NCBI RefSeq assembly: GCF_024363565.1
Contig: NZ_JAJEKE010000001.1
Span: 248,001-312,000, forward strand
DNA length: 64,000 bases
Direction: 5' to 3'
From: Lutispora saccharofermentans
GTDB lineage: Bacteria > Bacillota > Clostridia > Lutisporales > Lutisporaceae
Part shown: positions 1-64,000 of the stretch, in pieces
How positions within the stretch are numbered: position 1 is the stretch's first letter
How the letters are laid out: each line of letters begins with the position of its first letter
Notes under the pieces: generated by a model
The model's database searches: none
Told to the model about the DNA's origin: nothing
Seen by the model: the letters and a program-made list of their open reading frames with translations, nothing else
Program-made: the position numbers and the translations under genes

Positions 1-715
1 TCCTGCAGTCTCTTTTCACTATCCTGTGCGAATTTTTATAATCCAGTCCCAATACAAAGGCCCCGCATATCATGAATATGGAAGTAAGCCTCGAAGGTAT
101 AAAATTCGCTATATCATCCAGTCTTGCGGACGCCCAGCCAAAGAATTCATATTTTTCATTCTTATAGCCTACCATGGAATCCATCGTATTTATCGCTTTA
201 TAAGCCATTGAAAGAGGTGCGCCACCTAAAAACATATAAAAAAGCGGTGCAATTATCCCATCACTTGCATTTTCTGATACAGTCTCTATTACAGCCCTGG
301 AAATATCATTTTCATTCATATGAGCCGTATCTCTGCCGACTATATATGAAAGAAGTTTCCTGCTTCCATTTATATCATTGTTTTTGAGGCTGGCTGCTAT
401 CTTTGAGGCTTCTTTTGCCAGGCATCTTCCTGCCAGGCATGTATACAATATGAAAGCATTTACAAAAAGCCTCAAGCTCCCTCCTATATAATAAGCTGCC
501 CTTAGCAATGCCCAAACAGTCATATAACTTAGAAATACCGTAGATATAGTCAGGAAAACCCCTGCAAGCTTTAATGATTTATTATCCTTGCAAATCCTTC
601 TTGCTATTTTCTCAAAGGCAGATATATATAAGCCTATCAACCTTACAGGATGAGGAAATCCGTATGGGTCTCCGAAAGCTAAATCGGCTAAATTAGCGAT
701 CCATATGCTGATCAT
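1..715 (-). CDS. cbiB: Adenosylcobinamide-phosphate synthase CbiB/CobD (partial)
   Basis: CbiB attaches the aminopropanol (phosphate) arm to adenosylcobyric acid to give adenosylcobinamide (phosphate). It is an integral membrane enzyme of late cobalamin synthesis. The reading frame opens at ATG 713-715, with GGAGGAAGG ending 5 nt upstream, and stays open to the left edge of the window, so about 238 N-terminal residues are present and the C-terminus is missing (family length is about 310-320). I see the N-terminal ADLAFGDP...PHPVRLIG motif, hydrophobic segments, and the family motif [11 protein letters not shown] near residue 190. The start overlaps the end of the upstream cobQ by 23 nt, so it is translationally coupled as the last visible gene of the cobalamin operon. 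Confidence 0.93.
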
Positions 716-1556
716 TAATTCCTTCCTCCAATATTTTATATACCTTTGACATATCCAAGTTCTTCCTTATAACATCAGCCAGTATATCAAATTGATCTCC
801 TATATCAATGCTGTCATCGCCCTTATCTTTTAAACTGTCACATAAACTGTCTTCTTCAGGAAGGTTATGTACAAAATAGGGAATAACGCCGAGAACCGGT
901 ATATTTATTATATCTTCAAGCATTCTCAAACCTGGCTTCAGCAGTTCATAGCTTCCTCTGAATTTATTTATTATGACTCCCTTGACCCTTCTCTTCTCAT
1001 CTTCATCAAGGAGCAACATCGTACCTGCCAGTGACGCGAAAACTCCGCCCCTGTCTATGTCTCCCACCAGAACAACCGGAGCCTTGGCGATCTTGGCCAT
1101 GCCCATATTTACAAAGTCCTCCCGCTTCAGGTTGATTTCCGCCGGACTCCCGGCTCCCTCAATAACTACAATATCGCTGCGGTTGGACAAATTTTCATAA
1201 ATATCTGCAATCCTATGCTTTAATTGGGGTTTAAAAGAAAAATATTCTTCTGCATTCATCCCTCTAAATGCTTTGCCCGATATTACGACCTGAGAGCCTT
1301 TATCTGTTAAAGGCTTAAGCAGGATGGGATTCATGTCCACAGAAGGCTCTTTTTTGCATGCTTCTGCTTGCATGGCCTGAGCAACGGCCATTTCCAGGCC
1401 ATCCTTGGTGATATAAAAGTTTGAAGACATATTTTGAGATTTAAAAGGATTTACCTTATAGCCATCCTGTGTAAATATCCTGCATAATGCGGCGCATATA
1501 AGGCTTTTCCCTACTGATGAGCCGGTGCCCTGTATCATAATAGATTTGTTTTTCAT
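693..1556 (-). CDS. cobQ: Cobyric acid synthase CobQ/CbiP lacking the glutaminase domain
   Basis: CobQ amidates four carboxylates of adenosylcobyrinate a,c-diamide using ATP and glutamine. The start is ATG 1554-1556, behind GAGGAGG; the in-frame extension upstream is only repeat DNA. The 287 residues contain the dethiobiotin-synthetase-like ATPase domain (P-loop GTGSSVGKS, residues 10-18; [18 protein letters not shown]). After PEEDSL, where the family continues into a class-I glutaminase domain of about 200 residues with catalytic Cys and His, this protein jumps through SIDI straight to the family's extreme C-terminus ([18 protein letters not shown]). The family is normally about 500 residues. 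The frame is intact, so this looks like a clean internal deletion rather than a frameshift. It may be inactive, or use free ammonia or a separate glutaminase. Confidence 0.88.
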
Positions 1557-1576
1557 CGTATCCTCCTCTAATATCA

Positions 1577-1662
1577 GTTGTATTGACTGATAACGATCGC
1601 AAATGCGATGCACTCTTTTATCAGTCAGCACAACAATTTAAGCAAAGTTATTGCAGTAAAAT
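1577..1662. repeat. Interspersed palindromic repeat, copy 1 (inside cobalamin operon)
   Basis: The outer arms 1577-1593 and 1618-1634 form an inverted repeat (GTTGTATTGACTGATAA against TTATCAGTCAGCACAAC). They are followed by the family's tail, TTATTGCAGTAAAAT. The same arms and tail recur near 11.5, 16.2 and 48.6 kb. This copy fills most of the cobC-cobQ gap and ends just upstream of the cobQ ribosome-binding site. It lacks the outer left terminal repeat seen in the 48.6-kb copy. Confidence 0.8.
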
Positions 1663-1664
1663 CC

Positions 1665-2261
1665 CTATTCTATAGAATTAATCTTTCTTATAGTACAATG
1701 ACCCTCTTCTATTTCAAACAGGCTGTACTTACCGTGTTCAAAATGAAAATTCCAAAATCCATCCATACCTAAATTGAGCAAAAAGGATGCTATGACCTTC
1801 ATGGGGCCGTCATGGCTTATCAAGGCAACTTTTTTCCCTTCTTGCATTTTTAAAAGCTCTTTGCCAGCTTCAGAAACTCTTGTATAAAAGTCTCTAAAGC
1901 TTTCTCCTTTTGCAGGATGCATATCCTTCCAGTTGTTCACACCTATAGACCATTCTTTGGGATACTGCAAACTTATATCCCTATGATGCATCCCTTCCCA
2001 TAAACCAAAATCCATCTCTTTGAATCCCTCTGCAATATTGATGCTTAAACTTCTTCCGGAAGCAATGCAGGCTGCAGTATCATAGCATCTTTTTAAAGGG
2101 CTTGTGATAATGCAATCCAGCTCCTTAGTCTTCATAACCTCCCTTATGGTTTTTGACTGCTCCATCCCCAGGCCGTTCAAAGCCTCATCCCGACTGCCCA
2201 AGAATACCCCTGCTTTATTTAGCTCTGTTTGACCATGCCTTATCAAATATAAAGTTACCAT
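1665..2261 (-). CDS. cobC: Alpha-ribazole phosphatase (histidine phosphatase superfamily)
   Basis: CobC removes the phosphate from alpha-ribazole-5'-phosphate (or from adenosylcobalamin phosphate) in nucleotide-loop assembly. The 198-residue protein has the superfamily signature LIRHGQT (phospho-acceptor His near residue 9), a Glu in the GFKEMDFGLWEG motif near 83, and the second catalytic His in ISHDGPM near 150. A TTG directly precedes the ATG at 2259-2261; I chose the ATG, because it overlaps the cobS stop by one base (TGATG), which is typical translational coupling. The generic phosphoglycerate-mutase-like fold does not prove the substrate; the position between cobS and cobQ does most of that work. 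Confidence 0.9.
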   Translation of the reverse strand: MVTLYLIRHGQTELNKAGVFLGSRDEALNGLGMEQSKTIREVMKTKELDCIITSPLKRCYDTAACIASGRSLSINIAEGFKEMDFGLWEGMHHRDISLQYPKEWSIGVNNWKDMHPAKGESFRDFYTRVSEAGKELLKMQEGKKVALISHDGPMKVIASFLLNLGMDGFWNFHFEHGKYSLFEIEEGHCTIRKINSIE

Positions 2262-3010
2262 CAATATATTAACCTTTCCAATAAATATAAAGAAACCATA
2301 AAGCTTATCTCAGACACTTCACTTGCCGCACCCAATGTATCTCCGGTCATTCCGCCTATCTTGTCATCTACAATTTTTTTGAAAGCCAAAACAAGGATAA
2401 GGCTCGGTATTAATACAGCAAGTGTTTCCCATGAACCAATAAATAAAATTATTAAAATCCCCGAAAATATGCCTGCAATAAGCCGCTTTAAAGACATATG
2501 GGAATAAAAAAGCCCTCCCATGCCCCCATTAGGCCTTGCATATTTTGATATGCCAAACAATAGAAGAACAAAGGCTTTTGCTGCAACAGGCGCCAGTATA
2601 ATAGCCGGTGCTTTCGCAGCATTGGAAAGTGTATAGAGCATGCCAAACCTCAATAGAAAATCCAGTATTATTCCGATCACTCCATTGGTGCCGACTCTGC
2701 TATCTTTCATTATTTCCAGAATTCTTTCCTTGCTCCTCGCAGAAAACAGACCGTCGCAGGAATCAGCAAGACCATCTATATGAATAGCTCCGGTTATGAA
2801 AATGTTTGAAATCAACCAGAATATAATCCCTAATATCTCATTGCTGAAGGAGCCGACCAAAATATAAATTCCATAATTGAATAAACCTACAATAAGACCT
2901 ACAAAAGGCATATAAACTATACCATTTGAAAAATCCTCACCCTTTGCATTGATATTAATTTTTATCGGTATCCGGGTAAAAAATTGAATCATTAAAACTA
3001 AACTTCTCAT
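2261..3010 (-). CDS. cobS: Adenosylcobinamide-GDP ribazoletransferase (cobalamin synthase) CobS
   Basis: CobS joins adenosylcobinamide-GDP and alpha-ribazole (phosphate) to give adenosylcobalamin (phosphate) at the membrane. The 249 residues include several transmembrane segments and the family's acidic motif DGLADSCDG near residues 86-96, which binds the metal. Near the N-terminus FFTRIPI is also characteristic. Length is normal for the family. It starts at ATG 3008-3010, only 4 nt after the cobU stop, and its stop overlaps the cobC start, so the cobU-cobS-cobC block is tightly packed. Confidence 0.95.
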   Translation of the reverse strand: MRSLVLMIQFFTRIPIKININAKGEDFSNGIVYMPFVGLIVGLFNYGIYILVGSFSNEILGIIFWLISNIFITGAIHIDGLADSCDGLFSARSKERILEIMKDSRVGTNGVIGIILDFLLRFGMLYTLSNAAKAPAIILAPVAAKAFVLLLFGISKYARPNGGMGGLFYSHMSLKRLIAGIFSGILIILFIGSWETLAVLIPSLILVLAFKKIVDDKIGGMTGDTLGAASEVSEISFMVSLYLLERLIY

Positions 3011-3014
3011 GACA

Positions 3015-3575
3015 TCACTTTATCCTAATGGGTATGCCCGATACTGTCAGATATACCTCATCAGCCTTTTGACCAATAATCTGATTTATTCTTCCTGAAA
3101 TATCCCTAAACGCTCTGGCTACAGGATTTTCCGGTACAACTCCCCAGCCCACCTCATTTGAGACAAGTATTGCATCTGCCGGCGACTTTGATATGGCCTC
3201 CAGCATATTGCCGATCTGAACTTTTATACTCTCTTCGGCCCTGTTATAATCTTCTATCCTGACATACTCCATATCATAATTAAAATATTCCAGCATCTGA
3301 TTGGTTACCATGACCGTGATGCAATCCAGCAAGAAACAATCATATTCCTCCCCATATCTATGTATTATTTCATCAATACCTTTAAAGGCTTCTATGGTAA
3401 GCCATTCCTTAGATCTGGATTCCTTATGCTTTTTTATCCTGTCTTCCATCTCACTATCAAAGGCTATAGCAGTAGCTATATATATCACCTTCTCCCCATA
3501 GCTTTTTGCCATATTCTCTGAAAAGCTGCTCTTCCCGCTTCTGGCTCCGCCCGTAACCAAAATACATTTACCCAT
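3015..3575 (-). CDS. cobU: Adenosylcobinamide kinase / adenosylcobinamide-phosphate guanylyltransferase
   Basis: CobU phosphorylates adenosylcobinamide and then transfers GMP from GTP to give adenosylcobinamide-GDP. The 186-residue protein begins with the P-loop GGARSGKSS (residues 9-17). A histidine in KKHKESRSKEW (near residue 50) corresponds to the guanylylated His of the family, and the LVSNEVGWGVVPENPVARAFRD motif region lies near residue 140. Length is typical. It lies 8 nt downstream of cobT and 4 nt upstream of cobS in the same operon. Confidence 0.96.
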   Translation of the reverse strand: MGKCILVTGGARSGKSSFSENMAKSYGEKVIYIATAIAFDSEMEDRIKKHKESRSKEWLTIEAFKGIDEIIHRYGEEYDCFLLDCITVMVTNQMLEYFNYDMEYVRIEDYNRAEESIKVQIGNMLEAISKSPADAILVSNEVGWGVVPENPVARAFRDISGRINQIIGQKADEVYLTVSGIPIRIK

Positions 3576-3583
3576 AAATATCC

Positions 3584-4651
3584 CTACCTTATATCAATTA
3601 AATAATCATTTTTTATTGAGGCCTCTTCAAAAGTAGCCATGTTTGTAATAACTTTATCAGCCGCCTCCAGAATATTGAAAGCTATGGCGCAGCCGCTTCC
3701 TTCACCCAGCCGCATATCCAGATTAAGCATAGGCTTTAATCCTAATATTTCTATTATTGTCTTATATCCGGGCTCTGCCGAACAATGAGAAGTGAACATA
3801 TAATCCGCAGCCAGAGGATTCAACTTATATGCCAATAACGCGGCTGCCGCAGATATCAAGCCATCGATCAAAATAGGCAATCTATAATATGCAGCCCCAA
3901 TAAAACAGCCTGCCATACCGCCTATATCGAAGCCTCCAACCTTTGACAGCACATCTATGGGATCATTTTTGTCCGGCTCATTGATCCTTAATGCCTGGGT
4001 TATAATTTTCTTTTTATTTTCAAAGCCTTCTTCCGTAAGGCCGGAACCTTTGCCTACGATCCTATCTGCATCGTATCCTGTAAAAGCCATTATAATGGCG
4101 CTTGAAGTGCTCGTGTTGCCGATGCCCATCTCACCGGTGCCTAAAACCTGCGCCCCTTCCCGCACCGCTTCTTCAACCATATCTATGCCTGTCTCTATAG
4201 CCTTTAAGGCCTCTTCTCTCGTCATGGCATGGCCTTTGGCCATATTCCATGTGCTTTTCCTGATTTTTCTTTTATATAAGCCGGGATAATCAATATCTGC
4301 ATTGATTCCTATATCAACAACCTTGAGCTTGGCTCCTGCATGCTTCGCCAATACCCCCACACCTGTAACCCCTCTTATGAAATTGATCGTTTGAATTGCC
4401 GTTATATTCTGAGGGCAGCTGCTCACTCCTTCTTCTACTACACCATTGTCTGCCGACATTATTATAAGCTGCTTATTGATCATGGGATTGCTGATCTTAC
4501 CTGTTATGCCTGAAAGCTTTATTGCAATTTCTTCTAATTGCCCTAAGCTTCCTAAAGGTTTTGCCAGATTGTCCAATCTTTCTTTTGCTTTAATTTTAGC
4601 ATGCTCGCAGCTTCCTTCTATGCCTTCCAGTATTTCATTTAAATCCTTCAT
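3584..4651 (-). CDS. cobT: Nicotinate-nucleotide--dimethylbenzimidazole phosphoribosyltransferase
   Basis: CobT makes alpha-ribazole-5'-phosphate from nicotinate mononucleotide and the lower-ligand base. The 355-residue protein has the family's GEMGIGNTS motif (about 174-182), HCSAEPGYK (about 290) and the C-terminal RLGEGSGCA, whose Glu near 316 corresponds to the catalytic Glu. It starts at ATG 4649-4651 behind AAGGAGAAG. It is the first gene after the cobalamin riboswitch and its terminator, so the whole operon should be shut down by adenosylcobalamin. No enzyme for making dimethylbenzimidazole itself is visible here. Confidence 0.96.
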   Translation of the reverse strand: MKDLNEILEGIEGSCEHAKIKAKERLDNLAKPLGSLGQLEEIAIKLSGITGKISNPMINKQLIIMSADNGVVEEGVSSCPQNITAIQTINFIRGVTGVGVLAKHAGAKLKVVDIGINADIDYPGLYKRKIRKSTWNMAKGHAMTREEALKAIETGIDMVEEAVREGAQVLGTGEMGIGNTSTSSAIIMAFTGYDADRIVGKGSGLTEEGFENKKKIITQALRINEPDKNDPIDVLSKVGGFDIGGMAGCFIGAAYYRLPILIDGLISAAAALLAYKLNPLAADYMFTSHCSAEPGYKTIIEILGLKPMLNLDMRLGEGSGCAIAFNILEAADKVITNMATFEEASIKNDYLIDIR

Positions 4652-4671
4652 TCAAACTCTTCTCCTTAAAT

Positions 4672-4700
4672 CAAAATAAAAAAAACACACCTGCAGTGTG
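4672..4700 (-). terminator. Intrinsic terminator between cobalamin riboswitch and cobT
   Basis: On the minus strand a short hairpin (CACAC, loop TGCAG, GTGTG at 4686-4700) is followed by a run of eight T. It lies between the riboswitch aptamer and the cobT ribosome-binding site, the place for a transcription-attenuation terminator. The stem is short, so its strength is uncertain. Confidence 0.6.
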
Positions 4701-4741
4701 GGAATATGAAAAGATGATCATCCCCTCCCTCCGAAGGTTGA

Positions 4742-4911
4742 AACGATAATTGGCAGGTTTCCTGGCTCATGGTTCATCTTACTCTCCTGCCTTCTCGATT
4801 TCCCAATGGCATAGTCGGATTTCATCCCATATACAGTAGCGGGGGCTGCAGCAGGTTTTAACTGCTTTCCCTTTTAACCTTATGCACTTTTAATATATGC
4901 CTAAGGCACCA
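4742..4911 (-). promoter_or_regulatory. Cobalamin (adenosylcobalamin) riboswitch
   Basis: On the minus strand the leader of cobT carries the conserved cobalamin-aptamer landmarks in order: the GGTGCC start, the AAAAGGGAAAGC segment, CTGC(AG)CCCCCGCTACTGT, the ATGCCATTGG region, and the B12 box AGCCAGGAAACCTGCC (4751-4767). The aptamer is expected to bind adenosylcobalamin and favour the downstream terminator, switching off the cob operon. It sits between a consensus promoter and cobT. Confidence 0.95.
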
Positions 4912-4933
4912 AAAATGATATTCTATTGCTTTA

Positions 4934-4962
4934 ATTATAATGTTTTTAAAAAACTGAGTCAA
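4934..4962 (-). promoter_or_regulatory. Sigma-A type promoter of the cobalamin operon
   Basis: On the minus strand TTGACT (4957-4962) and TATAAT (4934-4939) are separated by 17 nt, about 25 nt upstream of the riboswitch. This is a near-consensus housekeeping promoter in the right place and orientation. Confidence 0.8.
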
Positions 4963-5002
4963 TCTATTAATTCGCTTTGCGGTTCACGCCAGCCTATCTG
5001 CA

Positions 5003-5932
5003 TCACCCGTATATAAATTCCAATATATCATTAGCATATTTTTTTGTAAACTCATATCCCCTTTCTACCATCTCCGGGGCTCTTTTTGTTTCCAATATCG
5101 AAGCATCATATATACCGGGATTTAAAATCAGTATTTCCTTTTTATTTCCTGCATGCCTCAAATTCCTTTTTCTGAAGCTGTTCAAATCGTCAATCCCATA
5201 CTTCTCTTTTTTTAGCGATGTGATTGTATAACTAAAAATACTTAGAGACTGGGATGCTATCTCGAAAATATTGTCTATGCCCTTCTTTAATTGCCCGTTA
5301 TATCCCAGATCATAGCATAATATTTTATCAGCACCCATTCTCATGATTATTTCAAAGGGCAGGTTATCCTTTAACCCTCCATCCACCAATTCAAGAGAAT
5401 AATCCCCAAATTTTTTTGGACAGAATATCACAGGTATTGAGATGCTTGCTCTTATAGCTTCCGATATTTTAATTCCATCGATATATAATGCCTTCTCATT
5501 CTCTTGCGGCACTTTACGGCTGACAAACATTACAGTCCTGCCTCTGTTAATATCTACAGCCGGTATAGCAAGAAATATATCTGCTTCATACATCTTCTTG
5601 CCATTCAAAATATCATCTATTGTTTTTTCAATTCTATCACCTTTGATAAAGCCGCTTAAGGTCCCCTCTGCATTTTTATTTGCAATTAAATTCTCGATGG
5701 CTTTAAATATCCCTTTATAATCTAGATCAATGATATGCGCAATATTCTTCAGTGCTAACATTTCCATATCTTTTGGAGCTATTCCTGCTGCATATAATCC
5801 GGCAATGATGCTTCCTGCGCTGCAGCCTGAAATCATCTGCGGTTTTAGTCCATATTTAATCAAACAAGTTAAGGCTCCTATATGAGAAAGCCCTCTAATT
5901 CCGCCTCCGGAAAAAACTAAGCCTAGTTTCAT
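5003..5932 (-). CDS. Patatin-like phospholipase
   Basis: This is a predicted serine lipid acyl hydrolase with a Ser-Asp dyad. The 309 residues show the oxyanion loop GGGIRG (residues 9-14), the nucleophile elbow GCSAG (36-40) and the catalytic Asp in VDGGLKDN (about 187). This is the bacterial RssA/YlbK-like class of cytoplasmic patatins. No signal peptide is visible. It starts at ATG 5930-5932 behind a G-rich ribosome-binding site. It is a single gene upstream of the cobalamin promoter and shows no functional link to either neighbour. The substrate cannot be told from sequence. Confidence 0.88.
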   Translation of the reverse strand: MKLGLVFSGGGIRGLSHIGALTCLIKYGLKPQMISGCSAGSIIAGLYAAGIAPKDMEMLALKNIAHIIDLDYKGIFKAIENLIANKNAEGTLSGFIKGDRIEKTIDDILNGKKMYEADIFLAIPAVDINRGRTVMFVSRKVPQENEKALYIDGIKISEAIRASISIPVIFCPKKFGDYSLELVDGGLKDNLPFEIIMRMGADKILCYDLGYNGQLKKGIDNIFEIASQSLSIFSYTITSLKKEKYGIDDLNSFRKRNLRHAGNKKEILILNPGIYDASILETKRAPEMVERGYEFTKKYANDILEFIYG

Positions 5933-6094
5933 TTCTTAAACCCCCTGTATTTAAAATTGGTAATTTACTAATAAGTCCAAAATTTATAAAAAGACTTGTA
6001 ACACTTTAGGCCTGTAAAAATATTATAGTATTAGAGGTGAACAACACCTGCATCAGCAAGTGAAGGGCGCCTACAATTAGGAGGTGAATTGTAT

Positions 6095-6430
6095 ATGGGC
6101 AAAGACTGCTGCAAAAAAGAATCTAGGGATTACGAGAGCAGAAGAGAATGCAAAGAGTTCAGAGTAAAGAATTTTCCCGATAGCATAAGAGAGCTTCTCT
6201 GCTTATTGGCAAAAGATGATGAGAATAGGGTTACTGCCATACTAAAAAATACTTGTGAAGACTGCATTTTGGAAGATGCATGCCTGGTAGCGGTAATAGG
6301 TGATTTAGCAGTATTCCGTTATCATGATAAATTCAAATTTGTAGATATGGATTGCATCTGCTCTATCATAGTAGATTGCGAAACAATATTAGATGAACTT
6401 CTGGAATCAAGCAATCAATGCAAATGCTAA
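6095..6430 (+). CDS. Cysteine-rich small protein, unknown function
   Basis: I do not recognise this 111-residue protein. It starts at ATG 6095-6097, 10 nt after AGGAGG (a TTG at 6089 is an alternative start). It contains 12 cysteines, including CC near the start, CEDC and EDAC in the middle, DCIC, and a CKC C-terminus. The rest is mixed charged and hydrophobic with no signal peptide or membrane segment. It is convergent with the cotJ operon and shares a bidirectional terminator with it. The Cys-rich composition and spore-coat neighbourhood would fit a cross-linked coat or metal-binding protein such as the CotY/CotZ group, but I see no firm homology. Confidence 0.7.
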   Translation: MGKDCCKKESRDYESRRECKEFRVKNFPDSIRELLCLLAKDDENRVTAILKNTCEDCILEDACLVAVIGDLAVFRYHDKFKFVDMDCICSIIVDCETILDELLESSNQCKC

Positions 6431-6462
6431 AAAGATAGGCATTAATGCGACAGACTATTAGT

Positions 6463-6486
6463 AAATCCGGCTTTTCAGCCGGATTT
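6463..6486. terminator. Bidirectional terminator between Cys-rich gene and cotJC
   Basis: A 9-bp perfect stem (AAATCCGGC / GCCGGATTT) with a 6-nt loop lies between two converging genes. A- and T-rich flanks lie on both sides. Confidence 0.75.
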
Positions 6487-6487
6487 A

Positions 6488-7060
6488 TCAATAATACATC
6501 TTTCTATCCAAATATTCCTGAACCAGGCGCAAAGTCTCACCAAACCTCTGGAAATGAACAACTTCTCTCTCTCTTAAAAAGCTCAAGGTCTCAATCACAC
6601 CCCTATCATTGGTGGATTGGATCAGATGCTCATATGTGGTTCTGGCTTTTTCTTCTGCTGCCAGATCTTCATGCAAGTTTGCTATAGGGTCTTCAATAGC
6701 CTGAATGTATGCTGCCGTCCATGGTACGCCGGATGCATCATGGGGATAAAGGTCCCTGCCGTGCTGAACATAATGAGCTCCCAGGCTTGCTTCCTCCAGT
6801 TGCTTTGGAGTTGCTCTTTCTATAATTTTATATATCAAGGTCCCAATTATCTCCCAGTGTGCCAATTCTTCAGTGCCAATATCTGTAAGAACTGCTTTTG
6901 CTTCAGGTATTGGCATATTATATCTTTGACTCAAATATCTTAAGCCTGCAGATAATTCACTATCAGGCCCTCCATATTGAGCAAATAGTAACTTTGCAAT
7001 TCTTAAATCGCAGCTTTCAACCCAAGCCGGATACTGAAGCTTTTTTTCATATATCCACAT
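6488..7060 (-). CDS. cotJC: Spore coat protein CotJC (manganese catalase family)
   Basis: CotJC is a ferritin-like dimetal protein of the manganese catalase family that assembles into the spore coat. The 190 residues begin MWIYEKKLQYP and carry paired metal-ligand helices: EELAHWE (about 65-71) and HEDLAAEEKAR (about 130-140), with a further VVHFQRFGE near the C-terminus. Length matches the family. It lies 3 nt downstream of cotJB, as the last gene of cotJA-cotJB-cotJC. Expression is expected in the mother cell late in sporulation; I could not identify a specific sporulation promoter. Confidence 0.95.
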   Translation of the reverse strand: MWIYEKKLQYPAWVESCDLRIAKLLFAQYGGPDSELSAGLRYLSQRYNMPIPEAKAVLTDIGTEELAHWEIIGTLIYKIIERATPKQLEEASLGAHYVQHGRDLYPHDASGVPWTAAYIQAIEDPIANLHEDLAAEEKARTTYEHLIQSTNDRGVIETLSFLREREVVHFQRFGETLRLVQEYLDRKMYY

Positions 7061-7063
7061 ATA

Positions 7064-7336
7064 TTATTTTCCCCCCATCTCATAGTCGATTTGCCAGGGC
7101 CATGGTTCTTCAATCCATTTCCACTCACTGTTCGCTGCTCTATCGGGAGTCAACGGTCCATACTCATTTTCGTATTTTTCTTTCAGGTCTTTTAATCTGC
7201 AGCTATATTGTGCAAAAATCATAAGCGGTTTTTCGTCTCTTGGGTGAGTATCCAGATATAGATTTAGGTCAATCATGGAAAATTCAAGAGCCATTATTTC
7301 TTTTAAAAGCTCCAGCCTTTCCTTATTTATTTTCAT
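7064..7336 (-). CDS. cotJB: Spore coat protein CotJB
   Basis: CotJB is a small spore-coat protein that works with CotJA and CotJC. The frame opens five codons earlier, but the upstream ATG overlaps the ribosome-binding site itself. The ATG at 7334-7336 stands 6 nt after GGAGGTG, giving 90 residues. Typical features are the helical N-terminus (LLKEIMALEFSMIDLNLYLDTHP) and the proline- and tryptophan-rich C-terminus (WKWIEEPWPWQIDYEMGGK). It sits between cotJA (17 nt upstream) and cotJC (3 nt downstream). Confidence 0.93.
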   Translation of the reverse strand: MKINKERLELLKEIMALEFSMIDLNLYLDTHPRDEKPLMIFAQYSCRLKDLKEKYENEYGPLTPDRAANSEWKWIEEPWPWQIDYEMGGK

Positions 7337-7353
7337 GAAACACACCTCCATTA

Positions 7354-7536
7354 TTAATCTTCTTCGGATCTCTTTTTCTTTGGATAAGGGTCATAAAGTT
7401 CCGGAAAGATCGTTCCTTTCATAAGCGCTTTTTGAGGCTCGAATATTTTACCAAATACTTGAAATGGCACATAGGCACGAGCCAACCTAAAACCAGGACC
7501 CATAGGCGGCATAATATTTATGTCATATTTTTTCAT
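7354..7536 (-). CDS. cotJA: Spore coat associated protein CotJA
   Basis: CotJA is a short spore-coat protein of the CotJ complex. The 60 residues have the family pattern of a Pro/Gly-rich stretch (MPPMGPGFRLARAYVPFQ) followed by FEPQKALMKGTIFPELYDPY. It starts at ATG 7534-7536, with AAGGAGGG just upstream. It is the first gene of the operon; about 60 nt further upstream lies the terminator of a separate small RNA on the same strand. Confidence 0.92.
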   Translation of the reverse strand: MKKYDINIMPPMGPGFRLARAYVPFQVFGKIFEPQKALMKGTIFPELYDPYPKKKRSEED

Positions 7537-7595
7537 GTTCTTCCCTCCTTAATATATCTCCATACCATAGTATTCAGAAGGAAAAGGCTTTGCTA

Positions 7596-7631
7596 CAAAA
7601 AAACAAAATCAGCAGGCAAATGCCTGCTGAT
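7596..7631 (-). terminator. Terminator of the small RNA
   Basis: A 10-bp perfect stem (ATCAGCAGGC / GCCTGCTGAT, 7608-7631) with a 4-nt loop is followed on the minus strand by TTTG and seven T. Confidence 0.88.
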
Positions 7632-7816
7632 CCATGCCCCAAAATGCCGTTAGATTTAACCTTACACCTGCACTCACGCAGGTGGGTGTCTTAATTCATA
7701 CTTCAATCCACCAACAAGACGAAGGCTCGATTTTCATATGGATACACAGACTCCCGTATACTCATTGTAGGTTAAGGTTAAACATCCAACCAACATCTCA
7801 GGTAAAATAGTTTCCT
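7596..7816 (-). ncRNA. Candidate small structured RNA gene, family not recognised
   Basis: A complete transcription unit about 220 nt long with no credible reading frame fills the gap between cotJA and the NCS2 permease. It has a promoter (7823-7851), a long closing stem (10 bp between 7773-7782 and 7655-7664, extended by 6 bp between 7785-7790 and 7649-7654 across a 2-nt bulge), an internal 7-bp hairpin (CACCTGC/GCAGGTG, about 7666-7685), and a strong terminator (7596-7631). This overall plan, a long closing stem plus separate terminator, is that of a stand-alone regulatory RNA. I could not assign it to a known family; 6S and raiA RNAs are the ones to test. Confidence 0.7.
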
Positions 7817-7822
7817 ACTTAT

Positions 7823-7851
7823 AGTATAAATAACCGGACTCGAAAAATCAA
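7823..7851 (-). promoter_or_regulatory. Sigma-A type promoter of the small RNA
   Basis: On the minus strand TTGATT (7846-7851) and TATACT (7823-7828) are separated by exactly 17 nt. Transcription should begin near 7816. Confidence 0.78.
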
Positions 7852-7938
7852 CATTGGACCAAAGGTAAATATTATTTAGATACATTTAATATAACAGATC
7901 CACCATATTTTATACTTTTTATCACTTTAGTAAAAAAC

Positions 7939-7960
7939 GCTGCAGGCTCTAAGCTGCAGC
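7939..7960. terminator. Terminator downstream of NCS2 permease
   Basis: A 7-bp stem (GCTGCAG / CTGCAGC) is followed by six T on the minus strand (7931-7936), ending the permease transcript. T residues on the plus strand would let it work in both directions. Confidence 0.78.
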
Positions 7961-7974
7961 ATTTTTTCATTGGT

Positions 7975-9354
7975 TTATTCTTTTAATGGCTGCCCATCTT
8001 TTGGCTTAAGGACATAATTTACCAATAAATTCATCACTATACCCACTGTCACTGCTATGAAAACATTGTTGTTCATATACATTTTGGGGAAAGAACTCAT
8101 TGTGCTTACCCATTTTGCACCGGTAGTAGAAGCAAAGAAAGGAACCATTACAGCAGCACCTATAGTTGTTCCCGCTATTAAGTTATTTTCAAAGCTCTGA
8201 GTCTCTGAGAATATAACTTCCAAACCTGAGAACATTATTAAGCTGGCACTTATTGCAAATACTCCGCCTACAACAGACCTTGGAATGCATGCCAACGCCA
8301 TAGCGAGCTTCGGTGAAAGTCCATAGAACAAGAACATTACTGCTGCTACCTGAGTTATAAATCTGCTTGCAATACCTGTAGCTGCTATGATACCGATGTT
8401 CTGAGTATAAGAGGTAACAGGCAAAGCCCCTAAGAAACCACTGGCTATGCATCCTAATCCTTCTGCTGCTATGCCCTTGTTTATATGCTTAACTCTATAA
8501 GTTTCCCCGGATACAGCACAAGTGGCTGCATAATCTCCTAATGACTCAAACATGGAACCTATATATCCCGTAAATCCTCCAATGATTGCAATTGGTATTA
8601 GTACAAATGCATTGCTGGTTCCGTCGAATCCTTTAAATGGGAATAATCTAGGGAAAGCAAACCAGGGCGCTGCGGCTACTTTAGCCCAATCATATTGGCC
8701 TAATATAGTGGACAATACAACTCCCACTGCCACTACGGAAATAAGTATGAAGCCTTGAGACCAAACACCTTTTCCTTTATACTTCAATATTAAGGCAAGC
8801 AAAAATGCTATTAAGGCTAATAATAAATGCAAAGGTTTAGTTGAACTAAATATCCACGTAATGGATATTTTGGCGGCTACAAAGCCTATAGCTGTTACAA
8901 CAGAACCTGTCACCACAGGGGGAATGAAATTACGAATCTTGCCTAAAATCCTTGATGCGCCAATAATCATTTCAAGCAAACCGCCTACCAGCACTGCGCC
9001 CCACATTGCAGGAAAGCCATATATAGCGGTCACTCCGCCCATAGCTGTCAATACTGAAGATGAAGGTCCTTGTACAATAGGAAGCCTATTCCCTATGGTT
9101 GTCTGAATTATTGTGCCTATACCCATTGCAAGGAAACAAGCACTGATCATTGTCGGTATTACTGTATCCGGCAGCCCTGCCAAGGAGACAAATGCACCCG
9201 CCCAAATAAATGGGGTAAAGTCAACCAGGGTTACCTGCCAGGCATAAAATAGGGTTTCCCACCACGTCTTAGGCCTGTCTTCTACACCATATAGAAGTTT
9301 AATCGATGATTTGACTTCTGTTTCAAAAACCGGCTGTTCTGGATTATAAGCCAT
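7975..9354 (-). CDS. NCS2 family xanthine/uracil-type nucleobase permease
   Basis: This is a predicted proton- or cation-coupled nucleobase importer in the cytoplasmic membrane. The 459 residues contain many hydrophobic segments and family motifs: QGPSSSV near 95, and a GALPVTSYTQNIGIIAATG region near 315 with the NCS2 signature. Length is typical. The ATG at 9352-9354 has AGGAGG upstream. It is transcribed alone and ends at a strong terminator. I looked for a purine riboswitch in the leader and saw none. The divergent neighbour is an aldehyde ferredoxin oxidoreductase; a shared role is possible but not shown. Xanthine, uric acid and uracil subtypes cannot be separated by eye. Confidence 0.92.
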   Translation of the reverse strand: MAYNPEQPVFETEVKSSIKLLYGVEDRPKTWWETLFYAWQVTLVDFTPFIWAGAFVSLAGLPDTVIPTMISACFLAMGIGTIIQTTIGNRLPIVQGPSSSVLTAMGGVTAIYGFPAMWGAVLVGGLLEMIIGASRILGKIRNFIPPVVTGSVVTAIGFVAAKISITWIFSSTKPLHLLLALIAFLLALILKYKGKGVWSQGFILISVVAVGVVLSTILGQYDWAKVAAAPWFAFPRLFPFKGFDGTSNAFVLIPIAIIGGFTGYIGSMFESLGDYAATCAVSGETYRVKHINKGIAAEGLGCIASGFLGALPVTSYTQNIGIIAATGIASRFITQVAAVMFLFYGLSPKLAMALACIPRSVVGGVFAISASLIMFSGLEVIFSETQSFENNLIAGTTIGAAVMVPFFASTTGAKWVSTMSSFPKMYMNNNVFIAVTVGIVMNLLVNYVLKPKDGQPLKE

Positions 9355-9461
9355 AACAAAACTCCTCCTTTAAATGTTATTAATATGATGTATTCTGTTA
9401 CTTTTGATATATTCTTGACAATAGCAATGAATTCCTCTGTATAAAAACTATGAAAACATTG

Positions 9462-9490
9462 TTGATAAATGTCGAAATTTTGTGTAATAT
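9462..9490 (+). promoter_or_regulatory. Possible promoter of aldehyde ferredoxin oxidoreductase gene
   Basis: TTGATA (9462-9467) and TAATAT (9485-9490) are separated by 17 nt, about 90 nt upstream of the start codon. The -10 box is imperfect. Confidence 0.45.
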
Positions 9491-9581
9491 TAATATAGAA
9501 TATTATGTACAGTTCATTAATAATTAATTCATACCCGTTTTATAAATATTGCAGCTACAATTAAACTTGTGAGGTGATAAA

Positions 9582-11498
9582 ATGGATAATATAAAAGGGA
9601 ATGTCATCAGAGTAAACTTGAGCCTTGGAAGCATAAATTTTTTTACAACGGAAGATTTCTACAGATTCCTTGGAGGCAGGGGTTATGGAGACTGGGTACT
9701 TTTAAATGAAGTCTCTAAAGATGCCGAGCCTCTTTCTGAAGAAAACAAAGTTATAATAGCTACAGGTTGTTTTACCGGAACTTCTTTGCCGGGCTCATCA
9801 AGGATTGCATTGGTGACAAAGAATGCACTAAGCGGAGGTATATCCTATTCCAGTGGCGGAGGGAATTGGGGTCCGGAATTAAAAAAAGCCGGCATTGATG
9901 CCATAATAATAGAAGGAAAATCTTCAACACCAAAATACCTTTTTATAAACAACGGAAATGTTGAGCTTAGAGATGCTTCACATCTATGGGGCATGACAAC
10001 CTGGGATACGGAAGATGCCATAAAAGAAGAATTGAAAGATGATGGAATCAGAGCTATATCAATCGGTCCGGCAGGTGAAAACCTGTCAAAAGTAGCATGC
10101 GTCATGATAGATAAAGCTCATGCACTTGCCTGGGGCGGAAGCGGTGCCATATTAGGCTGCAAAATGCTCAAGGCAATAGCCGTTAAAGGCGATAAGGATT
10201 TAAAGATGCATGACAAAGCTCTCTTTAATGATTTAGTAAAAAGCTACAGCCATATTTTACTCTCATCTCCGGCTTCAGCGTCATTGAGAAAAGGCGGGAC
10301 CCACGGCATGGCAGGCGTAGGCGGCTGGAGCGGCAAAGTACCTACTTCGGTCAGAAATCTTCAGGAAGAATACTGGGATCCTGATAAAGCAAAAAAGGTT
10401 TCTGAAGAAGCCTATAAGCCATATGAGAAGAAAAGAACCCGCTGCTATAACTGCCCCCTTGCCTGCCTGCACTATTACGAAATGGAAAGAGACGGAGAAG
10501 TACTGTCCTGCGAAGGTATGCATGCAAATTCAGTCAGAGGCTTTGCCTCCAACTGGGATATTGATGATCCCTTTGAGGTGCTGAAGATTCACTCTTTATG
10601 CAACAAATACGGCATGGATGTAGACGGCGTTTCGGCATCAGTGGCCTGGGCAATTGAGTGCTTTGAAGAGGGAATAATAAACGAGGAGGATACTTTTGGC
10701 CTTAAGCTGAAATGGGGAAATTCAACGGATTTGATCACACTTGTAGAGCAAATGGCATTTAGAAAAGATTTCGGTGATTTATTATCGGAAGGTGTCAGCA
10801 ATGCCTCAAGGATAATTGGGAGAGGCAGCGAAAAGTATGCTATGCAAATTAAAGGTGTAGGAATCAATGAACAAGGCGTTCATTCACATAAAGCTTGGTC
10901 TCTGGCCATAGCAACCAGTACAAGGGGCAGCGGTCATCTAAGCGGTGCTCCGCAAACCGAGAATCGTCAGATACCAGAGCAAGTTGGCAAATGGCTTTTT
11001 AATTGCGAAGAAGCCGGGATTCCAGGCTCCTATAAAGGCAAAGGCAAATTGGTTGCCTGGTATGAAATTTATAAAGCTATTATTGACTCAATAGGCATAT
11101 GCTATTTTGATGCAGGTTGGTATGAGGTTGCGCTTGCTGACATCAAGCATTTTACCAGAATGTATCAAGCATTTACAGGAAAAACTATTACAGATAAGGA
11201 AATGTGGAATATTGCTGAAAAAATTTTAAATCTGGAGAGAGCATTTAATACAATTCATGCAGGATTCACGAGGAAAGATGACTATCTGCCTGAACGGATA
11301 ATGGAAGAACCTCTCAATGTAGGCCCCTTTAAAGGTGAGTACATGGACAGAGAAAAATTTGATGCTATGTTGGATGAATATTATGAAACTCAAGGTTTAT
11401 GTAAGGAAACAGGCTTGCAAAAAAGAGAAACTATTGAAAGATTAGGCATGGACTATCTGATAAAGTATTTTTCATCAAATAATGTAAGCATAGAATAG
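9582..11498 (+). CDS. Aldehyde ferredoxin oxidoreductase family protein (tungstopterin enzyme)
   Basis: Members oxidise aldehydes to acids, or reduce acids, with ferredoxin, using a tungsten or molybdenum bis-pterin and a [4Fe-4S] cluster. The 638 residues have the N-terminal AOR domain (GNVIRVNLS... GGRGYG) and the GGGNWGPELKKAG segment. The cluster ligands appear as Cys288-x2-Cys291-x3-Cys295, with a distal Cys507, the arrangement known from the family. It starts at ATG 9582 behind GAGGTG. No moaD- or ferredoxin-like subunit is next to it. Substrate is unknown; in amino-acid fermenters such enzymes often handle aldehydes derived from amino acids. Its stop is followed directly by a repeat element. 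Confidence 0.93.
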   Translation: MDNIKGNVIRVNLSLGSINFFTTEDFYRFLGGRGYGDWVLLNEVSKDAEPLSEENKVIIATGCFTGTSLPGSSRIALVTKNALSGGISYSSGGGNWGPELKKAGIDAIIIEGKSSTPKYLFINNGNVELRDASHLWGMTTWDTEDAIKEELKDDGIRAISIGPAGENLSKVACVMIDKAHALAWGGSGAILGCKMLKAIAVKGDKDLKMHDKALFNDLVKSYSHILLSSPASASLRKGGTHGMAGVGGWSGKVPTSVRNLQEEYWDPDKAKKVSEEAYKPYEKKRTRCYNCPLACLHYYEMERDGEVLSCEGMHANSVRGFASNWDIDDPFEVLKIHSLCNKYGMDVDGVSASVAWAIECFEEGIINEEDTFGLKLKWGNSTDLITLVEQMAFRKDFGDLLSEGVSNASRIIGRGSEKYAMQIKGVGINEQGVHSHKAWSLAIATSTRGSGHLSGAPQTENRQIPEQVGKWLFNCEEAGIPGSYKGKGKLVAWYEIYKAIIDSIGICYFDAGWYEVALADIKHFTRMYQAFTGKTITDKEMWNIAEKILNLERAFNTIHAGFTRKDDYLPERIMEEPLNVGPFKGEYMDREKFDAMLDEYYETQGLCKETGLQKRETIERLGMDYLIKYFSSNNVSIE

Positions 11499-11500
11499 CA

Positions 11501-11640
11501 GCTGTGTTAGCTGATAACGATTGAGGATGCCCCGGGGCATCCTCTCTTGCTATACTTCGCTAAAAAACTCTAAGTTACTTCACTATGCACTCTTTTATCA
11601 GCCAGCACAACAAATTAGAACAAAGTTATTGCAATGGAAT
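11501..11640. repeat. Interspersed palindromic repeat, copy 2
   Basis: It shares GCTGTGTTAGCTGATAACGA at its left end and TGCACTCTTTTATCAG-CCAGCACAAC plus the tail TTATTGCAATGGAAT at its right end with the other copies. Its centre differs and holds a 22-nt perfect palindrome (11523-11544, GAGGATGCCCC and its complement). It lies between two converging genes, where the hairpin could help end transcription, although no T-run follows. Confidence 0.78.
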
Positions 11641-11651
11641 AAAGCATCTAA

Positions 11652-12596
11652 TTAATACCCTTTATCTATATTAACTAGATTAACATAATCGCCCTTGCCT
11701 TTAAAAGCCGCCAAATTATGTTCAATTATTTCTAATGCTCTGTCAAAATACCTATCAGATTGTCCGCAGATATGAGGGGTTATTATTAAATTATCTGCAT
11801 CCCAAAGAGGGCTGGATTCGGGCAACGGCTCCTTATAGAAGACATCTGAAACTCCAATTCTTATCTTCCCGTTTTTTAAAGCTTCTGCAAAATCCTCATC
11901 ATTTACAGTGCTTCCTCTGCCCATATTTATGAAGCAAGCTCCTTCCTTCATAAGAGCAAAATATTTTTTATCTATAATTTTATTGGTATTTTTGGTGCCG
12001 GGCAAAAGATTAATTATATAATCGCTCTTTTTAAATACTTCTTCCATAGCCTCTTGGGAATAAACCTTCTCCACATAAGGAACAGCGGTCGAATCCCTTT
12101 TAGCGCCGATAACATGCATGCCTAAAAAGCTTGCTTTTTGGGCAATTTCACTTCCTATGCTTCCCAAGCCCAATATTCCCAAAGTCGCACCGTTTATTTC
12201 TCCCTGATGGACTTTTGGATCCCACACCTTGTTCCTCTGCTTCTCATACATTAAATAAAAATTCCTAGCCAGCATAATCAAAACTCCTATGGCATACTCT
12301 GCCATATGAATCTTATGTATGCCTCTGCCATTGGTCAATATTATTCCCCGTTCTTTTATCGCACTCAGCGGAAAGCTATCCACTCCGGCACTCAAAGCTT
12401 GGACCCATTTCAAATGATCTGCACTTTTCAGCATTTCTTCAGTAAATGTAAAAGATATAAATACTTCTGCAGACTCAATCTCTCTTTCCATTTCTTCTTT
12501 GTCTGTACAAGAATAAAAATTATAATCCGGAAATTTTTCTTTCAAATACTTTAAATGATGTTCAGTTATATTATGATAAATCAATACATTTGCCAT
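11652..12596 (-). CDS. D-isomer-specific 2-hydroxyacid dehydrogenase family protein
   Basis: This is an NAD(P)-dependent oxidoreductase of the D-2-hydroxyacid dehydrogenase family. The 314 residues show the Rossmann motif GLGSIGSEIAQ near 140. The family's catalytic Arg is in NMGRGS (about 230), the Glu in YKEPLPE (about 255), and the His in ITPHICG (about 280). Two ATGs are in frame; the second (12594-12596) has the proper 6-nt spacing from GGAGG, while the first overlaps it. The gene follows mtnA by 11 nt, the end of a dinB-mtnA-dehydrogenase operon. Linkage to mtnA suggests a role in salvage of 5-thio- or 5-deoxyribose-type carbon, but this is inference. Confidence 0.88.
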   Translation of the reverse strand: MANVLIYHNITEHHLKYLKEKFPDYNFYSCTDKEEMEREIESAEVFISFTFTEEMLKSADHLKWVQALSAGVDSFPLSAIKERGIILTNGRGIHKIHMAEYAIGVLIMLARNFYLMYEKQRNKVWDPKVHQGEINGATLGILGLGSIGSEIAQKASFLGMHVIGAKRDSTAVPYVEKVYSQEAMEEVFKKSDYIINLLPGTKNTNKIIDKKYFALMKEGACFINMGRGSTVNDEDFAEALKNGKIRIGVSDVFYKEPLPESSPLWDADNLIITPHICGQSDRYFDRALEIIEHNLAAFKGKGDYVNLVNIDKGY

Positions 12597-12607
12597 TTTC
12601 ATCCTCC

Positions 12608-13669
12608 TTATACCTGCTTTAACAATATTTCTTTTATAGCTTCGCTATAGGGGGGAGTTAATATGCCTTTCTCTGTCACGATTGCAGTGATAAGATGACA
12701 GGGCGTTACATCAAAAGCAGGATTATAAACTTTTACGCCTTTAGGTGCAGTTCTCCTCCCAAAGCCGCAGCATATCTCATCCCCATGTCTCTCCTCGATT
12801 ACTATGTCCTCACCATCAGAAGTATCAATATCTATAGTTGAGCTTGGAGCAGCGATATAGAACGGTATATCATGAGCCTTAGCCAGTACCGCCAATCCAT
12901 ATGTACCGATTTTATTGGCAGCGTCGCCATTGGCGGCAACCCTGTCGCAGCCTGTTATAACGGCGTCAATCCAGCCTTTGCTCATAACATGGGCAGCCAT
13001 GTTATCACATATAAGGGTCACATCTATTCCATATTGCATAAGCTCCCAGGCAGTAAGCCTGGCCCCCTGAAGCAGAGGTCTCGTTTCATCGGCAAAAACT
13101 TTTATGTTCCAGCCCTTGTCCTTAGCCAGAAAAACAGGTGCCAGAGCTGTGCCATATTTAGCTGTAGCCAGACCTCCTGCATTGCAATGTGTCAAAACAG
13201 TCATTTCATCCTTAAGCAAAGTCAAAAGGTTTTCTCCTATTGCCTTGCACATTTGCTCATCTTCCTGCCTTATATTATGAGCTTCCTGAAGCAAATCCTC
13301 TTTTATTTCTCCCATGTTTTTTTCTTTACTGCTCAAGGCTCTTTTCTCCATACGTTTCAATGCCCAAAACAAATTTACTGCAGTAGGTCTGGAAGATGCT
13401 AAATAATCCTCATTATTTCTAAGCTCTTCATAAAACTCTTCAAAGCTTTGTGCCTTTGAAGCTCTGACAGATATATAAAGACCATAAGCAGCAGCTATCC
13501 CGATGGCAGGGGCACCTCTTACCTTTAGCTTAAAGATTGCATCCCAGACATCTTCTACAGTTTCCAATAAAATATACTCCGTCTCCATGGGAAGCTTGGT
13601 CTGATCCAGTATTACAAGATTGCCGTCTTCCCATTTTAAGGAGAGCATGCTCTTCTTTGTTTTATCCAT
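12608..13669 (-). CDS. mtnA: S-methyl-5-thioribose-1-phosphate isomerase
   Basis: MtnA isomerises 5-methylthioribose-1-phosphate to methylthioribulose-1-phosphate in methionine salvage, and related enzymes act on 5-deoxyribose-1-phosphate. The 353 residues carry the substrate motif KVRGAPAIGIAAAYG, the catalytic Cys in THCNAGGLAT (about 160) and the catalytic Asp in GCDRVAANGDAANKIGT (about 240). ATG 13667-13669, with GAGGGG just upstream, is the start; the longer frame runs back into dinB. The dinB stop lies one base upstream. No mtnK, mtnB or mtnC is visible, so a full methionine salvage path is not shown here. Confidence 0.94.
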   Translation of the reverse strand: MDKTKKSMLSLKWEDGNLVILDQTKLPMETEYILLETVEDVWDAIFKLKVRGAPAIGIAAAYGLYISVRASKAQSFEEFYEELRNNEDYLASSRPTAVNLFWALKRMEKRALSSKEKNMGEIKEDLLQEAHNIRQEDEQMCKAIGENLLTLLKDEMTVLTHCNAGGLATAKYGTALAPVFLAKDKGWNIKVFADETRPLLQGARLTAWELMQYGIDVTLICDNMAAHVMSKGWIDAVITGCDRVAANGDAANKIGTYGLAVLAKAHDIPFYIAAPSSTIDIDTSDGEDIVIEERHGDEICCGFGRRTAPKGVKVYNPAFDVTPCHLITAIVTEKGILTPPYSEAIKEILLKQV

Positions 13670-13670
13670 A

Positions 13671-14750
13671 TTACCCCTCCTCAAGCTGTTTATCCATATG
13701 CAAATCAAAAAAAGATAACTGCTCATATCTTGCATCACTAAAGTTAGATAGTGAAAGGCCTATAAGCCTTATACTTCCATTTATATTGTAATTATCTAAA
13801 ATATCAAAAGCAGTAGCTTTGATTTCTCCATAAGTATTTATATACTTCTTTAGTGTTTTGCTTCTTGTATGAGTTTTAAAATTATCAGTCTTAAATTTTA
13901 CAGTAACGGTTTTGGCGAATAAAGCTTCTTCATCCAAAGCCCTTGTCAATTCTTGGGCAAAATCCGACAAAACAGCCTTCAAAAAAGATTTATCAGTCGT
14001 ATCATTATCGAAGGTTGTTTCTCTTCCTATAGATTTTGTTTCTCTTTCCACGCATACAGGCCTGTTGTCATAACCTCTGATCCTATTATAGATTTCTATT
14101 CCATACTTTCCGAAATAGTAAACCATTTCATCCTCTGTAAGATTAAGAAGCTGGCCTATTGTATATATGCCTATCTCGTTCAGCTTTTCAATAGACTTTT
14201 CACCTATGCCATGCACTTTTTTTATAGGGAGAGGCTTCAAAATCTCAGGCACCATATCCTCTGTTATGACCTTTAAACCATCGGGTTTATTCCATTCTGA
14301 TGCTGTTTTTGCCAGAAATTTATTATAGGATATTCCGGCCGATAGCGTAAGACCTAATAACTCTTTGACCTTTTTCTTGATCATATTAACTATCTCTACT
14401 GGCTCATCCTTTAGAGTGCTTACATCAAGATATGCCTCATCAATGGATACGGGTTCGACCATATCAGTCACTGAATGCAAAATGTCAAATACTTTATGGG
14501 ATATTTCCTCATAACGCTTATGTCTCACAGCAAGATAAATGCCGCCGGGACATAATTGCTTTGCAATAAAAATCGGCATTGCAGAACGAACCCCATATTT
14601 GCGTGCCTCATAAGAGCAAGTGCTTACAACCCCCCTCGGACTATTTCCACCGACAATAACCGGTTTGCCCTTCAGTTTTGGATTATCCATTTGCTCCACA
14701 GAAGCAAAAAAAGCATCCATATCGACATGGATTATCAATCTTTGAATCAA
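13671..14750 (-). CDS. dinB: DNA polymerase IV (Y-family)
   Basis: DinB is an error-prone translesion polymerase. Visible elements are the metal-binding VDMDAFFASVEQ motif at the N-terminus, YEARKYGVRSAMP, the catalytic SIDEAYLD (near residue 100), the helix-hairpin-helix KVHGIGEKSIEKL (about 185), and the little-finger domain (SIGRETTF). The C-terminus ends in EQLSFFDLH, which resembles a beta-clamp binding peptide. The start is uncertain: no ATG precedes VDMDAFF at a suitable distance; I chose TTG 14748-14750, 7 nt after an AGGTG. It is the first gene of the dinB-mtnA operon. Confidence 0.93.
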   Translation of the reverse strand: MIQRLIIHVDMDAFFASVEQMDNPKLKGKPVIVGGNSPRGVVSTCSYEARKYGVRSAMPIFIAKQLCPGGIYLAVRHKRYEEISHKVFDILHSVTDMVEPVSIDEAYLDVSTLKDEPVEIVNMIKKKVKELLGLTLSAGISYNKFLAKTASEWNKPDGLKVITEDMVPEILKPLPIKKVHGIGEKSIEKLNEIGIYTIGQLLNLTEDEMVYYFGKYGIEIYNRIRGYDNRPVCVERETKSIGRETTFDNDTTDKSFLKAVLSDFAQELTRALDEEALFAKTVTVKFKTDNFKTHTRSKTLKKYINTYGEIKATAFDILDNYNINGSIRLIGLSLSNFSDARYEQLSFFDLHMDKQLEEG

Positions 14751-14835
14751 TTTTATGCACCTGCACAAATATTATTATCATTGCTTTTAGTATACTAAAA
14801 TTTTCTATTTCATACAACCTGAAAAGCATTTGCAT

Positions 14836-14877
14836 AATAAAGTTAGGACAAGGCTTAAGCCTTGTCCTAACTTTATT
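14836..14877. terminator. Strong bidirectional terminator between sleB-like gene and dinB
   Basis: A perfect inverted repeat with a 19-bp stem and a TTAA centre lies across the end of the hydrolase gene, overlapping its stop codon by two bases. It is flanked by A/T runs on both sides. Confidence 0.88.
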
Positions 14878-15796
14878 ATTTATAAAAAACGTGATTGCCT
14901 ATTCTTGTCACATAGATCTTATTCTTCACTATCCAATTTCCGGCCGACTTAGCCGGATTGAAGAAATATGTGCAGTTTCCCACAGGTTTAGATCCGCTCA
15001 GTGCTTCCTTTGCCGCAGCAATACTGTCAGCATCCGGAGTGTTGTATATTGTTCCTTCTGCCACAGGGCTGAATTGAGGTATGCCCTGATAATATTCGAA
15101 TATTACACCTTTTACGGTATCAGGAAATTCGTTTGAATTCACCCTGTTCATTATAACATTGCCAACGGCAACTTTACCTTTATAAGACTCAGCGCCTGCT
15201 TCTGCGTTTATTATTCGGGACAACCAGTAAAGATCTGTAGACATTTCCTGTGTATTGCTTGTCCCTCTCGAAGGCGTTGCAGCAGCCGTCGCATTACCAT
15301 TGGAGTAAGATAGTTTTGTTTGAGTTATTGGTCCGGCAATACCGTCAGGTGTTAAACCATTTGCCTTTTGAAAGCCTATAACTGCATTCTGAGTTTTGTA
15401 CCCAAATATTCCATCTGCGCTACCTGCAGAAAACCCTTTATTATTCAAGCTTGCCTGCAAATTCGCGACTGAAGCTCCTCGGCTTCCAATTTTCAATGTG
15501 GAATTTATCTCCGCCATGCCGAGTTTCAGCAAAGTCCAATAACCTGTGATTCCATCTGCCACAAGCCCATTTTTGCTTTGAAAATACATTACGGCGCTTT
15601 TAGTGTTGCTGCCGTAAACGCCATCAGGAGCGGCGCCTGTATATCCCCAATTCTTCAGCTTTGTTTGAATAGTATAAACTTCGCTTCCTCTGGAGCCGGG
15701 TTTTATCAATGAATCTGCATTTACACCCATTGAAAGCATAGATATGCATCCAGCCATGATTGCACAAGCTGAAATTTTTTTCAATATTCTTTTCAT
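14876..15796 (-). CDS. SleB/CwlJ-type cell wall hydrolase with two peptidoglycan-binding domains
   Basis: This is a predicted exported muralytic enzyme related to the spore cortex-lytic transglycosylase SleB. The 306 residues start with a signal peptide (Lys/Arg-rich start, hydrophobic core, cleavage near residue 27). Two PG_binding_1 repeats follow (about 30-95 and 100-165; both with GSRG...VYGSNT / GIFGYKTQNAVIGFQ patterns), then a Ser/Thr-rich linker and the Hydrolase_2 domain (about 185-306), whose conserved Glu is in IINAEAGAES. The leader contains a c-di-AMP riboswitch and a consensus housekeeping promoter, which points to vegetative use rather than only spore germination. Confidence 0.9.
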   Translation of the reverse strand: MKRILKKISACAIMAGCISMLSMGVNADSLIKPGSRGSEVYTIQTKLKNWGYTGAAPDGVYGSNTKSAVMYFQSKNGLVADGITGYWTLLKLGMAEINSTLKIGSRGASVANLQASLNNKGFSAGSADGIFGYKTQNAVIGFQKANGLTPDGIAGPITQTKLSYSNGNATAAATPSRGTSNTQEMSTDLYWLSRIINAEAGAESYKGKVAVGNVIMNRVNSNEFPDTVKGVIFEYYQGIPQFSPVAEGTIYNTPDADSIAAAKEALSGSKPVGNCTYFFNPAKSAGNWIVKNKIYVTRIGNHVFYK

Positions 15797-15811
15797 AAGT
15801 ATTACTCTCCT

Positions 15812-15940
15812 TCTATATTCGCTTCCGAAGTTAGCTGACGGGTTCGGGAAAGAAGGCTCCCTACCAAGATATTTCTCGGACTAACCCCTCTATTTGGTTC
15901 CTCCGTACCCGGCATCACCGGGATTCAGCTTAGTGTAGTT
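15812..15940 (-). promoter_or_regulatory. c-di-AMP riboswitch (ydaO/yuaA class)
   Basis: The minus-strand leader shows the conserved ydaO landmarks in order: GCTGAATCCCGGTGATGCCG, GGTACGGAGGAACC, a GGGGTTAGTCC segment, GGTAGGGAGCC, CCCGAACCCGTCAGCTAAC and TCGGAAGCGAATA. Members bind c-di-AMP and generally turn off cell-wall hydrolase or ion-transport genes. The 3' end runs almost into the AGAAGGAGAG ribosome-binding site. No clear terminator separates aptamer and start, so control of translation is possible. Confidence 0.93.
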
Positions 15941-15952
15941 TACATAATATTT

Positions 15953-15981
15953 ATTATAGACTGTATGTCCATCTTTGTCAA
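15953..15981 (-). promoter_or_regulatory. Perfect sigma-A consensus promoter of the sleB-like gene
   Basis: TTGACA (15976-15981) and TATAAT (15953-15958) on the minus strand are separated by exactly 17 nt, just upstream of the c-di-AMP riboswitch. Confidence 0.88.
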
Positions 15982-16136
15982 AATTTCTGTCCATGTAATA
16001 CTATTTGAGTAATACCAAAGCTTAAGGCAGTTTTTAATAATAGATATCCAGATATTACATCCTTCCTATATATGTACATTCTGCTGTATTATGTTAATTT
16101 AATAAAAATTCAGCTGAAATATCTAATTTTTAGCTC

Positions 16137-16219
16137 TGTTGTGCTAACTGATAAGGATCGCAAAGCTCTGAGACTAAGACTTTGTAAGCTTGCATAGGTT
16201 GGAGTTTTTGCAGTAAAAT
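16137..16219. repeat. Interspersed palindromic repeat, copy 3 (degenerate)
   Basis: TTGTGCTAACTGATAA-GGATCGCAAAGCTC matches the left half of the 48.6-kb copy, including GAACTAAGA-like central sequence, and the tail TTGCAGTAAAATC matches copy 1. The right arm (TTTTATCAG...ACAAC) has been lost. It lies in the 440-nt gap between folD and the sleB-like gene. The rest of that gap, 15982-16136, shows nothing I can identify. Confidence 0.65.
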
Positions 16220-16225
16220 CAATAC

Positions 16226-16252
16226 AAAAATGATGCTTACCGCATCATTTTT
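16226..16252 (-). terminator. Terminator overlapping the end of folD
   Basis: An 11-bp perfect stem (AAAAATGATGC / GCATCATTTTT) with a 5-nt loop spans the folD stop codon, ending in T residues on the minus strand. Confidence 0.82.
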
Positions 16253-17085
16253 GCTCCTTTTATTACATTTTTCAATAAAACCGCTGTTGTGACAGAGCCA
16301 ACACCGCCCGGAACAGGAGTAACATAAGAAGCTTTATCTATAACAGCTTCGAAATCTACATCTCCGCACAGCTTGCCATTCTCATCAACATTTATGCCTA
16401 CATCAATTACTGTTGCACCTTGCCTTATATATTCAGCTCCAATAAACCTTGCCTTGCCTATTGCAGCAACGACTACATCAGCACTTGCTGCAGCCTCCTT
16501 TAAATTTTCTGTTTTGGAGTGGCAAATCATAACAGTTGCATCTTCCTTCAAGAGCATCATTGATAATGGCTTTCCTACAACCATGCTCCTGCCCAATACA
16601 GCAACCATTTTGCCTTTGATATCAATATTAAAATGCTTCATTATCTCCATTACAGCAGCCGGTGTGCAGGGCGAATAGCCTTCCAGGTCTCCCTCAAAAA
16701 CCTTGGCTAAATTAAGAGGGTTCATGGAATCCACATCTTTGTCAGGGCTTATTATATGCTTTATTATGCTTTCGTCCAGATGTCTGGGCAATGGCCTGAA
16801 TATCAAAATCCCATGAACGGACGCATCTGTATTCAGTTCTTTAATAAGCCTTACAAAACTGTTCATATCAATATCTTCGTGACATTCGTGCACCTTGCCT
16901 GTTATTTCTACCTTCTCGCAATTTTTTAAGATGCCTTTTTCATAGGCGATGTCATCTTCTCTTTTCCCTACCCTGACAATCGCTAAAGTAGGGTTTATTC
17001 CTTTATTCTTAAGATCCAGACTGTCTTTTTTTATACTCTCCAAAAAGATTTTTGCTGCTTCTCTGCAATCCAGTACCTGTCCCAT
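16237..17085 (-). CDS. folD: FolD-like methylene-tetrahydrofolate dehydrogenase with altered cyclohydrolase residues
   Basis: FolD normally has two activities: methylene-THF dehydrogenase and methenyl-THF cyclohydrolase. The 282 residues cover the full family length with the Rossmann motif GRSMVVGKPLS (about 165), KDVDSMNP and a PGGVGSVTT C-terminal motif (usually PGGVGPMT). Aligned by eye with E. coli FolD, the catalytic Lys of the YxxxK motif is Ile here (YEKGILKNC), and the Gln of QLPLP is Phe (LIFRPLP); the Asp of KDVD is kept. Loss of Lys and Gln predicts a dehydrogenase without cyclohydrolase activity. A separate cyclohydrolase/cyclodeaminase, fchA, is present at 28.1 kb. It follows the nitroreductase gene by 15 nt. 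Confidence 0.9.
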   Translation of the reverse strand: MGQVLDCREAAKIFLESIKKDSLDLKNKGINPTLAIVRVGKREDDIAYEKGILKNCEKVEITGKVHECHEDIDMNSFVRLIKELNTDASVHGILIFRPLPRHLDESIIKHIISPDKDVDSMNPLNLAKVFEGDLEGYSPCTPAAVMEIMKHFNIDIKGKMVAVLGRSMVVGKPLSMMLLKEDATVMICHSKTENLKEAAASADVVVAAIGKARFIGAEYIRQGATVIDVGINVDENGKLCGDVDFEAVIDKASYVTPVPGGVGSVTTAVLLKNVIKGAKMMR

Positions 17086-17100
17086 ATATACGCCTCCATC

Positions 17101-17883
17101 TTACTTTATTTTTTCACTGCTCCAATTTTTTAATGCTTCCTTCACCGATCTGGCCATTTCTTTTGAAAAATCTGCGCCGGTTTTAAAAGCATAATGCAAT
17201 TGCCCCATATTATCTGCACCATATTTATTCTCCGCATTGAAGCGTTTTTCTATATCTGCAAATGTCTCTTTAAAATTTTCTTTATACAAGTCAGAGTAAT
17301 TATCAGTATGTACAATATATTTTTTGTCGAATCTTCCTCTTTTAACCCTGGTGTAACCTTCCGGATAATAACCCATGCAAAGCATCCCAACGGGGAATGC
17401 CCATTTGGGCAGATTAAGAAGCTCTTTGTGAGTTTCATAGTTTTCCATTATATCTCCTATATAGCATGAGCCTATGCCCAGTGCTTCACCTGCTATCACT
17501 GCATTCTGGGCTGCTATGATCGCATCGCATAATGCCAGCAGCAAATTTGCCTCACTTGGACCTTCAAAATCTATTCCTTTTGATTTGCAATATGAGTGTA
17601 CATCAGAATTAACATAATAGTCATACCATCTCTGATAATCAGCTAAAAAAATAAGCACTAGCGGAGCATCAGCTATAAAAGGCTGGTCATCACAGGTTTT
17701 GCTCAATATCTCTTTTTTATTTTGATCTTCTACATTGATTATGGAATAAAGCATCATATTTCCTGCTGTAGGAGCTCTCATTGCGCATTCCAGGATAATA
17801 TCTGCATGTTCCTTAGATATAGGCCTTTCATCATATTTTCTTAAAGATATCCTGTTCATTATCACATCAATGGCATTATTCAT
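17101..17883 (-). CDS. Nitroreductase family protein (FMN-dependent)
   Basis: This is a predicted flavin oxidoreductase of the nitroreductase superfamily. The 260 residues begin with the family's NRISLRKYDERPIS motif (FMN phosphate-binding Arg residues), followed by CAMRAPTAGNMM and a central AIIAAQNAVIAGEALGIGSCYIGD region (about 118-143) that lines the flavin site. The size, about 40 residues longer than the shortest members, fits the NfsA/FRP-like subgroup. It starts at ATG 17881-17883 behind AGGGGG and is followed 15 nt later by folD, so the two are probably cotranscribed. The physiological substrate is unknown. Confidence 0.9.
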   Translation of the reverse strand: MNNAIDVIMNRISLRKYDERPISKEHADIILECAMRAPTAGNMMLYSIINVEDQNKKEILSKTCDDQPFIADAPLVLIFLADYQRWYDYYVNSDVHSYCKSKGIDFEGPSEANLLLALCDAIIAAQNAVIAGEALGIGSCYIGDIMENYETHKELLNLPKWAFPVGMLCMGYYPEGYTRVKRGRFDKKYIVHTDNYSDLYKENFKETFADIEKRFNAENKYGADNMGQLHYAFKTGADFSKEMARSVKEALKNWSSEKIK

Positions 17884-17946
17884 TATATATACCCCCTAAA
17901 TAATTATTCTGCACAAACCTATTCAATCCTTCTGCGTTAACACACA

Positions 17947-18927
17947 TCAATAGATGATCTCTCTGATCACTCTCAAGAAATTTCCATGTGCTATTTTTTC
18001 GATATCTGTTCCGCTGAAGCCCCTTGACTTCAAGCCTTCCAGCACCGCTCCTCCGGTTCTGACATCCTCAAGGCCTTCTACGCCTTTGCTTATCTTTTCA
18101 TCAGAGCCTAATGAACCGCTCCTTAAAAAATCACAAAAATCAAATCCTATTCCTACTGCTTCCAACCCGGCTACATTTACAAAATGTTCAATGTTGTCCA
18201 GATAGCAGTTGATATGCGGCTTATTCTTATGCAGGAATTCTCCGCAGGCATTTACCCCTATTACGCCACCGGATTTGGAAATGGCTTTGGCCTGCTCGTC
18301 GGTGATATTTCTTCTATGCGGTAAAATAGCCTTGGAGTTTGAATGAGAAGCGATCATGGGTTTCTTCCATATTTCGGTTACCTCCCAGAAGCTCCTCTCA
18401 TTAAGATGGGATACATCAAAGATCATGCCAAGATCATCCATAAGCTTTATAGCCTTCTCACCTAAAGCAGTAACGCCTTTAGAACCATCCTCTATGGCCG
18501 CACCGGCTGCGAGGTGATTTTCCTCATTCCATGTCAGGCTGGCATGCCTGAAGCCCAGGTCATATAGAGTATTGATTTGCTCAATATCTCCTTCTATCCC
18601 GCTTAAACCTTCGATCCCCATAATAGCAAAAAAATGTCCTGCTTCTATTGCTGTTTCTATTTCTCTATAGGATTTTACAAAATCAATGGGAGCATCCTTC
18701 TTTCTCAAAGCTCTGATCTCCCCCATTACACCGCCTATTTCCCTCCAGAGGTAGCGAACTGAGTCAACTTTTTTATCTGTTCTTGTATATACTACAAAAA
18801 TTCCGCCGGATATTTTTCCTTCCTGAAGCTTGGGAAAGTGTGTATCCATAAAATAATCCATATCACCCAATCTTCTTTCTTCCACCGATTTCATCCAAAT
18901 GTCTGAATGGGCATCAAATATGTACAT
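17947..18927 (-). CDS. Membrane dipeptidase-like (renal dipeptidase, family M19)
   Basis: This is a predicted dinuclear zinc dipeptidase. The 326 residues show the metal ligands in family order: HSD (His7, Asp9) in FDAHSDIW, the bridging Glu in GIEGLSG (about 106), His in DVSHLNERSFWE (about 172) and His in IASHSNSKA (about 193), with a C-terminal HGNFLRV. No signal peptide or membrane anchor is visible, so it is probably cytoplasmic. It starts at ATG 18925-18927 behind AGGAGG. It is likely a stand-alone gene; M19 enzymes cleave dipeptides including those with D-residues. Confidence 0.93.
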   Translation of the reverse strand: MYIFDAHSDIWMKSVEERRLGDMDYFMDTHFPKLQEGKISGGIFVVYTRTDKKVDSVRYLWREIGGVMGEIRALRKKDAPIDFVKSYREIETAIEAGHFFAIMGIEGLSGIEGDIEQINTLYDLGFRHASLTWNEENHLAAGAAIEDGSKGVTALGEKAIKLMDDLGMIFDVSHLNERSFWEVTEIWKKPMIASHSNSKAILPHRRNITDEQAKAISKSGGVIGVNACGEFLHKNKPHINCYLDNIEHFVNVAGLEAVGIGFDFCDFLRSGSLGSDEKISKGVEGLEDVRTGGAVLEGLKSRGFSGTDIEKIAHGNFLRVIREIIY

Positions 18928-19032
18928 TCTATACCTCCTATGTCCTTTTTCTCTATTTTATCACAAAAAAGTTTGCAGCCAAAAGGAATAGTTTGTATTG
19001 ATTTATACATAACAATTTTATATGACAGTTTA

Positions 19033-19887
19033 TTAAACAGAAGTCTTTTTCGAGGCCATGCTGAAATTAAAAAGCTGTTTTGCCTTTATGCTCTTCGCTG
19101 CCCTGTTCACAGGCAATCTCAATATAAATCTGCTGCCTTTTCCCTCAGTACTCTCTGCCCACAGTGTTCCGCCCAACTCCACGGCCAAGTGCCTGGAAGC
19201 ATAAAGACCGATGCCCAGGCTTAACTCCGCAATATCTCCATCTCTGCCTGCCCGATAATGTTTATCGAAAGCCCTTTCTAATTCATAATGGCTCATTCCC
19301 TTTCCATCATCGATAACACTTATGTCCAGCCAGTCATCTTCACTATGCATTGATACCAGAACTTTTCCTCCATCATAGGAATATTTGATCCCGTTCATTA
19401 TAATATTATTTAGAATTCTTATGACCTTCTCTCTGTCAAGTTTAAGAAGCTTTCCCTGCCATTTTGTTTCAATTTTTACATCAATATTTTTCTTTTTTGC
19501 ATAATGATTATTCAATATGACGGCTTCCTCCACCAGCTCAGCTATATCTTCTTCGGTATCATCGCTCCCGGGCTTTTCCCAATGCTTTATTATCTTGGAA
19601 TAGTTTTCAATAAGCCCATTCATCTCCCGGCAATTTTTGTTTATAACCTCCAAATGCTTGGACAAAACATCACAGCTGGTGCCCTTCTCTTCATTTTCTG
19701 CTATTGCTTTCAGTATTTGACCTGAAGCATCAATATTTACACTATAATTTTTTATATCATGAATCGCCATAAGAAAGCTATCATTCATAGCCTTCAATTG
19801 TTTTGTCTTTTTATAATACCTGAAAATAATACAGGCTAACATGGATATATATAACACATATAAGATAATAATACCTGCTTGTACCAT
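19033..19887 (-). CDS. Membrane-anchored sensor histidine kinase
   Basis: The 284 residues begin with one transmembrane segment (about 3-22) and no large extracellular domain. A HisKA-type dimerisation region follows, with the phospho-acceptor His in MAIHDIKNYS (about 42). The ATPase domain carries the N box NNIIMNGIKYS, the G1 box DDGKGM and the G2 box GIGLYASRHLA. The start is ATG 19885-19887, behind AAGGAGGG; an upstream in-frame start has no such site. No response-regulator gene is adjacent, so it is an orphan kinase. With almost no extracytoplasmic part, the signal is likely sensed in or below the membrane. Confidence 0.88.
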   Translation of the reverse strand: MVQAGIIILYVLYISMLACIIFRYYKKTKQLKAMNDSFLMAIHDIKNYSVNIDASGQILKAIAENEEKGTSCDVLSKHLEVINKNCREMNGLIENYSKIIKHWEKPGSDDTEEDIAELVEEAVILNNHYAKKKNIDVKIETKWQGKLLKLDREKVIRILNNIIMNGIKYSYDGGKVLVSMHSEDDWLDISVIDDGKGMSHYELERAFDKHYRAGRDGDIAELSLGIGLYASRHLAVELGGTLWAESTEGKGSRFILRLPVNRAAKSIKAKQLFNFSMASKKTSV

Positions 19888-20104
19888 TTTATCCCTCCTT
19901 CGATCATTCAAATTTATTATCTTTATATATATATGTCCATCTTTTAGCCATATATACCTCATTATTCTTTTTTTCTATACAAAGCAGCATGATCATTAAT
20001 CAAATCTATAGCTATTTATTAGAAAAAATGCAGAATAAGAAAGTTGGACGAGATAATAGAGAAAAACAGCATGATCGGATTATGATATTTTTTTAACAAT
20101 CGTG

Positions 20105-20145
20105 TATAATTTAATTATACAAATCAACAGTTTTGTATAATTAAA
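20105..20145 (+). promoter_or_regulatory. Promoter -10 box with 11-bp inverted repeat upstream of symporter
   Basis: TATAAT at 20105-20110 is preceded by TG (extended -10 type). It overlaps the left arm of an inverted repeat, TTTAATTATAC (20110-20120) and GTATAATTAAA (20135-20145), spaced by 14 nt. The repeat ends about 10 nt before the ribosome-binding site AGGAGG. It could be an operator or an RNA hairpin; no known riboswitch was recognised. Confidence 0.5.
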
Positions 20146-20167
20146 TCAACATGAGGAGGCTTAGTCT

Positions 20168-21529
20168 ATGGATATTATGTCAATTCTAAAACAAATCAAC
20201 GGAGTATTATGGGGACCCATAATGCTATTCTTGTTATTAGGAACAGGTATATTATATACCTCGAAACTCCGATTCCCTCAGGTAAGAAGATTTAAAAACA
20301 TTTTCAAGCAAGCTTTCGGCGGTATATTCAAAAAAGAAAAAACCGAAGGCCAAGAAGGCGGTATATCTTCATTCCAGGCTCTTGCTACAGCTATCGCAGC
20401 CCAGGTCGGCACAGGAAACTTAGCCGGAGTTGCTACAGCTATCGCTTCCGGAGGTCCGGGCGCTGTATTCTGGATGTGGATTAGCGCTTTTTTTGGCATG
20501 GGAACAATATTTGCAGAAGCGGTTTTGGCACAAACTTATACAGAAAACATAGACGGAGAAGTCACAGGCGGACCTGCCTATTATATTAAAAAAGGTCTGG
20601 GCAGCAAATTTCTTGCCGGTTTCTTTGCAATCACTATAGTAATCGCTCTCGGCTTTGTAGGAAACATGGTCCAATCCAACTCAATCGGAGAAGCCTTCAA
20701 TTCTGCTTTTGGGATACCAAACTTATATGTAGGAATAATAGTAGCTATTTTAGTCGCAATGATAATCTTTGGCGGTATCGGCAGAATTGCATCCTTTGCA
20801 GAAAAAGTCGTACCCTTTATGGCCTTGCTTTACATTGTAGGTGGACTGGTCATTGTTCTTAAAAATGCTGATATGATATTGCCGGCATTTAAAATGATCA
20901 TATATGGAGCTTTTAATCCGGCTGCAGCTACCGGCGGTATCATAGGTGTTTCAGTCAAGGAAGCCTTCAGATATGGTATTGCGAGAGGCTTATTCTCCAA
21001 TGAAGCAGGTATGGGTTCAACTCCTCATGCTCATGCTGTTGCAAAGGTTAAGCATCCTGCTCAACAAGGCCTCGTAGCCATAATGGGAGTCATTATCGAT
21101 ACTTTGGTCATTTGCACATTTACAGCATTAGTAGTTTTGATGACAGGAGTTATAGATACAGGCCTTACAGGGATTGCGCTTACACAGGAAGCCTTTGCCA
21201 GAGGTTTCGGAGCTTTCGGCAATCCTTTTATCGCAATATGCTTGCTGTTCTTCTCCTTTACAACCATAGTAGGCTGGTATTTCTTTGGAGAAGCCAACAT
21301 GAAATATTTATTTGGTAAAGGAAGCCTTACTATTTATAGAATAGCTGTATTGGCATTTATTGTCTTTGGAACTACAATGAAAGTGCCTGTTGTATGGGAA
21401 TTGGCGGATATGTTTAACGGCTTGATGGTAATCCCCAACTTGATAGCATTGCTGGGGATGATTTCTCTGGTAGTTAAAACCTTCAATGACTACGAATCCA
21501 AATATGACAAGCTGGGAAATCTGAAATAG
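20168..21529 (+). CDS. Sodium:alanine/glycine symporter (AGCS family)
   Basis: This imports alanine, glycine or related amino acids with sodium. The 453-residue membrane protein has the family signature GGPGAVFWMWISAFFGM (about 95-111), the nearby QVGTGNLAGVA motif, and RGLFSNEAGMGSTPHAHA (about 275-292), all characteristic of AGCS. It has about ten hydrophobic segments. It starts at ATG 20168 after GAGGAGGC and ends at a strong hairpin terminator. The amino-acid degradation genes elsewhere in the window make import of fermentable amino acids plausible, but exact specificity is not visible. Confidence 0.95.
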   Translation: MDIMSILKQINGVLWGPIMLFLLLGTGILYTSKLRFPQVRRFKNIFKQAFGGIFKKEKTEGQEGGISSFQALATAIAAQVGTGNLAGVATAIASGGPGAVFWMWISAFFGMGTIFAEAVLAQTYTENIDGEVTGGPAYYIKKGLGSKFLAGFFAITIVIALGFVGNMVQSNSIGEAFNSAFGIPNLYVGIIVAILVAMIIFGGIGRIASFAEKVVPFMALLYIVGGLVIVLKNADMILPAFKMIIYGAFNPAAATGGIIGVSVKEAFRYGIARGLFSNEAGMGSTPHAHAVAKVKHPAQQGLVAIMGVIIDTLVICTFTALVVLMTGVIDTGLTGIALTQEAFARGFGAFGNPFIAICLLFFSFTTIVGWYFFGEANMKYLFGKGSLTIYRIAVLAFIVFGTTMKVPVVWELADMFNGLMVIPNLIALLGMISLVVKTFNDYESKYDKLGNLK

Positions 21530-21540
21530 ATCTTCATAAA

Positions 21541-21574
21541 AAATTGTGGCACTTCAAATGGAGTGCCACAATTT
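21541..21574. terminator. Bidirectional terminator, symporter / YczE-like gene
   Basis: A 13-bp perfect stem (AAATTGTGGCACT / AGTGCCACAATTT) lies between converging genes, with T-rich sequence on the plus side and A-rich sequence before it. Confidence 0.88.
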
Positions 21575-22255
21575 TTATGGTATATGCTCCTCTTGTTTTT
21601 TCTTAAAATTATCAGCCATCATCAGTAAGTTCTCATGCTCAACTGATTTGGAATCATATTTCCCCATTCTGAAAGCCAATTGAACCGAGAGACCTATCGT
21701 AAAGGCGATGATCAAAGTACCTACACCTATCGGGCCTCCGAGCAGGTATCCTATGGTCAGCACTGTGAGCTCAATAGCACCTCTTATCAACCAAACGGGC
21801 TTATTCATTTTTTTTACCAGGCCTTCCATCAAACCATCCCGGGGACCTGCTCCAAGCTGCACCTTTAGGTAAAAGAATGTGGCCCAGCCAATCATCAATA
21901 TTCCAAGCATAAGCAGAGAAAGCTTACCTAAAATAGTGTCCGGAGTTTTATAGAAACCCGATCTATCTATCAAGTCAATAAAAAATCCGATAAAGTACAT
22001 GTTCATTACGCTTGCCAGTCCGGGTATTACTCCAATAAAATAAGATAATGCCAGTATGCATAAGCCTGTTACCTGTGAGGCTTGCCCAAGGGTCAGGGGC
22101 GTATGGTTTACAATGCCCATATGAAATACTTCCCAAGGGCTCATTCCCAATCTGGAGTATAATGTTGCCACTATTCCTGCAGAATATAAGAATAATCCAA
22201 ATAAAAGCATAGGCATCTTTTTAAGCAAAGAAATTAAATACTCCTTATTTCCCAA
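21575..22255 (-). CDS. YczE/YyaS/YitT family integral membrane protein
   Basis: The roughly 226-residue protein has about five transmembrane segments and conserved features of the YczE group: the LYSRLGMSPWEVFHMG motif near the N-terminus, and the later repeat VQLGAGPRDGLMEGL. The two similar motifs suggest an internally duplicated fold. The biochemical function of the family is not established. I chose TTG 22253-22255, which is 7 nt after AGGAG; the longer in-frame start overlaps that site. It is a single gene ending at a shared terminator. Confidence 0.82.
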   Translation of the reverse strand: MGNKEYLISLLKKMPMLLFGLFLYSAGIVATLYSRLGMSPWEVFHMGIVNHTPLTLGQASQVTGLCILALSYFIGVIPGLASVMNMYFIGFFIDLIDRSGFYKTPDTILGKLSLLMLGILMIGWATFFYLKVQLGAGPRDGLMEGLVKKMNKPVWLIRGAIELTVLTIGYLLGGPIGVGTLIIAFTIGLSVQLAFRMGKYDSKSVEHENLLMMADNFKKKQEEHIP

Positions 22256-22341
22256 ACGGGTCACTCCTATCAAATTTATGGGTTATATATAATTCTACCT
22301 ATTATTTCTGATAAATAGAAGTGTTATATTTTTATCAAAAT

Positions 22342-22373
22342 AAAAAGGATTATCTGCTCGGATAATCCTTTTT
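22342..22373 (-). terminator. Terminator of GAPDH gene
   Basis: A 13-bp perfect stem (AAAAAGGATTATC / GATAATCCTTTTT) with a 6-nt loop lies 4 nt after the GAPDH stop codon. Confidence 0.9.
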
Positions 22374-22377
22374 CAAA

Positions 22378-23391
22378 TTACATTCTCTTTGCTATATATT
22401 CAACCAAATCAACTGTTCTGCAGGAATAGCCCCATTCATTGTCATACCAGGCAACTACCTTTGCCATCCTGTCCCCTATCACCATGGTGGACAAGGCATC
22501 CACTATGGAGGACCTGTCGTCCCCTTTATAATCTATTGATACCAAAGGCTCTTCAGAATAGCCTAATATTCCCTTCAGTTCACCTTCTGAGGCTTCTTTA
22601 AGAGCTGCATTTATTCCCTCTGCGGTAACCTCTCGGGAGAAATTGCAGACCAGATCCGTAACTGAAACCGTAGGAGTAGGAACTCTTAATGAAAATCCGT
22701 TAAGCTTGCCCTTCAACTCAGGCAATACCTTTCCAACAGCCTTTGCAGCTCCTGTAGTGGTAGGAATTATGGATTCCGCGGCAGACCTTGCTCTCCTCAA
22801 ATCCTTATGGCTCTTATCCAGTATTCTCTGATCATTGGTATAGGAGTGTATTGTAGTCATAAGTCCCTGCTCTATGCCGAACTTTTCATGCAGCACCTTG
22901 GCGAAGGGAGCCAGGCAATTTGTTGTACAGGAAGCATTAGATACAATCACATGCTTCTCAGCATCATAACCCTTTTCATTTACTCCCATAACAACCGTCA
23001 CATCTTCATCTACAGCAGGAGCTGTGATCACAAGCTTCTTTGCACCCGCATTGATGTGTTCCATTGCCTTTTCTCTCTTGGTATATGCGCCGGTGGATTC
23101 AATCACAATGTCAATTCCAAGCTCTCCCCACGGAATATTGGCTGCTTCGGATATTGCAAATACCTTTACTCTTTTCCCATTTATCACCAGAGCATCCTCT
23201 TCAGCTTCTATGGTTCCATTAAATTTCCCATAGGCAGAATCATACTTCAGCAGGTGAGCCAAAGTCCCGGTATTTGCCCTTGCATTGACTGCAACCAGTT
23301 CAATATCACTGTCCTTCCACTTGTCAGCAACTATACGGGTTATTTGCCTTCCAATCCTTCCAAAACCGTTTATGGCAACCTTAATACCCAT
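22378..23391 (-). CDS. gap: Type I glyceraldehyde-3-phosphate dehydrogenase
   Basis: GAPDH converts glyceraldehyde-3-phosphate to 1,3-bisphosphoglycerate in central carbon metabolism. The 337 residues show the Rossmann start INGFGRIGR, the catalytic SNASCTTNC (Cys near 153), the substrate-binding THSYTNDQ (here TIHSYTND) and WYDNEWGYS at the C-terminus. The NAD-selecting Asp usually found after VAVND is replaced: the sequence reads [16 protein letters not shown], which suggests use of NADP or relaxed cofactor choice. The start is ATG 23389-23391 behind TTGGAGG. It stands alone, not with pgk or tpi, with its own promoter and terminator. Confidence 0.96.
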
Positions 23392-23473
23392 TATACATCC
23401 TCCAATCACGTAGATAATAAACATATATATTAATGAGCAACATATGGTACTATTGTTTATATGTGCTATACTA

Positions 23474-23503
23474 TTTATAACAATAAGATATACTATATGT
23501 CAA
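23474..23503 (-). promoter_or_regulatory. Promoter of GAPDH gene
   Basis: On the minus strand TTGACA (23498-23503) and TATAAA (23474-23479) are separated by 18 nt, about 80 nt upstream of the start. AT-rich repeated TATACTAT-like motifs surround the -10 box and may be regulatory. Confidence 0.65.
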
Positions 23504-23578
23504 GTAGCTGCCACTCCCTATTTGTGTATTTCTTATATATATCTTACCCTATCATTAGAATCCTTTTATTTTCATTTT

Positions 23579-24928
23579 TTATTCTGTTTTTATTGCTTCA
23601 AGAGCACTGAGCTTCATAGCTCTTTTCGCAGGATAGTATCCGGAAACCAAACCTACAAGTGTTGCAAACAATACCGAAGCACCAGCAAGCCATAGCGGTA
23701 TGACAGATATCTTGCTTCCCTCCCCCATGGGGCCAAAAAAGTTCATGAAGGATACTCCAAATTTATTTAGAATAAACGACACTAAGAAGCTAAAGCCTAT
23801 ACCTACAATACCGCCTGAAAAACCGATAAGCCCTGCTTCAAATAAGAATAGTCTTCTTATTGAACCCAGTTCTGCTCCTAATACCTTCATAACGCCTATT
23901 TCTCTCGTTCTTTCATAAATAGACATTATCATCGTATTCGTAATCCCCAATGCAGCGACAAGCAAAGATACTGCTCCAATGCCGCCTAAAACTGCCTGTA
24001 TGCCTGCTGAGGTCTTTTGCATGGATTCCAAAATATCCGTGAGGCTATAAGCACCAAAACCCATTGCTTTGATTTGTTCTTGAATCTTTTTTACATCCTT
24101 AATATCTTTAACCTTTACCATAGCATTGTCGTAGCTGGTCTTTGAAACCTCTCTGTAACGATACCTTCCTCTCGCTTGCCTGTCTTGAACTTTATTGCTT
24201 TCCTCCTGGATTTTTTTAAGATAGTTGATATCCATATAAGCATTATAATCTTTTTCATCATTGCTTTGCTTTAATATTCCCACACCCTTAACCTTATACT
24301 CCGGTGGGGGCTTCTCGCTGCTGTCACTGGGTCCGGTTCTCCTTCTTTCCCCATATTCCTGATTCATGGTCATTATAAGCTTATCGCTGATCAAATCAGC
24401 CTTGGGCGGCGGACCGCCGTAGTAATAGCTAGCCTTGGGATTGTAAAACATTTCCGGCACATAGGAACCAAAAACCAGAGCCCCTTTATCTCCTTCGTTG
24501 AGGAGCCTGCCTTCTTCAACTTTAAAATCAAAAGCTTCCATGGATTTTGTATCTATTCCTATAACGCTTACACCGCCTATATACTTGCCTGCTCCAAATT
24601 TCCAATAAGTACGCATAATGGGTGTTACAGCATCCACCCCATCTATCGCTTTAAATTTTGCCAATGCTTTATCATCCAGGCTGACCTCTTTAGGCCTCTT
24701 GCCCATATTTCCTTCAGGGGGTACATAATATGTATTAACTTCAATGATATTAAGACTTCCCATGCTCTCTATCTCTCTCTTGAAATTCTCGTTCATTCCA
24801 ATTCCCAGAGATAGCATGGTTACTATGGAAGAGGTTCCGATTATTACTCCCAAAACGGTAAGGATGGTTCTGGTTTTTCTCCTCCACATATTCCTGAGGC
24901 CCATATTGACAATATCAATACTATTCAT
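23579..24928 (-). CDS. MacB/FtsX-type ABC transporter permease
   Basis: This is the membrane subunit of a MacB-like ABC system. The 449 residues begin with a transmembrane segment after MWRRKTRTILTVLGVIIGTSS, followed by a long extracytoplasmic MacB core domain (about 45-300) and three C-terminal transmembrane segments with the FtsX region (VSLLVAALGITNTMIMSIYERTREIGVMKVLGA). MacB-type systems are mechanotransmitters or exporters rather than classical importers. It overlaps the end of the preceding CARDB-like gene by 8 nt and is the last gene of a three-gene operon. Confidence 0.92.
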   Translation of the reverse strand: MNSIDIVNMGLRNMWRRKTRTILTVLGVIIGTSSIVTMLSLGIGMNENFKREIESMGSLNIIEVNTYYVPPEGNMGKRPKEVSLDDKALAKFKAIDGVDAVTPIMRTYWKFGAGKYIGGVSVIGIDTKSMEAFDFKVEEGRLLNEGDKGALVFGSYVPEMFYNPKASYYYGGPPPKADLISDKLIMTMNQEYGERRRTGPSDSSEKPPPEYKVKGVGILKQSNDEKDYNAYMDINYLKKIQEESNKVQDRQARGRYRYREVSKTSYDNAMVKVKDIKDVKKIQEQIKAMGFGAYSLTDILESMQKTSAGIQAVLGGIGAVSLLVAALGITNTMIMSIYERTREIGVMKVLGAELGSIRRLFLFEAGLIGFSGGIVGIGFSFLVSFILNKFGVSFMNFFGPMGEGSKISVIPLWLAGASVLFATLVGLVSGYYPAKRAMKLSALEAIKTE

Positions 24929-27299
24929 CGAAAGTCATACCTTTCCTCTTTTTATGTATCTTTCTGGCAATAAAAACAACGGCTGCAGCTAATATAATAG
25001 AACCTGCTATAAAATACGGGCTTTTAACCATTTTCATAATTTTATTCTTTTCATTCTCCTCGGGGTTTTCTCCCATGCCGGGTTGAGGCATAGGCTCCAT
25101 TGGCATTTGTATTACATTTGCTTGTATTTCCTTTACTTCTTCAAAGGCTTCGCCTACTGCGTTTTCATAGCTAAAAATTATCTTGCCGTTTATAGTCCCT
25201 TCCTCTTCCGGTGTTATTCCAACTTCATAGCTGTCTGTTTTGCCGGATTCAAAATTGCCTACATAATAATTTGAATTCTGTGTGGTAAAGTTTCCTTCTG
25301 TCTTTATCATCAGATTATACAGCGTAGTTTTACCCATGTTATAAAATTCCACCGAAGCGGGAAAGGTCTGCCCCACATAGGCTTCAGGGGGAATCATCAC
25401 ATCGCCTAATACCAGCTTCGCCTGCTGTATTACAGGTACGGATATCATATCCTTTGAGCTTAATTGAGTTCCCTTTTCATCCTCATAATCTATATTTACA
25501 GAGATGCCATAGGTCTTGTGCTCTGCATCTCTCTTAGGAGTCAATGTGAAAACTTTTTGCATGCTCTCCTTTGGCCCTATGCTTTCGATATATATGGTAT
25601 TGCTGCTGTTAACAGGGCTAAAAACCCCATCATCACTTACAAGAGATACTTTTATATTGCTGACTGTTGCATAGGAGCTGGTGTTTAAAAGTGATATGGT
25701 AAGCTGAAAAATATCTCCTGCCTGTATCGTATAAGGCTCTATATTATACCTGTCCACTATTATCCTTGGTGTGCCCTTACCGCTGCCTCTATCGACATAG
25801 ACTCCGACATATTGGCTTATGGTATTTTTGGTTTTCTTCTCTCCCACTCCATTTTCATAATCCACATTTATTTGAATGGGATAGTTCTTGGTAACTGCTT
25901 CTGAAGTAGCATAAAGCTCAAATTCCACTCTTTTTTTATCGTCCTTTACCAGCTTGCCAAGCTTCTTAATATTCAAGGATTTACATATTATTTCCTTGTC
26001 TGTGGTCAAGCTTACCTTTACTTCATCGGCCTCTATATCACTTTTATTCACTATATCAAAAGCTATAAAAAAACTTTCCTCGCTTTTTATCTCTTCCTTG
26101 GGCATTTCTATGTTCTCTATTATTATGTCGGACATGGTTGTATCCAAGCCCTTCACAGGCAGAAAAAAGCTGAATTCATCCGTAAAAGAGTTTTGCTTGC
26201 CGTCCTTGTAATCCACCTTCAGCTGTAAGTCGTGATTCCCCGTAGCCATGGCTATGGAAGGTATCAATACATAATCGATCTGCATGACCTTATTGCCGGG
26301 AATGTCCTGAACCTGCTTTACATCAGGAGAATTATGCAATGTGAAGCCATCTGTCTTAAGTCCCTTCAAGGAAATCTTCACATCCCGAGCATCAAGATTT
26401 CCGTTGTTTCTCAGTATCAGCGAAATGGTTCTCTTTTCTCCTGCTGTAAGTGGTGTATCTCCGTAACCTATAGCGGATAAAACAAGCTTTGCAGGCTTCT
26501 TGGAATTTTGGACTCTTATTGGTATAGTGAAACTTCCTTGTTCTTTGTTAATACCAGACAATGTATAATAAATAAGTTTTAAGCTTCCTGTATATACCTT
26601 TTCTGCCGCACTGTCTGATACCTTTACTACAAATACAGCTTCATCGGTTTTTTTACCATTTATCCTGTCAATATAATATGTAAGACTAAGTTTATTAATT
26701 TCAAAGGGACTATCATCTGCATCGAATTCTAGAGTCGCTTGAATATCTTTAGCTGAAACCGATGACAGGTTTTCCAGAGGAATACGTATCCTGGCTTCTT
26801 CTCCCGCATTGACTACAGGCATATCGACCCCTCCAGAAACCACAATATTGGGGCGTTTACTATCTGTATTTGGTGGAGGTGAAGTATCAGCTATAATATC
26901 CATATAAATTGGCGGTCCCGCAATTTGATTGCCATCTTCATCTTCAAATCTAGTATTTAAAGTTGTATCTTCTCCACCCTTATAATATAAGGGAATTTTC
27001 ACAGTATCATTTTGTCTATATTTTTTATCTTTATATTCTCCATCTATTGCCTCACGTGACATAAAAGAAGAATTTTCTTCTAAAATTAATTTGTATTTTT
27101 TTGTCATACCTTCCAAGCTCAGCTCCAAATCAAAACTTTGATAAGGACTTACTTTTGAAATATACTCTACGCTTGAAATTTTATATTTTTGACTCGCTAT
27201 TGTAATCTTATCTTCCTGGTATCCATAAGCCACTCCAATGGCTGAAATCATCTGAAACATCATCAGAAAAATAATTATACCTGCTAAACGTTTTTTCAA
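24921..27299 (-). CDS. Extracytoplasmic CARDB/COG1361-like protein with C-terminal membrane anchor
   Basis: The 792-residue protein has a signal peptide (about 1-27), then a long beta-rich region with repeated Ig-like units. In several places these show the pattern GExxxIxLxLxNxGxxxAxdVkvsL (about 170, 285, 400, 535, 660), typical of CARDB/NEW3/COG1361 domains. A Pro/Met/Gly-rich linker and one transmembrane helix (about 760-780) with a Lys/Arg-rich tail follow. It starts at TTG 27297-27299, overlapping the ATPase stop, and overlaps the permease start. It is probably the surface-exposed partner of the MacB-like ABC system, in the place a periplasmic adaptor has in Gram-negatives. The ligand is unknown. 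Confidence 0.85.
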   Translation of the reverse strand: MKKRLAGIIIFLMMFQMISAIGVAYGYQEDKITIASQKYKISSVEYISKVSPYQSFDLELSLEGMTKKYKLILEENSSFMSREAIDGEYKDKKYRQNDTVKIPLYYKGGEDTTLNTRFEDEDGNQIAGPPIYMDIIADTSPPPNTDSKRPNIVVSGGVDMPVVNAGEEARIRIPLENLSSVSAKDIQATLEFDADDSPFEINKLSLTYYIDRINGKKTDEAVFVVKVSDSAAEKVYTGSLKLIYYTLSGINKEQGSFTIPIRVQNSKKPAKLVLSAIGYGDTPLTAGEKRTISLILRNNGNLDARDVKISLKGLKTDGFTLHNSPDVKQVQDIPGNKVMQIDYVLIPSIAMATGNHDLQLKVDYKDGKQNSFTDEFSFFLPVKGLDTTMSDIIIENIEMPKEEIKSEESFFIAFDIVNKSDIEADEVKVSLTTDKEIICKSLNIKKLGKLVKDDKKRVEFELYATSEAVTKNYPIQINVDYENGVGEKKTKNTISQYVGVYVDRGSGKGTPRIIVDRYNIEPYTIQAGDIFQLTISLLNTSSYATVSNIKVSLVSDDGVFSPVNSSNTIYIESIGPKESMQKVFTLTPKRDAEHKTYGISVNIDYEDEKGTQLSSKDMISVPVIQQAKLVLGDVMIPPEAYVGQTFPASVEFYNMGKTTLYNLMIKTEGNFTTQNSNYYVGNFESGKTDSYEVGITPEEEGTINGKIIFSYENAVGEAFEEVKEIQANVIQMPMEPMPQPGMGENPEENEKNKIMKMVKSPYFIAGSIILAAAVVFIARKIHKKRKGMTFDE

Positions 27300-27994
27300 A
27301 CTATTTCCCCCTCTGCACTAACCGTCTTTTCTATTTTTTCTATGTTGCCGTCTAATATATATACTATTCTGTCCGCATATTTTGCAATATTTACATCATG
27401 GGTAACGATGATCAATGTCTGATTGTTTTCTCTCGCAATGCCCGTAATCAGCTTCATCACCTCTATCGTAGTCTTTGAATCAAGATTTCCGGTAGGCTCA
27501 TCCGCAAATATTATCTCCGGCTTTCCCACAAAAGCTCTCGCTATTCCAACCCTTTGCTGCTGTCCGCCGCTCATCTGATTCGGCTTATGCTTCAGATGCT
27601 TTTCCAGGCCTACCTGCGCCAGCAGCTTTTTAGCTCTTTCATTTCTTGTTTTTTTGCCGACACCCCTGAATATCAGAGGTAAACTGACATTTTCTACTGC
27701 AGTAAGGGCAGGCAGCAGGTTATATGATTGAAATACAAAGCCTACATAGTTTTGTCGAAACTTAGCCAAGCTGTTTTCACTCATTCTTTCAATGTTTTTA
27801 CCTTTGATCTTGATATTTCCCTTTGTAGGCCTTTCAAGGCCGGCCATGAGATTGAGCAAAGTTGATTTGCCTGAACCGGAAGTGCCCAATATACAACAAA
27901 TTTCTCCTTTAGGGATTTCTAAATTTATATTCTCCAGTGCAACTACCTTTTCAGTTCCTATGCGATAGATTTTGCTGATATCTGTTAATTTCAT
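27296..27994 (-). CDS. MacB/LolD-type ABC transporter ATP-binding protein
   Basis: The 232-residue ATPase has Walker A GTSGSGKST (about 38), Q-loop FVFQSYNLLP, signature MSGGQQQRVGIARAF (about 142), Walker B IIFADEPTGNLDS and a switch His in IVTHDVNIA. The NLLPALTAVENV and DEPTGNLDS motifs are typical of the MacB/LolD class. It is the first gene of an ATPase - CARDB-like protein - permease operon joined by short overlaps. A G-rich ribosome-binding site for the next gene lies inside its last codons. Confidence 0.95.
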   Translation of the reverse strand: MKLTDISKIYRIGTEKVVALENINLEIPKGEICCILGTSGSGKSTLLNLMAGLERPTKGNIKIKGKNIERMSENSLAKFRQNYVGFVFQSYNLLPALTAVENVSLPLIFRGVGKKTRNERAKKLLAQVGLEKHLKHKPNQMSGGQQQRVGIARAFVGKPEIIFADEPTGNLDSKTTIEVMKLITGIARENNQTLIIVTHDVNIAKYADRIVYILDGNIEKIEKTVSAEGEIV

Positions 27995-28069
27995 AATAGC
28001 TTCTATAAAACATCACCCCCATCAAATATATTTAGACGTATTATAAGTGGAAAAGTTTTCAGGAATTTT

Positions 28070-28097
28070 AAAAGCCCAGACAATCGTCCGGGCTTTT
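28070..28097 (-). terminator. Terminator of hutU-hutI-fchA operon
   Basis: A 12-nt arm pair with one mismatch (AAAAGCCCAGAC / GTCCGGGCTTTT) with a 4-nt loop ends four bases before the fchA stop codon. A related hairpin with CCCAGAC and GTCCGAG arms lies after ftcD at 36021-36052. Confidence 0.85.
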
Positions 28098-28100
28098 CGA

Positions 28101-28718
28101 TTAAAGCACAACTTTCTCCAATATAGCCTTTTCCGTCTCAGCAGCCTTCTTCTCAATATCTGCCACTTCTTTGCCAAGCCTTTCAACAAACTCAGCATCT
28201 TTTATGGAGCTTAAATTGATTTTAACATTGTATAAGGCTGATAGAGACGCTGTTCTTGCCATCATCGCCGCTACAGCGCCGTCTGTCACAGCATTCTTAT
28301 TGCCTTTTTCCACCGCTTTAGCAATGATATTCATCATTTGCAGTGCATTCTTCGCAACCTCAAGGGGAACTATCGCAGCATTCTTAAGGCCTGTCTGGAT
28401 GCTGCCTTTTCTTGATTCTTTTTCCTCTTCCGTTTCCTTTGGAAGCCTGAAGGCAGCCATTACCTCATTGAAAGATTCACAATCCTTGTCTATATATTCT
28501 AAGAATTTTTTTCTATACCCATCTGCTTCATCAGCTATAGCTTCCATTTCGCCCTCAAGACCTTCATAGCCTTTTTTGCCTATGGTGAGATTTGCTACCA
28601 TCGCTGTAAGGGCTGCTGCAAGACCGGCGCTGAGAGCCGCTACGCTCCCGCCTCCCGGCACCGGAGCGCTTGATGCGGTTTCTTCTAAAAAAGCTTTTAT
28701 ATTTTTATCTGCTAACAT
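28101..28718 (-). CDS. fchA: Formiminotransferase-cyclodeaminase family: methenyl-THF cyclohydrolase / formimino-THF cyclodeaminase
   Basis: FchA removes ammonia from 5-formimino-THF to make 5,10-methenyl-THF, and members also act as methenyl-THF cyclohydrolase. The 205 residues show the family's ETASSAPVPGGGSVAALS start (residues 12-29), a long helical body and YNVKINLSSIKD near 165-176. The start ATG lies inside the last codons of hutI (7-nt overlap), so it is coupled to histidine degradation. With ftcD elsewhere in the window it completes the formimino route. It may also supply the cyclohydrolase step that the FolD-like protein seems to have lost. Confidence 0.93.
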   Translation of the reverse strand: MLADKNIKAFLEETASSAPVPGGGSVAALSAGLAAALTAMVANLTIGKKGYEGLEGEMEAIADEADGYRKKFLEYIDKDCESFNEVMAAFRLPKETEEEKESRKGSIQTGLKNAAIVPLEVAKNALQMMNIIAKAVEKGNKNAVTDGAVAAMMARTASLSALYNVKINLSSIKDAEFVERLGKEVADIEKKAAETEKAILEKVVL

Positions 28719-29986
28719 ATCCTGCCTCCTTTTTTCTTATCAAAGGCTAACCTACCGTTTTTTATTACCTTTTCTACAGTGCTTACGCCAATATGATACG
28801 GAATAAACTTATATGAGGGGAACTCCAGTATAAGTATATCACCTTTTTTACCCGGGTCAATGCTTCCTATTTCATGAGCCCTATCAATAGCCGCCGCCCC
28901 ATTTATCGTCAGCGCCGTTATAGCCTCTTCAATACTAATATTCATCTGCAGAGCCGCCAGAGCGAAAACCAAAGGAATGGATTCGCAAAAGCAGCTTCCG
29001 GGGTTGAAATCTGTGGCAAGAGCTACAGCACATCCCATATCTATCATTTTTCTTCCCCTGGCAAAGCTCTCCTTGAGGCTGAAGGCGGTGCAGGGAAGCA
29101 AAGTTGCAACCACTCCTGCCTTTGACATATCCTCAATACCTCTATCAGATACCTGGAGCAGATGGTCTGCAGATGTGGCGCCAAGCTCCGCTGCCAGTTC
29201 CCCGCCTCCAAATTGCACGATTTCGTCAGCATGGAGCTTTATTTTAAATCCTAATTCCTTGGCTTTATTCTGTATCCTTCTGGTCTGTTCTATAGAAAAT
29301 ACATTCTTCTCACAAAACACATCTGAAAACTCCGCAAGGTTTTCTTTGGCGACCAAAGGCATCATATCTTTTATGATATAATCTACATACTCGTCTGTTC
29401 TCCCTTTATATTCTACAGGCGTAGCATGAGCTCCCATAAAAGTGCCGATGATGTCCAGAGGATGGCATGAATCCAACTTCTTCATAACCTTTAATTGCTT
29501 TATCTCCGTTTCTAAATCCAGGCCATAGCCGCTTTTGCCTTCTACTGTGGTAACTCCAAAGGAAAGCATGGAATCAAGGCGGCTCATCCCAACCTCAAGC
29601 AGCTCTTCAGACGGAGCTTCCCTCGTTGCTTTTACCGAATTGACTATGCCTCCGCCCCTTTGCATGATGTCCATATAGCTGTCTCCGCGAAGCCTCCATG
29701 AAAACTCTTCTGCCCTATAGCCTCCAAAAACAAGATGAGTATGAGAATCCACAAATCCCGGCAATACGGCTTTGCCTGCAGCATCAATGACCTCATAGCT
29801 TTTCTCATCAAAGCTTTTAAGTATTTCATCATTTTTCCCTACTGCTTTAATCCTGCCTTCTTCTATAACCACCGCGCCATCTTCAATTATGTGCAGATCA
29901 GACATATCTCTTCCCTGCTTTGCCGTAAAACCACTGCAGGTAACTATTTCCTTTGCATTCTTTATCAGCATGTTATTATTTTCCAT
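28712..29986 (-). CDS. hutI: Imidazolonepropionase
   Basis: HutI hydrolyses 4-imidazolone-5-propanoate to N-formimino-L-glutamate, the third step of histidine degradation. The 424-residue amidohydrolase has metal ligands HTH in GFVDSHTHLVFGG (about 76-78), the substrate motifs EFSWRLRG and GGGIVNSV, GAHATP (about 178), KLHADEI (about 244) and the catalytic Asp in LATDFNPGS (about 316). It starts at ATG 29984-29986, 12 nt after hutU, and overlaps fchA. Length is usual. Confidence 0.97.
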   Translation of the reverse strand: MENNNMLIKNAKEIVTCSGFTAKQGRDMSDLHIIEDGAVVIEEGRIKAVGKNDEILKSFDEKSYEVIDAAGKAVLPGFVDSHTHLVFGGYRAEEFSWRLRGDSYMDIMQRGGGIVNSVKATREAPSEELLEVGMSRLDSMLSFGVTTVEGKSGYGLDLETEIKQLKVMKKLDSCHPLDIIGTFMGAHATPVEYKGRTDEYVDYIIKDMMPLVAKENLAEFSDVFCEKNVFSIEQTRRIQNKAKELGFKIKLHADEIVQFGGGELAAELGATSADHLLQVSDRGIEDMSKAGVVATLLPCTAFSLKESFARGRKMIDMGCAVALATDFNPGSCFCESIPLVFALAALQMNISIEEAITALTINGAAAIDRAHEIGSIDPGKKGDILILEFPSYKFIPYHIGVSTVEKVIKNGRLAFDKKKGGRIC

Positions 29987-29998
29987 AATTATGCACCA

Positions 29999-32026
29999 TC
30001 ACTTTTTCAATGCTTTTTCCACTGCATTCTTAACCAGCTCTTCCTTTGGTATAAAGGGCAGGGTTATGTGATCCTTGCCTTCCTGAGTCTTATTGTATTC
30101 AATGGATGTGGTTATAGAATTCTCATTTCTTGCCCAGGCTCTCCTTGCTACTCCGCCCATGACATCCCAAAGCATTGCATCCTTGATTATATTGTCTATT
30201 CTTTCGCTTCCGTCTAAGACCAAACCAAAGCCGCCATTGATGGCCTTTCCGATACCTACTCCACCGCCATTGTGAAGGGCAACCAGGCTCATTCCTCTCG
30301 CAGCATTGCCTGCAAAGCACTGGACGGCCATATCGGCCATTATATTGCTTCCATCCTTGATATTGGAAGTCTCCCTGAACGGAGAATCAGTGCCGCTTAC
30401 ATCATGGTGGTCACGGCCAAGCATCACAGGACCTATCTCACCTTTTCTTACCATTTCGTTAAATCTTAGCGCGATCCTTGTTCTTCCCCAGGCATCCTGA
30501 TAGAGTATTCTAGCCTGGGTTCCTACAACCAGCTTGTTCTTTTCCGCATCTCTTATCCATACCCAGTTGTCTCTGTCCTGAGCTCTTCTGTTTGGATCGA
30601 TACAATCCATTGCAGCATGGTCTGTCTTTATAAGGTCTTCGCGCTTTCCGCTCAGGCATACCCATCTGAAAGGCCCATAGCCATAATCGAAAAGCTCAGG
30701 CCCCATTATATCTTCTACATATGATGGAAATATAAATCCATCCTTTTCATCTACTCCGTTTTTAGCAATTTCAGTAGCTCCTGCATCATAGACAGCCTTC
30801 ATAAAGGAGTTTCCATAATCAAAGAAATATGAACCTCTCTTTACAAGCTCCTTTATGAGCTGGAAATGATGCTGCAAGCTCTTATCTACGAGAGTACAGA
30901 ATTTCTCTCGATCTTCTTTGAGCATCTTAGTTCTTTCTTCAAAGTTAAGTCCCTGGGGACAATAGCCTCCATCATACGGCGCATGACATGAGGTCTGATC
31001 CGACAGGAGATGTATATGAATGTTGTTTTTAACCGCATACTCCAGCAGATCGACAATGTTTCCATGGTAGGCTATCGATATGGGTTCTTTCCTTCGCATA
31101 TACTCGGCAGCTGTTTTGAATACCTCTCCCAAGTCTGCAGATACCTTGCTTACCCATCCCTGATCATGCCTTGTTTCTATCCTGGAATAATCCACTTCTG
31201 CTATTATTCCTACACCATTAGCAATTTCTATGGCTTTAGGCTGAGCGCCGCTCATGCCCCCAAGGCCTGAAGTGACAAATAAATATCCGCTAAGATCTTC
31301 ATCTGCTCCTATGCCAAGTTTTTTTCTGCCTGCATTAAGAATGGTGTTAAAGGTCCCGTGTACTATCCCTTGAGGCCCAATATACATCCATCCTCCGGCT
31401 GTCATCTGGCCGTAATTTGCAACGCCCATCTGCATTGCATAATGCCAATCCTTGCCGTTATCGAACATTCCTACCATAAGTGCATTAGTTATGATCACTC
31501 TTGGGTCGGTAGGCTTTGAATGGAAGAGTCCCAGAGGATGCCCTGATTCTATTACCAGAGTATGATGATCCGTCAATGCTTCCAGATACTTCTTTATAAG
31601 CCTGTATTGCATCCAGTTCTGGCATACCTGCCCCGTCTCGCCGTAAGTCACCAGTTCATAAGGATATAAAGCTGTCTCAAAGTCCAGATTATTGTCAACC
31701 ATTACTTGAAAGGCCTTGCCTTCTATGCAGTTTCCTTTGTACTCTTCAATAGGCTTTCCGTAAATCCTTCCTTGAGGTCTGAAACGATAACCATAAATCC
31801 TTCCTCTTGTAACCAACTCCTCCATGAACTCAGGAGCCAGTTTTTCATGAAGCTCTTCTGGAACATATCTGAGTGCATTCTTCAGAGCAATTTCTGCCTG
31901 TTCCTTTGTTAAAGTGAAGCCTCGATCCGGAGCCCTCCTTATGCCTTCAACGAAAGCAGGCATTTGGGGCAGTTCATTTTCCAGCTTTATTGTCATTGCG
32001 CCGGAAATATCATAATTTGTAAACAT
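29999..32026 (-). CDS. hutU: Urocanate hydratase
   Basis: HutU adds water to urocanate to give imidazolonepropionate, using tightly bound NAD+ as an electrophile. The 675 residues include ASHLGQMTAGGWMYIGPQGIVHGT-type core sequence (here ANYGQMTAGGWMYIGPQG, about 210-228), SGLGGMSGAQPKA (about 253) and the HNGGGVGIGKAINGG region near 595. At about 675 residues it belongs to the longer urocanase type rather than the roughly 550-residue type. The start is ATG 32024-32026, 6 nt after GGGAGGG. It is the first gene of hutU-hutI-fchA. No hutH (histidine ammonia-lyase) lies in the window. Confidence 0.97.
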   Translation of the reverse strand: MFTNYDISGAMTIKLENELPQMPAFVEGIRRAPDRGFTLTKEQAEIALKNALRYVPEELHEKLAPEFMEELVTRGRIYGYRFRPQGRIYGKPIEEYKGNCIEGKAFQVMVDNNLDFETALYPYELVTYGETGQVCQNWMQYRLIKKYLEALTDHHTLVIESGHPLGLFHSKPTDPRVIITNALMVGMFDNGKDWHYAMQMGVANYGQMTAGGWMYIGPQGIVHGTFNTILNAGRKKLGIGADEDLSGYLFVTSGLGGMSGAQPKAIEIANGVGIIAEVDYSRIETRHDQGWVSKVSADLGEVFKTAAEYMRRKEPISIAYHGNIVDLLEYAVKNNIHIHLLSDQTSCHAPYDGGYCPQGLNFEERTKMLKEDREKFCTLVDKSLQHHFQLIKELVKRGSYFFDYGNSFMKAVYDAGATEIAKNGVDEKDGFIFPSYVEDIMGPELFDYGYGPFRWVCLSGKREDLIKTDHAAMDCIDPNRRAQDRDNWVWIRDAEKNKLVVGTQARILYQDAWGRTRIALRFNEMVRKGEIGPVMLGRDHHDVSGTDSPFRETSNIKDGSNIMADMAVQCFAGNAARGMSLVALHNGGGVGIGKAINGGFGLVLDGSERIDNIIKDAMLWDVMGGVARRAWARNENSITTSIEYNKTQEGKDHITLPFIPKEELVKNAVEKALKK

Positions 32027-32210
32027 CAAAGTCCCTCCCATCTTTTTATTTAAAATTATTTATTAAATTCCAATATTACTACATGCTGTCAATATTATAT
32101 CACTTTTATGCAATAAAGACCTCTATTGGGAGTTTTAATGAAATTATACTTCCCTATGCATCACAAAATAATCATAATATTGAGAATTTAAAAAGATTAC
32201 CTTATCTATG

Positions 32211-32242
32211 ATTATAACTGTTGAACGTCATAAAAACGTCAA
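32211..32242 (-). promoter_or_regulatory. hutU promoter with 11-bp-spaced direct repeat (putative SARP site)
   Basis: On the minus strand heptamers TTGACGT (32236-32242) and ATGACGT (32225-32231) start 11 bp apart. TATAAT follows at 32211-32216, 8 nt after the second heptamer and 20 nt after the TTGACG -35 hexamer. The 20-nt spacer is too long for good unaided transcription. The fhs promoter has the same layout. SARP regulators are known to bind direct heptamer repeats with 11-bp periodicity overlapping the -35 region. Confidence 0.6.
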
Positions 32243-32248
32243 ATATTA

Positions 32249-32277
32249 AAGCAGGAGGTATTTCATACCTCCTGCTT
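32249..32277. terminator. Terminator of the CGAxxG gene
   Basis: An 11-bp perfect stem (GCAGGAGGTAT / ATACCTCCTGC) with a 3-nt loop overlaps the stop codon of the 32.3-kb gene. It insulates the gene from the hutU promoter that follows. Confidence 0.75.
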
Positions 32278-32682
32278 CTTTAATCCCTCTCTGTCAACTA
32301 TTTCGCTCAAAACCTCCGCAGCAGCAGAGACAATGCGACTGCACCTTATTTCATCATTCCTGTACAATTCTTTAAGCTTTTTGCAATTATCTGTTGATAG
32401 CTTGTCTTTAAATTTCTGAAAAAACTCTTTCGTGAGCTCCTTTATCTTATCACTTTCATGAGCCCTATCCTCAACATATAGTATTCCCAACACTGCCAGT
32501 GCACCTGTAAGAGCACCGCAGGTCTCTTCAATTGCCATACCGCCTCCAAAGGCTGCCATGGTCTTTAATGCTTTCTTATCAAGATTTAATCCGTAAGCTT
32601 CATTGGCTGCATACAATATTGTCTCAGCACAATTCAAGTCATAGCTTTTGTCATAGTATTTTTTCACAGCATCTGCCAACAT
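32263..32682 (-). CDS. C-GCAxxG-C-C family protein (putative redox-active)
   Basis: The 139-residue protein matches the small C_GCAxxG_C_C family: an N-terminal Cys in DLNCAETIL (about 18), FGGGMAIEETCGALTGAL (Cys about 55), and later single cysteines in TDNCKKL and EIRCSRIV. The spaced cysteines suggest a metal- or cluster-binding redox role, but the family's biochemical function is not known to me. It starts at ATG 32680-32682 behind AAGGGGGAAG. It lies between the SARP-type regulator and the hut operon, with its own terminator; a link to histidine metabolism is not evident. Confidence 0.85.
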   Translation of the reverse strand: MLADAVKKYYDKSYDLNCAETILYAANEAYGLNLDKKALKTMAAFGGGMAIEETCGALTGALAVLGILYVEDRAHESDKIKELTKEFFQKFKDKLSTDNCKKLKELYRNDEIRCSRIVSAAAEVLSEIVDREGLKKQEV

Positions 32683-32883
32683 TCTACTTCCCCCTTATAT
32701 ATTGCCTCCAAATTCTTATAATAAAATTAACACTTTTTTTTCTTTAGTACAAGAATATTTTTCTGCATAACCTCTCTTTCAAGAAATTATCAACCCCAGG
32801 TATTTCGAGAACTAGTGGCTTACCTCCAACTGCTACTACTTAAGAGATCAATAAAAAGAAAAGGCAGGGTATAAAGCTCTGCT

Positions 32884-35800
32884 CTATCTTTGCTCCGCAA
32901 ACATATTGAGTATGTCTATTTGATATTTGTCATTGACTTCTTTCAGGCACCTTATGCCTTCTTCACAATAGTAGCTCCTGTTCATATTAAGATATACGAT
33001 AAAAATCTGGCTTAGCTTATTGTTGGACTCCATTTTGTATCTGATCTCTGCTTTTATTCTATATATAAGACCTATCTCATAGGGATTCTTGATTTTATCC
33101 GAATATCGGTCAGCCCTTTTGAGACTTTCTAAAGCTTCCTTATAATTGCCCTCGGCCATAAGAAGGAGAGTCATATATCCTTCAGCTGTACCTCTGCCCC
33201 ATATAGAATCCACCTTTTTATATGTTTCAAAGGCGCGTATGAAATAGCTTTTAGCTCTAATATAATCACCGGCATCAAAGGCTGCTTGTCCTGCATTTGT
33301 ACAGAAGGTTGCTAAGCTGCTGCCCGCCATTTTACTTTCGCATAAGGATATGGCTTTGTCATAGTATTCTAAGGAGCTTTGAAATCTCATATTATACCTT
33401 CTTATATCTCCCAGATAGCTGTATGCTGCTGCAATATGCATGGAATATTTATCCTTGCAATTTTCAATGGATAAAAATCTGTTGATGCATTGTTTAAGCA
33501 ATTCCTCAGCCTGTTCATATTCTTTGTTCATTATCTTGTACAATCCACAGAGTCTTAAAAACATTCCAATATCGGCATTCAAGCTATACTCTCTTGCCAT
33601 TTTCAAGCCTGCTTCTATATTCTCTCCCATAATCTTCATGTCCCTGGTTTGTATTCCGTAATAAATCATCTGTCTATATCCTTTTAAGGCATAATCTATC
33701 TCGCCAACCCTAAGAGAACTGCTGATCATATCCTTTATAAGCTCTATTCCCCTCTCATATTGGCCCTGCCTTATAAGATACCTCCCCTTCATATGATAAA
33801 ATGCTATTCCAAGCAGTGTTATCTGATCCATAATAGGGTAGGATTCTTTCAGCTTCACAAACTGCTCTTCAATATTATTTAAATATTTCAAGCTGTCTTC
33901 TGTAGTAAGATAAGGATGATAAGTGTCTATACTGTAATTTCCATACAGCGTTGGAAAAAGCTCATGGTTGAAATCAAGATAAAAATTCGCTGTCTTTATG
34001 TTATATTTCAAAGCTGATTCCATATCACCGCTTTTTGAAAAATGATAAATCAGCTTGGGATATAGAACAATATCCCTGTCATCACCCATGAGCCTGGTTT
34101 CAAGAATTTGTCCTATTCTGTTATGAAGTATCTGCTTCCTGCTGTCAGATTGTATATTGTATATAAATTCTCTGAGTTTTTGATGTGTAAATATTATACT
34201 TGGGGACGATTTGTCATCTATTTCTTTTATAATAAATCGATTTTTTAAATCATCGAGTATGTCTAGAAGCTTCAATTTGTCCACACCGCTGATCTCTGCT
34301 AGTATCTCAATAGATATTTCATCAAAAAACATAGATGAGATGTTTAGTATTTTTACTCCTTCTTCGCTTATTCCGATAAATCTGCTTTTCAATATGTCTG
34401 TCATTCTCGCAGACATCATGTCCATCTCTCTATTTTCACGTAAAGAGTTGATATATTCCACTATAAAAAATGTATTGCCTTCTGTTTCTTTATAGATGTT
34501 TTCATATATGTCATCTTCAAAGTTATAATCCGGCAAGGCCTTCCTTGCAAAATCAACGACTTCTTCTTTGGTGAACCTGTCAAGCTCTATTTTGTTCAAT
34601 CTGTTATGCTTTACCATCTCAACAATAAAATCCTCTACCCTTTGTGAGTAGCCGTTTCTGCATGCTGCAATAACCATAACACCCTCGGTAATATGCAGCA
34701 ATATGCCTGATAGAAGTGATATGCTCAAATTATCCATCCATTGTATATCATCAAATACAACAATGGTTTTTTTTAATCTTGAGATCTTGCTAAGCAAACT
34801 TATTATTGTCTCTTCCAACATTTTAAGCTTCAATGGATTCGCCTTTATATTAATGGTCAACTCGGATTTTTCATCATAGGATGCAAAGGAAGGGAAAAAA
34901 GCCTCCAATATATCTCTCCACGCAAATGGAAGCTTAAGCCTTTCTTCCTCACTTATATTGAACACTTTACTCAAAATACCGTTCCAAGGCCTTAGCGGGA
35001 ATCCCTCTTCTGCCTGGTAACAGCTTGATTCCATTATGAAGTTATCATCTTGCCTGATTTCTTCAAGGAATTTATCTTTTAGTGCCGTCTTTCCTATCCC
35101 TGCTTCCCCTATAATCAATATTGAATTATAATTCCTTCCGTTCTTCAAGTCATTATAGTTGCTATGAAGTTCAGCAAGCTCCTGCTTCCTTCCGTAAAAT
35201 ATTTTTTTGCCTTTGTCTATCCTTTCTGTTTCAACGCTGTTTCTTATCTCTTGTATGTTTTGAAAAAGTGTTCTGCTTTTAATATCAGGAATAATGCCTA
35301 AATCCTTTTCTAGTATCTCAGAAAGCTTATTATATATATCTATGGCTTTATTATACATATTCATTTCAGCAAAAGCTTTCATCAGCACTCTATATGCTTT
35401 CTCGTCATATTCATCAATTTCAATAAGCCGCCTCGCACATTGCTCTGCACTTTGGTAATCTCTGTATGTAAAATCCTCTTTTATCTTCTTATATAGCTTC
35501 TGGACATAAAGGCTTTTATACTTCTCCCTAGAATTTATTATCCAATCCTCAAAAGCTTCCTCGTCTTTCACTGCAAAACCCTGTAAAAAATCTCCTGCAT
35601 ATGCATCAATCCATTCATCATCGCTTAAAAGCCTGTCCAGATCTAAAGAGATTTGGGCTTCAGGATTGAGCGTTACTAGATACCTGTTTGGAGATATGAT
35701 TATGTCCATATCAAGACTCTTCTTTATATAGTAAAGAGCATTCCTTACATTTTTTCTTCCTGTCTGAGCATTGGCATCCGGCCACAACAGGCTGGATAAT

Positions 35801-35934
35801 TCTTCTCTTGCAGCTTCTTTATTGACAACAATATAATAAAAAAGTGCCTCAATTTTTCTAGATGGAAAAACAATTCTTGTATCTTTTCTGGTTACGGACG
35901 GAGTACTAAAGAGCTTTACATTTATTGGCTCCAT
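32884..35934 (-). CDS. SARP-type transcriptional regulator with BTAD, AAA ATPase and TPR domains
   Basis: The 1016 residues contain, in order, an OmpR-like winged helix (about 1-95; LLWPDANAQTGRKNVRNALYYIKKSL), a bacterial transcriptional activator domain (about 100-235; IDEYDEKAYRVLMKAFAEM...), a STAND/AAA ATPase (Walker A GEAGIGKT about 277-284, Walker B IVVFDDIQWMD about 390-400), and a long TPR region (about 620-1010). This is the AfsR-like SARP design, ligand- or partner-gated and ATP-dependent. It stands alone between the hutU and fhs promoters, which share a SARP-like repeat, so I infer control of those operons. Its signal is unknown. Confidence 0.9.
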   Translation of the reverse strand: MEPINVKLFSTPSVTRKDTRIVFPSRKIEALFYYIVVNKEAAREELSSLLWPDANAQTGRKNVRNALYYIKKSLDMDIIISPNRYLVTLNPEAQISLDLDRLLSDDEWIDAYAGDFLQGFAVKDEEAFEDWIINSREKYKSLYVQKLYKKIKEDFTYRDYQSAEQCARRLIEIDEYDEKAYRVLMKAFAEMNMYNKAIDIYNKLSEILEKDLGIIPDIKSRTLFQNIQEIRNSVETERIDKGKKIFYGRKQELAELHSNYNDLKNGRNYNSILIIGEAGIGKTALKDKFLEEIRQDDNFIMESSCYQAEEGFPLRPWNGILSKVFNISEEERLKLPFAWRDILEAFFPSFASYDEKSELTINIKANPLKLKMLEETIISLLSKISRLKKTIVVFDDIQWMDNLSISLLSGILLHITEGVMVIAACRNGYSQRVEDFIVEMVKHNRLNKIELDRFTKEEVVDFARKALPDYNFEDDIYENIYKETEGNTFFIVEYINSLRENREMDMMSARMTDILKSRFIGISEEGVKILNISSMFFDEISIEILAEISGVDKLKLLDILDDLKNRFIIKEIDDKSSPSIIFTHQKLREFIYNIQSDSRKQILHNRIGQILETRLMGDDRDIVLYPKLIYHFSKSGDMESALKYNIKTANFYLDFNHELFPTLYGNYSIDTYHPYLTTEDSLKYLNNIEEQFVKLKESYPIMDQITLLGIAFYHMKGRYLIRQGQYERGIELIKDMISSSLRVGEIDYALKGYRQMIYYGIQTRDMKIMGENIEAGLKMAREYSLNADIGMFLRLCGLYKIMNKEYEQAEELLKQCINRFLSIENCKDKYSMHIAAAYSYLGDIRRYNMRFQSSLEYYDKAISLCESKMAGSSLATFCTNAGQAAFDAGDYIRAKSYFIRAFETYKKVDSIWGRGTAEGYMTLLLMAEGNYKEALESLKRADRYSDKIKNPYEIGLIYRIKAEIRYKMESNNKLSQIFIVYLNMNRSYYCEEGIRCLKEVNDKYQIDILNMFAEQR

Positions 35935-36020
35935 AAGCTCACCTCTCTATAAATAAGCCTTTAAGATATTATACCTCACCATCTGGTTAAAAGAGAAATT
36001 TATTGTTCCCTATAGCTTAT

Positions 36021-36052
36021 AAAAAAACCCAGACGTTATGTCCGAGCTTTTT
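36021..36052 (-). terminator. Terminator of fhs-ftcD operon
   Basis: On the minus strand an imperfect roughly 10-bp stem (AAAGCTCGGAC against GTCTGGGTTT with one bulge and G-T pairs) is followed by seven T. It lies just after ftcD. Confidence 0.7.
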
Positions 36053-36077
36053 GCAGAATTTCTCTTTTTTCTCTATT

Positions 36078-36983
36078 TTACTCCATCAATCTTGTCTCAA
36101 GAATCTGGTTCATAGTAAAATTCTCTACACCAAGATAATAAACAGCTGTATCGATCAAAGCTTCCATTGGAATAGTCCCTACTATCTCACTTCCTATAGG
36201 ATGGATTCCAAATCTTCTGGCTTCAATCTTAATCAATTCATACGCTCTGTAAAGAGCTGTTTTGGTGTAATCAGTCATATTCATGGAGACCTGAGCTATA
36301 CCCTTGTCTGATAAATCAATGGCTATTGCCTTGCAAAATCTTAAGCCTCCATTGAGATGCCTAATATTTTTTGCAATCTGTGCGGCAATTTCCTTGTTAT
36401 TAGTACTCAAATTTACATTAAAGGCAACAAGGGGCATTCTCGCTCCAATAGCGGTTACCCCAGCAGTCGGATGAACCTTATCAGAACCAAAATCCGGCTT
36501 CCACTCAGGCTGCTGAAGCTTTTCCGCCATCCCTTCAAATTGTCCTTTTCTCACTGTTGCAAGGTTTTCCCTCTCAGGGCTTGTTGCAGATTTTTCATAT
36601 AAGAATATAGGTATATTATATCTTTCGGCAGCTTCTTTTGCTACTTCCTTTGAAAACTCTATGACTTCAGTCATACTTACATTTCTAACAGGAATAAAAG
36701 GAATTACATCTGTTGCGCCCATTCTCGGATGCTCTCCTGTATGTTTCGTCATGTCTATAATCGAAGCTGCTGTTCCCATGGCTTCAATGACTGCATTTTT
36801 GACTGGTTCCATTTCTCCTACTATAGTAACAACAAGCCTGTTATGACTTTCATCCGCTGAATAATCAAGAAGCTTAACTCCGTTCTTGCCTCTGAAGGAA
36901 TCCATAATTTTTTCTATTTTTCCCTTATCTCTTCCTTCGCTAAAGTTAGGCACGCATTCAATAAGTTTTTTGTTAGTGATCAT
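36078..36983 (-). CDS. ftcD: Glutamate formimidoyltransferase (FtcD N-domain type), copy 1
   Basis: This transfers the formimino group of N-formimino-glutamate to tetrahydrofolate. The 301 residues match the transferase half only of the fused animal enzyme; the cyclodeaminase half is fchA. Motifs include ECVPNFSEGRD at the N-terminus, LLDYSADESHNRLVVT (about 38-53), the catalytic-His segment HTGEHPRMGATDVIPF (about 79-94) and LVAFNVNLST (about 185). The start is ATG 36981-36983, 16 nt after the fhs stop; an earlier in-frame ATG lies within fhs. A second, diverged copy is at 58.9 kb. Confidence 0.95.
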   Translation of the reverse strand: MITNKKLIECVPNFSEGRDKGKIEKIMDSFRGKNGVKLLDYSADESHNRLVVTIVGEMEPVKNAVIEAMGTAASIIDMTKHTGEHPRMGATDVIPFIPVRNVSMTEVIEFSKEVAKEAAERYNIPIFLYEKSATSPERENLATVRKGQFEGMAEKLQQPEWKPDFGSDKVHPTAGVTAIGARMPLVAFNVNLSTNNKEIAAQIAKNIRHLNGGLRFCKAIAIDLSDKGIAQVSMNMTDYTKTALYRAYELIKIEARRFGIHPIGSEIVGTIPMEALIDTAVYYLGVENFTMNQILETRLME

Positions 36984-36999
36984 ATAAAAACCGCCTTTC

Positions 37000-38682
37000 T
37001 TAAAATAATCCTGTAACCATACCATTTTCGTCTATATCTATAAGCTCTGCTGCCGGAACTTTAGGCAGCCCCGGCATTGTCATGATATCGCCTGTAAGAC
37101 ATACAATAAACCCGGCCCCTGCTGACACCCTAATTTCATTAACAGTAATTTCAAAGCCTTTGGGAGCACCAAGAAGCTGTGGATTATCTGAGAGCGAATA
37201 TTGTGTTTTAGCCATACATATTGGCAGCTTGTCCATACCCAGTTCTTCAAGCCTCTTCATTTCTTTTATAGCTTTTGCTGAGAACTTAACGCCGCTCCCT
37301 CCATAAATCTCCTTAACTATTGTCCCTATCTTATCAGATATTGAAGCCTCAGTTTCATATATAGGCTTATAGCATGATTTTTCATGTTCAATAAGGCTGA
37401 TAAGCTTTTCCGCCATTTCAATTCCGCCTTCTCCGCCCTTTTCCCACACTTCATTTAAAGCAGCTTCAACTCCATATTCTTTGCACTTTCTAAGCAGAAA
37501 CTGTATCTCAGCCTCCGTATCCATTGCAAAACGATTTATCCCCACCATAACAGGCACACCGAATTTCCTTATATTTTCGATTTGCTTTGCAAGGTTTTCA
37601 AAGCCTTTATTAAGAGTATCCAGATTTTCCTTGCTAAGCTCGCCCTTGGCTGTCCCTCCATGCATCTTTAGAGCGCGTATCGTTGCAACTATGACAACTG
37701 CCGAAGGCTTAAGGTCTCCATATCTGCATTTTATGTCAAGAAATTTTTCTGCGCCAAGGTCTGCGCCAAAACCTGCTTCTGTCACTAGATAGTCAGCTAA
37801 TTTAAGCCCCAGCTTGGTAGCTATTATGCTGTTGCAGCCATGCGCAATATTGGCAAAAGGCCCTCCATGTATAAGGGCCGGAGTATTTTCAAGGGTTTGT
37901 ACAAGGTTAGGCTTGATAGCGTCTTTAAGAAGCAGCAGCATAGCTCCATCAACTTTTAAATCCTTTACAGTGACAGGCTGACCATCCATATTATAAGCTA
38001 CTATTATTTTCCCTAACCTATTTTTCAGATCCATCAGATTATCTGAAAGGCAAAGCACCGCCATAACTTCCGAAGCAACTGTTATTGTAAAGCCATCCTG
38101 CCTTACAAAGCCGTTGGCTTTCCCTCCAAGCCCTACAACAACCTCCCTCAAGGCTCTGTCATTCATATCAAGCACTCTTTTCCAAACAATCTGTCTTGTA
38201 TCAATATTTAAGGGGTTCCCTTGATGTATACTGTTATCCATTGCTGCTGACACAAGATTATTAGCAGCAGTAATAGCATGCATATCACCTGTAAAGTGCA
38301 AATTAATATCTTCCATTGGAACAACCTGGGCATATCCACCTCCCGCGGCTCCGCCTTTCACTCCAAAAACAGGACCTAAGGATGGTTCTCTAAGGGCTAT
38401 TATAGCCTTCTTGCCAATCTTATTCAGTGCTTGTCCAAGACCTACCGTAGTTGTTGATTTTCCCTCACCCGCTGGTGTAGGAGTAATGGCTGTCACTAAT
38501 ACAAGCTTTCCGTCCTTTTTATCTTTCAATCTATCTAATATATTGAGAGATATCTTCGCTTTGTATTTACCATATAGTTCAAGTTCATCCTCAAGTATTC
38601 CGCATTCTTTGGCTATATCACAAATGTCTTTCATTTTTGCATGCTGTGCTATTTGTATATCACTAGGAACTTTTGTATTCAT
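37000..38682 (-). CDS. fhs: Formate--tetrahydrofolate ligase
   Basis: Fhs makes 10-formyl-THF from formate, THF and ATP, and can run in reverse to yield ATP and formate. The 560 residues show the P-loop [15 protein letters not shown] (about 67-81), [22 protein letters not shown] (about 98-119) and FHFTGD-type motif (here [10 protein letters not shown], about 126). Two nearby ATGs are possible; I chose 38680-38682, giving [13 protein letters not shown] and the usual length. It is first in fhs-ftcD, which suggests that formimino-derived one-carbon units are cashed in as ATP during histidine fermentation. Confidence 0.97.
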
Positions 38683-38724
38683 TATCATAATCCCTCCCAT
38701 AAAAATTAAATCGTTCATATCTTT

Positions 38725-38756
38725 ATTGTATTTTTCAGGCGTCCTATAAACGTCAA
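38725..38756 (-). promoter_or_regulatory. fhs promoter with 11-bp-spaced direct repeat (putative SARP site)
   Basis: On the minus strand heptamers TTGACGT (38750-38756) and AGGACGC (38739-38745) start 11 bp apart. TACAAT follows at 38725-38730, 8 nt after the second heptamer, with a 20-nt -35/-10 spacer. Order, orientation and spacings equal those at the hutU promoter. Confidence 0.58.
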
Positions 38757-38799
38757 TAAGTTGAAAAATGCAGCATTTTAAAACAGTTCATGCATAAAA

Positions 38800-38832
38800 C
38801 AAAACGGTTCTAGAACACCTAGAGCCGTTTTG
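38800..38832. terminator. Terminator between sdaAA and fhs
   Basis: A 14-nt arm pair (CAAAACGGTTCTAG / CTAGAGCCGTTTTG, one G-T type mismatch) with a 5-nt loop is followed by TTTTA on the plus side and, on the minus strand, by TTTTATG. On the minus strand it ends the sdaAB-sdaAA transcript. Confidence 0.82.
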
Positions 38833-38891
38833 TTTTATATATAAAGTTTTTATTATTATGAGAGCTATACACTCTCGTGCATCAAAATCTC

Positions 38892-39764
38892 TTATTCTTT
38901 CTTCACCAGCTTCTCTTCCAATGCCCTCCCGGTGCTTGTAGCCGCAAGACCGCCCATGGAAGTTTCTCTGAGTTCCACAGGCATGGCATGACCTACCTCG
39001 CCCATAGCCTTAATGACCTCATCAACAGGTATTACGCTTTTTATTCCAGATATGGCCATATCTGCTGCAAGTATAGCCTGGGCTGCGCCAAAGCTGTTCC
39101 TTTTGATGCAAGGGACTTCTACTAAGCCAGCTACAGGATCGCAGACAAGACCCATGACACCCTTCATAGCTATAGCAGCCGCATCTCCGGCTTGAGACGG
39201 TGTTCCGCCTGACAATTCGACCGCTGCTGCAGCAGCCATAGCAGAAGCAGCTCCGCATTCTGCCTGGCATCCCCCTTCAGCTCCGGCCAGGGTCGCATTC
39301 TGAGCGATAACCTTGCCTACAACGGCAGTGGTGATCAAAGATTCTGCTATCTCTTCATCGGATTTGCCCAGTCTTTCTCCTACGGTCATCAGCACTCCCG
39401 GAATAATCCCGCAGGAGCCGGCTGTCGGAGCAGCTACTATCTTGCCCATAGAGGCGTTGACATTAGAAACAGCCATCGCCCTGGAAGCCGCACTCAATAT
39501 CGTCTCACCTGACAGCCCTTTATCCCTTTCCTGCCATAGCCTGTATCCTTCTCCCCCGGTGAGGCCGCTTACTGAGGGTATTACCTGACTAATGCCATTG
39601 GATACGGAATCTTTCATCACAGCATAATTGGAATACATTCTTTTCTTTATTTCTTCAGCAGACAATCCGCTTTCCTTGCTCTCCATCTCTAAAGCAATAT
39701 CCGATATTTTTGCACCTTTTTGTTCTGCAGCTTCAATTATTTGCTGCATAGTATACAGGGACAT
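38892..39764 (-). CDS. sdaAA: L-serine dehydratase, iron-sulfur-dependent, alpha subunit
   Basis: The catalytic subunit of the [4Fe-4S] enzyme that deaminates serine to pyruvate and ammonia. The 290 residues include SGLTGGEG (substrate loop), AAPTAGSCGIIPG (about 110-122, Cys ligand candidate), GGCQAECGAASAMAAAA (about 163) and LVCDPVAGLVEVPCIKRN (about 207-224), with cysteines in the positions expected for cluster ligation. It starts at ATG 39762-39764 and follows sdaAB by 13 nt. The two-subunit form is the usual one in Clostridia. Confidence 0.97.
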   Translation of the reverse strand: MSLYTMQQIIEAAEQKGAKISDIALEMESKESGLSAEEIKKRMYSNYAVMKDSVSNGISQVIPSVSGLTGGEGYRLWQERDKGLSGETILSAASRAMAVSNVNASMGKIVAAPTAGSCGIIPGVLMTVGERLGKSDEEIAESLITTAVVGKVIAQNATLAGAEGGCQAECGAASAMAAAAAVELSGGTPSQAGDAAAIAMKGVMGLVCDPVAGLVEVPCIKRNSFGAAQAILAADMAISGIKSVIPVDEVIKAMGEVGHAMPVELRETSMGGLAATSTGRALEEKLVKKE

Positions 39765-39777
39765 ATATTCATCCTCC

Positions 39778-40434
39778 TCAAATAGTGGATAGCACTATCT
39801 TATATATGCCATCATGGCCTTCCAGATCTGTCTTAACCGATTTCGGGGGTATTTCATCTGTTTCAATGATCATCAATGCGGTATCACCCTTGGACTTCCT
39901 TGACAGTTTCATCTGCGCAATATTTATATTTTTTTGTGCCAAATAGGAGGCTGCAAAGGCTACAATGCCGGGCTTATCATGTTGTATGGCTATTATGGTA
40001 TTATATTCACCTGTAAATTCAGTTTTAAACCCATCGATGTCCTGTATCATCACTCTGCCTCCTCCCAGGGAGCAGCCTGTTATGCTCATGGTGCTTTTTT
40101 CTCCGAATAATTGTATCTTGGCTGTATTCGGGTGAACTTCCCGGTTGCTGTCCTCAAGTCTGAAATTTATCTCAATTCCGGCTTTTCCCCCTATCTCAAA
40201 GGCATCCTTTATACGCTCATCATCAGGATCCATACCCATTATTCCGGCTACAACAGCCTTATCCGTTCCGTGGCCCTTGCCTGTTTTGGCAAAAGAATTA
40301 TACAGGGTTATATCCGCCCTATCAAAGCTTGCCCCAAATATGTTTCTTGCCAGCTTTCCAAGCCTTGCCGCTCCGGCCGTATGTGAACTGGACGGACCAA
40401 TCATAACGGGACCGATGATATCAAAAAGATTCAC
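39778..40434 (-). CDS. sdaAB: L-serine dehydratase, iron-sulfur-dependent, beta subunit
   Basis: The beta subunit partners with SdaAA in serine deamination. The 218 residues begin with FDIIGPVMIGPSSSHTAGAARLG, the N-terminal family motif. They end with an ACT domain (about 148-218; GEYNTIIAIQHDKPGIVAFAASYLAQKNINIAQMKL), which may bind a regulatory amino acid. It starts at GTG 40432-40434, 8 nt after GGAGG. The very large glucan synthase gene ends 44 nt upstream on the same strand; co-transcription is possible but probably incidental. Confidence 0.96.
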   Translation of the reverse strand: MNLFDIIGPVMIGPSSSHTAGAARLGKLARNIFGASFDRADITLYNSFAKTGKGHGTDKAVVAGIMGMDPDDERIKDAFEIGGKAGIEINFRLEDSNREVHPNTAKIQLFGEKSTMSITGCSLGGGRVMIQDIDGFKTEFTGEYNTIIAIQHDKPGIVAFAASYLAQKNINIAQMKLSRKSKGDTALMIIETDEIPPKSVKTDLEGHDGIYKIVLSTI

Positions 40435-40478
40435 TTTATCATCCTCCTATCTTCTCAATATATAATAGCATTTACTAA

Positions 40479-43400
40479 TTATTCTTTACAACCCATCAAA
40501 ACCACAATCTCATGTTTCTTCCCATCATCGGAGAGCTCTATCCCTTCGCTGTTTATCAATTTTCCGTCCAGGCTGAGTGATGCTACTCCCCGGCTCCTGC
40601 TTTCCGGGTTTAAGACATTAATGCTGTAAATTGTACCTGCGTTATTGTAAGTCACCTTATATCCATGCCAGTCCTGAGGTATGCATGGCTCTATGAATAA
40701 TCGGCTTCCTCTCTTTTTTATACCCAATATATATTCAATACCCGCTCTGTATATCCAACCGGCAGCTCCCGTATACCATGACCATCCGCCTCTTCCTGTA
40801 TGGGGACTTACAGCATATACATCAGCAGCTACGGCATAAGGCTCCGTCTTATAGACAGCGCATTCAAGGGGCGTTCTGGCATGATTTATAGGATTTATCA
40901 TATGAAATAATTTGTGAGCCATGTCACCTTCACCCAGTCGGGCAAAGGCACATATGACCCAGGCTGCAGCATGGGTGTACTGCCCGCCGTTTTCTCTTAC
41001 TCCCGGCACATAGGATTTTATATAGCCCGGGTTTTTATCGGTTTTATCAAAAGGCGGCGTAAAAAGAAGTATCAATCCCTCATCCTCTTTTACCAAATGT
41101 CTTTTCACAGACTCCATGGCAATTGATGCCCTTTCAGGCGATGCTGCTCCGGATAATACTGCCCAGCTTTGTGCGATGGAGTCTATCATGCACTCCATAT
41201 TTTCTGAAGACCCGAGAGGGGTACCATCGTCATAATACGCTCTCTTGTACCAATTTCCATCCCAACCATCGTCCTCAATAGCTTTTTTTAGCTTATCCAT
41301 GGCTGTTTCATATTTTATCGCTCTTTCCGAATCCCTCATCAAAGCGCATATGGGAATAAAGCCCTCCAATATTTTATACAAAAAGAATGCCAGCCATATG
41401 CTTTCTCCGCTTCCTTTATTGCCGACCATATTCATACCGTCATTCCAATCTCCGGAGCCCATCTTCGGCAGATCATGAATACCGAAATTCAAGCTTCTGT
41501 CTATGGCTTTTATACAATGCCCATAAACAGTATCCATCATAGAAGAAGCCTGCGGTATGCCGTATTTTTCATCCTCCCCTTCTTTAAGGGGCTCCGCCTT
41601 GATGTATGGCCTCTCAATTTTTAATACACTATTGTCCTCCGTAAGCTTTATATACTCAATAACCGCATAAGGAAGCCACAGCAGATCATCAGTAAATCTT
41701 GTTCTTACGCCTTTATCTCCGGCCACAGGGTGCCACCAATGCTGCACATCACCTTCCTCAAATTGATGGCTGCAATGAAGCAGGATCTGCTCCTTAAGCG
41801 AATCCGGCATCAGCATCCCAATATTCACGGCATCCTGAAGCTGATCCCTGAAGCCATATGCTCCCCCGGACTGGTAAAAGCCTGACCTGGCCCATAATCT
41901 GCAGGATATGGTCTGATATGCAAGCCATCCGTTCAATAGCAGGTCCATGGATTTATCAGGAGTTTCAACCTTGATTTTCCCCAAGATTGCCTGCCAGCTT
42001 TGCTTTGCCATTTTCAGTTCATGCTCTGCTGTAGAAATATCCTTATATCTTTCCAAAATAGCCTTGATTTCCTTGTATTCACTGCTCTGCCCCAGGTAGA
42101 ACCCGATTTTTTTCTCCTCCATAGCCCCCAGGCTTATCTCAATCTGGATCACTCCGCAAGCTTCATAATCTATGTCCGCATCAGCATCTTCTTCTACCAT
42201 GTTTAAAACTTCAAGCCTGTTTGTCTTATACTCCTTTATGGGTTCTGAGGATGCCATAAATGCTACTCTTCCCGGGAAATCGCTATTATAGCTGTTCCTT
42301 AAGATCAACGCGTCAAACTCAGCATCATGATCAACGACTATATGCGGCTTTGTTTCTTTTTTATTTACCCCAAGCACAGGTTCAACATAGTAATAAAGCT
42401 TCAACTTTTTCTCTCTGTCCTCTTTATTGCTCAGCTTCAGGATATTCACCTTAAGCTTCTCATCTAAAGGTGTGAACATCTCTAACTCCTGCTTAATTCC
42501 ATAGCAGTCCATGTTGAATACCGTATAGCCCCAGCCATGCCTTACTGCCCAGGGTTCAGCATTTTTCGAAGCGCTTGGTGTGATGGTCCATATTTCTCCT
42601 TTCTCCATGTCTTCCATATAAATTATCTCCTGTGGCTCATCTGCAACCGGATCATTTGTCCAGGAGGTAATCTTGTATTCCCTGCTATTCTCTGCCCAGG
42701 CATAGCCTCCGCCGCTTTCAGATATTATAAATCCGAATTTAGGATTTGCAATCACATTTATCCAGGGAGCAGGCGTAATATGCCCTTTCTTCAGGTTCAT
42801 GACATATTCACTTCCATCTCTGGCAAATCCGCCATAGCCATTGAACATAAAAACATCATTTATAGCAGGGAGTTCACATTTTTTCGTTCTTTCACCATTG
42901 TCCGCTTTTTTATTTTCAGCCTTCCTTATGCTTATTTCAAGCAGCTGCTTTTCTATAGGACCCTTTTCAGCCTTAAATGTCAAAGCAGAAGCAGCAAGCA
43001 ATAAATCCTTATCTTCGCGAGGAATATTAGAAGCATTAATGATGAATATTCCGCCGGAAGTGCCTAATAAATATCTGCCGTTGCTATCCTCCACCAAATT
43101 GAGGATGGCTGTTCTTAAAGGCTGCAAGTAGTTGCTTTCGTCTAGATTTAAAATGACCAGGTCCATGCTTAAGCCTTTGATTCTCAAAAATTCATGAGCT
43201 CTGACAGCTTGCCTGAGGATAGGAATATCTCTCTCATCAGCTATGGACATCAGCATAATCGGCAAATCTCCCGATATACCATATGGCCAAAGCGAGGGCT
43301 GGCCTTTTCTATTTCGCCTTATATATTCCCGATTTGCACTTCTACCGGGGCTCCCATAGATCAAATGTGATATAAGCTTTTCAAAATTCACAATATCTTG

Positions 43401-46400
43401 AGTGTCCAGGTTTAAAAAAGAACCCTCCACCTGGCTTCTGGTGGCTGACAGTGCATAAGCCCTCTGTATGGATGAAACTTCTCTATATTTGACTATCAAT
43501 TCTCTCATTCTTTCTCTTGACATACCGAAGCCTGTAACGAAAGATATTTCTCCGGAGCTTCCGGCATTCAGCCGGATCACTCTTCTTATGCTCATCACCG
43601 GGTCTAGCACTATTCCGGAAGTATTTGACAGCGGCTGATGAACAGCTAAAGGATTTTTGATGCTCCTCCCTCTTCCTATAAAGTTCACCCTGCTGGTTTC
43701 ATATTCCATAGACCCCGAAGCGTTGCCTTCTACTACGGAAGTATGAAAAGCCCACCTCTCCCAGCCATCCGTTTCTCTTGGTTTTCTCACTGCCAAAAGG
43801 CTCTTGTATTCCTCCAAATACTCTGTCCTGACAAATAAATTTGAAAAAGCCCTATGAGCTATATCCGCCGCCTCAGCAGTAAGCGTTACTTCCATGAAGC
43901 TGGTCAATTCTAAAGAAACAGGAGTGTGTCCGTGATTTTCTATCCTTATCCTCCTGATTTCCACATGGTCTTCGGGAGACACAAATACTTCCATCACTGT
44001 TTTTATATCATTATCCGTTCTGGTAAACTCTGCTTTTGATTGATAAAAATCCACATTATATGCTTCAGCATCCTCATTGAAGGGCTCGTAAGCTGCAGAC
44101 CAAACTTTGTCTTTGCTCAAATCTCTGATAAATATATAGTTGCCATATCCGCCCTCTATGCTATCGGCTCTCCACCTATTTATCAATGTTCCGTCTATTT
44201 TGCTGAAGCCTCCGCCTCTATTGTTGATAAAAACAGAATGTTTCCCATTGGTAAGAATCTGGCAGGGTGGAGGCAATGCATTGATAGAATCATAGCTTCT
44301 TATACCCTCCTGATACAGTCTTTTCTGTCTGTCCGCCCCAGGCATGCTTTCCTTATATTCCTTAGTGATCACCGCATTTGCTGGAATCCTTTCCTGCAGC
44401 ATTATCTCCCCCGCTTTTATTACTGGATGGCTGTGAAAGCGCTTTATCAATATATCATCATTTAAATAGTTGTTTATAGCCAGCAAGCTCATGCCTTGAT
44501 GATGAGCCATATAGCTTTTTATTATCTGGTGATTTGCTCCCGCAGGCATGCGTCTCAGAGTAAAATCTACCGCTTCATAGAGCCCATATTTGCCTTCCAT
44601 TCCCATTTCAATAAGCCTTCTGATATTTTCAGCGGCTCCTTCAGGATCAAAATTAATTGCCAGGATAGTCGAATATGGAGATATCACAACTTCCTCAACA
44701 AGGCCTCTTTTTAAGCCCAGATCAGGCACGCCAAAAGCTTTATATTGATAATTCAAATCCAGGTCAAAGGCGTAATAGCCGGATTCAGAGGTGCCCCAAG
44801 GCACATTATTCTTGCGTCCATAGCTCTTTTGGGCTTTTATCACACCTTTATAAGTCTCATCCATAATGGTCTTGCTATAGTCCTTCATTATTAAAGCAGG
44901 CATAAAGTATTCAAACATAGTACCGCTCCAGGAAACCAATGCTTTATTTCTGCCTATGTGCGTCAAAGACCTTCCCAGCTTATTCCAATGCTTAAGGGGG
45001 ACCTCTCTTCTGGCTGCTGCCAGATAGCTTGTTATCCTGGCTTCAGAAGCCAGCAAATCGTAATACGAGTTTGTAAGGCTTTCCTTATCCACATCATAAC
45101 CTATGGAAAATAAATTTTTTTTCTTATCGTAAAGGTAAATAAATTTAGTCCTTTCAATAATCCGCCCTATCCTCTCTTTCATGTCTGCCGCCGTGCTCCT
45201 ATTATCACTGTTTTCAAGCGGCTCGCTCAACGCCTGCTCCAGCAGGAGCATATAAGATATGAAATTTCCGCTGTCAACCGTTGATACATAATGGGGCCTA
45301 AGAACCTCCAGAGTTTTAATATCATACCAGTTGTATAAATGGCCTTTCCAGCTTTCCAGCTTCTCCACGGTATCCATAGTATTATTGAGCCTTTCCAATG
45401 CCTGGGACATTGTAATATAGCCCAGATCAACGGCTGCTAAAGTTGATACCATATATAAGCCTATGTTTGTAGGAGAGGTTCTCGGGGCTGCTCCCTTCAG
45501 GGGGTATTCCTGATAATTGTCAGGAGGCAAGAAATTAGATTCTTTGCATACCAATTTCTCATAATAGGACCAGGTATTTCTGCCGATCCTCTCAATATTT
45601 TCCCTATCCTCTCCGGATAAAACAGGCTTTTGTTTTATGGAATCATTGCTTATCCTGTAAGCAATATAAGGTGAGGCAATCCATAGAATTATAAAGAATA
45701 CAGATGCCGCGTCATATCGTGCTCCTGATATGGCAATAGCCGCTGCATAGAGCAGTGATAAAGTCGGAGCCTGTCTCATTTTCCAAAGGCATCCCCTGAA
45801 ATTCAGCTTGATCTTTTTCTCAGCATCTGCCGCTGTAAGCCATTCCAGCAAATTTTTACGGGAATAAAATACTCTATACAGGGTCCTCACTATTGCATCT
45901 GCCATCAGATAAGCATTATAGGGCAAAAAAGCAAGGATTATAAAAAGCTGATATGCAGCTGTTTTTAATTGTTCTGTATACCGGCCCACATCTCTGTTCC
46001 TTACTATATCTAAAGAAAAAAATCTCAGTATGTGGGGGAATAAGATTATAAGCAGTATAATATACAAGAGCTTTGAAGCCGCAACAGGCAAAAAGGCTGT
46101 ACCCAGCAGCAGCAAGTATAGAGAAGGCTGCAGCATGCTCCTTCTGAGATTATCTATCATCTTCCATCTTGAAAGAGCCGACAGAGGTTTTTTGCCAAAG
46201 ATCCATTTGATCAGCTGCCAGTCCCCTCTCACCCATCTATGCTGTCTGGCGGAATAAGAACCGTATTTCCCGGGGAAACCATCTATGAGGCTGATATCTC
46301 CAGCCAATCCGGTTCTAAGAAGGCTTCCTTCTAAAAGGTCATGGCTTAAAATTGTATTATCCTCTATCCTCTTCTCTGTCACTTCATTAAATAGCTTTAA

Positions 46401-48476
46401 ATCATAGATTCCCTTACCGGTAAATATGCCTTCTCCGAAAACATCCTGATAGATATTTGATACGGCTGTTGTGTATGGATCGATCCCCCCGTCTCCCGCA
46501 AATATTTCTGCAAACAAGGTTTTCTGAGAATCCATAATATCTATTTCGATCCTGGGCTGAATGATGCCGTAGCCATCCGCAACCACACCTGAATCCGGAT
46601 CGTAAACAGCCCTATTAAGCGGGTGAGAAATGGTGCCTATAAGCTTTCTTGCACTATCCATAACAAGATTTGTATCGGAATCTATCGTTATGATATATCT
46701 GATGTCCTTTAAAGCGTCCGTATCAGAGGATTTATATATAAAGGAGGTGTTTGGCCTGCCCGTAATCAGGTTATTGAAGTGTATGATCGCTCCTCTTTTC
46801 CGTTCCCAGCCCATCCACTTGCCTTGTTTTGGGTTGTATTCTCTTTTCCTGTGAAAATAGTAGAACTTTATTCCGCCTTCTTCATCATACTTCTCATTCA
46901 GATGCTTTACTCCTGCCATGACAGTATCTATGATGGCTTTATCGTCAGGGTTTGTCTCAGCTTTATAGTCCTTGAAATCGCCAACCAAACCGAAAAAAAC
47001 ATTTTTATCTTTATTGGCCAGGTAGTACACTTCCATTTTTTCAATCAATTCCCGGGCAGATTTTTTATCACTCAATAAAGCGGGTATGATAACCATCGTT
47101 CTGGCTTCATCAGGAATGCCTCCGCCATATTCAAGCCGTGGAAGCATAGCAGGCTTATAAAGCTTCATAAATATATAGTTTGCCAGGCTGACTCCGATTT
47201 CTGAGGCCGGGATAAGCAATAAAGCGGATAGCAGCAATATTTTCTCATTGCTCCAGCCCTTATTCATCATATTGACCCCAAATATGATGAATAAGGCTGT
47301 AAGAGATATAATGGAAACTATATAGGAAGCTATAGATTTTAGCCTGGATTCCCCTTTTTTAATCTTTAGCTGTGAAAACAGCTCCTGTCTGCCTTCATCG
47401 ATAAGGTAATATCCTACATGGGTTGCCTTGAAGGCTTTGCCCGAATCCTTCGCCGCTTTGCTCAGGCTTATTGCAATGTTTGCAATTCTTGTTTCTGAAA
47501 CTCCCCAGCTTCTTGATATCTTTGCTATTGCCTTTCTGTAATAATCCCTTGATTCAAAATCCATGAGTGAGTATATGCCTGCCGGGTCCTTCGAAAGCTT
47601 TTCCTCAACTATGCTTATGGATTCGAATATATCATTCCAATCCATTGTGGATATGCTATGCAGGCTTGTGATGGAATTTCCCAAGGAAACCTTCCTTACG
47701 GCATACTCTTTGTGCCCGTATTGAACCAAATCTCCTATTGTAGTGTTATATTCATCAAGCCTTTTTTCCAGATAGCTATAAATCTCTCCAAATTCAACGC
47801 CCGATCTTCTGATGCAAGCCAGCATATGCTCTATGTAAGGGGTGTTGAGCCTGCTCCTTATCTCCAGACTTTCCTCTATGGCATCAAGCAGCTCATCATT
47901 ATTAAGCTTCAAATCTTGTTCTGCTTTATTCCATTGAAGCTGAGTATCATATATTGCAGTACAGATTATTCTTATATTCTCCACCAAAGCAATCCTGGTC
48001 ACCAGAGATAAGGCCCATACCTCCGATATCGTCAGTATCTGATTCGATTGATAGGCCTTTATAAAATCTATGAACAAATTTGTATCTATGCTTCCGTCTG
48101 TATGGGAAACATACTCCAATGCGAGGGAATATACCCTCGGATAGTCCCTCAGATACCCGGATGCTAAAGCATTTAGCCTATAAAACCGTTCATGATCTAT
48201 GTTCAATCTTGCATCCTTGACCTGCTCTTCTATTTTATAAAAATTGTCCATCAGCCATTCTGATGCGGTGGCCATATCAACATTATCCTTGGATATGCTG
48301 TCCAGCTTTTTATATATATCAAAAATAACATTATAGTTTTCTTCCAATCGCTTCTTAAGCCTTTTGGTGGATTCCTTTCTTTTCTTAAGCCTATGCTTTT
48401 GCCCTATGTTGCATCCGTGTGCCAGCAGTTCCTCCCTGTTTAAAAGAACGTCTTTGATCTCTTCAATTTCATTCAT
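40479..48476 (-). CDS. Cyclic beta-1,2-glucan synthase-like protein (GT84 - glucoamylase-like/GH189 - GH94)
   Basis: The 2665-residue membrane protein has the plan of NdvB/Cgs-type synthases. A helical N-terminal region (about 1-380) and two transmembrane segments (about 390-450) precede a GT84 glycosyltransferase (IIPALLSD; DSDTN about 599; QHRWVRGDWQL about 745). Further transmembrane segments (about 785-910) lead to a glucoamylase/GH189-like region (about 980-1480). Last comes a GH94-type phosphorylase region with supersandwich and (alpha/alpha)6 parts, its catalytic Asp in GSGDWNDGMN (about 2335). Related enzymes build, cyclise and trim beta-1,2-glucan from UDP-glucose. Start is uncertain: ATG 48474-48476 or GTG 48486-48488, neither with ideal spacing. 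The next upstream gene encodes a sugar nucleotidyltransferase. Confidence 0.9.
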   Translation of the reverse strand: MNEIEEIKDVLLNREELLAHGCNIGQKHRLKKRKESTKRLKKRLEENYNVIFDIYKKLDSISKDNVDMATASEWLMDNFYKIEEQVKDARLNIDHERFYRLNALASGYLRDYPRVYSLALEYVSHTDGSIDTNLFIDFIKAYQSNQILTISEVWALSLVTRIALVENIRIICTAIYDTQLQWNKAEQDLKLNNDELLDAIEESLEIRSRLNTPYIEHMLACIRRSGVEFGEIYSYLEKRLDEYNTTIGDLVQYGHKEYAVRKVSLGNSITSLHSISTMDWNDIFESISIVEEKLSKDPAGIYSLMDFESRDYYRKAIAKISRSWGVSETRIANIAISLSKAAKDSGKAFKATHVGYYLIDEGRQELFSQLKIKKGESRLKSIASYIVSIISLTALFIIFGVNMMNKGWSNEKILLLSALLLIPASEIGVSLANYIFMKLYKPAMLPRLEYGGGIPDEARTMVIIPALLSDKKSARELIEKMEVYYLANKDKNVFFGLVGDFKDYKAETNPDDKAIIDTVMAGVKHLNEKYDEEGGIKFYYFHRKREYNPKQGKWMGWERKRGAIIHFNNLITGRPNTSFIYKSSDTDALKDIRYIITIDSDTNLVMDSARKLIGTISHPLNRAVYDPDSGVVADGYGIIQPRIEIDIMDSQKTLFAEIFAGDGGIDPYTTAVSNIYQDVFGEGIFTGKGIYDLKLFNEVTEKRIEDNTILSHDLLEGSLLRTGLAGDISLIDGFPGKYGSYSARQHRWVRGDWQLIKWIFGKKPLSALSRWKMIDNLRRSMLQPSLYLLLLGTAFLPVAASKLLYIILLIILFPHILRFFSLDIVRNRDVGRYTEQLKTAAYQLFIILAFLPYNAYLMADAIVRTLYRVFYSRKNLLEWLTAADAEKKIKLNFRGCLWKMRQAPTLSLLYAAAIAISGARYDAASVFFIILWIASPYIAYRISNDSIKQKPVLSGEDRENIERIGRNTWSYYEKLVCKESNFLPPDNYQEYPLKGAAPRTSPTNIGLYMVSTLAAVDLGYITMSQALERLNNTMDTVEKLESWKGHLYNWYDIKTLEVLRPHYVSTVDSGNFISYMLLLEQALSEPLENSDNRSTAADMKERIGRIIERTKFIYLYDKKKNLFSIGYDVDKESLTNSYYDLLASEARITSYLAAARREVPLKHWNKLGRSLTHIGRNKALVSWSGTMFEYFMPALIMKDYSKTIMDETYKGVIKAQKSYGRKNNVPWGTSESGYYAFDLDLNYQYKAFGVPDLGLKRGLVEEVVISPYSTILAINFDPEGAAENIRRLIEMGMEGKYGLYEAVDFTLRRMPAGANHQIIKSYMAHHQGMSLLAINNYLNDDILIKRFHSHPVIKAGEIMLQERIPANAVITKEYKESMPGADRQKRLYQEGIRSYDSINALPPPCQILTNGKHSVFINNRGGGFSKIDGTLINRWRADSIEGGYGNYIFIRDLSKDKVWSAAYEPFNEDAEAYNVDFYQSKAEFTRTDNDIKTVMEVFVSPEDHVEIRRIRIENHGHTPVSLELTSFMEVTLTAEAADIAHRAFSNLFVRTEYLEEYKSLLAVRKPRETDGWERWAFHTSVVEGNASGSMEYETSRVNFIGRGRSIKNPLAVHQPLSNTSGIVLDPVMSIRRVIRLNAGSSGEISFVTGFGMSRERMRELIVKYREVSSIQRAYALSATRSQVEGSFLNLDTQDIVNFEKLISHLIYGSPGRSANREYIRRNRKGQPSLWPYGISGDLPIMLMSIADERDIPILRQAVRAHEFLRIKGLSMDLVILNLDESNYLQPLRTAILNLVEDSNGRYLLGTSGGIFIINASNIPREDKDLLLAASALTFKAEKGPIEKQLLEISIRKAENKKADNGERTKKCELPAINDVFMFNGYGGFARDGSEYVMNLKKGHITPAPWINVIANPKFGFIISESGGGYAWAENSREYKITSWTNDPVADEPQEIIYMEDMEKGEIWTITPSASKNAEPWAVRHGWGYTVFNMDCYGIKQELEMFTPLDEKLKVNILKLSNKEDREKKLKLYYYVEPVLGVNKKETKPHIVVDHDAEFDALILRNSYNSDFPGRVAFMASSEPIKEYKTNRLEVLNMVEEDADADIDYEACGVIQIEISLGAMEEKKIGFYLGQSSEYKEIKAILERYKDISTAEHELKMAKQSWQAILGKIKVETPDKSMDLLLNGWLAYQTISCRLWARSGFYQSGGAYGFRDQLQDAVNIGMLMPDSLKEQILLHCSHQFEEGDVQHWWHPVAGDKGVRTRFTDDLLWLPYAVIEYIKLTEDNSVLKIERPYIKAEPLKEGEDEKYGIPQASSMMDTVYGHCIKAIDRSLNFGIHDLPKMGSGDWNDGMNMVGNKGSGESIWLAFFLYKILEGFIPICALMRDSERAIKYETAMDKLKKAIEDDGWDGNWYKRAYYDDGTPLGSSENMECMIDSIAQSWAVLSGAASPERASIAMESVKRHLVKEDEGLILLFTPPFDKTDKNPGYIKSYVPGVRENGGQYTHAAAWVICAFARLGEGDMAHKLFHMINPINHARTPLECAVYKTEPYAVAADVYAVSPHTGRGGWSWYTGAAGWIYRAGIEYILGIKKRGSRLFIEPCIPQDWHGYKVTYNNAGTIYSINVLNPESRSRGVASLSLDGKLINSEGIELSDDGKKHEIVVLMGCKE

Positions 48477-48515
48477 TGATTTTCCCACACCTCTCTATAG
48501 CTAAAAAATCAAAGG

Positions 48516-48659
48516 TTCCACTGCAATAATTCATTGCTGAATCTATTGTGCTAACTGATAACGATTACAGAGCTCCGGAACTAAGATTTTTTAAGCTCCT
48601 TCTCAATGCACTCTTTTATCAGTAAAGACAACAGATTAATTAGAGTTATTGCAGTGGAA
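48516..48659. repeat. Interspersed palindromic repeat, copy 4 (most complete, MITE-like)
   Basis: The 144-bp element is bounded by perfect 14-bp terminal inverted repeats, TTCCACTGCAATAA (48516-48529) and TTATTGCAGTGGAA (48646-48659). Inside lies a second inverted pair, TTGTGCTAACTGATAA and TTTTATCAGTAAAGACAA. It has no reading frame. Terminal repeats and internal palindrome match the other three copies. It separates the two carbohydrate genes. Confidence 0.82.
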
Positions 48660-48665
48660 TCAAGG

Positions 48666-51131
48666 TTATCCTCTCTGATTTTTTAAAAGCTCAGCTATCT
48701 TCTCACTTAGATCCGCTGATAATTCCCTGGCCATTTCCTCTGTATAGCCCTCCGTGTAAATATTGAATAAGGGTTTTTCACCATCGGGCAAAAGCAGCGC
48801 CCATCCCCTGGAATCGTTTATCTTTACGCCTTCAATGAGCTCTATGTCTTCCAGATTTGACCCAAAAGCAATTTCTCTGATGATCCTGCCTTTATCCTTC
48901 CAATCGCAGCTGATTTCCTTTTTTAGATAGTAATATTCGGGTATTTCATCCATCAGCTCGGCTACGCCTATGTTCTCCCTATTCATATACTCAAGCAGAT
49001 AGCCCAAGGTCCATATGCTGTTGTGATTTAAAACAAATTGAACAGATGGGCTTTGCAGTTCCACCATCTTTCTCATTATTTCTGCTGTGCTTGAAGAAGT
49101 TCTAAAAATCCTGGCTCCGTTAAACTCTGCAATCTTTTCCGCAGCTCTCGGAAAAGCATGAGGAAAAACAAGATTCTCCGCATTATAACCTTTTATAGCT
49201 ATTAACTCTGCCAACAGAAGATATTCTTCATCTTTTATTACTCTGCCCGTTTTATCTATCAGCATGAGATTTTCTCCATTTTCGTGGATTATTACCCCTA
49301 AATCCGCCTTTTTTCTCAATATCAATCTAGCCATATGCTTGTAGATTCCCGGCTCCTTTATATTATCGGCGTCGCCCCATACCAGGCTAACGCTGCAGCC
49401 TAAATTCTGCAAATACTTATATGCAATGGTTGAAGCGCTCTCAGATTGTGACGCAAGAATTATTTTGTAATTTCTTCGTCTTATTTCATCTATGTTCTGT
49501 ATAAGGTTAACTCCTTGCCTGATAAATATCTCTTGAAAGTTCTCCATCCGCATTATGGTTTTTACATCCTCAGCCTTGCATCTATCATAATCATCTTGAT
49601 TTAATAGGTTTTCTACCCCTCTCTCTTTGCTTCGCCCTATATTTATTCCATTTTCATCAAAGAATTCAATATAGGTTTTATACGGCTTTGCCTTGGAGGT
49701 GTGTATATGAACGCCTCCGTTTGCTCTATGATAGTTAACTCCAAACCTGCTCATAGGAGCTATAGAGTTATCAAGCAGTATTGTTTGGCCTCCCAAGGAT
49801 AAAACACCGGCTGCAAAAGAGCTTTTAGCGATATAGGATTGGGTGCTATTGTCACTTCCTACTACCAGTGTTGCATTTTTTCCTATTGCTGCAGCAAAGG
49901 CAGACCCCAGGCTTGAGCAAAATTCAGGTGAAATTTCTTGATTCAATATCCCTGATACGCCCCTTGAGCCGAATATATTTTTAGTCGCTTTGGTTCCCCA
50001 TATTATATTGTGATTCACAATAGTATTCTCATATATCTTCTTGCCGGGCCATATCCTCACATCAGGCTTGATTATACAGTTTTCCAGTATTATAGAATTC
50101 TCCCCTGTCACTGAATTTTCAAAGATTTTTACATTATTTTTTATTGATGAACCTGAGCAGATCACACCTCCGCTTATACCGCAGTTTTCGCCGATGTCGA
50201 CACTCTTCCATACCACGCTTCTTTTGACCCTGCTCTTTGAACCTATTCTGCAATTTTGAGATATTACAGAATAGGAATCTACCAGAGCATTATCCTCTAT
50301 GGCAACATCCCTCCCTATATAAGCGGGAGAAGCCAATCTTACACTGCTGCTTATATTAATCCCGGAAGAAAGCCATATGCCCTGGGGGCTCTCAACAGCA
50401 TCCAAATCTACCTTTGCCTTTTTATCCAATATATCGAAATGCACCTGCCTGTAGGAGCTCAAATCACCTATATCACACCAGTAGTCCTCGGTAATATACC
50501 CATATATGGGCACCTTGTCTCTAAGAAGCTTAGGGAACAAATCTTTGCTGAAATCGAAATTCACGCCGGGCTTATAATACTCCAGCACCTCCGGCTCAAG
50601 TATATAAATTCCCGTGTTGACAGTATCGCTGAAAACCTCTCCCCAGCTTGGCTTTTCCAGAAACCGTACTATAGAGCCATCACCATCGGTTATTATAACT
50701 CCATACTCGATGGGTACCGCTTCTCTCTTCAGCACAAGGGTTGCTTTTGACTTTTTGTTTTTGTGAAACTCTAGAGCTTCATGCAAATTCAAATCTGTAA
50801 GAGCATCACCGCTCATTACTATAAATGTGTTCTCCAAAAAATCTCCCGTATTTCTTACGCTTCCGCCAGTGCCTAACGGTGCATCTTCTATAAAATAACG
50901 AAGCTTCACTCCATAATCTGCTCCATCGTTGAAATAATCCATGATAACCTGCGGTAGATATGCAACTGTGACCCCAATACTTTCAATGCCATTTTTCTTC
51001 AGTAACTTTATTGTATATTCCATGGCCGGCTTATCAAATATAGGAACCATCGGCTTAGGAATTCCACAAGTCAACGGCCTCAATCTGGTTCCTTTTCCGC
51101 CGGCCATTATCACAGCTTTAATATCAATCAC
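48666..51131 (-). CDS. Sugar-1-phosphate nucleotidyltransferase fused to a phosphohexomutase-like domain
   Basis: The 821 residues comprise an N-terminal nucleotidyltransferase (KAVIMAGGKGTRLRPLT; KPMVPIFDKP; about 1-235), a left-handed beta-helix with hexapeptide repeats (about 260-375) and a phosphomannomutase/phosphoglucomutase-like part (about 385-821). In the mutase part the active-site loop TASHNP reads HTSKAK (about 474), and the metal loop DGDADR reads HENGEN (about 615), so mutase activity is unlikely. The frame opens at GTG 51129-51131, but the Shine-Dalgarno AGGAG touches that codon; an ATT codon at 51120-51122 is better spaced. Similar fusions are annotated as mannose-1-phosphate guanylyltransferases; the real nucleotide sugar is unknown. 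Confidence 0.88.
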   Translation of the reverse strand: MIDIKAVIMAGGKGTRLRPLTCGIPKPMVPIFDKPAMEYTIKLLKKNGIESIGVTVAYLPQVIMDYFNDGADYGVKLRYFIEDAPLGTGGSVRNTGDFLENTFIVMSGDALTDLNLHEALEFHKNKKSKATLVLKREAVPIEYGVIITDGDGSIVRFLEKPSWGEVFSDTVNTGIYILEPEVLEYYKPGVNFDFSKDLFPKLLRDKVPIYGYITEDYWCDIGDLSSYRQVHFDILDKKAKVDLDAVESPQGIWLSSGINISSSVRLASPAYIGRDVAIEDNALVDSYSVISQNCRIGSKSRVKRSVVWKSVDIGENCGISGGVICSGSSIKNNVKIFENSVTGENSIILENCIIKPDVRIWPGKKIYENTIVNHNIIWGTKATKNIFGSRGVSGILNQEISPEFCSSLGSAFAAAIGKNATLVVGSDNSTQSYIAKSSFAAGVLSLGGQTILLDNSIAPMSRFGVNYHRANGGVHIHTSKAKPYKTYIEFFDENGINIGRSKERGVENLLNQDDYDRCKAEDVKTIMRMENFQEIFIRQGVNLIQNIDEIRRRNYKIILASQSESASTIAYKYLQNLGCSVSLVWGDADNIKEPGIYKHMARLILRKKADLGVIIHENGENLMLIDKTGRVIKDEEYLLLAELIAIKGYNAENLVFPHAFPRAAEKIAEFNGARIFRTSSSTAEIMRKMVELQSPSVQFVLNHNSIWTLGYLLEYMNRENIGVAELMDEIPEYYYLKKEISCDWKDKGRIIREIAFGSNLEDIELIEGVKINDSRGWALLLPDGEKPLFNIYTEGYTEEMARELSADLSEKIAELLKNQRG

Positions 51132-51230
51132 TCCTTTTAATATACCGGCAAAATAACAGTCATTAATTATTCTATGAATTATGGCCGTATATATTCATAA
51201 AAAGTGCAAACCGAAAAACGAAATTACTCT

Positions 51231-51258
51231 TTGCAAGAGACATGCTCTCATATATAAT
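51231..51258 (+). promoter_or_regulatory. Promoter of ABC-F gene
   Basis: TTGCAA (51231-51236) and TATAAT (51253-51258) are separated by 16 nt, about 40 nt upstream of the start codon. Confidence 0.65.
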
Positions 51259-51299
51259 GATGGATATATGTTTTTATTAGAATTATGTGAGGGATAAAG

Positions 51300-52856
51300 A
51301 TGAGCATATTAACAGTAAAAAATTTAAGCCACGGCTTTGGTGATAGAGCAATATTTAAAAATGTGTCTTTTCGTTTATTGAAAGGCGAGCATATAGGCCT
51401 TATCGGAGCCAACGGAGAAGGAAAATCTACTTTTATGAATATGATCACAAACAAACTGGAGCCCGATGAAGGCCATATTGAATGGTCTAAAAGGGTAAGA
51501 GTAGGATATCTGGACCAGCATGTTGTTTTAAAAAATGGAATGACCTTGAGAGATGTCTTAAGAGGAGCCTTTCAATACCTGTTTGATCTGGAAGAAGAAA
51601 TGAATGAAATATGCAATAAAATGGCTGATGCGAAAGAAGCTGAGCTGGAAGCCCTTCTGGAAGATATGGGCAATATACAGGATATTTTAACCCACAATGA
51701 TTTCTATGTCATAGACTCCAAAATAGAAGAAATAGGAAGAGGACTTGGATTAACAGATATAGGTCTTGATAAAGATGTAAATGATCTCAGCGGTGGGCAG
51801 AGGACAAAAGTTTTGATAGGAAAGCTCCTGCTGGAAAAGCCTGATATACTTCTTCTCGATGAGCCCACCAATTACCTGGATGAGCAGCATATCGAATGGC
51901 TGAAGAGATACCTGCAGCAATATGAAAATGCCTTTATCCTGATCTCTCATGATATGCCATTTTTAAACAGTGTTGTAAACATCATATATCATATGGAAAA
52001 TCAAAGCTTAGACAGGTATGTGGGCGATTATGACAATTTCAAGCAGATATATGAAGCCAAAAAGCTTCAGCTGGAAGCCGCATACAAAAGTCAGCAGCAA
52101 GAGATTGCCGAGCTTAAGGATTTCGTAGCCAGAAACAAAGCAAGGGTATCCACAAGGAATATGGCGATGTCAAGGCAAAAGAAGCTTGACAAAATGGAGA
52201 TAATAGAGCTGGCTAAAGAAAAGCCAAAGCCTGAATTCAACTTCAGAAAAGGCCGGTTATCGGGAAAATCCGTGGTAAGCACCGAGGGCCTGATCATAGG
52301 ATACAATGAGCCATTATCAAAGCCCCTGGATATATATATTGAAAGAGGGCAAAAAATTGCTCTGATAGGTGCAAATGGTTTAGGGAAGACCACTTTGCTG
52401 AAGAGCATATTGGGTGAAATCCCTTCACTTTCAGGAACTATAGAATTAGGAGATAATTTGGATATAGGCTATTTCGAACAGGAAATGAAGGAAGCAAATT
52501 ATAACACCTGCATAGAAGAGGTCTGGACGGAATTCCCCTCTTACACTCAGTATGAGGTAAGGGCAGCCCTGGCCAAATGCGGCCTTACCACCAAGCATAT
52601 CGAAAGCAAGGTGGTTGTATTGAGCGGCGGGGAACAGGCTAAGGTCAGGCTGTGCAAGCTTATAAACAAGGAAACCAACTTTTTGGTGCTGGATGAGCCC
52701 ACCAATCATCTTGATCAGGATGCAAAGGAAGAGCTCAAAAGAGCTCTTAAAGAATACAGGGGAACAATCCTCCTCATATGCCATGAAAAAGAATTCTATC
52801 AGGATATAGTCACAGAGGTATGGAACTGCGAAGATTGGACCACTAAAATTTGCTAA
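51300..52856 (+). CDS. ABC-F family ATP-binding protein
   Basis: ABC-F proteins act on ribosomes or translation rather than in transport. The 518 residues contain two ATPase domains in tandem: Walker A GANGEGKST (about 37) and GANGLGKTT (about 354); signatures LSGGQRTK and LSGGEQAK; Walker B ILLLDEPTNYLD and FLVLDEPTNHLD. Between them is a charged helical linker (about 225-305; YEAKKLQLEAAYKSQQQEIAELKDF), the P-site tRNA interaction motif region. There are no membrane segments. The group looks YbiT/YkpA-like; antibiotic-protection function cannot be excluded but is not indicated. It starts at ATG 51300 behind GAGGG. Confidence 0.95.
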   Translation: MSILTVKNLSHGFGDRAIFKNVSFRLLKGEHIGLIGANGEGKSTFMNMITNKLEPDEGHIEWSKRVRVGYLDQHVVLKNGMTLRDVLRGAFQYLFDLEEEMNEICNKMADAKEAELEALLEDMGNIQDILTHNDFYVIDSKIEEIGRGLGLTDIGLDKDVNDLSGGQRTKVLIGKLLLEKPDILLLDEPTNYLDEQHIEWLKRYLQQYENAFILISHDMPFLNSVVNIIYHMENQSLDRYVGDYDNFKQIYEAKKLQLEAAYKSQQQEIAELKDFVARNKARVSTRNMAMSRQKKLDKMEIIELAKEKPKPEFNFRKGRLSGKSVVSTEGLIIGYNEPLSKPLDIYIERGQKIALIGANGLGKTTLLKSILGEIPSLSGTIELGDNLDIGYFEQEMKEANYNTCIEEVWTEFPSYTQYEVRAALAKCGLTTKHIESKVVVLSGGEQAKVRLCKLINKETNFLVLDEPTNHLDQDAKEELKRALKEYRGTILLICHEKEFYQDIVTEVWNCEDWTTKIC

Positions 52857-52857
52857 G

Positions 52858-52885
52858 AGTAAGGCACGGCCCGCCGTGCCTTACT
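52858..52885. other. Hairpin after ABC-F gene (terminator-like, no T-run)
   Basis: A 12-bp perfect stem (AGTAAGGCACGG / CCGTGCCTTACT) with a 4-nt loop follows the stop codon. It lacks a downstream T-run, so it may be a weak terminator or a 3' stabilising structure. Confidence 0.6.
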
Positions 52886-52954
52886 GCTTATGCAGTTTAT
52901 AAAAGCTATAAAATCTATCTGATTATATGTCGCCGTAATCTTATACTCCATGCA

Positions 52955-54445
52955 CTATCTTTTCTTTCGCAAGTCATAGATCACACATTCGCTGCTGGCG
53001 GTGTGTACCATAAAATTGTCTGAAAGATGCTTTCGATATCGCTCATCCGCCTTCGTTGTCTCGCCTGTTAAGACAAAATAATCAACTCCATGCTCAATAA
53101 AGTACTGCACTTCTTGTATAGGCTCTTGTGGGATATATTCATAGTATTTGATATTTGCGCGGTATCCGTTCCGATCTGCCGCCGCAAAGATATCAGTACA
53201 CATCCGATCAACAGCGATGACGGCAGAAGTCTCAGTATTTTCGGCGATAAAGCTTCCCAATTTTGAAATATATTCGTTGGTTTTTGCTGTCCTTTTCAGT
53301 GTTGCATTTCCCAGCGCAAATGTTACGATGCAAACAACAAAAACCAATCCGAAGCTTTGGGTTCTGCCTAATCGAAACAGTTCATCCACTGCTGTGCCGC
53401 ACAGAAGCGCAATCGTTGGTGCAATAAAGATCAGATAATATTGAAGTTTTATCATGGCAACAATCGTTGTGCATTCCAAAATAAACGATGCTGCCAAAAA
53501 CAAAAGAAACAGCCGTGATTTCTCTTTCTTAAACGTGCAAATAAATCCTGCTATCGCAATCAGAATCACAAGGTTTCCAAATGATCCGGGCAAGCTTTCT
53601 TTGAAAAATTCTGCGGAGCTCGGAGCTAGCAATGAAAATATCTCCCATGTAAACGCATGCTTTACAGCAAGATTATTGACCATCTTAAATTCCGAAAACC
53701 GTGCAACAATTGCATAGTATATGGCAGATGGAAGAAGGGTGACCGCCGCATAAGCGTAAACATGAAGTTTCCGGAACATGGAATATTGATATTTCATTGC
53801 CATCACAGCTAATATCAGAACGCCGATAAACATAATCGGCAGTTTTTCCATGATAGCAAAAGCAAAAAACACCGCAGACAGCCAAAATGGACATTTCTCG
53901 TCTGTTTGCTCGCAAAGAAACCAATCTGCAAGAAAAAATATCCCGCCGCACAAAAAGAATAGTGCGCAGGTTTCCGGCATGATAGCCCGCGAAAATGACA
54001 TGGTAATCGGCAGGAACATATAAACAAACATTGCAGTGAAAGCAGAAAGCGTATGCATCAGTTTCTTCCCGATCAAATAGACAAAAATCGCCGAACCATA
54101 GAAAAACATCAAGCTGATCAGCCGGGGGACAGCAGGAGTTACTTTATTGTAGAGGTTGCAAGTGATTACGCCAAGAGCGGGTAAAATTTGCAGCTCAAGC
54201 TGAATGATGTTCGGACCGGCTCCGTCATAATTAACCTGCGGACGAAAAATGTCAATGCCGTTTTTAATATAATTCATCATTATGGAATATGTATCGCTCT
54301 GCCTCCATGCCTCCAAATTATCCCACGGTTGAACATAAAGCGAACTGTATGTCAAGGCAAAGGAAAGCATAAGGAATGCCAAAACGACAGCTAAATTGCA
54401 AAGAGATTGACGTTCCGACATTTTCGGAGGTTTTCTATTTGCCAT
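52955..54445 (-). CDS. GT39/ArnT-like integral membrane glycosyltransferase, putative
   Basis: The 496-residue protein has about ten transmembrane helices and a soluble C-terminal part. The first extracytoplasmic loop carries acidic residues (PWDNLEAWRQSDTYS, about 40-54), as in GT-C enzymes of the PMT/ArnT type that transfer sugars from polyprenyl-phosphate donors. The family assignment rests on this architecture and is not firm. Codon use differs from its neighbours: most Arg codons are CGN, particularly CGG, where neighbouring genes mostly use AGA/AGG. This suggests recent transfer. It stands alone between an ABC-F gene and a divergent DUF3810 gene. It starts at ATG 54443-54445 behind GGGAG. 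Confidence 0.72.
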   Translation of the reverse strand: MANRKPPKMSERQSLCNLAVVLAFLMLSFALTYSSLYVQPWDNLEAWRQSDTYSIMMNYIKNGIDIFRPQVNYDGAGPNIIQLELQILPALGVITCNLYNKVTPAVPRLISLMFFYGSAIFVYLIGKKLMHTLSAFTAMFVYMFLPITMSFSRAIMPETCALFFLCGGIFFLADWFLCEQTDEKCPFWLSAVFFAFAIMEKLPIMFIGVLILAVMAMKYQYSMFRKLHVYAYAAVTLLPSAIYYAIVARFSEFKMVNNLAVKHAFTWEIFSLLAPSSAEFFKESLPGSFGNLVILIAIAGFICTFKKEKSRLFLLFLAASFILECTTIVAMIKLQYYLIFIAPTIALLCGTAVDELFRLGRTQSFGLVFVVCIVTFALGNATLKRTAKTNEYISKLGSFIAENTETSAVIAVDRMCTDIFAAADRNGYRANIKYYEYIPQEPIQEVQYFIEHGVDYFVLTGETTKADERYRKHLSDNFMVHTASSECVIYDLRKKR

Positions 54446-54563
54446 TTATTATTTCTCCCTCGCGTAACAAATCTATACATCACCGGTTAGCCGATGTAAT
54501 GTTCTTCTATATTATGTGCCATCAAGCACTTTATAAACTGTTTCTTTTTATCTTATAATATAT

Positions 54564-54591
54564 TTTGACACGTTCTCAAATCGGGTATAAT
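54564..54591 (+). promoter_or_regulatory. Promoter of DUF3810 gene
   Basis: TTTGAC (54564-54569) or TTGACA (54565-54570) pairs with TATAAT (54586-54591) at 15-16 nt spacing. The start of transcription near 54598 rules out the ATGs at 54600 and 54603 as efficient starts. Confidence 0.6.
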
Positions 54592-54629
54592 ATATTTTAA
54601 TGATGCTCTTTTTGGAGGAATACAGAAAT

Positions 54630-55700
54630 ATGTTTTGGTTTGCTGTTTTAATCCCCATATCCTTTATCCTTGTCTCCCTGGCTAAGGCTTCGCCCCAGGC
54701 AGTAGAAGACCTCTACTCTCTGGGAGTATATAGATATATAAGCCAGCCGCTGAGCAAAATCACCGGCGTTGCTTTTTTGTCTCTGGGCGAATTGCTTTTT
54801 TATACATTTATAGCTTGGGTAGTGCTTAAGCTCTTCGCTTTAGCCAGGGCATTGTTTCTAAAAAATAAAGAGCTGCTATCAAAAACCATAGCTCAGATGA
54901 TTGCCGCCCTCAGCATTTTATTATTCCTGTTTGTAATGCTATGGGGCTTAAATTACTATAGGATGCCTCTTTCCCAATTTGCAAATCTGGATACGGAAGA
55001 TCATACCGCAGAGGATCTGAGAAAGCTGTGCAATTATCTGATCAAAGAGGCCAACAGCTATAGGGATAAAATAAAAGAAGACTCTGGAGGAGTCATGAAG
55101 CTGTCCCAGAATAAAAATATCACTATATCAAGAGCTCATCTGGGTTATGAAAGCATATCCTCCCAATACCCCATGCTTGAGGGCAATTATGGAAAGCCTA
55201 AAATAGTTTTAGGCTCAAAGCTGATGTCCTATGCAGGAATAGCAGGCATTTTTTTCCCATTTACGATTGAAGCAAATGTGAACGGCGATCTGCCTGAGGT
55301 CACGCTTCCCAGCACTATAGCCCACGAAATGGCTCATCAGAGAGGCTACGCCAGGGAGGATGAAGCGAATTTTATTTCTTTTCTAGCCTGTATGGCTAGC
55401 CCTGATATAGAATACAAATACTCGGGCACCATCCTTGCCCTTATCCATTCTATAAATGCATTACATGGAGTTGATAAAGACAAAGCCCTTGAGCTGGCTG
55501 AGGAGTATAATCCAGGCCTTGAGAGGGACCTGGCGGACATCAATGCTTATTGGAAAAAATTCGAGGGTCCGATAGAAAGAACCTCTACCAGGCTCAATAA
55601 TACATACCTGAAAGCAAATAACCAAAAGGACGGAGTAAAAAGCTATGGAAGAATGGTCGATCTGCTCTTATCATATTATAAATCAAAAATTCTTGACTAG
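54630..55700 (+). CDS. DUF3810 family membrane-bound putative zinc metalloprotease
   Basis: The roughly 356-residue protein has three N-terminal transmembrane segments (about 1-25, 45-75, 85-110), then an extracytoplasmic domain. It carries the zinc-peptidase-like motif HEMAHQRGY, followed by AREDEANF, where a downstream Glu could be a third ligand. This matches the DUF3810 pattern. The target is unknown. I chose ATG 54630, preceded by GGAGG, because the promoter lies immediately before the earlier ATGs. Its 3' end overlaps the convergent MATE gene by 18 nt. Confidence 0.85.
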   Translation: MFWFAVLIPISFILVSLAKASPQAVEDLYSLGVYRYISQPLSKITGVAFLSLGELLFYTFIAWVVLKLFALARALFLKNKELLSKTIAQMIAALSILLFLFVMLWGLNYYRMPLSQFANLDTEDHTAEDLRKLCNYLIKEANSYRDKIKEDSGGVMKLSQNKNITISRAHLGYESISSQYPMLEGNYGKPKIVLGSKLMSYAGIAGIFFPFTIEANVNGDLPEVTLPSTIAHEMAHQRGYAREDEANFISFLACMASPDIEYKYSGTILALIHSINALHGVDKDKALELAEEYNPGLERDLADINAYWKKFEGPIERTSTRLNNTYLKANNQKDGVKSYGRMVDLLLSYYKSKILD

Positions 55701-57041
55701 ATTATTGAGCCATTTGCCCGAAACCAGCCTATACATGCAGAATATAAACTTGCCTGCTTCTTCAAGGGTGGTCAATGCGACTACCCAATATATGGGCAGT
55801 TTGAACAAAATGGCTCCCGCAAAGGCTAAGGGCACGCCAATAAACCACATTGTGGAGGCTTCAATAATGAAGGCATGTTTGGCATCTCCCCCTCCTCTAA
55901 GTATCCCAACAATAATAACTATATTGAAAACCCTGAGAGGCATTATCAAGGAATTTATCTTTATTATTTGATAGGAATCTATCAATACTCTCTGGGAAAC
56001 ATTAAAAAACCCTAATATAAGAGGCCCGCTTACAAGAACCATGAATCCGATAAAAATACCTGTGAAGATGGATAGCATAGCAAATCTGTGGGCATAATCC
56101 CTTCCTTCCCCTTCATCTCCTGCACCAATTCTCTTTCCAATCATTACTCCTGAAGCATTGGCCATTCCGAAGCAAAGGATCATAAACAAGTTCTGTACCG
56201 TGTTGCTTATTTGTATGGAAGCAATAGCTTCTTTTCCTATACGGCCATATGCTACGGAATATATGACAAAGGCTAAACCCCAGCACACTTCATTGAGCAA
56301 TACGGGAACAGTGGTTCTATAAATTTTTTTAAAGAAAACACCATTTATAATAAATATATCTTTTAAGTTAGGGGCTAAAATTTTATTTTTCCTATACACT
56401 ATTGCAACTATCAAGGCTGCTTCAATAAACCTGGCAATAACTGTTGCCAATGCGGCCCCTTCCACCCCCATAGCTTCAAATCCAAAATGTCCGAAGATAA
56501 ATACATAATTCAAAAACGTATTTCCCAGGAGTGCAACAGCACTGACTATCATCGGATACACCGCTTTTTCCGTACACCTTAATGCAAAGCTGAAGCAGAA
56601 GGTCACAGCAGTAAAAGCATAGCTTATGCTCACAAGCCTTAGATAGCTGCTGCCATATAAAAGAACCTCTGCATCCTTGTTAAATATTCCTATTATATTC
56701 ACTGAAGAGAATAAAGCTGCTAAAGTAAATACTGCAGACACTGTAAGAGTAGAAAAAATTTCTATTCCCACTACATGCTTAATATTCTCCGTATCTTTTT
56801 TACCCCAGAATTGTGATATAAATATACCGCTGCCGCTGCATATTCCAAATAAAAACATGCTGAACAGCATAAAGAACTGATTTGCTATTCCTACAGCTGC
56901 AATCTGAGTTTCTCCAACCATCCCAATCATAACCGTATCCACCGTATTTAAGGATGTGCTTATAAAGTTTTGAATTATTATGGGTGCCGCAATGCTTGCA
57001 AGATCTTTATAAAATGCTTTATCTTGGATTAAGCCTTTCAT
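55683..57041 (-). CDS. MATE family efflux transporter
   Basis: This is a predicted sodium- or proton-coupled multidrug/organic cation exporter. The 452 residues carry twelve hydrophobic segments and MATE hallmarks: IAAPIIIQNFISTSLNTVDTVMIG at the start, GMANASGVMIGKRIGAGD (about 285-302) and a two-half layout. The frame extends 50 codons upstream, but that part is non-hydrophobic and without homology. ATG 57039-57041 gives the usual length, although its ribosome-binding site is weak; a TTG at 57054-57056 is an alternative. It overlaps the convergent DUF3810 gene end by 18 nt. Confidence 0.92.
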   Translation of the reverse strand: MKGLIQDKAFYKDLASIAAPIIIQNFISTSLNTVDTVMIGMVGETQIAAVGIANQFFMLFSMFLFGICSGSGIFISQFWGKKDTENIKHVVGIEIFSTLTVSAVFTLAALFSSVNIIGIFNKDAEVLLYGSSYLRLVSISYAFTAVTFCFSFALRCTEKAVYPMIVSAVALLGNTFLNYVFIFGHFGFEAMGVEGAALATVIARFIEAALIVAIVYRKNKILAPNLKDIFIINGVFFKKIYRTTVPVLLNEVCWGLAFVIYSVAYGRIGKEAIASIQISNTVQNLFMILCFGMANASGVMIGKRIGAGDEGEGRDYAHRFAMLSIFTGIFIGFMVLVSGPLILGFFNVSQRVLIDSYQIIKINSLIMPLRVFNIVIIVGILRGGGDAKHAFIIEASTMWFIGVPLAFAGAILFKLPIYWVVALTTLEEAGKFIFCMYRLVSGKWLNNLVKNF

Positions 57042-57125
57042 TATCTGTCTTATATGGTTCAAAATTATTTCACATCCTCTCACTTTTTCGCCTCTGCAGC
57101 ATAAATATAATATGAGGTGATTTTT

Positions 57126-57419
57126 ATGTACAAAAAATTGCATCTCCACGAATTCGAAGGCACTACAAATAAAGTATTTGCCCACATGCACAAATATTCA
57201 GGCACTTCAAGCAAAAACCCGGATTTTGATGGCCATAGCCACTACTTTTCAGGATATGCAGAAGAAGTCCAGGGTCATGTCCACTACTATTCATTGATCA
57301 CCGGGCCCAATATTGAGGTAGAAGGCGGGCATATCCATTATTATCAATGCTTCACCACTATGAACAAAAGGCATTGCCATATACTCTGGGGCTATACCTC
57401 AGTATACTCTGATTACTAA
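57126..57419 (+). CDS. YmaF-like histidine-rich protein
   Basis: The 97-residue protein is full of His-x-His pairs set in a repeated pattern: HLHEF, HMHKY, GHSHYF, GHVHYY, GHIHYY and RHCHIL. This matches the YmaF family, whose function is not established; the repeated GHxHYY units suggest metal binding or a beta-solenoid-like fold. The start is ATG 57126-57128, 6 nt after GAGGTG. It is divergent from the MATE gene and convergent with the P1 peptidase, separated from the latter by a strong terminator. Confidence 0.85.
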   Translation: MYKKLHLHEFEGTTNKVFAHMHKYSGTSSKNPDFDGHSHYFSGYAEEVQGHVHYYSLITGPNIEVEGGHIHYYQCFTTMNKRHCHILWGYTSVYSDY

Positions 57420-57420
57420 A

Positions 57421-57464
57421 AAAGGTATGTATTGCATCTATATAGGGAGGCAATACATACCTTT
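57421..57464. terminator. Bidirectional terminator, YmaF-like gene / P1 peptidase
   Basis: A 15-bp perfect stem (AAAGGTATGTATTGC / GCAATACATACCTTT) with a 14-nt loop lies between converging genes. Confidence 0.85.
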
Positions 57465-57473
57465 ACTACATGA

Positions 57474-58439
57474 TCATAGCTGTAAAAATGATTTTATGCC
57501 GTACAGCTCCGAGGCCTTTCTTACTCCGTTCACTACAGCCTGCTCCACTGCCTTTGCTGCCAATACTCCTATTTGATTTACATCAGCATCCACCTCACCT
57601 GTTGCCAATGTGAATATGGTATCTCCGTCATGCATGGTATGAGCGGGTCTTATACTTCTCGCATAGCCATTGTGAGCCATGGAAGCAACCTTATTTGCTC
57701 CTGCCTTGGTCAGCCTTCCGTTGGTGATGACAGCACCTATGGTTGTATTCCCGGTAAAGGGATTATTCTCTTTTTTTAAGCTCTCCATCATAGCCATTTC
57801 AGTGTTTATAAACATTTTATCCTTATAGGAATATGCCCCTGCCAATATTTTGCCTGTTTCCGGGTCAATCACATCGCCCAGGCAATTTACTGCCACAACA
57901 GCTCCTACATACAGCCGGTCTGTTTTGATGCAAAAAACGCCCAAGCCGCCCTTCATGGCCTTATCCATTCCCAGGATTTTTCCCACAGTGGCGCCGGTGC
58001 CTGCGCCCGCACTGCCTTCTGAGAACTTGCCCGCTTCGGAATTAAGACAAGCTTCATAACCCATTTTTTTATCAGGCCTGCACTTGGAATCCCCTGCCGC
58101 GAGGTCAAAAAGAACTGCCCCCGCAACTATGGGAACCTTGGTCACGCCCACATCATAGCCAATTCCTCTTTCCTCCAGATACTCCATAACACCGGCAGCG
58201 GCATCCAATCCGAAGGCGCTTCCCCCAGCCAGCAATATTCCATGGACTTTGTCAACCAAGTTCATAGGATTGAGCAAATCTGTCTCTCGAGTTCCCGGGG
58301 CTCCGCCTCTCACATCCACTCCTCCGGTGCCGCCATTGCTGCACAGAATAACGGTGCACCCGGTTCCCCCGTCAAAGTCCTGAGCATTCCCAATCTTTAT
58401 CCCGGGGATATCCATAATATTTATATAATCCAATCTCAA
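57474..58439 (-). CDS. P1 family peptidase (S58, DmpA-like aminopeptidase)
   Basis: This belongs to the self-processing Ntn-hydrolase-like S58 family that cleaves N-terminal residues, including D-Ala and beta-amino acid types in some members. The 321 residues show GIKIGNAQDFDGGTGCTVI at the start, VRGGAPGTRETDLL (about 43-56), GILLAGGSAFGLDAAAGVM (about 68-86), GAGTGATVGK (about 145-154) and the presumed nucleophile region NTTIGAVITNG (about 247-257). The start is probably TTG 58437-58439 behind AGGAAG. It is third in an ftcD2-mscL-P1 peptidase operon. Confidence 0.9.
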   Translation of the reverse strand: MRLDYINIMDIPGIKIGNAQDFDGGTGCTVILCSNGGTGGVDVRGGAPGTRETDLLNPMNLVDKVHGILLAGGSAFGLDAAAGVMEYLEERGIGYDVGVTKVPIVAGAVLFDLAAGDSKCRPDKKMGYEACLNSEAGKFSEGSAGAGTGATVGKILGMDKAMKGGLGVFCIKTDRLYVGAVVAVNCLGDVIDPETGKILAGAYSYKDKMFINTEMAMMESLKKENNPFTGNTTIGAVITNGRLTKAGANKVASMAHNGYARSIRPAHTMHDGDTIFTLATGEVDADVNQIGVLAAKAVEQAVVNGVRKASELYGIKSFLQL

Positions 58440-58454
58440 TCTGCACTTCCTGTT

Positions 58455-58823
58455 CTATCTATGATCTCTCAAAATATCTCTGATCTCTGTCAGAAGCACT
58501 TCCTCCGCCGGAGGTGCTGAAGGTTTTTCCTCTTCCTTCTTCTTAAACCTGGTGACAGCTTTTATAAACAGAAATATGGAAAAAGTAATGATAAGAAAAT
58601 CTACAATGCTCTGAATAAAAGCGCCATACTTGATGGCAGCATCACCTATGGAGATCTCCAAACCCGAAAAATCGACTCCGCCTAAAAGCAGCCCGATGAT
58701 AGGCATCAAAACATCATTGACCAAAGAAGTAACGATTTTGCCAAAGGCTCCTCCTATTATTACGCCTATAGCTAAATCCAATACATTCCCCTTTAGAGCA
58801 AATTTTTTAAATTCCTGCAACAT
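58455..58823 (-). CDS. mscL: Large-conductance mechanosensitive channel
   Basis: MscL opens a wide pore under membrane tension to release solutes in osmotic downshock. The 122 residues contain the N-terminal amphipathic helix ([21 protein letters not shown]), TM1 with [22 protein letters not shown], a short loop, TM2 (about 65-90) and a charged C-terminal helix ([10 protein letters not shown]). The start is ATG 58821-58823; the earlier in-frame ATG has no support. It follows ftcD2 by 30 nt and precedes the P1 peptidase by 15 nt. Confidence 0.97.
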
Positions 58824-58853
58824 ATAATCGCCAGGCCCCCTTTTGTTCAAATG

Positions 58854-59750
58854 TTACTCTACAATTCTCTTTTCCAGCACCTGATCAATACTGAAGTCTT
58901 CAATTTGCAAATAGTATTCGGCACAATCAATGAGAGCCTTCATAGGCAATAAGCCTATTACCTCAGTGCCCACCACCGGTACACCATAGCGCTGAGCTTC
59001 CATCTTGACCATCTCATAAGCCCTGTACACTGCCGTCTTTTCATAATTAACAAGGTTCATCGAAACCTGAACTATATTTCTCTCTTCAAGCTTCACTCCC
59101 ATTGCCTTTACGAATCTGAGACCGCCGCCTAAAAACCTCACAGTTTTAGCGATCTTGTCCGCAATCTCAATATTTGAAGTCCCAAGATTCACATTAAAGG
59201 CAACAAGGGGCACCCTGGCACCTACAGCCGTAGCTCCTGATTTTGCATTCATTTCATCGGGACCAAAGTCCGGTTTCCATTCCTGCTGCCTGATCTTATC
59301 AAAGAAGCCTTCATACTGACCTCTCCTTACATCTGCCAAGTTTTTCCTATAATCGGCAGATGCAGCATCTTCATATAGATAAACAGGGATTCCCAATTCC
59401 TCGCCTATTCTCTTTCCTACCTCCCTGGCAATCTCTATGCAATCCGCCATAGCTACATCGGATACGGGTATAAAAGGCATTACATCCGTTGCCCCCATTC
59501 TTGGATGCCCGCCCTTATGTACTCTCATATCTATGAGCTCTGAAGCTTTCTTTGCCAGATTAAAAGCAGCTATCTTAACATTTTCAGGATCTCCTACAAA
59601 AGTCACCACCGTCCTGTTGTGATCCTCATCCGGTGAGTAGTCCAGCAGCTTTACTCCATTTACCCTTCTTACTTCATCAACGATGGCTTCTATCACTTCC
59701 TTGTTCCTGCCCTCACTGAAATTTGGAACACATTCAACTATGCGTGCCAT
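58854..59750 (-). CDS. Glutamate formimidoyltransferase paralogue, copy 2
   Basis: The 298 residues align along their whole length with the 36-kb ftcD, with the same landmarks: ECVPNFSEGRN, LLDYSPDEDHNRTVVT, the catalytic HKGGHPRMGATDVMPF and LVAFNVNLGT. It is clearly diverged, not a recent duplicate. It should act on formimino-glutamate or a related N-formimino compound with tetrahydrofolate. Here it is first in an operon with mscL and a P1 peptidase rather than with folate genes. It starts at ATG 59748-59750 with a GGAGGGG-like site upstream. Confidence 0.92.
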   Translation of the reverse strand: MARIVECVPNFSEGRNKEVIEAIVDEVRRVNGVKLLDYSPDEDHNRTVVTFVGDPENVKIAAFNLAKKASELIDMRVHKGGHPRMGATDVMPFIPVSDVAMADCIEIAREVGKRIGEELGIPVYLYEDAASADYRKNLADVRRGQYEGFFDKIRQQEWKPDFGPDEMNAKSGATAVGARVPLVAFNVNLGTSNIEIADKIAKTVRFLGGGLRFVKAMGVKLEERNIVQVSMNLVNYEKTAVYRAYEMVKMEAQRYGVPVVGTEVIGLLPMKALIDCAEYYLQIEDFSIDQVLEKRIVE

Positions 59751-59872
59751 ATACTAACCCCTCCATTTATGATTTTATTTGCCATAAAGCCAATTATCAG
59801 AATTATTGTCCCTTTCAACTATTATTGTAAATAATCCATTGCTCACTTTCAAGCAGTGATAAACCAATTTTT

Positions 59873-60361
59873 TTAACCGTTATTATGATTATTGTCATGT
59901 ATGACTTGATCTATAACGATGACCAGGGCTAATATAAAGGCGGAATTCTCTCCTTCTGCTATATCCACTCCATAGGTGTCTCTGAATGTAAACCACTTCT
60001 TGGATACTTGTGCAGCAATACATCCGTCCTTTACTATGTCAAAATCCATGCCCCAGTAGTTGCCCTCAATGGTGTAATTTCCTATAAAGCTTTCTATATT
60101 GAATCTTGGTTTGAAGAAGGTAAATTCCTTTTTTACCCTTGCAGCAGGGCTTCCATTATAATAGATAGTATATTCGGGAAGCAGCTTGAACAGCTTTTGT
60201 TCAATATAAACCAGCTCATTTCCCTGCATATCATATATCCGCAGCTTATCTCCAAAGGAAAATACTTTTCCTCGCACCTGATAATGAGGATTGCCCATCT
60301 CATCATCTATTGTAAAATTATCGCCAAAAGAAAAAAACTTCTGCTTTATCATAAAGCGCAT
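59873..60361 (-). CDS. LURP-one-related (LOR/YxjI-like) protein
   Basis: The 162-residue protein is made of short beta-strand repeats around phrases such as FSFGDNFTIDDEMGNPHYQVRG, KVFSFGDKLRIYD and FTFFKPRFNIE, the pattern of the tubby-like LOR fold. It has no signal peptide; the C-terminal segment FILALVIVIDQVI is hydrophobic. Function in bacteria is unknown. The start is ATG 60359-60361 behind GGGAGGG; the earlier in-frame start overlaps that site. Downstream, 59757-59872 shows nothing distinct. Confidence 0.83.
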   Translation of the reverse strand: MRFMIKQKFFSFGDNFTIDDEMGNPHYQVRGKVFSFGDKLRIYDMQGNELVYIEQKLFKLLPEYTIYYNGSPAARVKKEFTFFKPRFNIESFIGNYTIEGNYWGMDFDIVKDGCIAAQVSKKWFTFRDTYGVDIAEGENSAFILALVIVIDQVIHDNNHNNG

Positions 60362-60497
60362 AAATAGCCCTCCCATAATTTATTTTATATCCAAACTTTT
60401 TTAATTGTCCTCCTTAGTATAATATCACCTTTAAAAGCTATATATTCCCATCATATCAAAAAGAGGATCGGCTCTCAATGCCAATCCTCATATATAT

Positions 60498-60615
60498 TGA
60501 ACGAGACTTCATTCAGAGGGGGATTCAACCCCCACTGAATGTTAGTCGAGTCCATACTGGACTTAGCCGCTCTTGGCACCCGCCGCCCATAGAGGCGGGG
60601 GTCTTAGAGCGGGTT
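60498..60615 (-). mobile_element. IS200/IS605 right-end / omegaRNA-like relic without tnpA or tnpB
   Basis: On the minus strand several nested stems follow each other: CCGCTCT / AGAGCGG enclosing a GC-rich CCCCCGCC / GGGCGGCGGG hairpin, then GTCC / GGAC, then CATTCAG-x-GGGGG / CCCCC-x-CTGAATG (60510-60541), ending GAAGTCTCGTTCAA. This series is what I know from the right ends of clostridial IS605-type elements, where it forms the guide RNA scaffold of TnpB. No transposase or TnpB frame lies nearby. It begins 15 nt after the TtcA-like stop codon. The family assignment is from memory of the pattern, not from a search. Confidence 0.55.
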
Positions 60616-60629
60616 AGTTCAGTGATAAA

Positions 60630-61493
60630 TCATTCATCATAAAAATCCAGGTAGGAAAAGCGCTCTCGTCCTTTTTGCCAGCCCAGGATTGCTTCCATAT
60701 TTACATTTTGAGTTGCTCTCATAATATTTACCTCTAAATTATCTATTTTCCCGCTGAGCTCCTTTATCAAATCCTTAACTTCATACCGCTTGTTCCCTGT
60801 CCTCTCCGCTGCCACCATGCAGGCACAGTTGAGAGGGGTTATCCCGCTGCTCCGGGTAAAGCGCTCTATGTGCTTCTCTTCTATATAATACATGGGCCTT
60901 ATCAGCTCAAGCCCTCTGAAATTTGTAGATCTGAGCTTCGGCAGCATGGTCTTGAAGCTGCCGGTATAGAGAATATTCATCATCGTTGTCTCTATTACAT
61001 CGTTAAAGTGATGGCCCAATGCCAGCTTATTGCATCCCAGCTCCTGAGCTTTGGAATACAAAGCCCCCCTTCGCATTTTGGCACACATATAGCAGGGGTA
61101 ATCCTGGGCAATCTTATCAACTATTTTAAAGATGCCTGAATCAAAAACTTTAACGGGTATATTCAAATATTCGCAGTTTTCCAGCATAAGCTTTTTTATT
61201 TGCTGATGATAGCCCGGATCTGCTACTATGAATTCCAATTCTATCTTCATATCACCGTAACGCTGCAGTTCCTGAAAAAGCTTGGCCATAAGGATGCTGT
61301 CCTTACCGCCTGAGATAGCTACGGCAATCTTGTCGCCTTCCTCTATGAGCCTGAAATCCTTTATTGCTTTAATAAATTTTGACCACAAATATTTCCTGTA
61401 CCTCTTTATTATGCTCTTTTCTATTTCTTCTAAGGGCTTTAATTCATTATCAGGCAGCAATGTCTTGCAGCCCGGTCCTTTTACGCTATCCAA
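60630..61493 (-). CDS. TtcA-like tRNA 2-thiolation protein (PP-loop ATPase)
   Basis: This is a PP-loop ATPase of the TtcA/TtuA group that inserts sulfur in tRNA. The 287 residues have the PP-loop SGGKDS (about 60-65), a CYMC pair (about 133-136), the GHHFNDVIETTMMN motif (about 156-169) and further cysteines in LNCACM (about 223-226). The cysteines may bind an Fe-S cluster as in TtcA; assignment to 2-thiocytidine-32 is probable but not certain. It starts at TTG 61491-61493, 4 nt after GAGGTGA. Confidence 0.9.
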   Translation of the reverse strand: MDSVKGPGCKTLLPDNELKPLEEIEKSIIKRYRKYLWSKFIKAIKDFRLIEEGDKIAVAISGGKDSILMAKLFQELQRYGDMKIELEFIVADPGYHQQIKKLMLENCEYLNIPVKVFDSGIFKIVDKIAQDYPCYMCAKMRRGALYSKAQELGCNKLALGHHFNDVIETTMMNILYTGSFKTMLPKLRSTNFRGLELIRPMYYIEEKHIERFTRSSGITPLNCACMVAAERTGNKRYEVKDLIKELSGKIDNLEVNIMRATQNVNMEAILGWQKGRERFSYLDFYDE

Positions 61494-61502
61494 TTGATCA
61501 CC

Positions 61503-61922
61503 TCATCATTAACAGTCTTATTTCAATTTAATTCGGCTAATTTAAAAAATGCGATGGGAACGGCAAACACGAAAAGTCACTGAAACTTCACAAAAAATCA
61601 CCGAATTTTTTATAATATCAAAGTTACGTGTAATTATTGATTTAGATTATAGCGGAATACCCCAATGATAGCAGTCAGCTCTTAAAAGCTATAGAACATC
61701 AGTCAATAAAAGGAGAAACTCGTATAATTAACAAAAACCTTTAGAAAATCAAAATGATAAATAAAAAATCCTCCCGTGTTTCTTCGTGAAAAGTTCCGTG
61801 TCTTTCAGTGGTTTCCGTCTCCTCTTTTGTCGCATTATTTATATTTTGTAAATCTAGTGTTTCCCTTCAATAGGATAACATAAAGAAATTCGGCTATCAA
61901 ACATATATATTTTAAAAAATAA
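61503..61922. other. Long intergenic region with degenerate inverted CACGAAA/CACTGAAA-type repeats
   Basis: No gene is visible in this AT-rich stretch. Two short regions resemble each other in opposite orientation: 61566-61604 (ACACGAAAAGTCACTGAAAC... CACCGAA) and, on the other strand, 61777-61823 (GGAAACCACTGAAAGACACG, then CACGAAGAAACACGG). They may be remains of a repeat pair. The remainder shows no structure I can name. Confidence 0.5.
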
Positions 61923-61947
61923 GTTGCGCACCTGTAGGATGCGCAAC
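61923..61947 (-). terminator. Terminator of LysM-GH18 gene
   Basis: An 8-bp stem (GTTGCGCA / TGCGCAAC) with a 9-nt loop is followed on the minus strand by TTATTTTTT. Confidence 0.82.
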
Positions 61948-61956
61948 CTATTACAA

Positions 61957-63222
61957 TCAATATTTCAATACTCTGAAATTGCCAACCAGCACAGGCCAGT
62001 TCGGAGGGGTTTGAAGGTTTAATGCCCAATAGCTGGCGCCTCTCAAACCATATTGCCTGATGGTATCGTATTTCGCCTGATAACTTCGGGCATCGTCAAA
62101 CCATACCTCGTGCTCCGCTCCTGATTCGTCCCAATATCTATAAAATGGAGATTGATACACAGTATTATACTGAATTGGAACTCCGTGCCGCAAAGCTCTA
62201 TCTATGGCTTCATTATAGCTCACCGTCTCGGCAATGGTGGTTCCGGCTACGTATGGAAGCTTCCAATCCCTGCCGTACAGCGGTATTCCCATCAGTATCT
62301 TGTTTCTGGGTATTACAGTCACTGCATAATCCAGCACTCTTCTCACTTCATTTATGGGAGCTATGGCCCAGGGAGGCCCGCCTGCCCAACCCCATTCGTA
62401 GGTCATAAGCACAACAAAATCTACAATACGTCCGTGTGCGGGATAATCATGGGCTTCATACAGCAATCCCGGCTGATCGGCTCTGACCTTTGGGGCCAAT
62501 GCCGTCGATATGGAAAAGCCATTTGCATGCATCCTATCTGCAGCTCGCTGCAAGAAAGCATTATAGAGCTCTCTATCTTGCGGATAGACATATTCAAAGT
62601 CAATATTTAAGCCTTGATATCCCTTTTCCTTCATTGTATTTACTATATTAGACAATGCCCTTTCCTGTACGGCCGGACTTGAAAGAAAAGTATGAGCCAA
62701 ATCTGAGCTGAATCCTCTTCCCTCAAAATTTGTCAAGCACATCAACGGGATCACGCCTTTTGATCTTGCCGCATCAATCACAGAAGCATCATCCAGCATC
62801 GTCAGATCTCCTCCTGCTGTTATGCGATAGCTAAACATGGCAAAATAAGTAAGATAATCTCCCGTTCCTTCCAATATGCCCACTCCCACAGGTCCGGTTT
62901 CTGTCAGGTATCCGTTTACCTCTATAGCGGGTTTCGGAATCACGATTCTTTGCCCTACATATATGAGATTTGGATTGGGTATATTATTCTCTCCGAGTAT
63001 ATCAGGGATTGATACATTGTACATTCTGGATATTTGCCACAGGGTTTCGCCCGCTTTTACTACGTGCACATTATCGGGTGTGGGTATTACCAGTGATTGA
63101 CCTATTATAAGCCTGTTTGGATCTTTTATTCCATTGGTTTCAACTATGCTGTCTATGCTTACATTATAAGTCCTGGAAATCCTCCATAAGGTATCACCGC
63201 TTTTAACAATATAAATAGTCAT
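61957..63222 (-). CDS. LysM-GH18 spore peptidoglycan hydrolase (YaaH/SleL-like)
   Basis: The 421 residues begin with two LysM domains (about 3-47 and 51-96; both with VKSGDTLWRIS / VKAGETLWQIS and VIP ends) and continue into a GH18 domain (about 105-421). The catalytic motif is GLNIDFEYV, with the acid Glu near 207; GIPLYGRDW and a C-terminal SYWALNLQTP fit the chitinase-like fold. There is no signal peptide, as in SleL/YaaH enzymes that reach the spore by LysM targeting. The likely substrate is cortex peptidoglycan with muramic-delta-lactam. The start is ATG 63220-63222. Confidence 0.92.
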   Translation of the reverse strand: MTIYIVKSGDTLWRISRTYNVSIDSIVETNGIKDPNRLIIGQSLVIPTPDNVHVVKAGETLWQISRMYNVSIPDILGENNIPNPNLIYVGQRIVIPKPAIEVNGYLTETGPVGVGILEGTGDYLTYFAMFSYRITAGGDLTMLDDASVIDAARSKGVIPLMCLTNFEGRGFSSDLAHTFLSSPAVQERALSNIVNTMKEKGYQGLNIDFEYVYPQDRELYNAFLQRAADRMHANGFSISTALAPKVRADQPGLLYEAHDYPAHGRIVDFVVLMTYEWGWAGGPPWAIAPINEVRRVLDYAVTVIPRNKILMGIPLYGRDWKLPYVAGTTIAETVSYNEAIDRALRHGVPIQYNTVYQSPFYRYWDESGAEHEVWFDDARSYQAKYDTIRQYGLRGASYWALNLQTPPNWPVLVGNFRVLKY

Positions 63223-63310
63223 ACACACCACTCCATATTGATTTATTATTCAATATCAAGATATTATATGAAAACTGTTTCTATTCATGTTGCGGCTTAA
63301 ATTTTTGTCC

Positions 63311-64000
63311 TTATTTGGATTTAACTTCAGTCCATATCCTATCATACTTGGGCAATGAACCTGCCAGATCTTCGAATACTTCACTGTTTTTTAGGTCGCC
63401 ATCTTCCGGATATGCCGATTTGTCCGAGGTCAAATCTACAGGAAGCATCTTTTTAGCTTCTACATGGGGTGTTGCATAACCGATAAAATCAGCATTCTTG
63501 AAGGCCACCTCAGTCTCGCATAAATAGTTGATGAACAGCTCCGCCTCTTTTTTATGCTGGCTTGACTTCGGTATGACCACTGCGTCAAACCATATATTTG
63601 AACCTTCTTTCGGGATAACATATTCCAGGTCCGGGTTTTCCCTCTTCATATAGATCGCATCGCCTGACCAGACCACTGCCAGCGCTGCTTCTCCGCCTAT
63701 CATCTTATCCTTCACTTCGTCGCCTACATAGGCCAGAACCAGCGGTTTCTGCTTGATCAGCAGTTCTTTGGCCTCGTTAAGCTCTTTTTCATCCTTTGTA
63801 TTCAAGGAATATCCCATCATTTTCAAGGTTATTCCTATAGAATCCCTCAAGCTGTCCAGCATCAGAATCTGCTTGCTGTATTTTTCATCCCAGAGTATCT
63901 TCCAGCTGTCAACGGGTTCCTTTACCATGGTCTTATTGTACAATATTCCTACGGTTCCCCACATATAAGGAACAGAATATTCATTGGTAGGATCATAAGC
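63311..64000 (-). CDS. Spermidine/putrescine ABC transporter substrate-binding protein (C-terminal part)
   Basis: The 229 visible residues are the C-terminal two thirds of a PotD/PotF-like solute-binding protein; the N-terminus lies beyond the right edge. Family traits are NEYSVPYMWGTVGILYN at the visible start, EPVDSWKILWD, AVVWSGDAIYM, PKEGSNIWFDAVVIPKSSQHKKEAELFINYL and IGYATPH near the end. The protein should be lipid-anchored outside the cell and feed polyamines to a PotABC-type permease, which would lie upstream of it. It ends at TAA 63311-63313. Confidence 0.93.
   Translation of the reverse strand, partial: AYDPTNEYSVPYMWGTVGILYNKTMVKEPVDSWKILWDEKYSKQILMLDSLRDSIGITLKMMGYSLNTKDEKELNEAKELLIKQKPLVLAYVGDEVKDKMIGGEAALAVVWSGDAIYMKRENPDLEYVIPKEGSNIWFDAVVIPKSSQHKKEAELFINYLCETEVAFKNADFIGYATPHVEAKKMLPVDLTSDKSAYPEDGDLKNSEVFEDLAGSLPKYDRIWTEVKSK

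Follow-up and report, generated by a model that had tools for sequence, protein, structure and literature searches.

A probable ends-only IS200/IS605-type element family of Lutispora saccharofermentans, in which an internal DNA guide covaries with the target site

A block of hairpins behind a ttcA-like gene of Lutispora saccharofermentans is very probably one copy of a non-autonomous (ends-only) IS200/IS605-type element, one that would pick its landing site by base-pairing of a built-in DNA guide and would be moved by a Y1 transposase supplied in trans. The block lies in the window, that is, the whole stretch of 64,000 nt of genomic DNA that was analysed. The assignment to the IS200/IS605 type is made because covariation between guide and target matches the DNA-guide rule of IS608, and because the right end fits that rule as well. 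The family is new, unusually abundant and subject to natural guide switching; in kind it is ordinary. The features of the locus are the following.

60497-60624, minus strand: non-autonomous element, from CACTGAACTAACC to GAATGAAGTCTCGTTCAA, placed by copy alignment and by empty sites in congeners
60625-60629, minus strand: target site TTTAT, kept 5' of the left end, with no duplication on the right side (87-copy consensus, empty sites)
60602-60605, minus strand: left guide AAGA, element positions 20-23, its last base proposed to pair with target position -1 (covariation)
60579-60601, minus strand: left hairpin, 8 bp with a one-base C bulge, its base directly 3' of the guide (sequence, fold)
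60567-60612, minus strand: outer stem CCGCTCT/AGAGCGG around the guide and left hairpin
60549-60563, minus strand: middle hairpin AGTCCA-GTA-TGGACT, the site of the 44-bp insert in longer copies
60544-60547, minus strand: candidate right guide GACT, proposed from its fit to the IS608 rule with cleavage site TCAA
60510-60541, minus strand: right hairpin CATTCAG...CTGAATG (fold, copy comparison)
60497-60500, minus strand: right cleavage site TCAA, the same as IS608 C_R, invariant in aligned copies
60630-61493, minus strand: upstream gene for a PP-loop ATPase (TtcA-like; PF01171, 4e-16), its stop codon abutting TTTAT
60463-60489, minus strand: intrinsic terminator downstream of the element
59873-60376, minus strand: downstream gene for a LURP-one-related protein (PF04525, 7e-24)

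The exact unit was defined by alignment of copies together with empty orthologous sites. All 30 of the first aligned copies had common boundaries, CACTGAACTAACC on the left and GAATGAAGTCTCGTTCAA on the right, and because they give a single boundary on each side, the window copy is taken as 60497-60624, a complete element of 128 bp lying directly 3' of TTTAT. An earlier, sequence-only reading of this DNA had noticed a multi-hairpin block ending in GAAGTCTCGTTCAA, which is indeed present on the minus strand, and had placed it at 60498-60615. The block is real, but that span misses the first nine bases of the left end, and the 15-nt gap said to separate it from the gene is actually five bases, the TTTAT target. 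The ends of the supposed orphan IS605 right end are of IS200/IS605 type and come without transposase or tnpB, as had been proposed, but it is neither a lone right end nor an excision scar, as a left end, a right end and internal hairpins are all present and are repeated about 74 times. A hairpin test found a subterminal hairpin at the left end and at the right end, and the block folds at -66.8 kcal/mol, compared with -37.0 +/- 3.9 for dinucleotide shuffles (z = -7.7). Both hairpins show compensatory changes among copies, and in the outer stem a single double change, U-A/C-G, occurs in 11 of the 23 distinct copies.

The host genome (G000) comprises 4.32 Mb in 37 contigs. A DNA search of it gave at least 40 near-identical copies among the matches listed, and further copies were obtained by a search with a covariance model (R1), the matching stretches then being inspected, which brought the number with both ends to about 74, plus deleted derivatives. 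The right-end motif, with at most one mismatch, occurred 106 times in this genome, against 0 for a reversed control pattern, well above what chance would give. Size classes of about 128, 173 and 190 bp were recognised, along with a few other copies of 90 to 223 bp. In the longer classes a hairpin insert of 44 bp is found at a variable internal position, apparently a second repeat nested in the element; this hairpin repeat of about 44 bp, GCCCCAGGGCACCTTCTCTTGCCC...GGGGCAATTCACCTT, was seen at varied positions in copies L065 (1501-1673), L200, L201, L202, L208 and L214. Judged by their sequences, the 56-bp copies look as if the DNA between two ACTAAC direct repeats had been deleted, and the 22-bp remnants are consistent with a deletion between CACTGAA repeats. 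One 56-bp copy (L229) shares its flanks with a group of full copies, and therefore at least that deletion arose in place.

Other repeats were encountered around the copies. A larger dispersed repeat, GATAAAAGAGTGCAG ... TGTGAAGGGGCTTAGAG, with CTGATAA/TTATCAG ends, carries an inserted element and seems to have spread together with it; it forms the flanks of L029, L067, L178, L180, L182, L183, L185-L187, L205 and L229, and is free of the element at that site at L230, near L014 and near L018. At L223 and L227 there are palindromic derivatives made of two right ends face to face, TTGAACGAGACTTCATTCAG...CTGAATGAAGTCTCGTTCAA.

Insertion of the element leaves no target duplication. Orthologous empty sites for L022 and L028 were found in the congener G002, where the joined flanks differ by one junction base each. 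A third empty site, for L008, was accepted allowing for substitutions: the locus is uninterrupted in both G002 and G001, and its length in G002 agrees with that of an empty site. At L008, L019, L022 and L028, removal of the element restores a spanning reading frame. A TIR-type MITE of a DDE transposase was considered and rejected, there being no target duplication and, in place of long terminal inverted repeats, only TGAAC/GTTCA in inverted orientation near the ends. Over 87 copies, the target pentamer has T (73/87), T (78/87), T>C>G/A, A (85/87), and then either T or A.

The choice between T and A at this last position is tied to the element itself. Copies with AAGA 5' of the left hairpin stand after ..AT, and those with AAGT stand after ..AA. 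Guide-target pairs in the host genome were A-T 26, A-A 3, T-A 14 and T-T 0 (Fisher p = 9e-9); a second genome set gave A-T 12 and T-A 13, with none discordant (p = 2e-7), although these p-values overstate independence, because copies are related, and are indicative only. The combined 71 copies with guide A or T comprise 64 Watson-Crick pairs (38 A-T, 26 T-A), four T-G wobbles and three A-A mismatches. An unbiased scan compared every element column with every target position. The last guide base and target position -1 shared a mutual information of 0.685 bits, while the next column reached 0.247 and the best of 300 shuffles, taken across all columns, 0.242; the other target positions had no comparable partner column. 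Matched pairs, i.e. the closest copies with differing guide base, were chosen to lessen the effect of kinship, and in 24 of 30 the target had changed as predicted (reverse, 0), at divergences as low as 2.4%. About 11 guide switches were counted by parsimony on a tree that was built without the guide column and is weak, and the association persisted within different stem backgrounds and within G004 alone. The exceptions to the pairing rule are the three A-A cases, and guides ending in C, which disobey it.

In IS608, left guide AAAG goes with site TTAC and right guide GAAT with site TCAA, with the pairs A16:T-3 and A17:T-4 (PMC5934647). From these two published guide-site pairs, the fourth guide base would be expected to meet target position -1. 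On the left the element follows the IS608 rule, in that AAGA accompanies TTAT and AAGT accompanies TTAA. On the right, where the family offers no usable variation, the combination GACT/TCAA conforms to it, and GACT is regarded as the candidate right guide. At the right end of related elements in G042 and G060, AACT occurs with TTTA, and a full IS605 of the congener G004, used as a positive control, has GAAT-hairpin-GTGTCAA there.

We infer single-strand Y1 chemistry and action in trans. The top strand, once single-stranded, would fold into the left and right hairpins, to which a Y1 (HUH) transposase supplied in trans would bind. The cuts would fall 3' of TTTAT at the left end and 3' of TCAA at the right end, positioned by pairing with the guides AAGA and GACT, respectively, and the excised circle would insert 3' of a new site picked by pairing of the left guide with TTTAT. 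Replacement of the final A of the guide by T would retarget a subfamily to TTTAA. No preference for one replication strand emerged: the orientation of copies showed no bias relative to local GC skew (40/72, p = 0.41), the skew of 1.5-3 kb flanks being a weak proxy.

The likeness to IS608 and ISDra2 extends to insertion 3' of a short AT-rich target that is kept on the left without duplication, and to subterminal hairpins with a guide 5' of the left one and a candidate guide 5' of the right one, a right TCAA, and guide-target pairing (PMC5934647). The element differs in having no tnpA or tnpB within its 128 bp overall, in a left guide that is 4 nt further in than that of IS608 (+20 to +23 versus +16 to +19), and in a family with two natural guide alleles and two target classes. 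An ends-only IS605 has been described before, the 271-nt PATE (palindrome-associated transposable element) of Halanaerobium hydrogeniformans (PMC7290912), in which, likewise, the palindromic ends alone remain and movement in trans is presumed. PATE, however, is single-copy with its parent in the genome, whereas the present element has about 74 copies in several size classes, and no parent was found.

At the window locus, the element lies in the 3' UTR of the ttcA-like gene, since the intrinsic terminator comes after it, in agreement with its earlier placement in the tail of that gene's mRNA. Alignments with L129 and L135 show that, in congeners lacking the element here, the LURP-one-related gene directly adjoins the ttcA-like gene. 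In G002 this site is occupied by the element too (its sequence there includes an assembly gap), which dates the window insertion to before the two species separated. The window copy is old and ancestral and is probably inert, and nothing points to a host function for it. Elsewhere, copies L006, L007, L011, L021, L023 and L026 are situated at the 3' end of a gene on the opposite strand, whose stop codon can be provided by TTGA of the right end. The minus strand of the window also has a cobalamin riboswitch (4735-4928), a c-di-AMP (ydaO) riboswitch (15805-15940) and a 6S RNA (7632-7807), all above Rfam gathering scores.

A host-recruited RNA or DNA regulator, such as a 3' UTR stabiliser, a bidirectional terminator or an sRNA, would suit the strong, conserved fold with its compensatory changes, the 52 of 58 copies that are intergenic, and the transcription of the window copy in a 3' UTR. 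This reading is nevertheless very improbable: some copies interrupt genes, the sites are scattered and have empty orthologues, size variants and deletions are common, and it gives no reason for the covariation of guide base and target.

The sequence-only reading had likened the block to the guide RNA of a TnpB, i.e. an orphan TnpB right end specifying a trans-acting omegaRNA, with the sequence downstream of the block as guide. The block does resemble TnpB omegaRNA and RAGATH-18 in being a hairpin array that ends at an IS right end. Its ends are IS605-like with the right end on the 3' side, it is transcribed within the 3' UTR of a gene, and TTTAT resembles known TAM-type sequences. Even so, this explanation is scarcely credible. 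The R1 model gave no credible match as the end of any tnpB/tnpA locus examined in G000, the congeners or four class-level relatives, and thus no tnpB-linked homologue of the block, an outcome that the sequence-only reading had itself named as refuting. The window had been said to lack tnpB and tnpA, and the genome-wide search gave no match inside it. The sole tnpB of G000 carries, on its 3' side, a guide RNA of the RAGATH-18 family, which has been shown to guide IS607 TnpB (PMC11061315), while Rfam searches of the block at gathering and permissive thresholds (E up to 10) gave no credible match, RAGATH-18 included. No tnpB was detected in the element-bearing genomes G002, G005 (97% complete), G061 and G062, Paradesulfitobacterium being among such genomes; the copies in Paradesulfitobacterium and in G002 are numerous. 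Finally, the guide information is located in DNA of the left end, which points to internal DNA rather than to the downstream flank as the guide.

Several individual loci were inspected in these searches. At L031 (G000 C12:105620-108997), an IS607-type tnpA fragment, which on its sequence we read as an IS607-type resolvase, precedes the intact tnpB ORF with its RAGATH-18 RNA. A match near a tnpB/tnpA locus (L095) was weak (E = 0.68) and was discarded. One good match, L040, is an element copy about 740 bp from a RAYT-like gene, a proximity that is not surprising because the copy number is high.

Matches to the element were found in all five congeners (1 to 42 each), in 0 of 16 other genomes of the same family, and, as weak candidates only, in a few more distant genomes. 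In a pattern scan the carriers were Lutispora species (L. thermophila DSM 19022 and MAGs among them), Paradesulfitobacterium ferrireducens and one Thermoanaerobacterales MAG. Most matched pairs between Paradesulfitobacterium and G000 copies are 3-9% apart, and this close match implies lateral transfer. The phages, plasmids and viral contigs searched had no match to the element. Distant model matches in G031 and G047 were left out as members, as their ends differ; those in G031 (L076, L085) and G047 (L075, L084, L092) belong to a different short repeat of 90-94 bp with CTGCGC...GCGCAG-type ends and a look-alike hairpin pair, which has many copies in G047.

The host genome has one tnpB and eight Y1 genes (three IS200-like, five RAYT-like), all outside the window. 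None of the IS200, IS605 and RAYT-like genes found has the element's ends, and no right end searched in G000 (at most one mismatch) is part of an autonomous element. Those for which no left end was detected were considered as a possible parent and rejected, since they are remnants of 22 bp, decayed copies or pieces of other repeats. The congeners and the two distant hosts share no candidate transposase. This leaves two possibilities, a parent that has died out in these genomes or action in trans by one of the Y1 proteins found there.

A rival reading, which we consider rather unlikely, is a REPIN/BIME-like element moved by a RAYT-like Y1 and not by a classical IS200/IS605 TnpA. RAYT-like Y1 genes are present in genomes with several copies (five in G000, three in G002, four in G004, one each in G005 and G061, two in G062), and in Paradesulfitobacterium they are the only kind of Y1. 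REPs have been proposed to be non-autonomous elements, and their GTAG can act as a guide (PMC8266576); like REP/REPIN sequences with their RAYT (TnpA-REP), the element is short, hairpin-forming and of high copy number, with presumed Y1 action in trans (PMC3116915, PMC8266576). It is, however, longer and asymmetric, its two ends differ from each other, it follows a clear target rule, and it has neither a GTAG tag at its hairpins nor an inverted REP doublet. In G000 the RAYT-like genes have unrelated GTGCCAGGCAC-type flanking ends, and their proteins are only about 40% identical to those of Paradesulfitobacterium, while the elements of the two are 3-9% apart in matched pairs; a common RAYT clade was sought and not found. 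In L. thermophila (G001) there are five element matches, and no full-length RAYT-like gene was found.

The five RAYT-like Y1 genes of G000 (L036-L040, on C2, C13 and C12), some of them apparently truncated, have their own surroundings. L037-L039 are bounded by GTGCCAGGCACGACGTTTAGAC inverted repeats, and L036 and L040 by variants of these, which is unusual for RAYTs. RAYTs are thought not to move themselves.

Returning to the preferred reading of an ends-only IS200/IS605-type element, a more far-reaching version would see a family with repeated natural guide switches (about 11), from TTTAT to TTTAA, moved across bacterial classes by a RAYT-like, non-classical Y1. This extension is doubtful; if true, the RAYT-like-driven family would be a guide-using relative of REP mobilisation. 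For the annotation of TnpB guide RNAs the present case is a caution, as what looks like an orphan omegaRNA can turn out to be an ends-only element. The guide rule of IS608 came from structure and engineering, and dozens of natural insertions now give an independent statistical reading of it, within a single family, that includes wobble pairs and natural retargeting.
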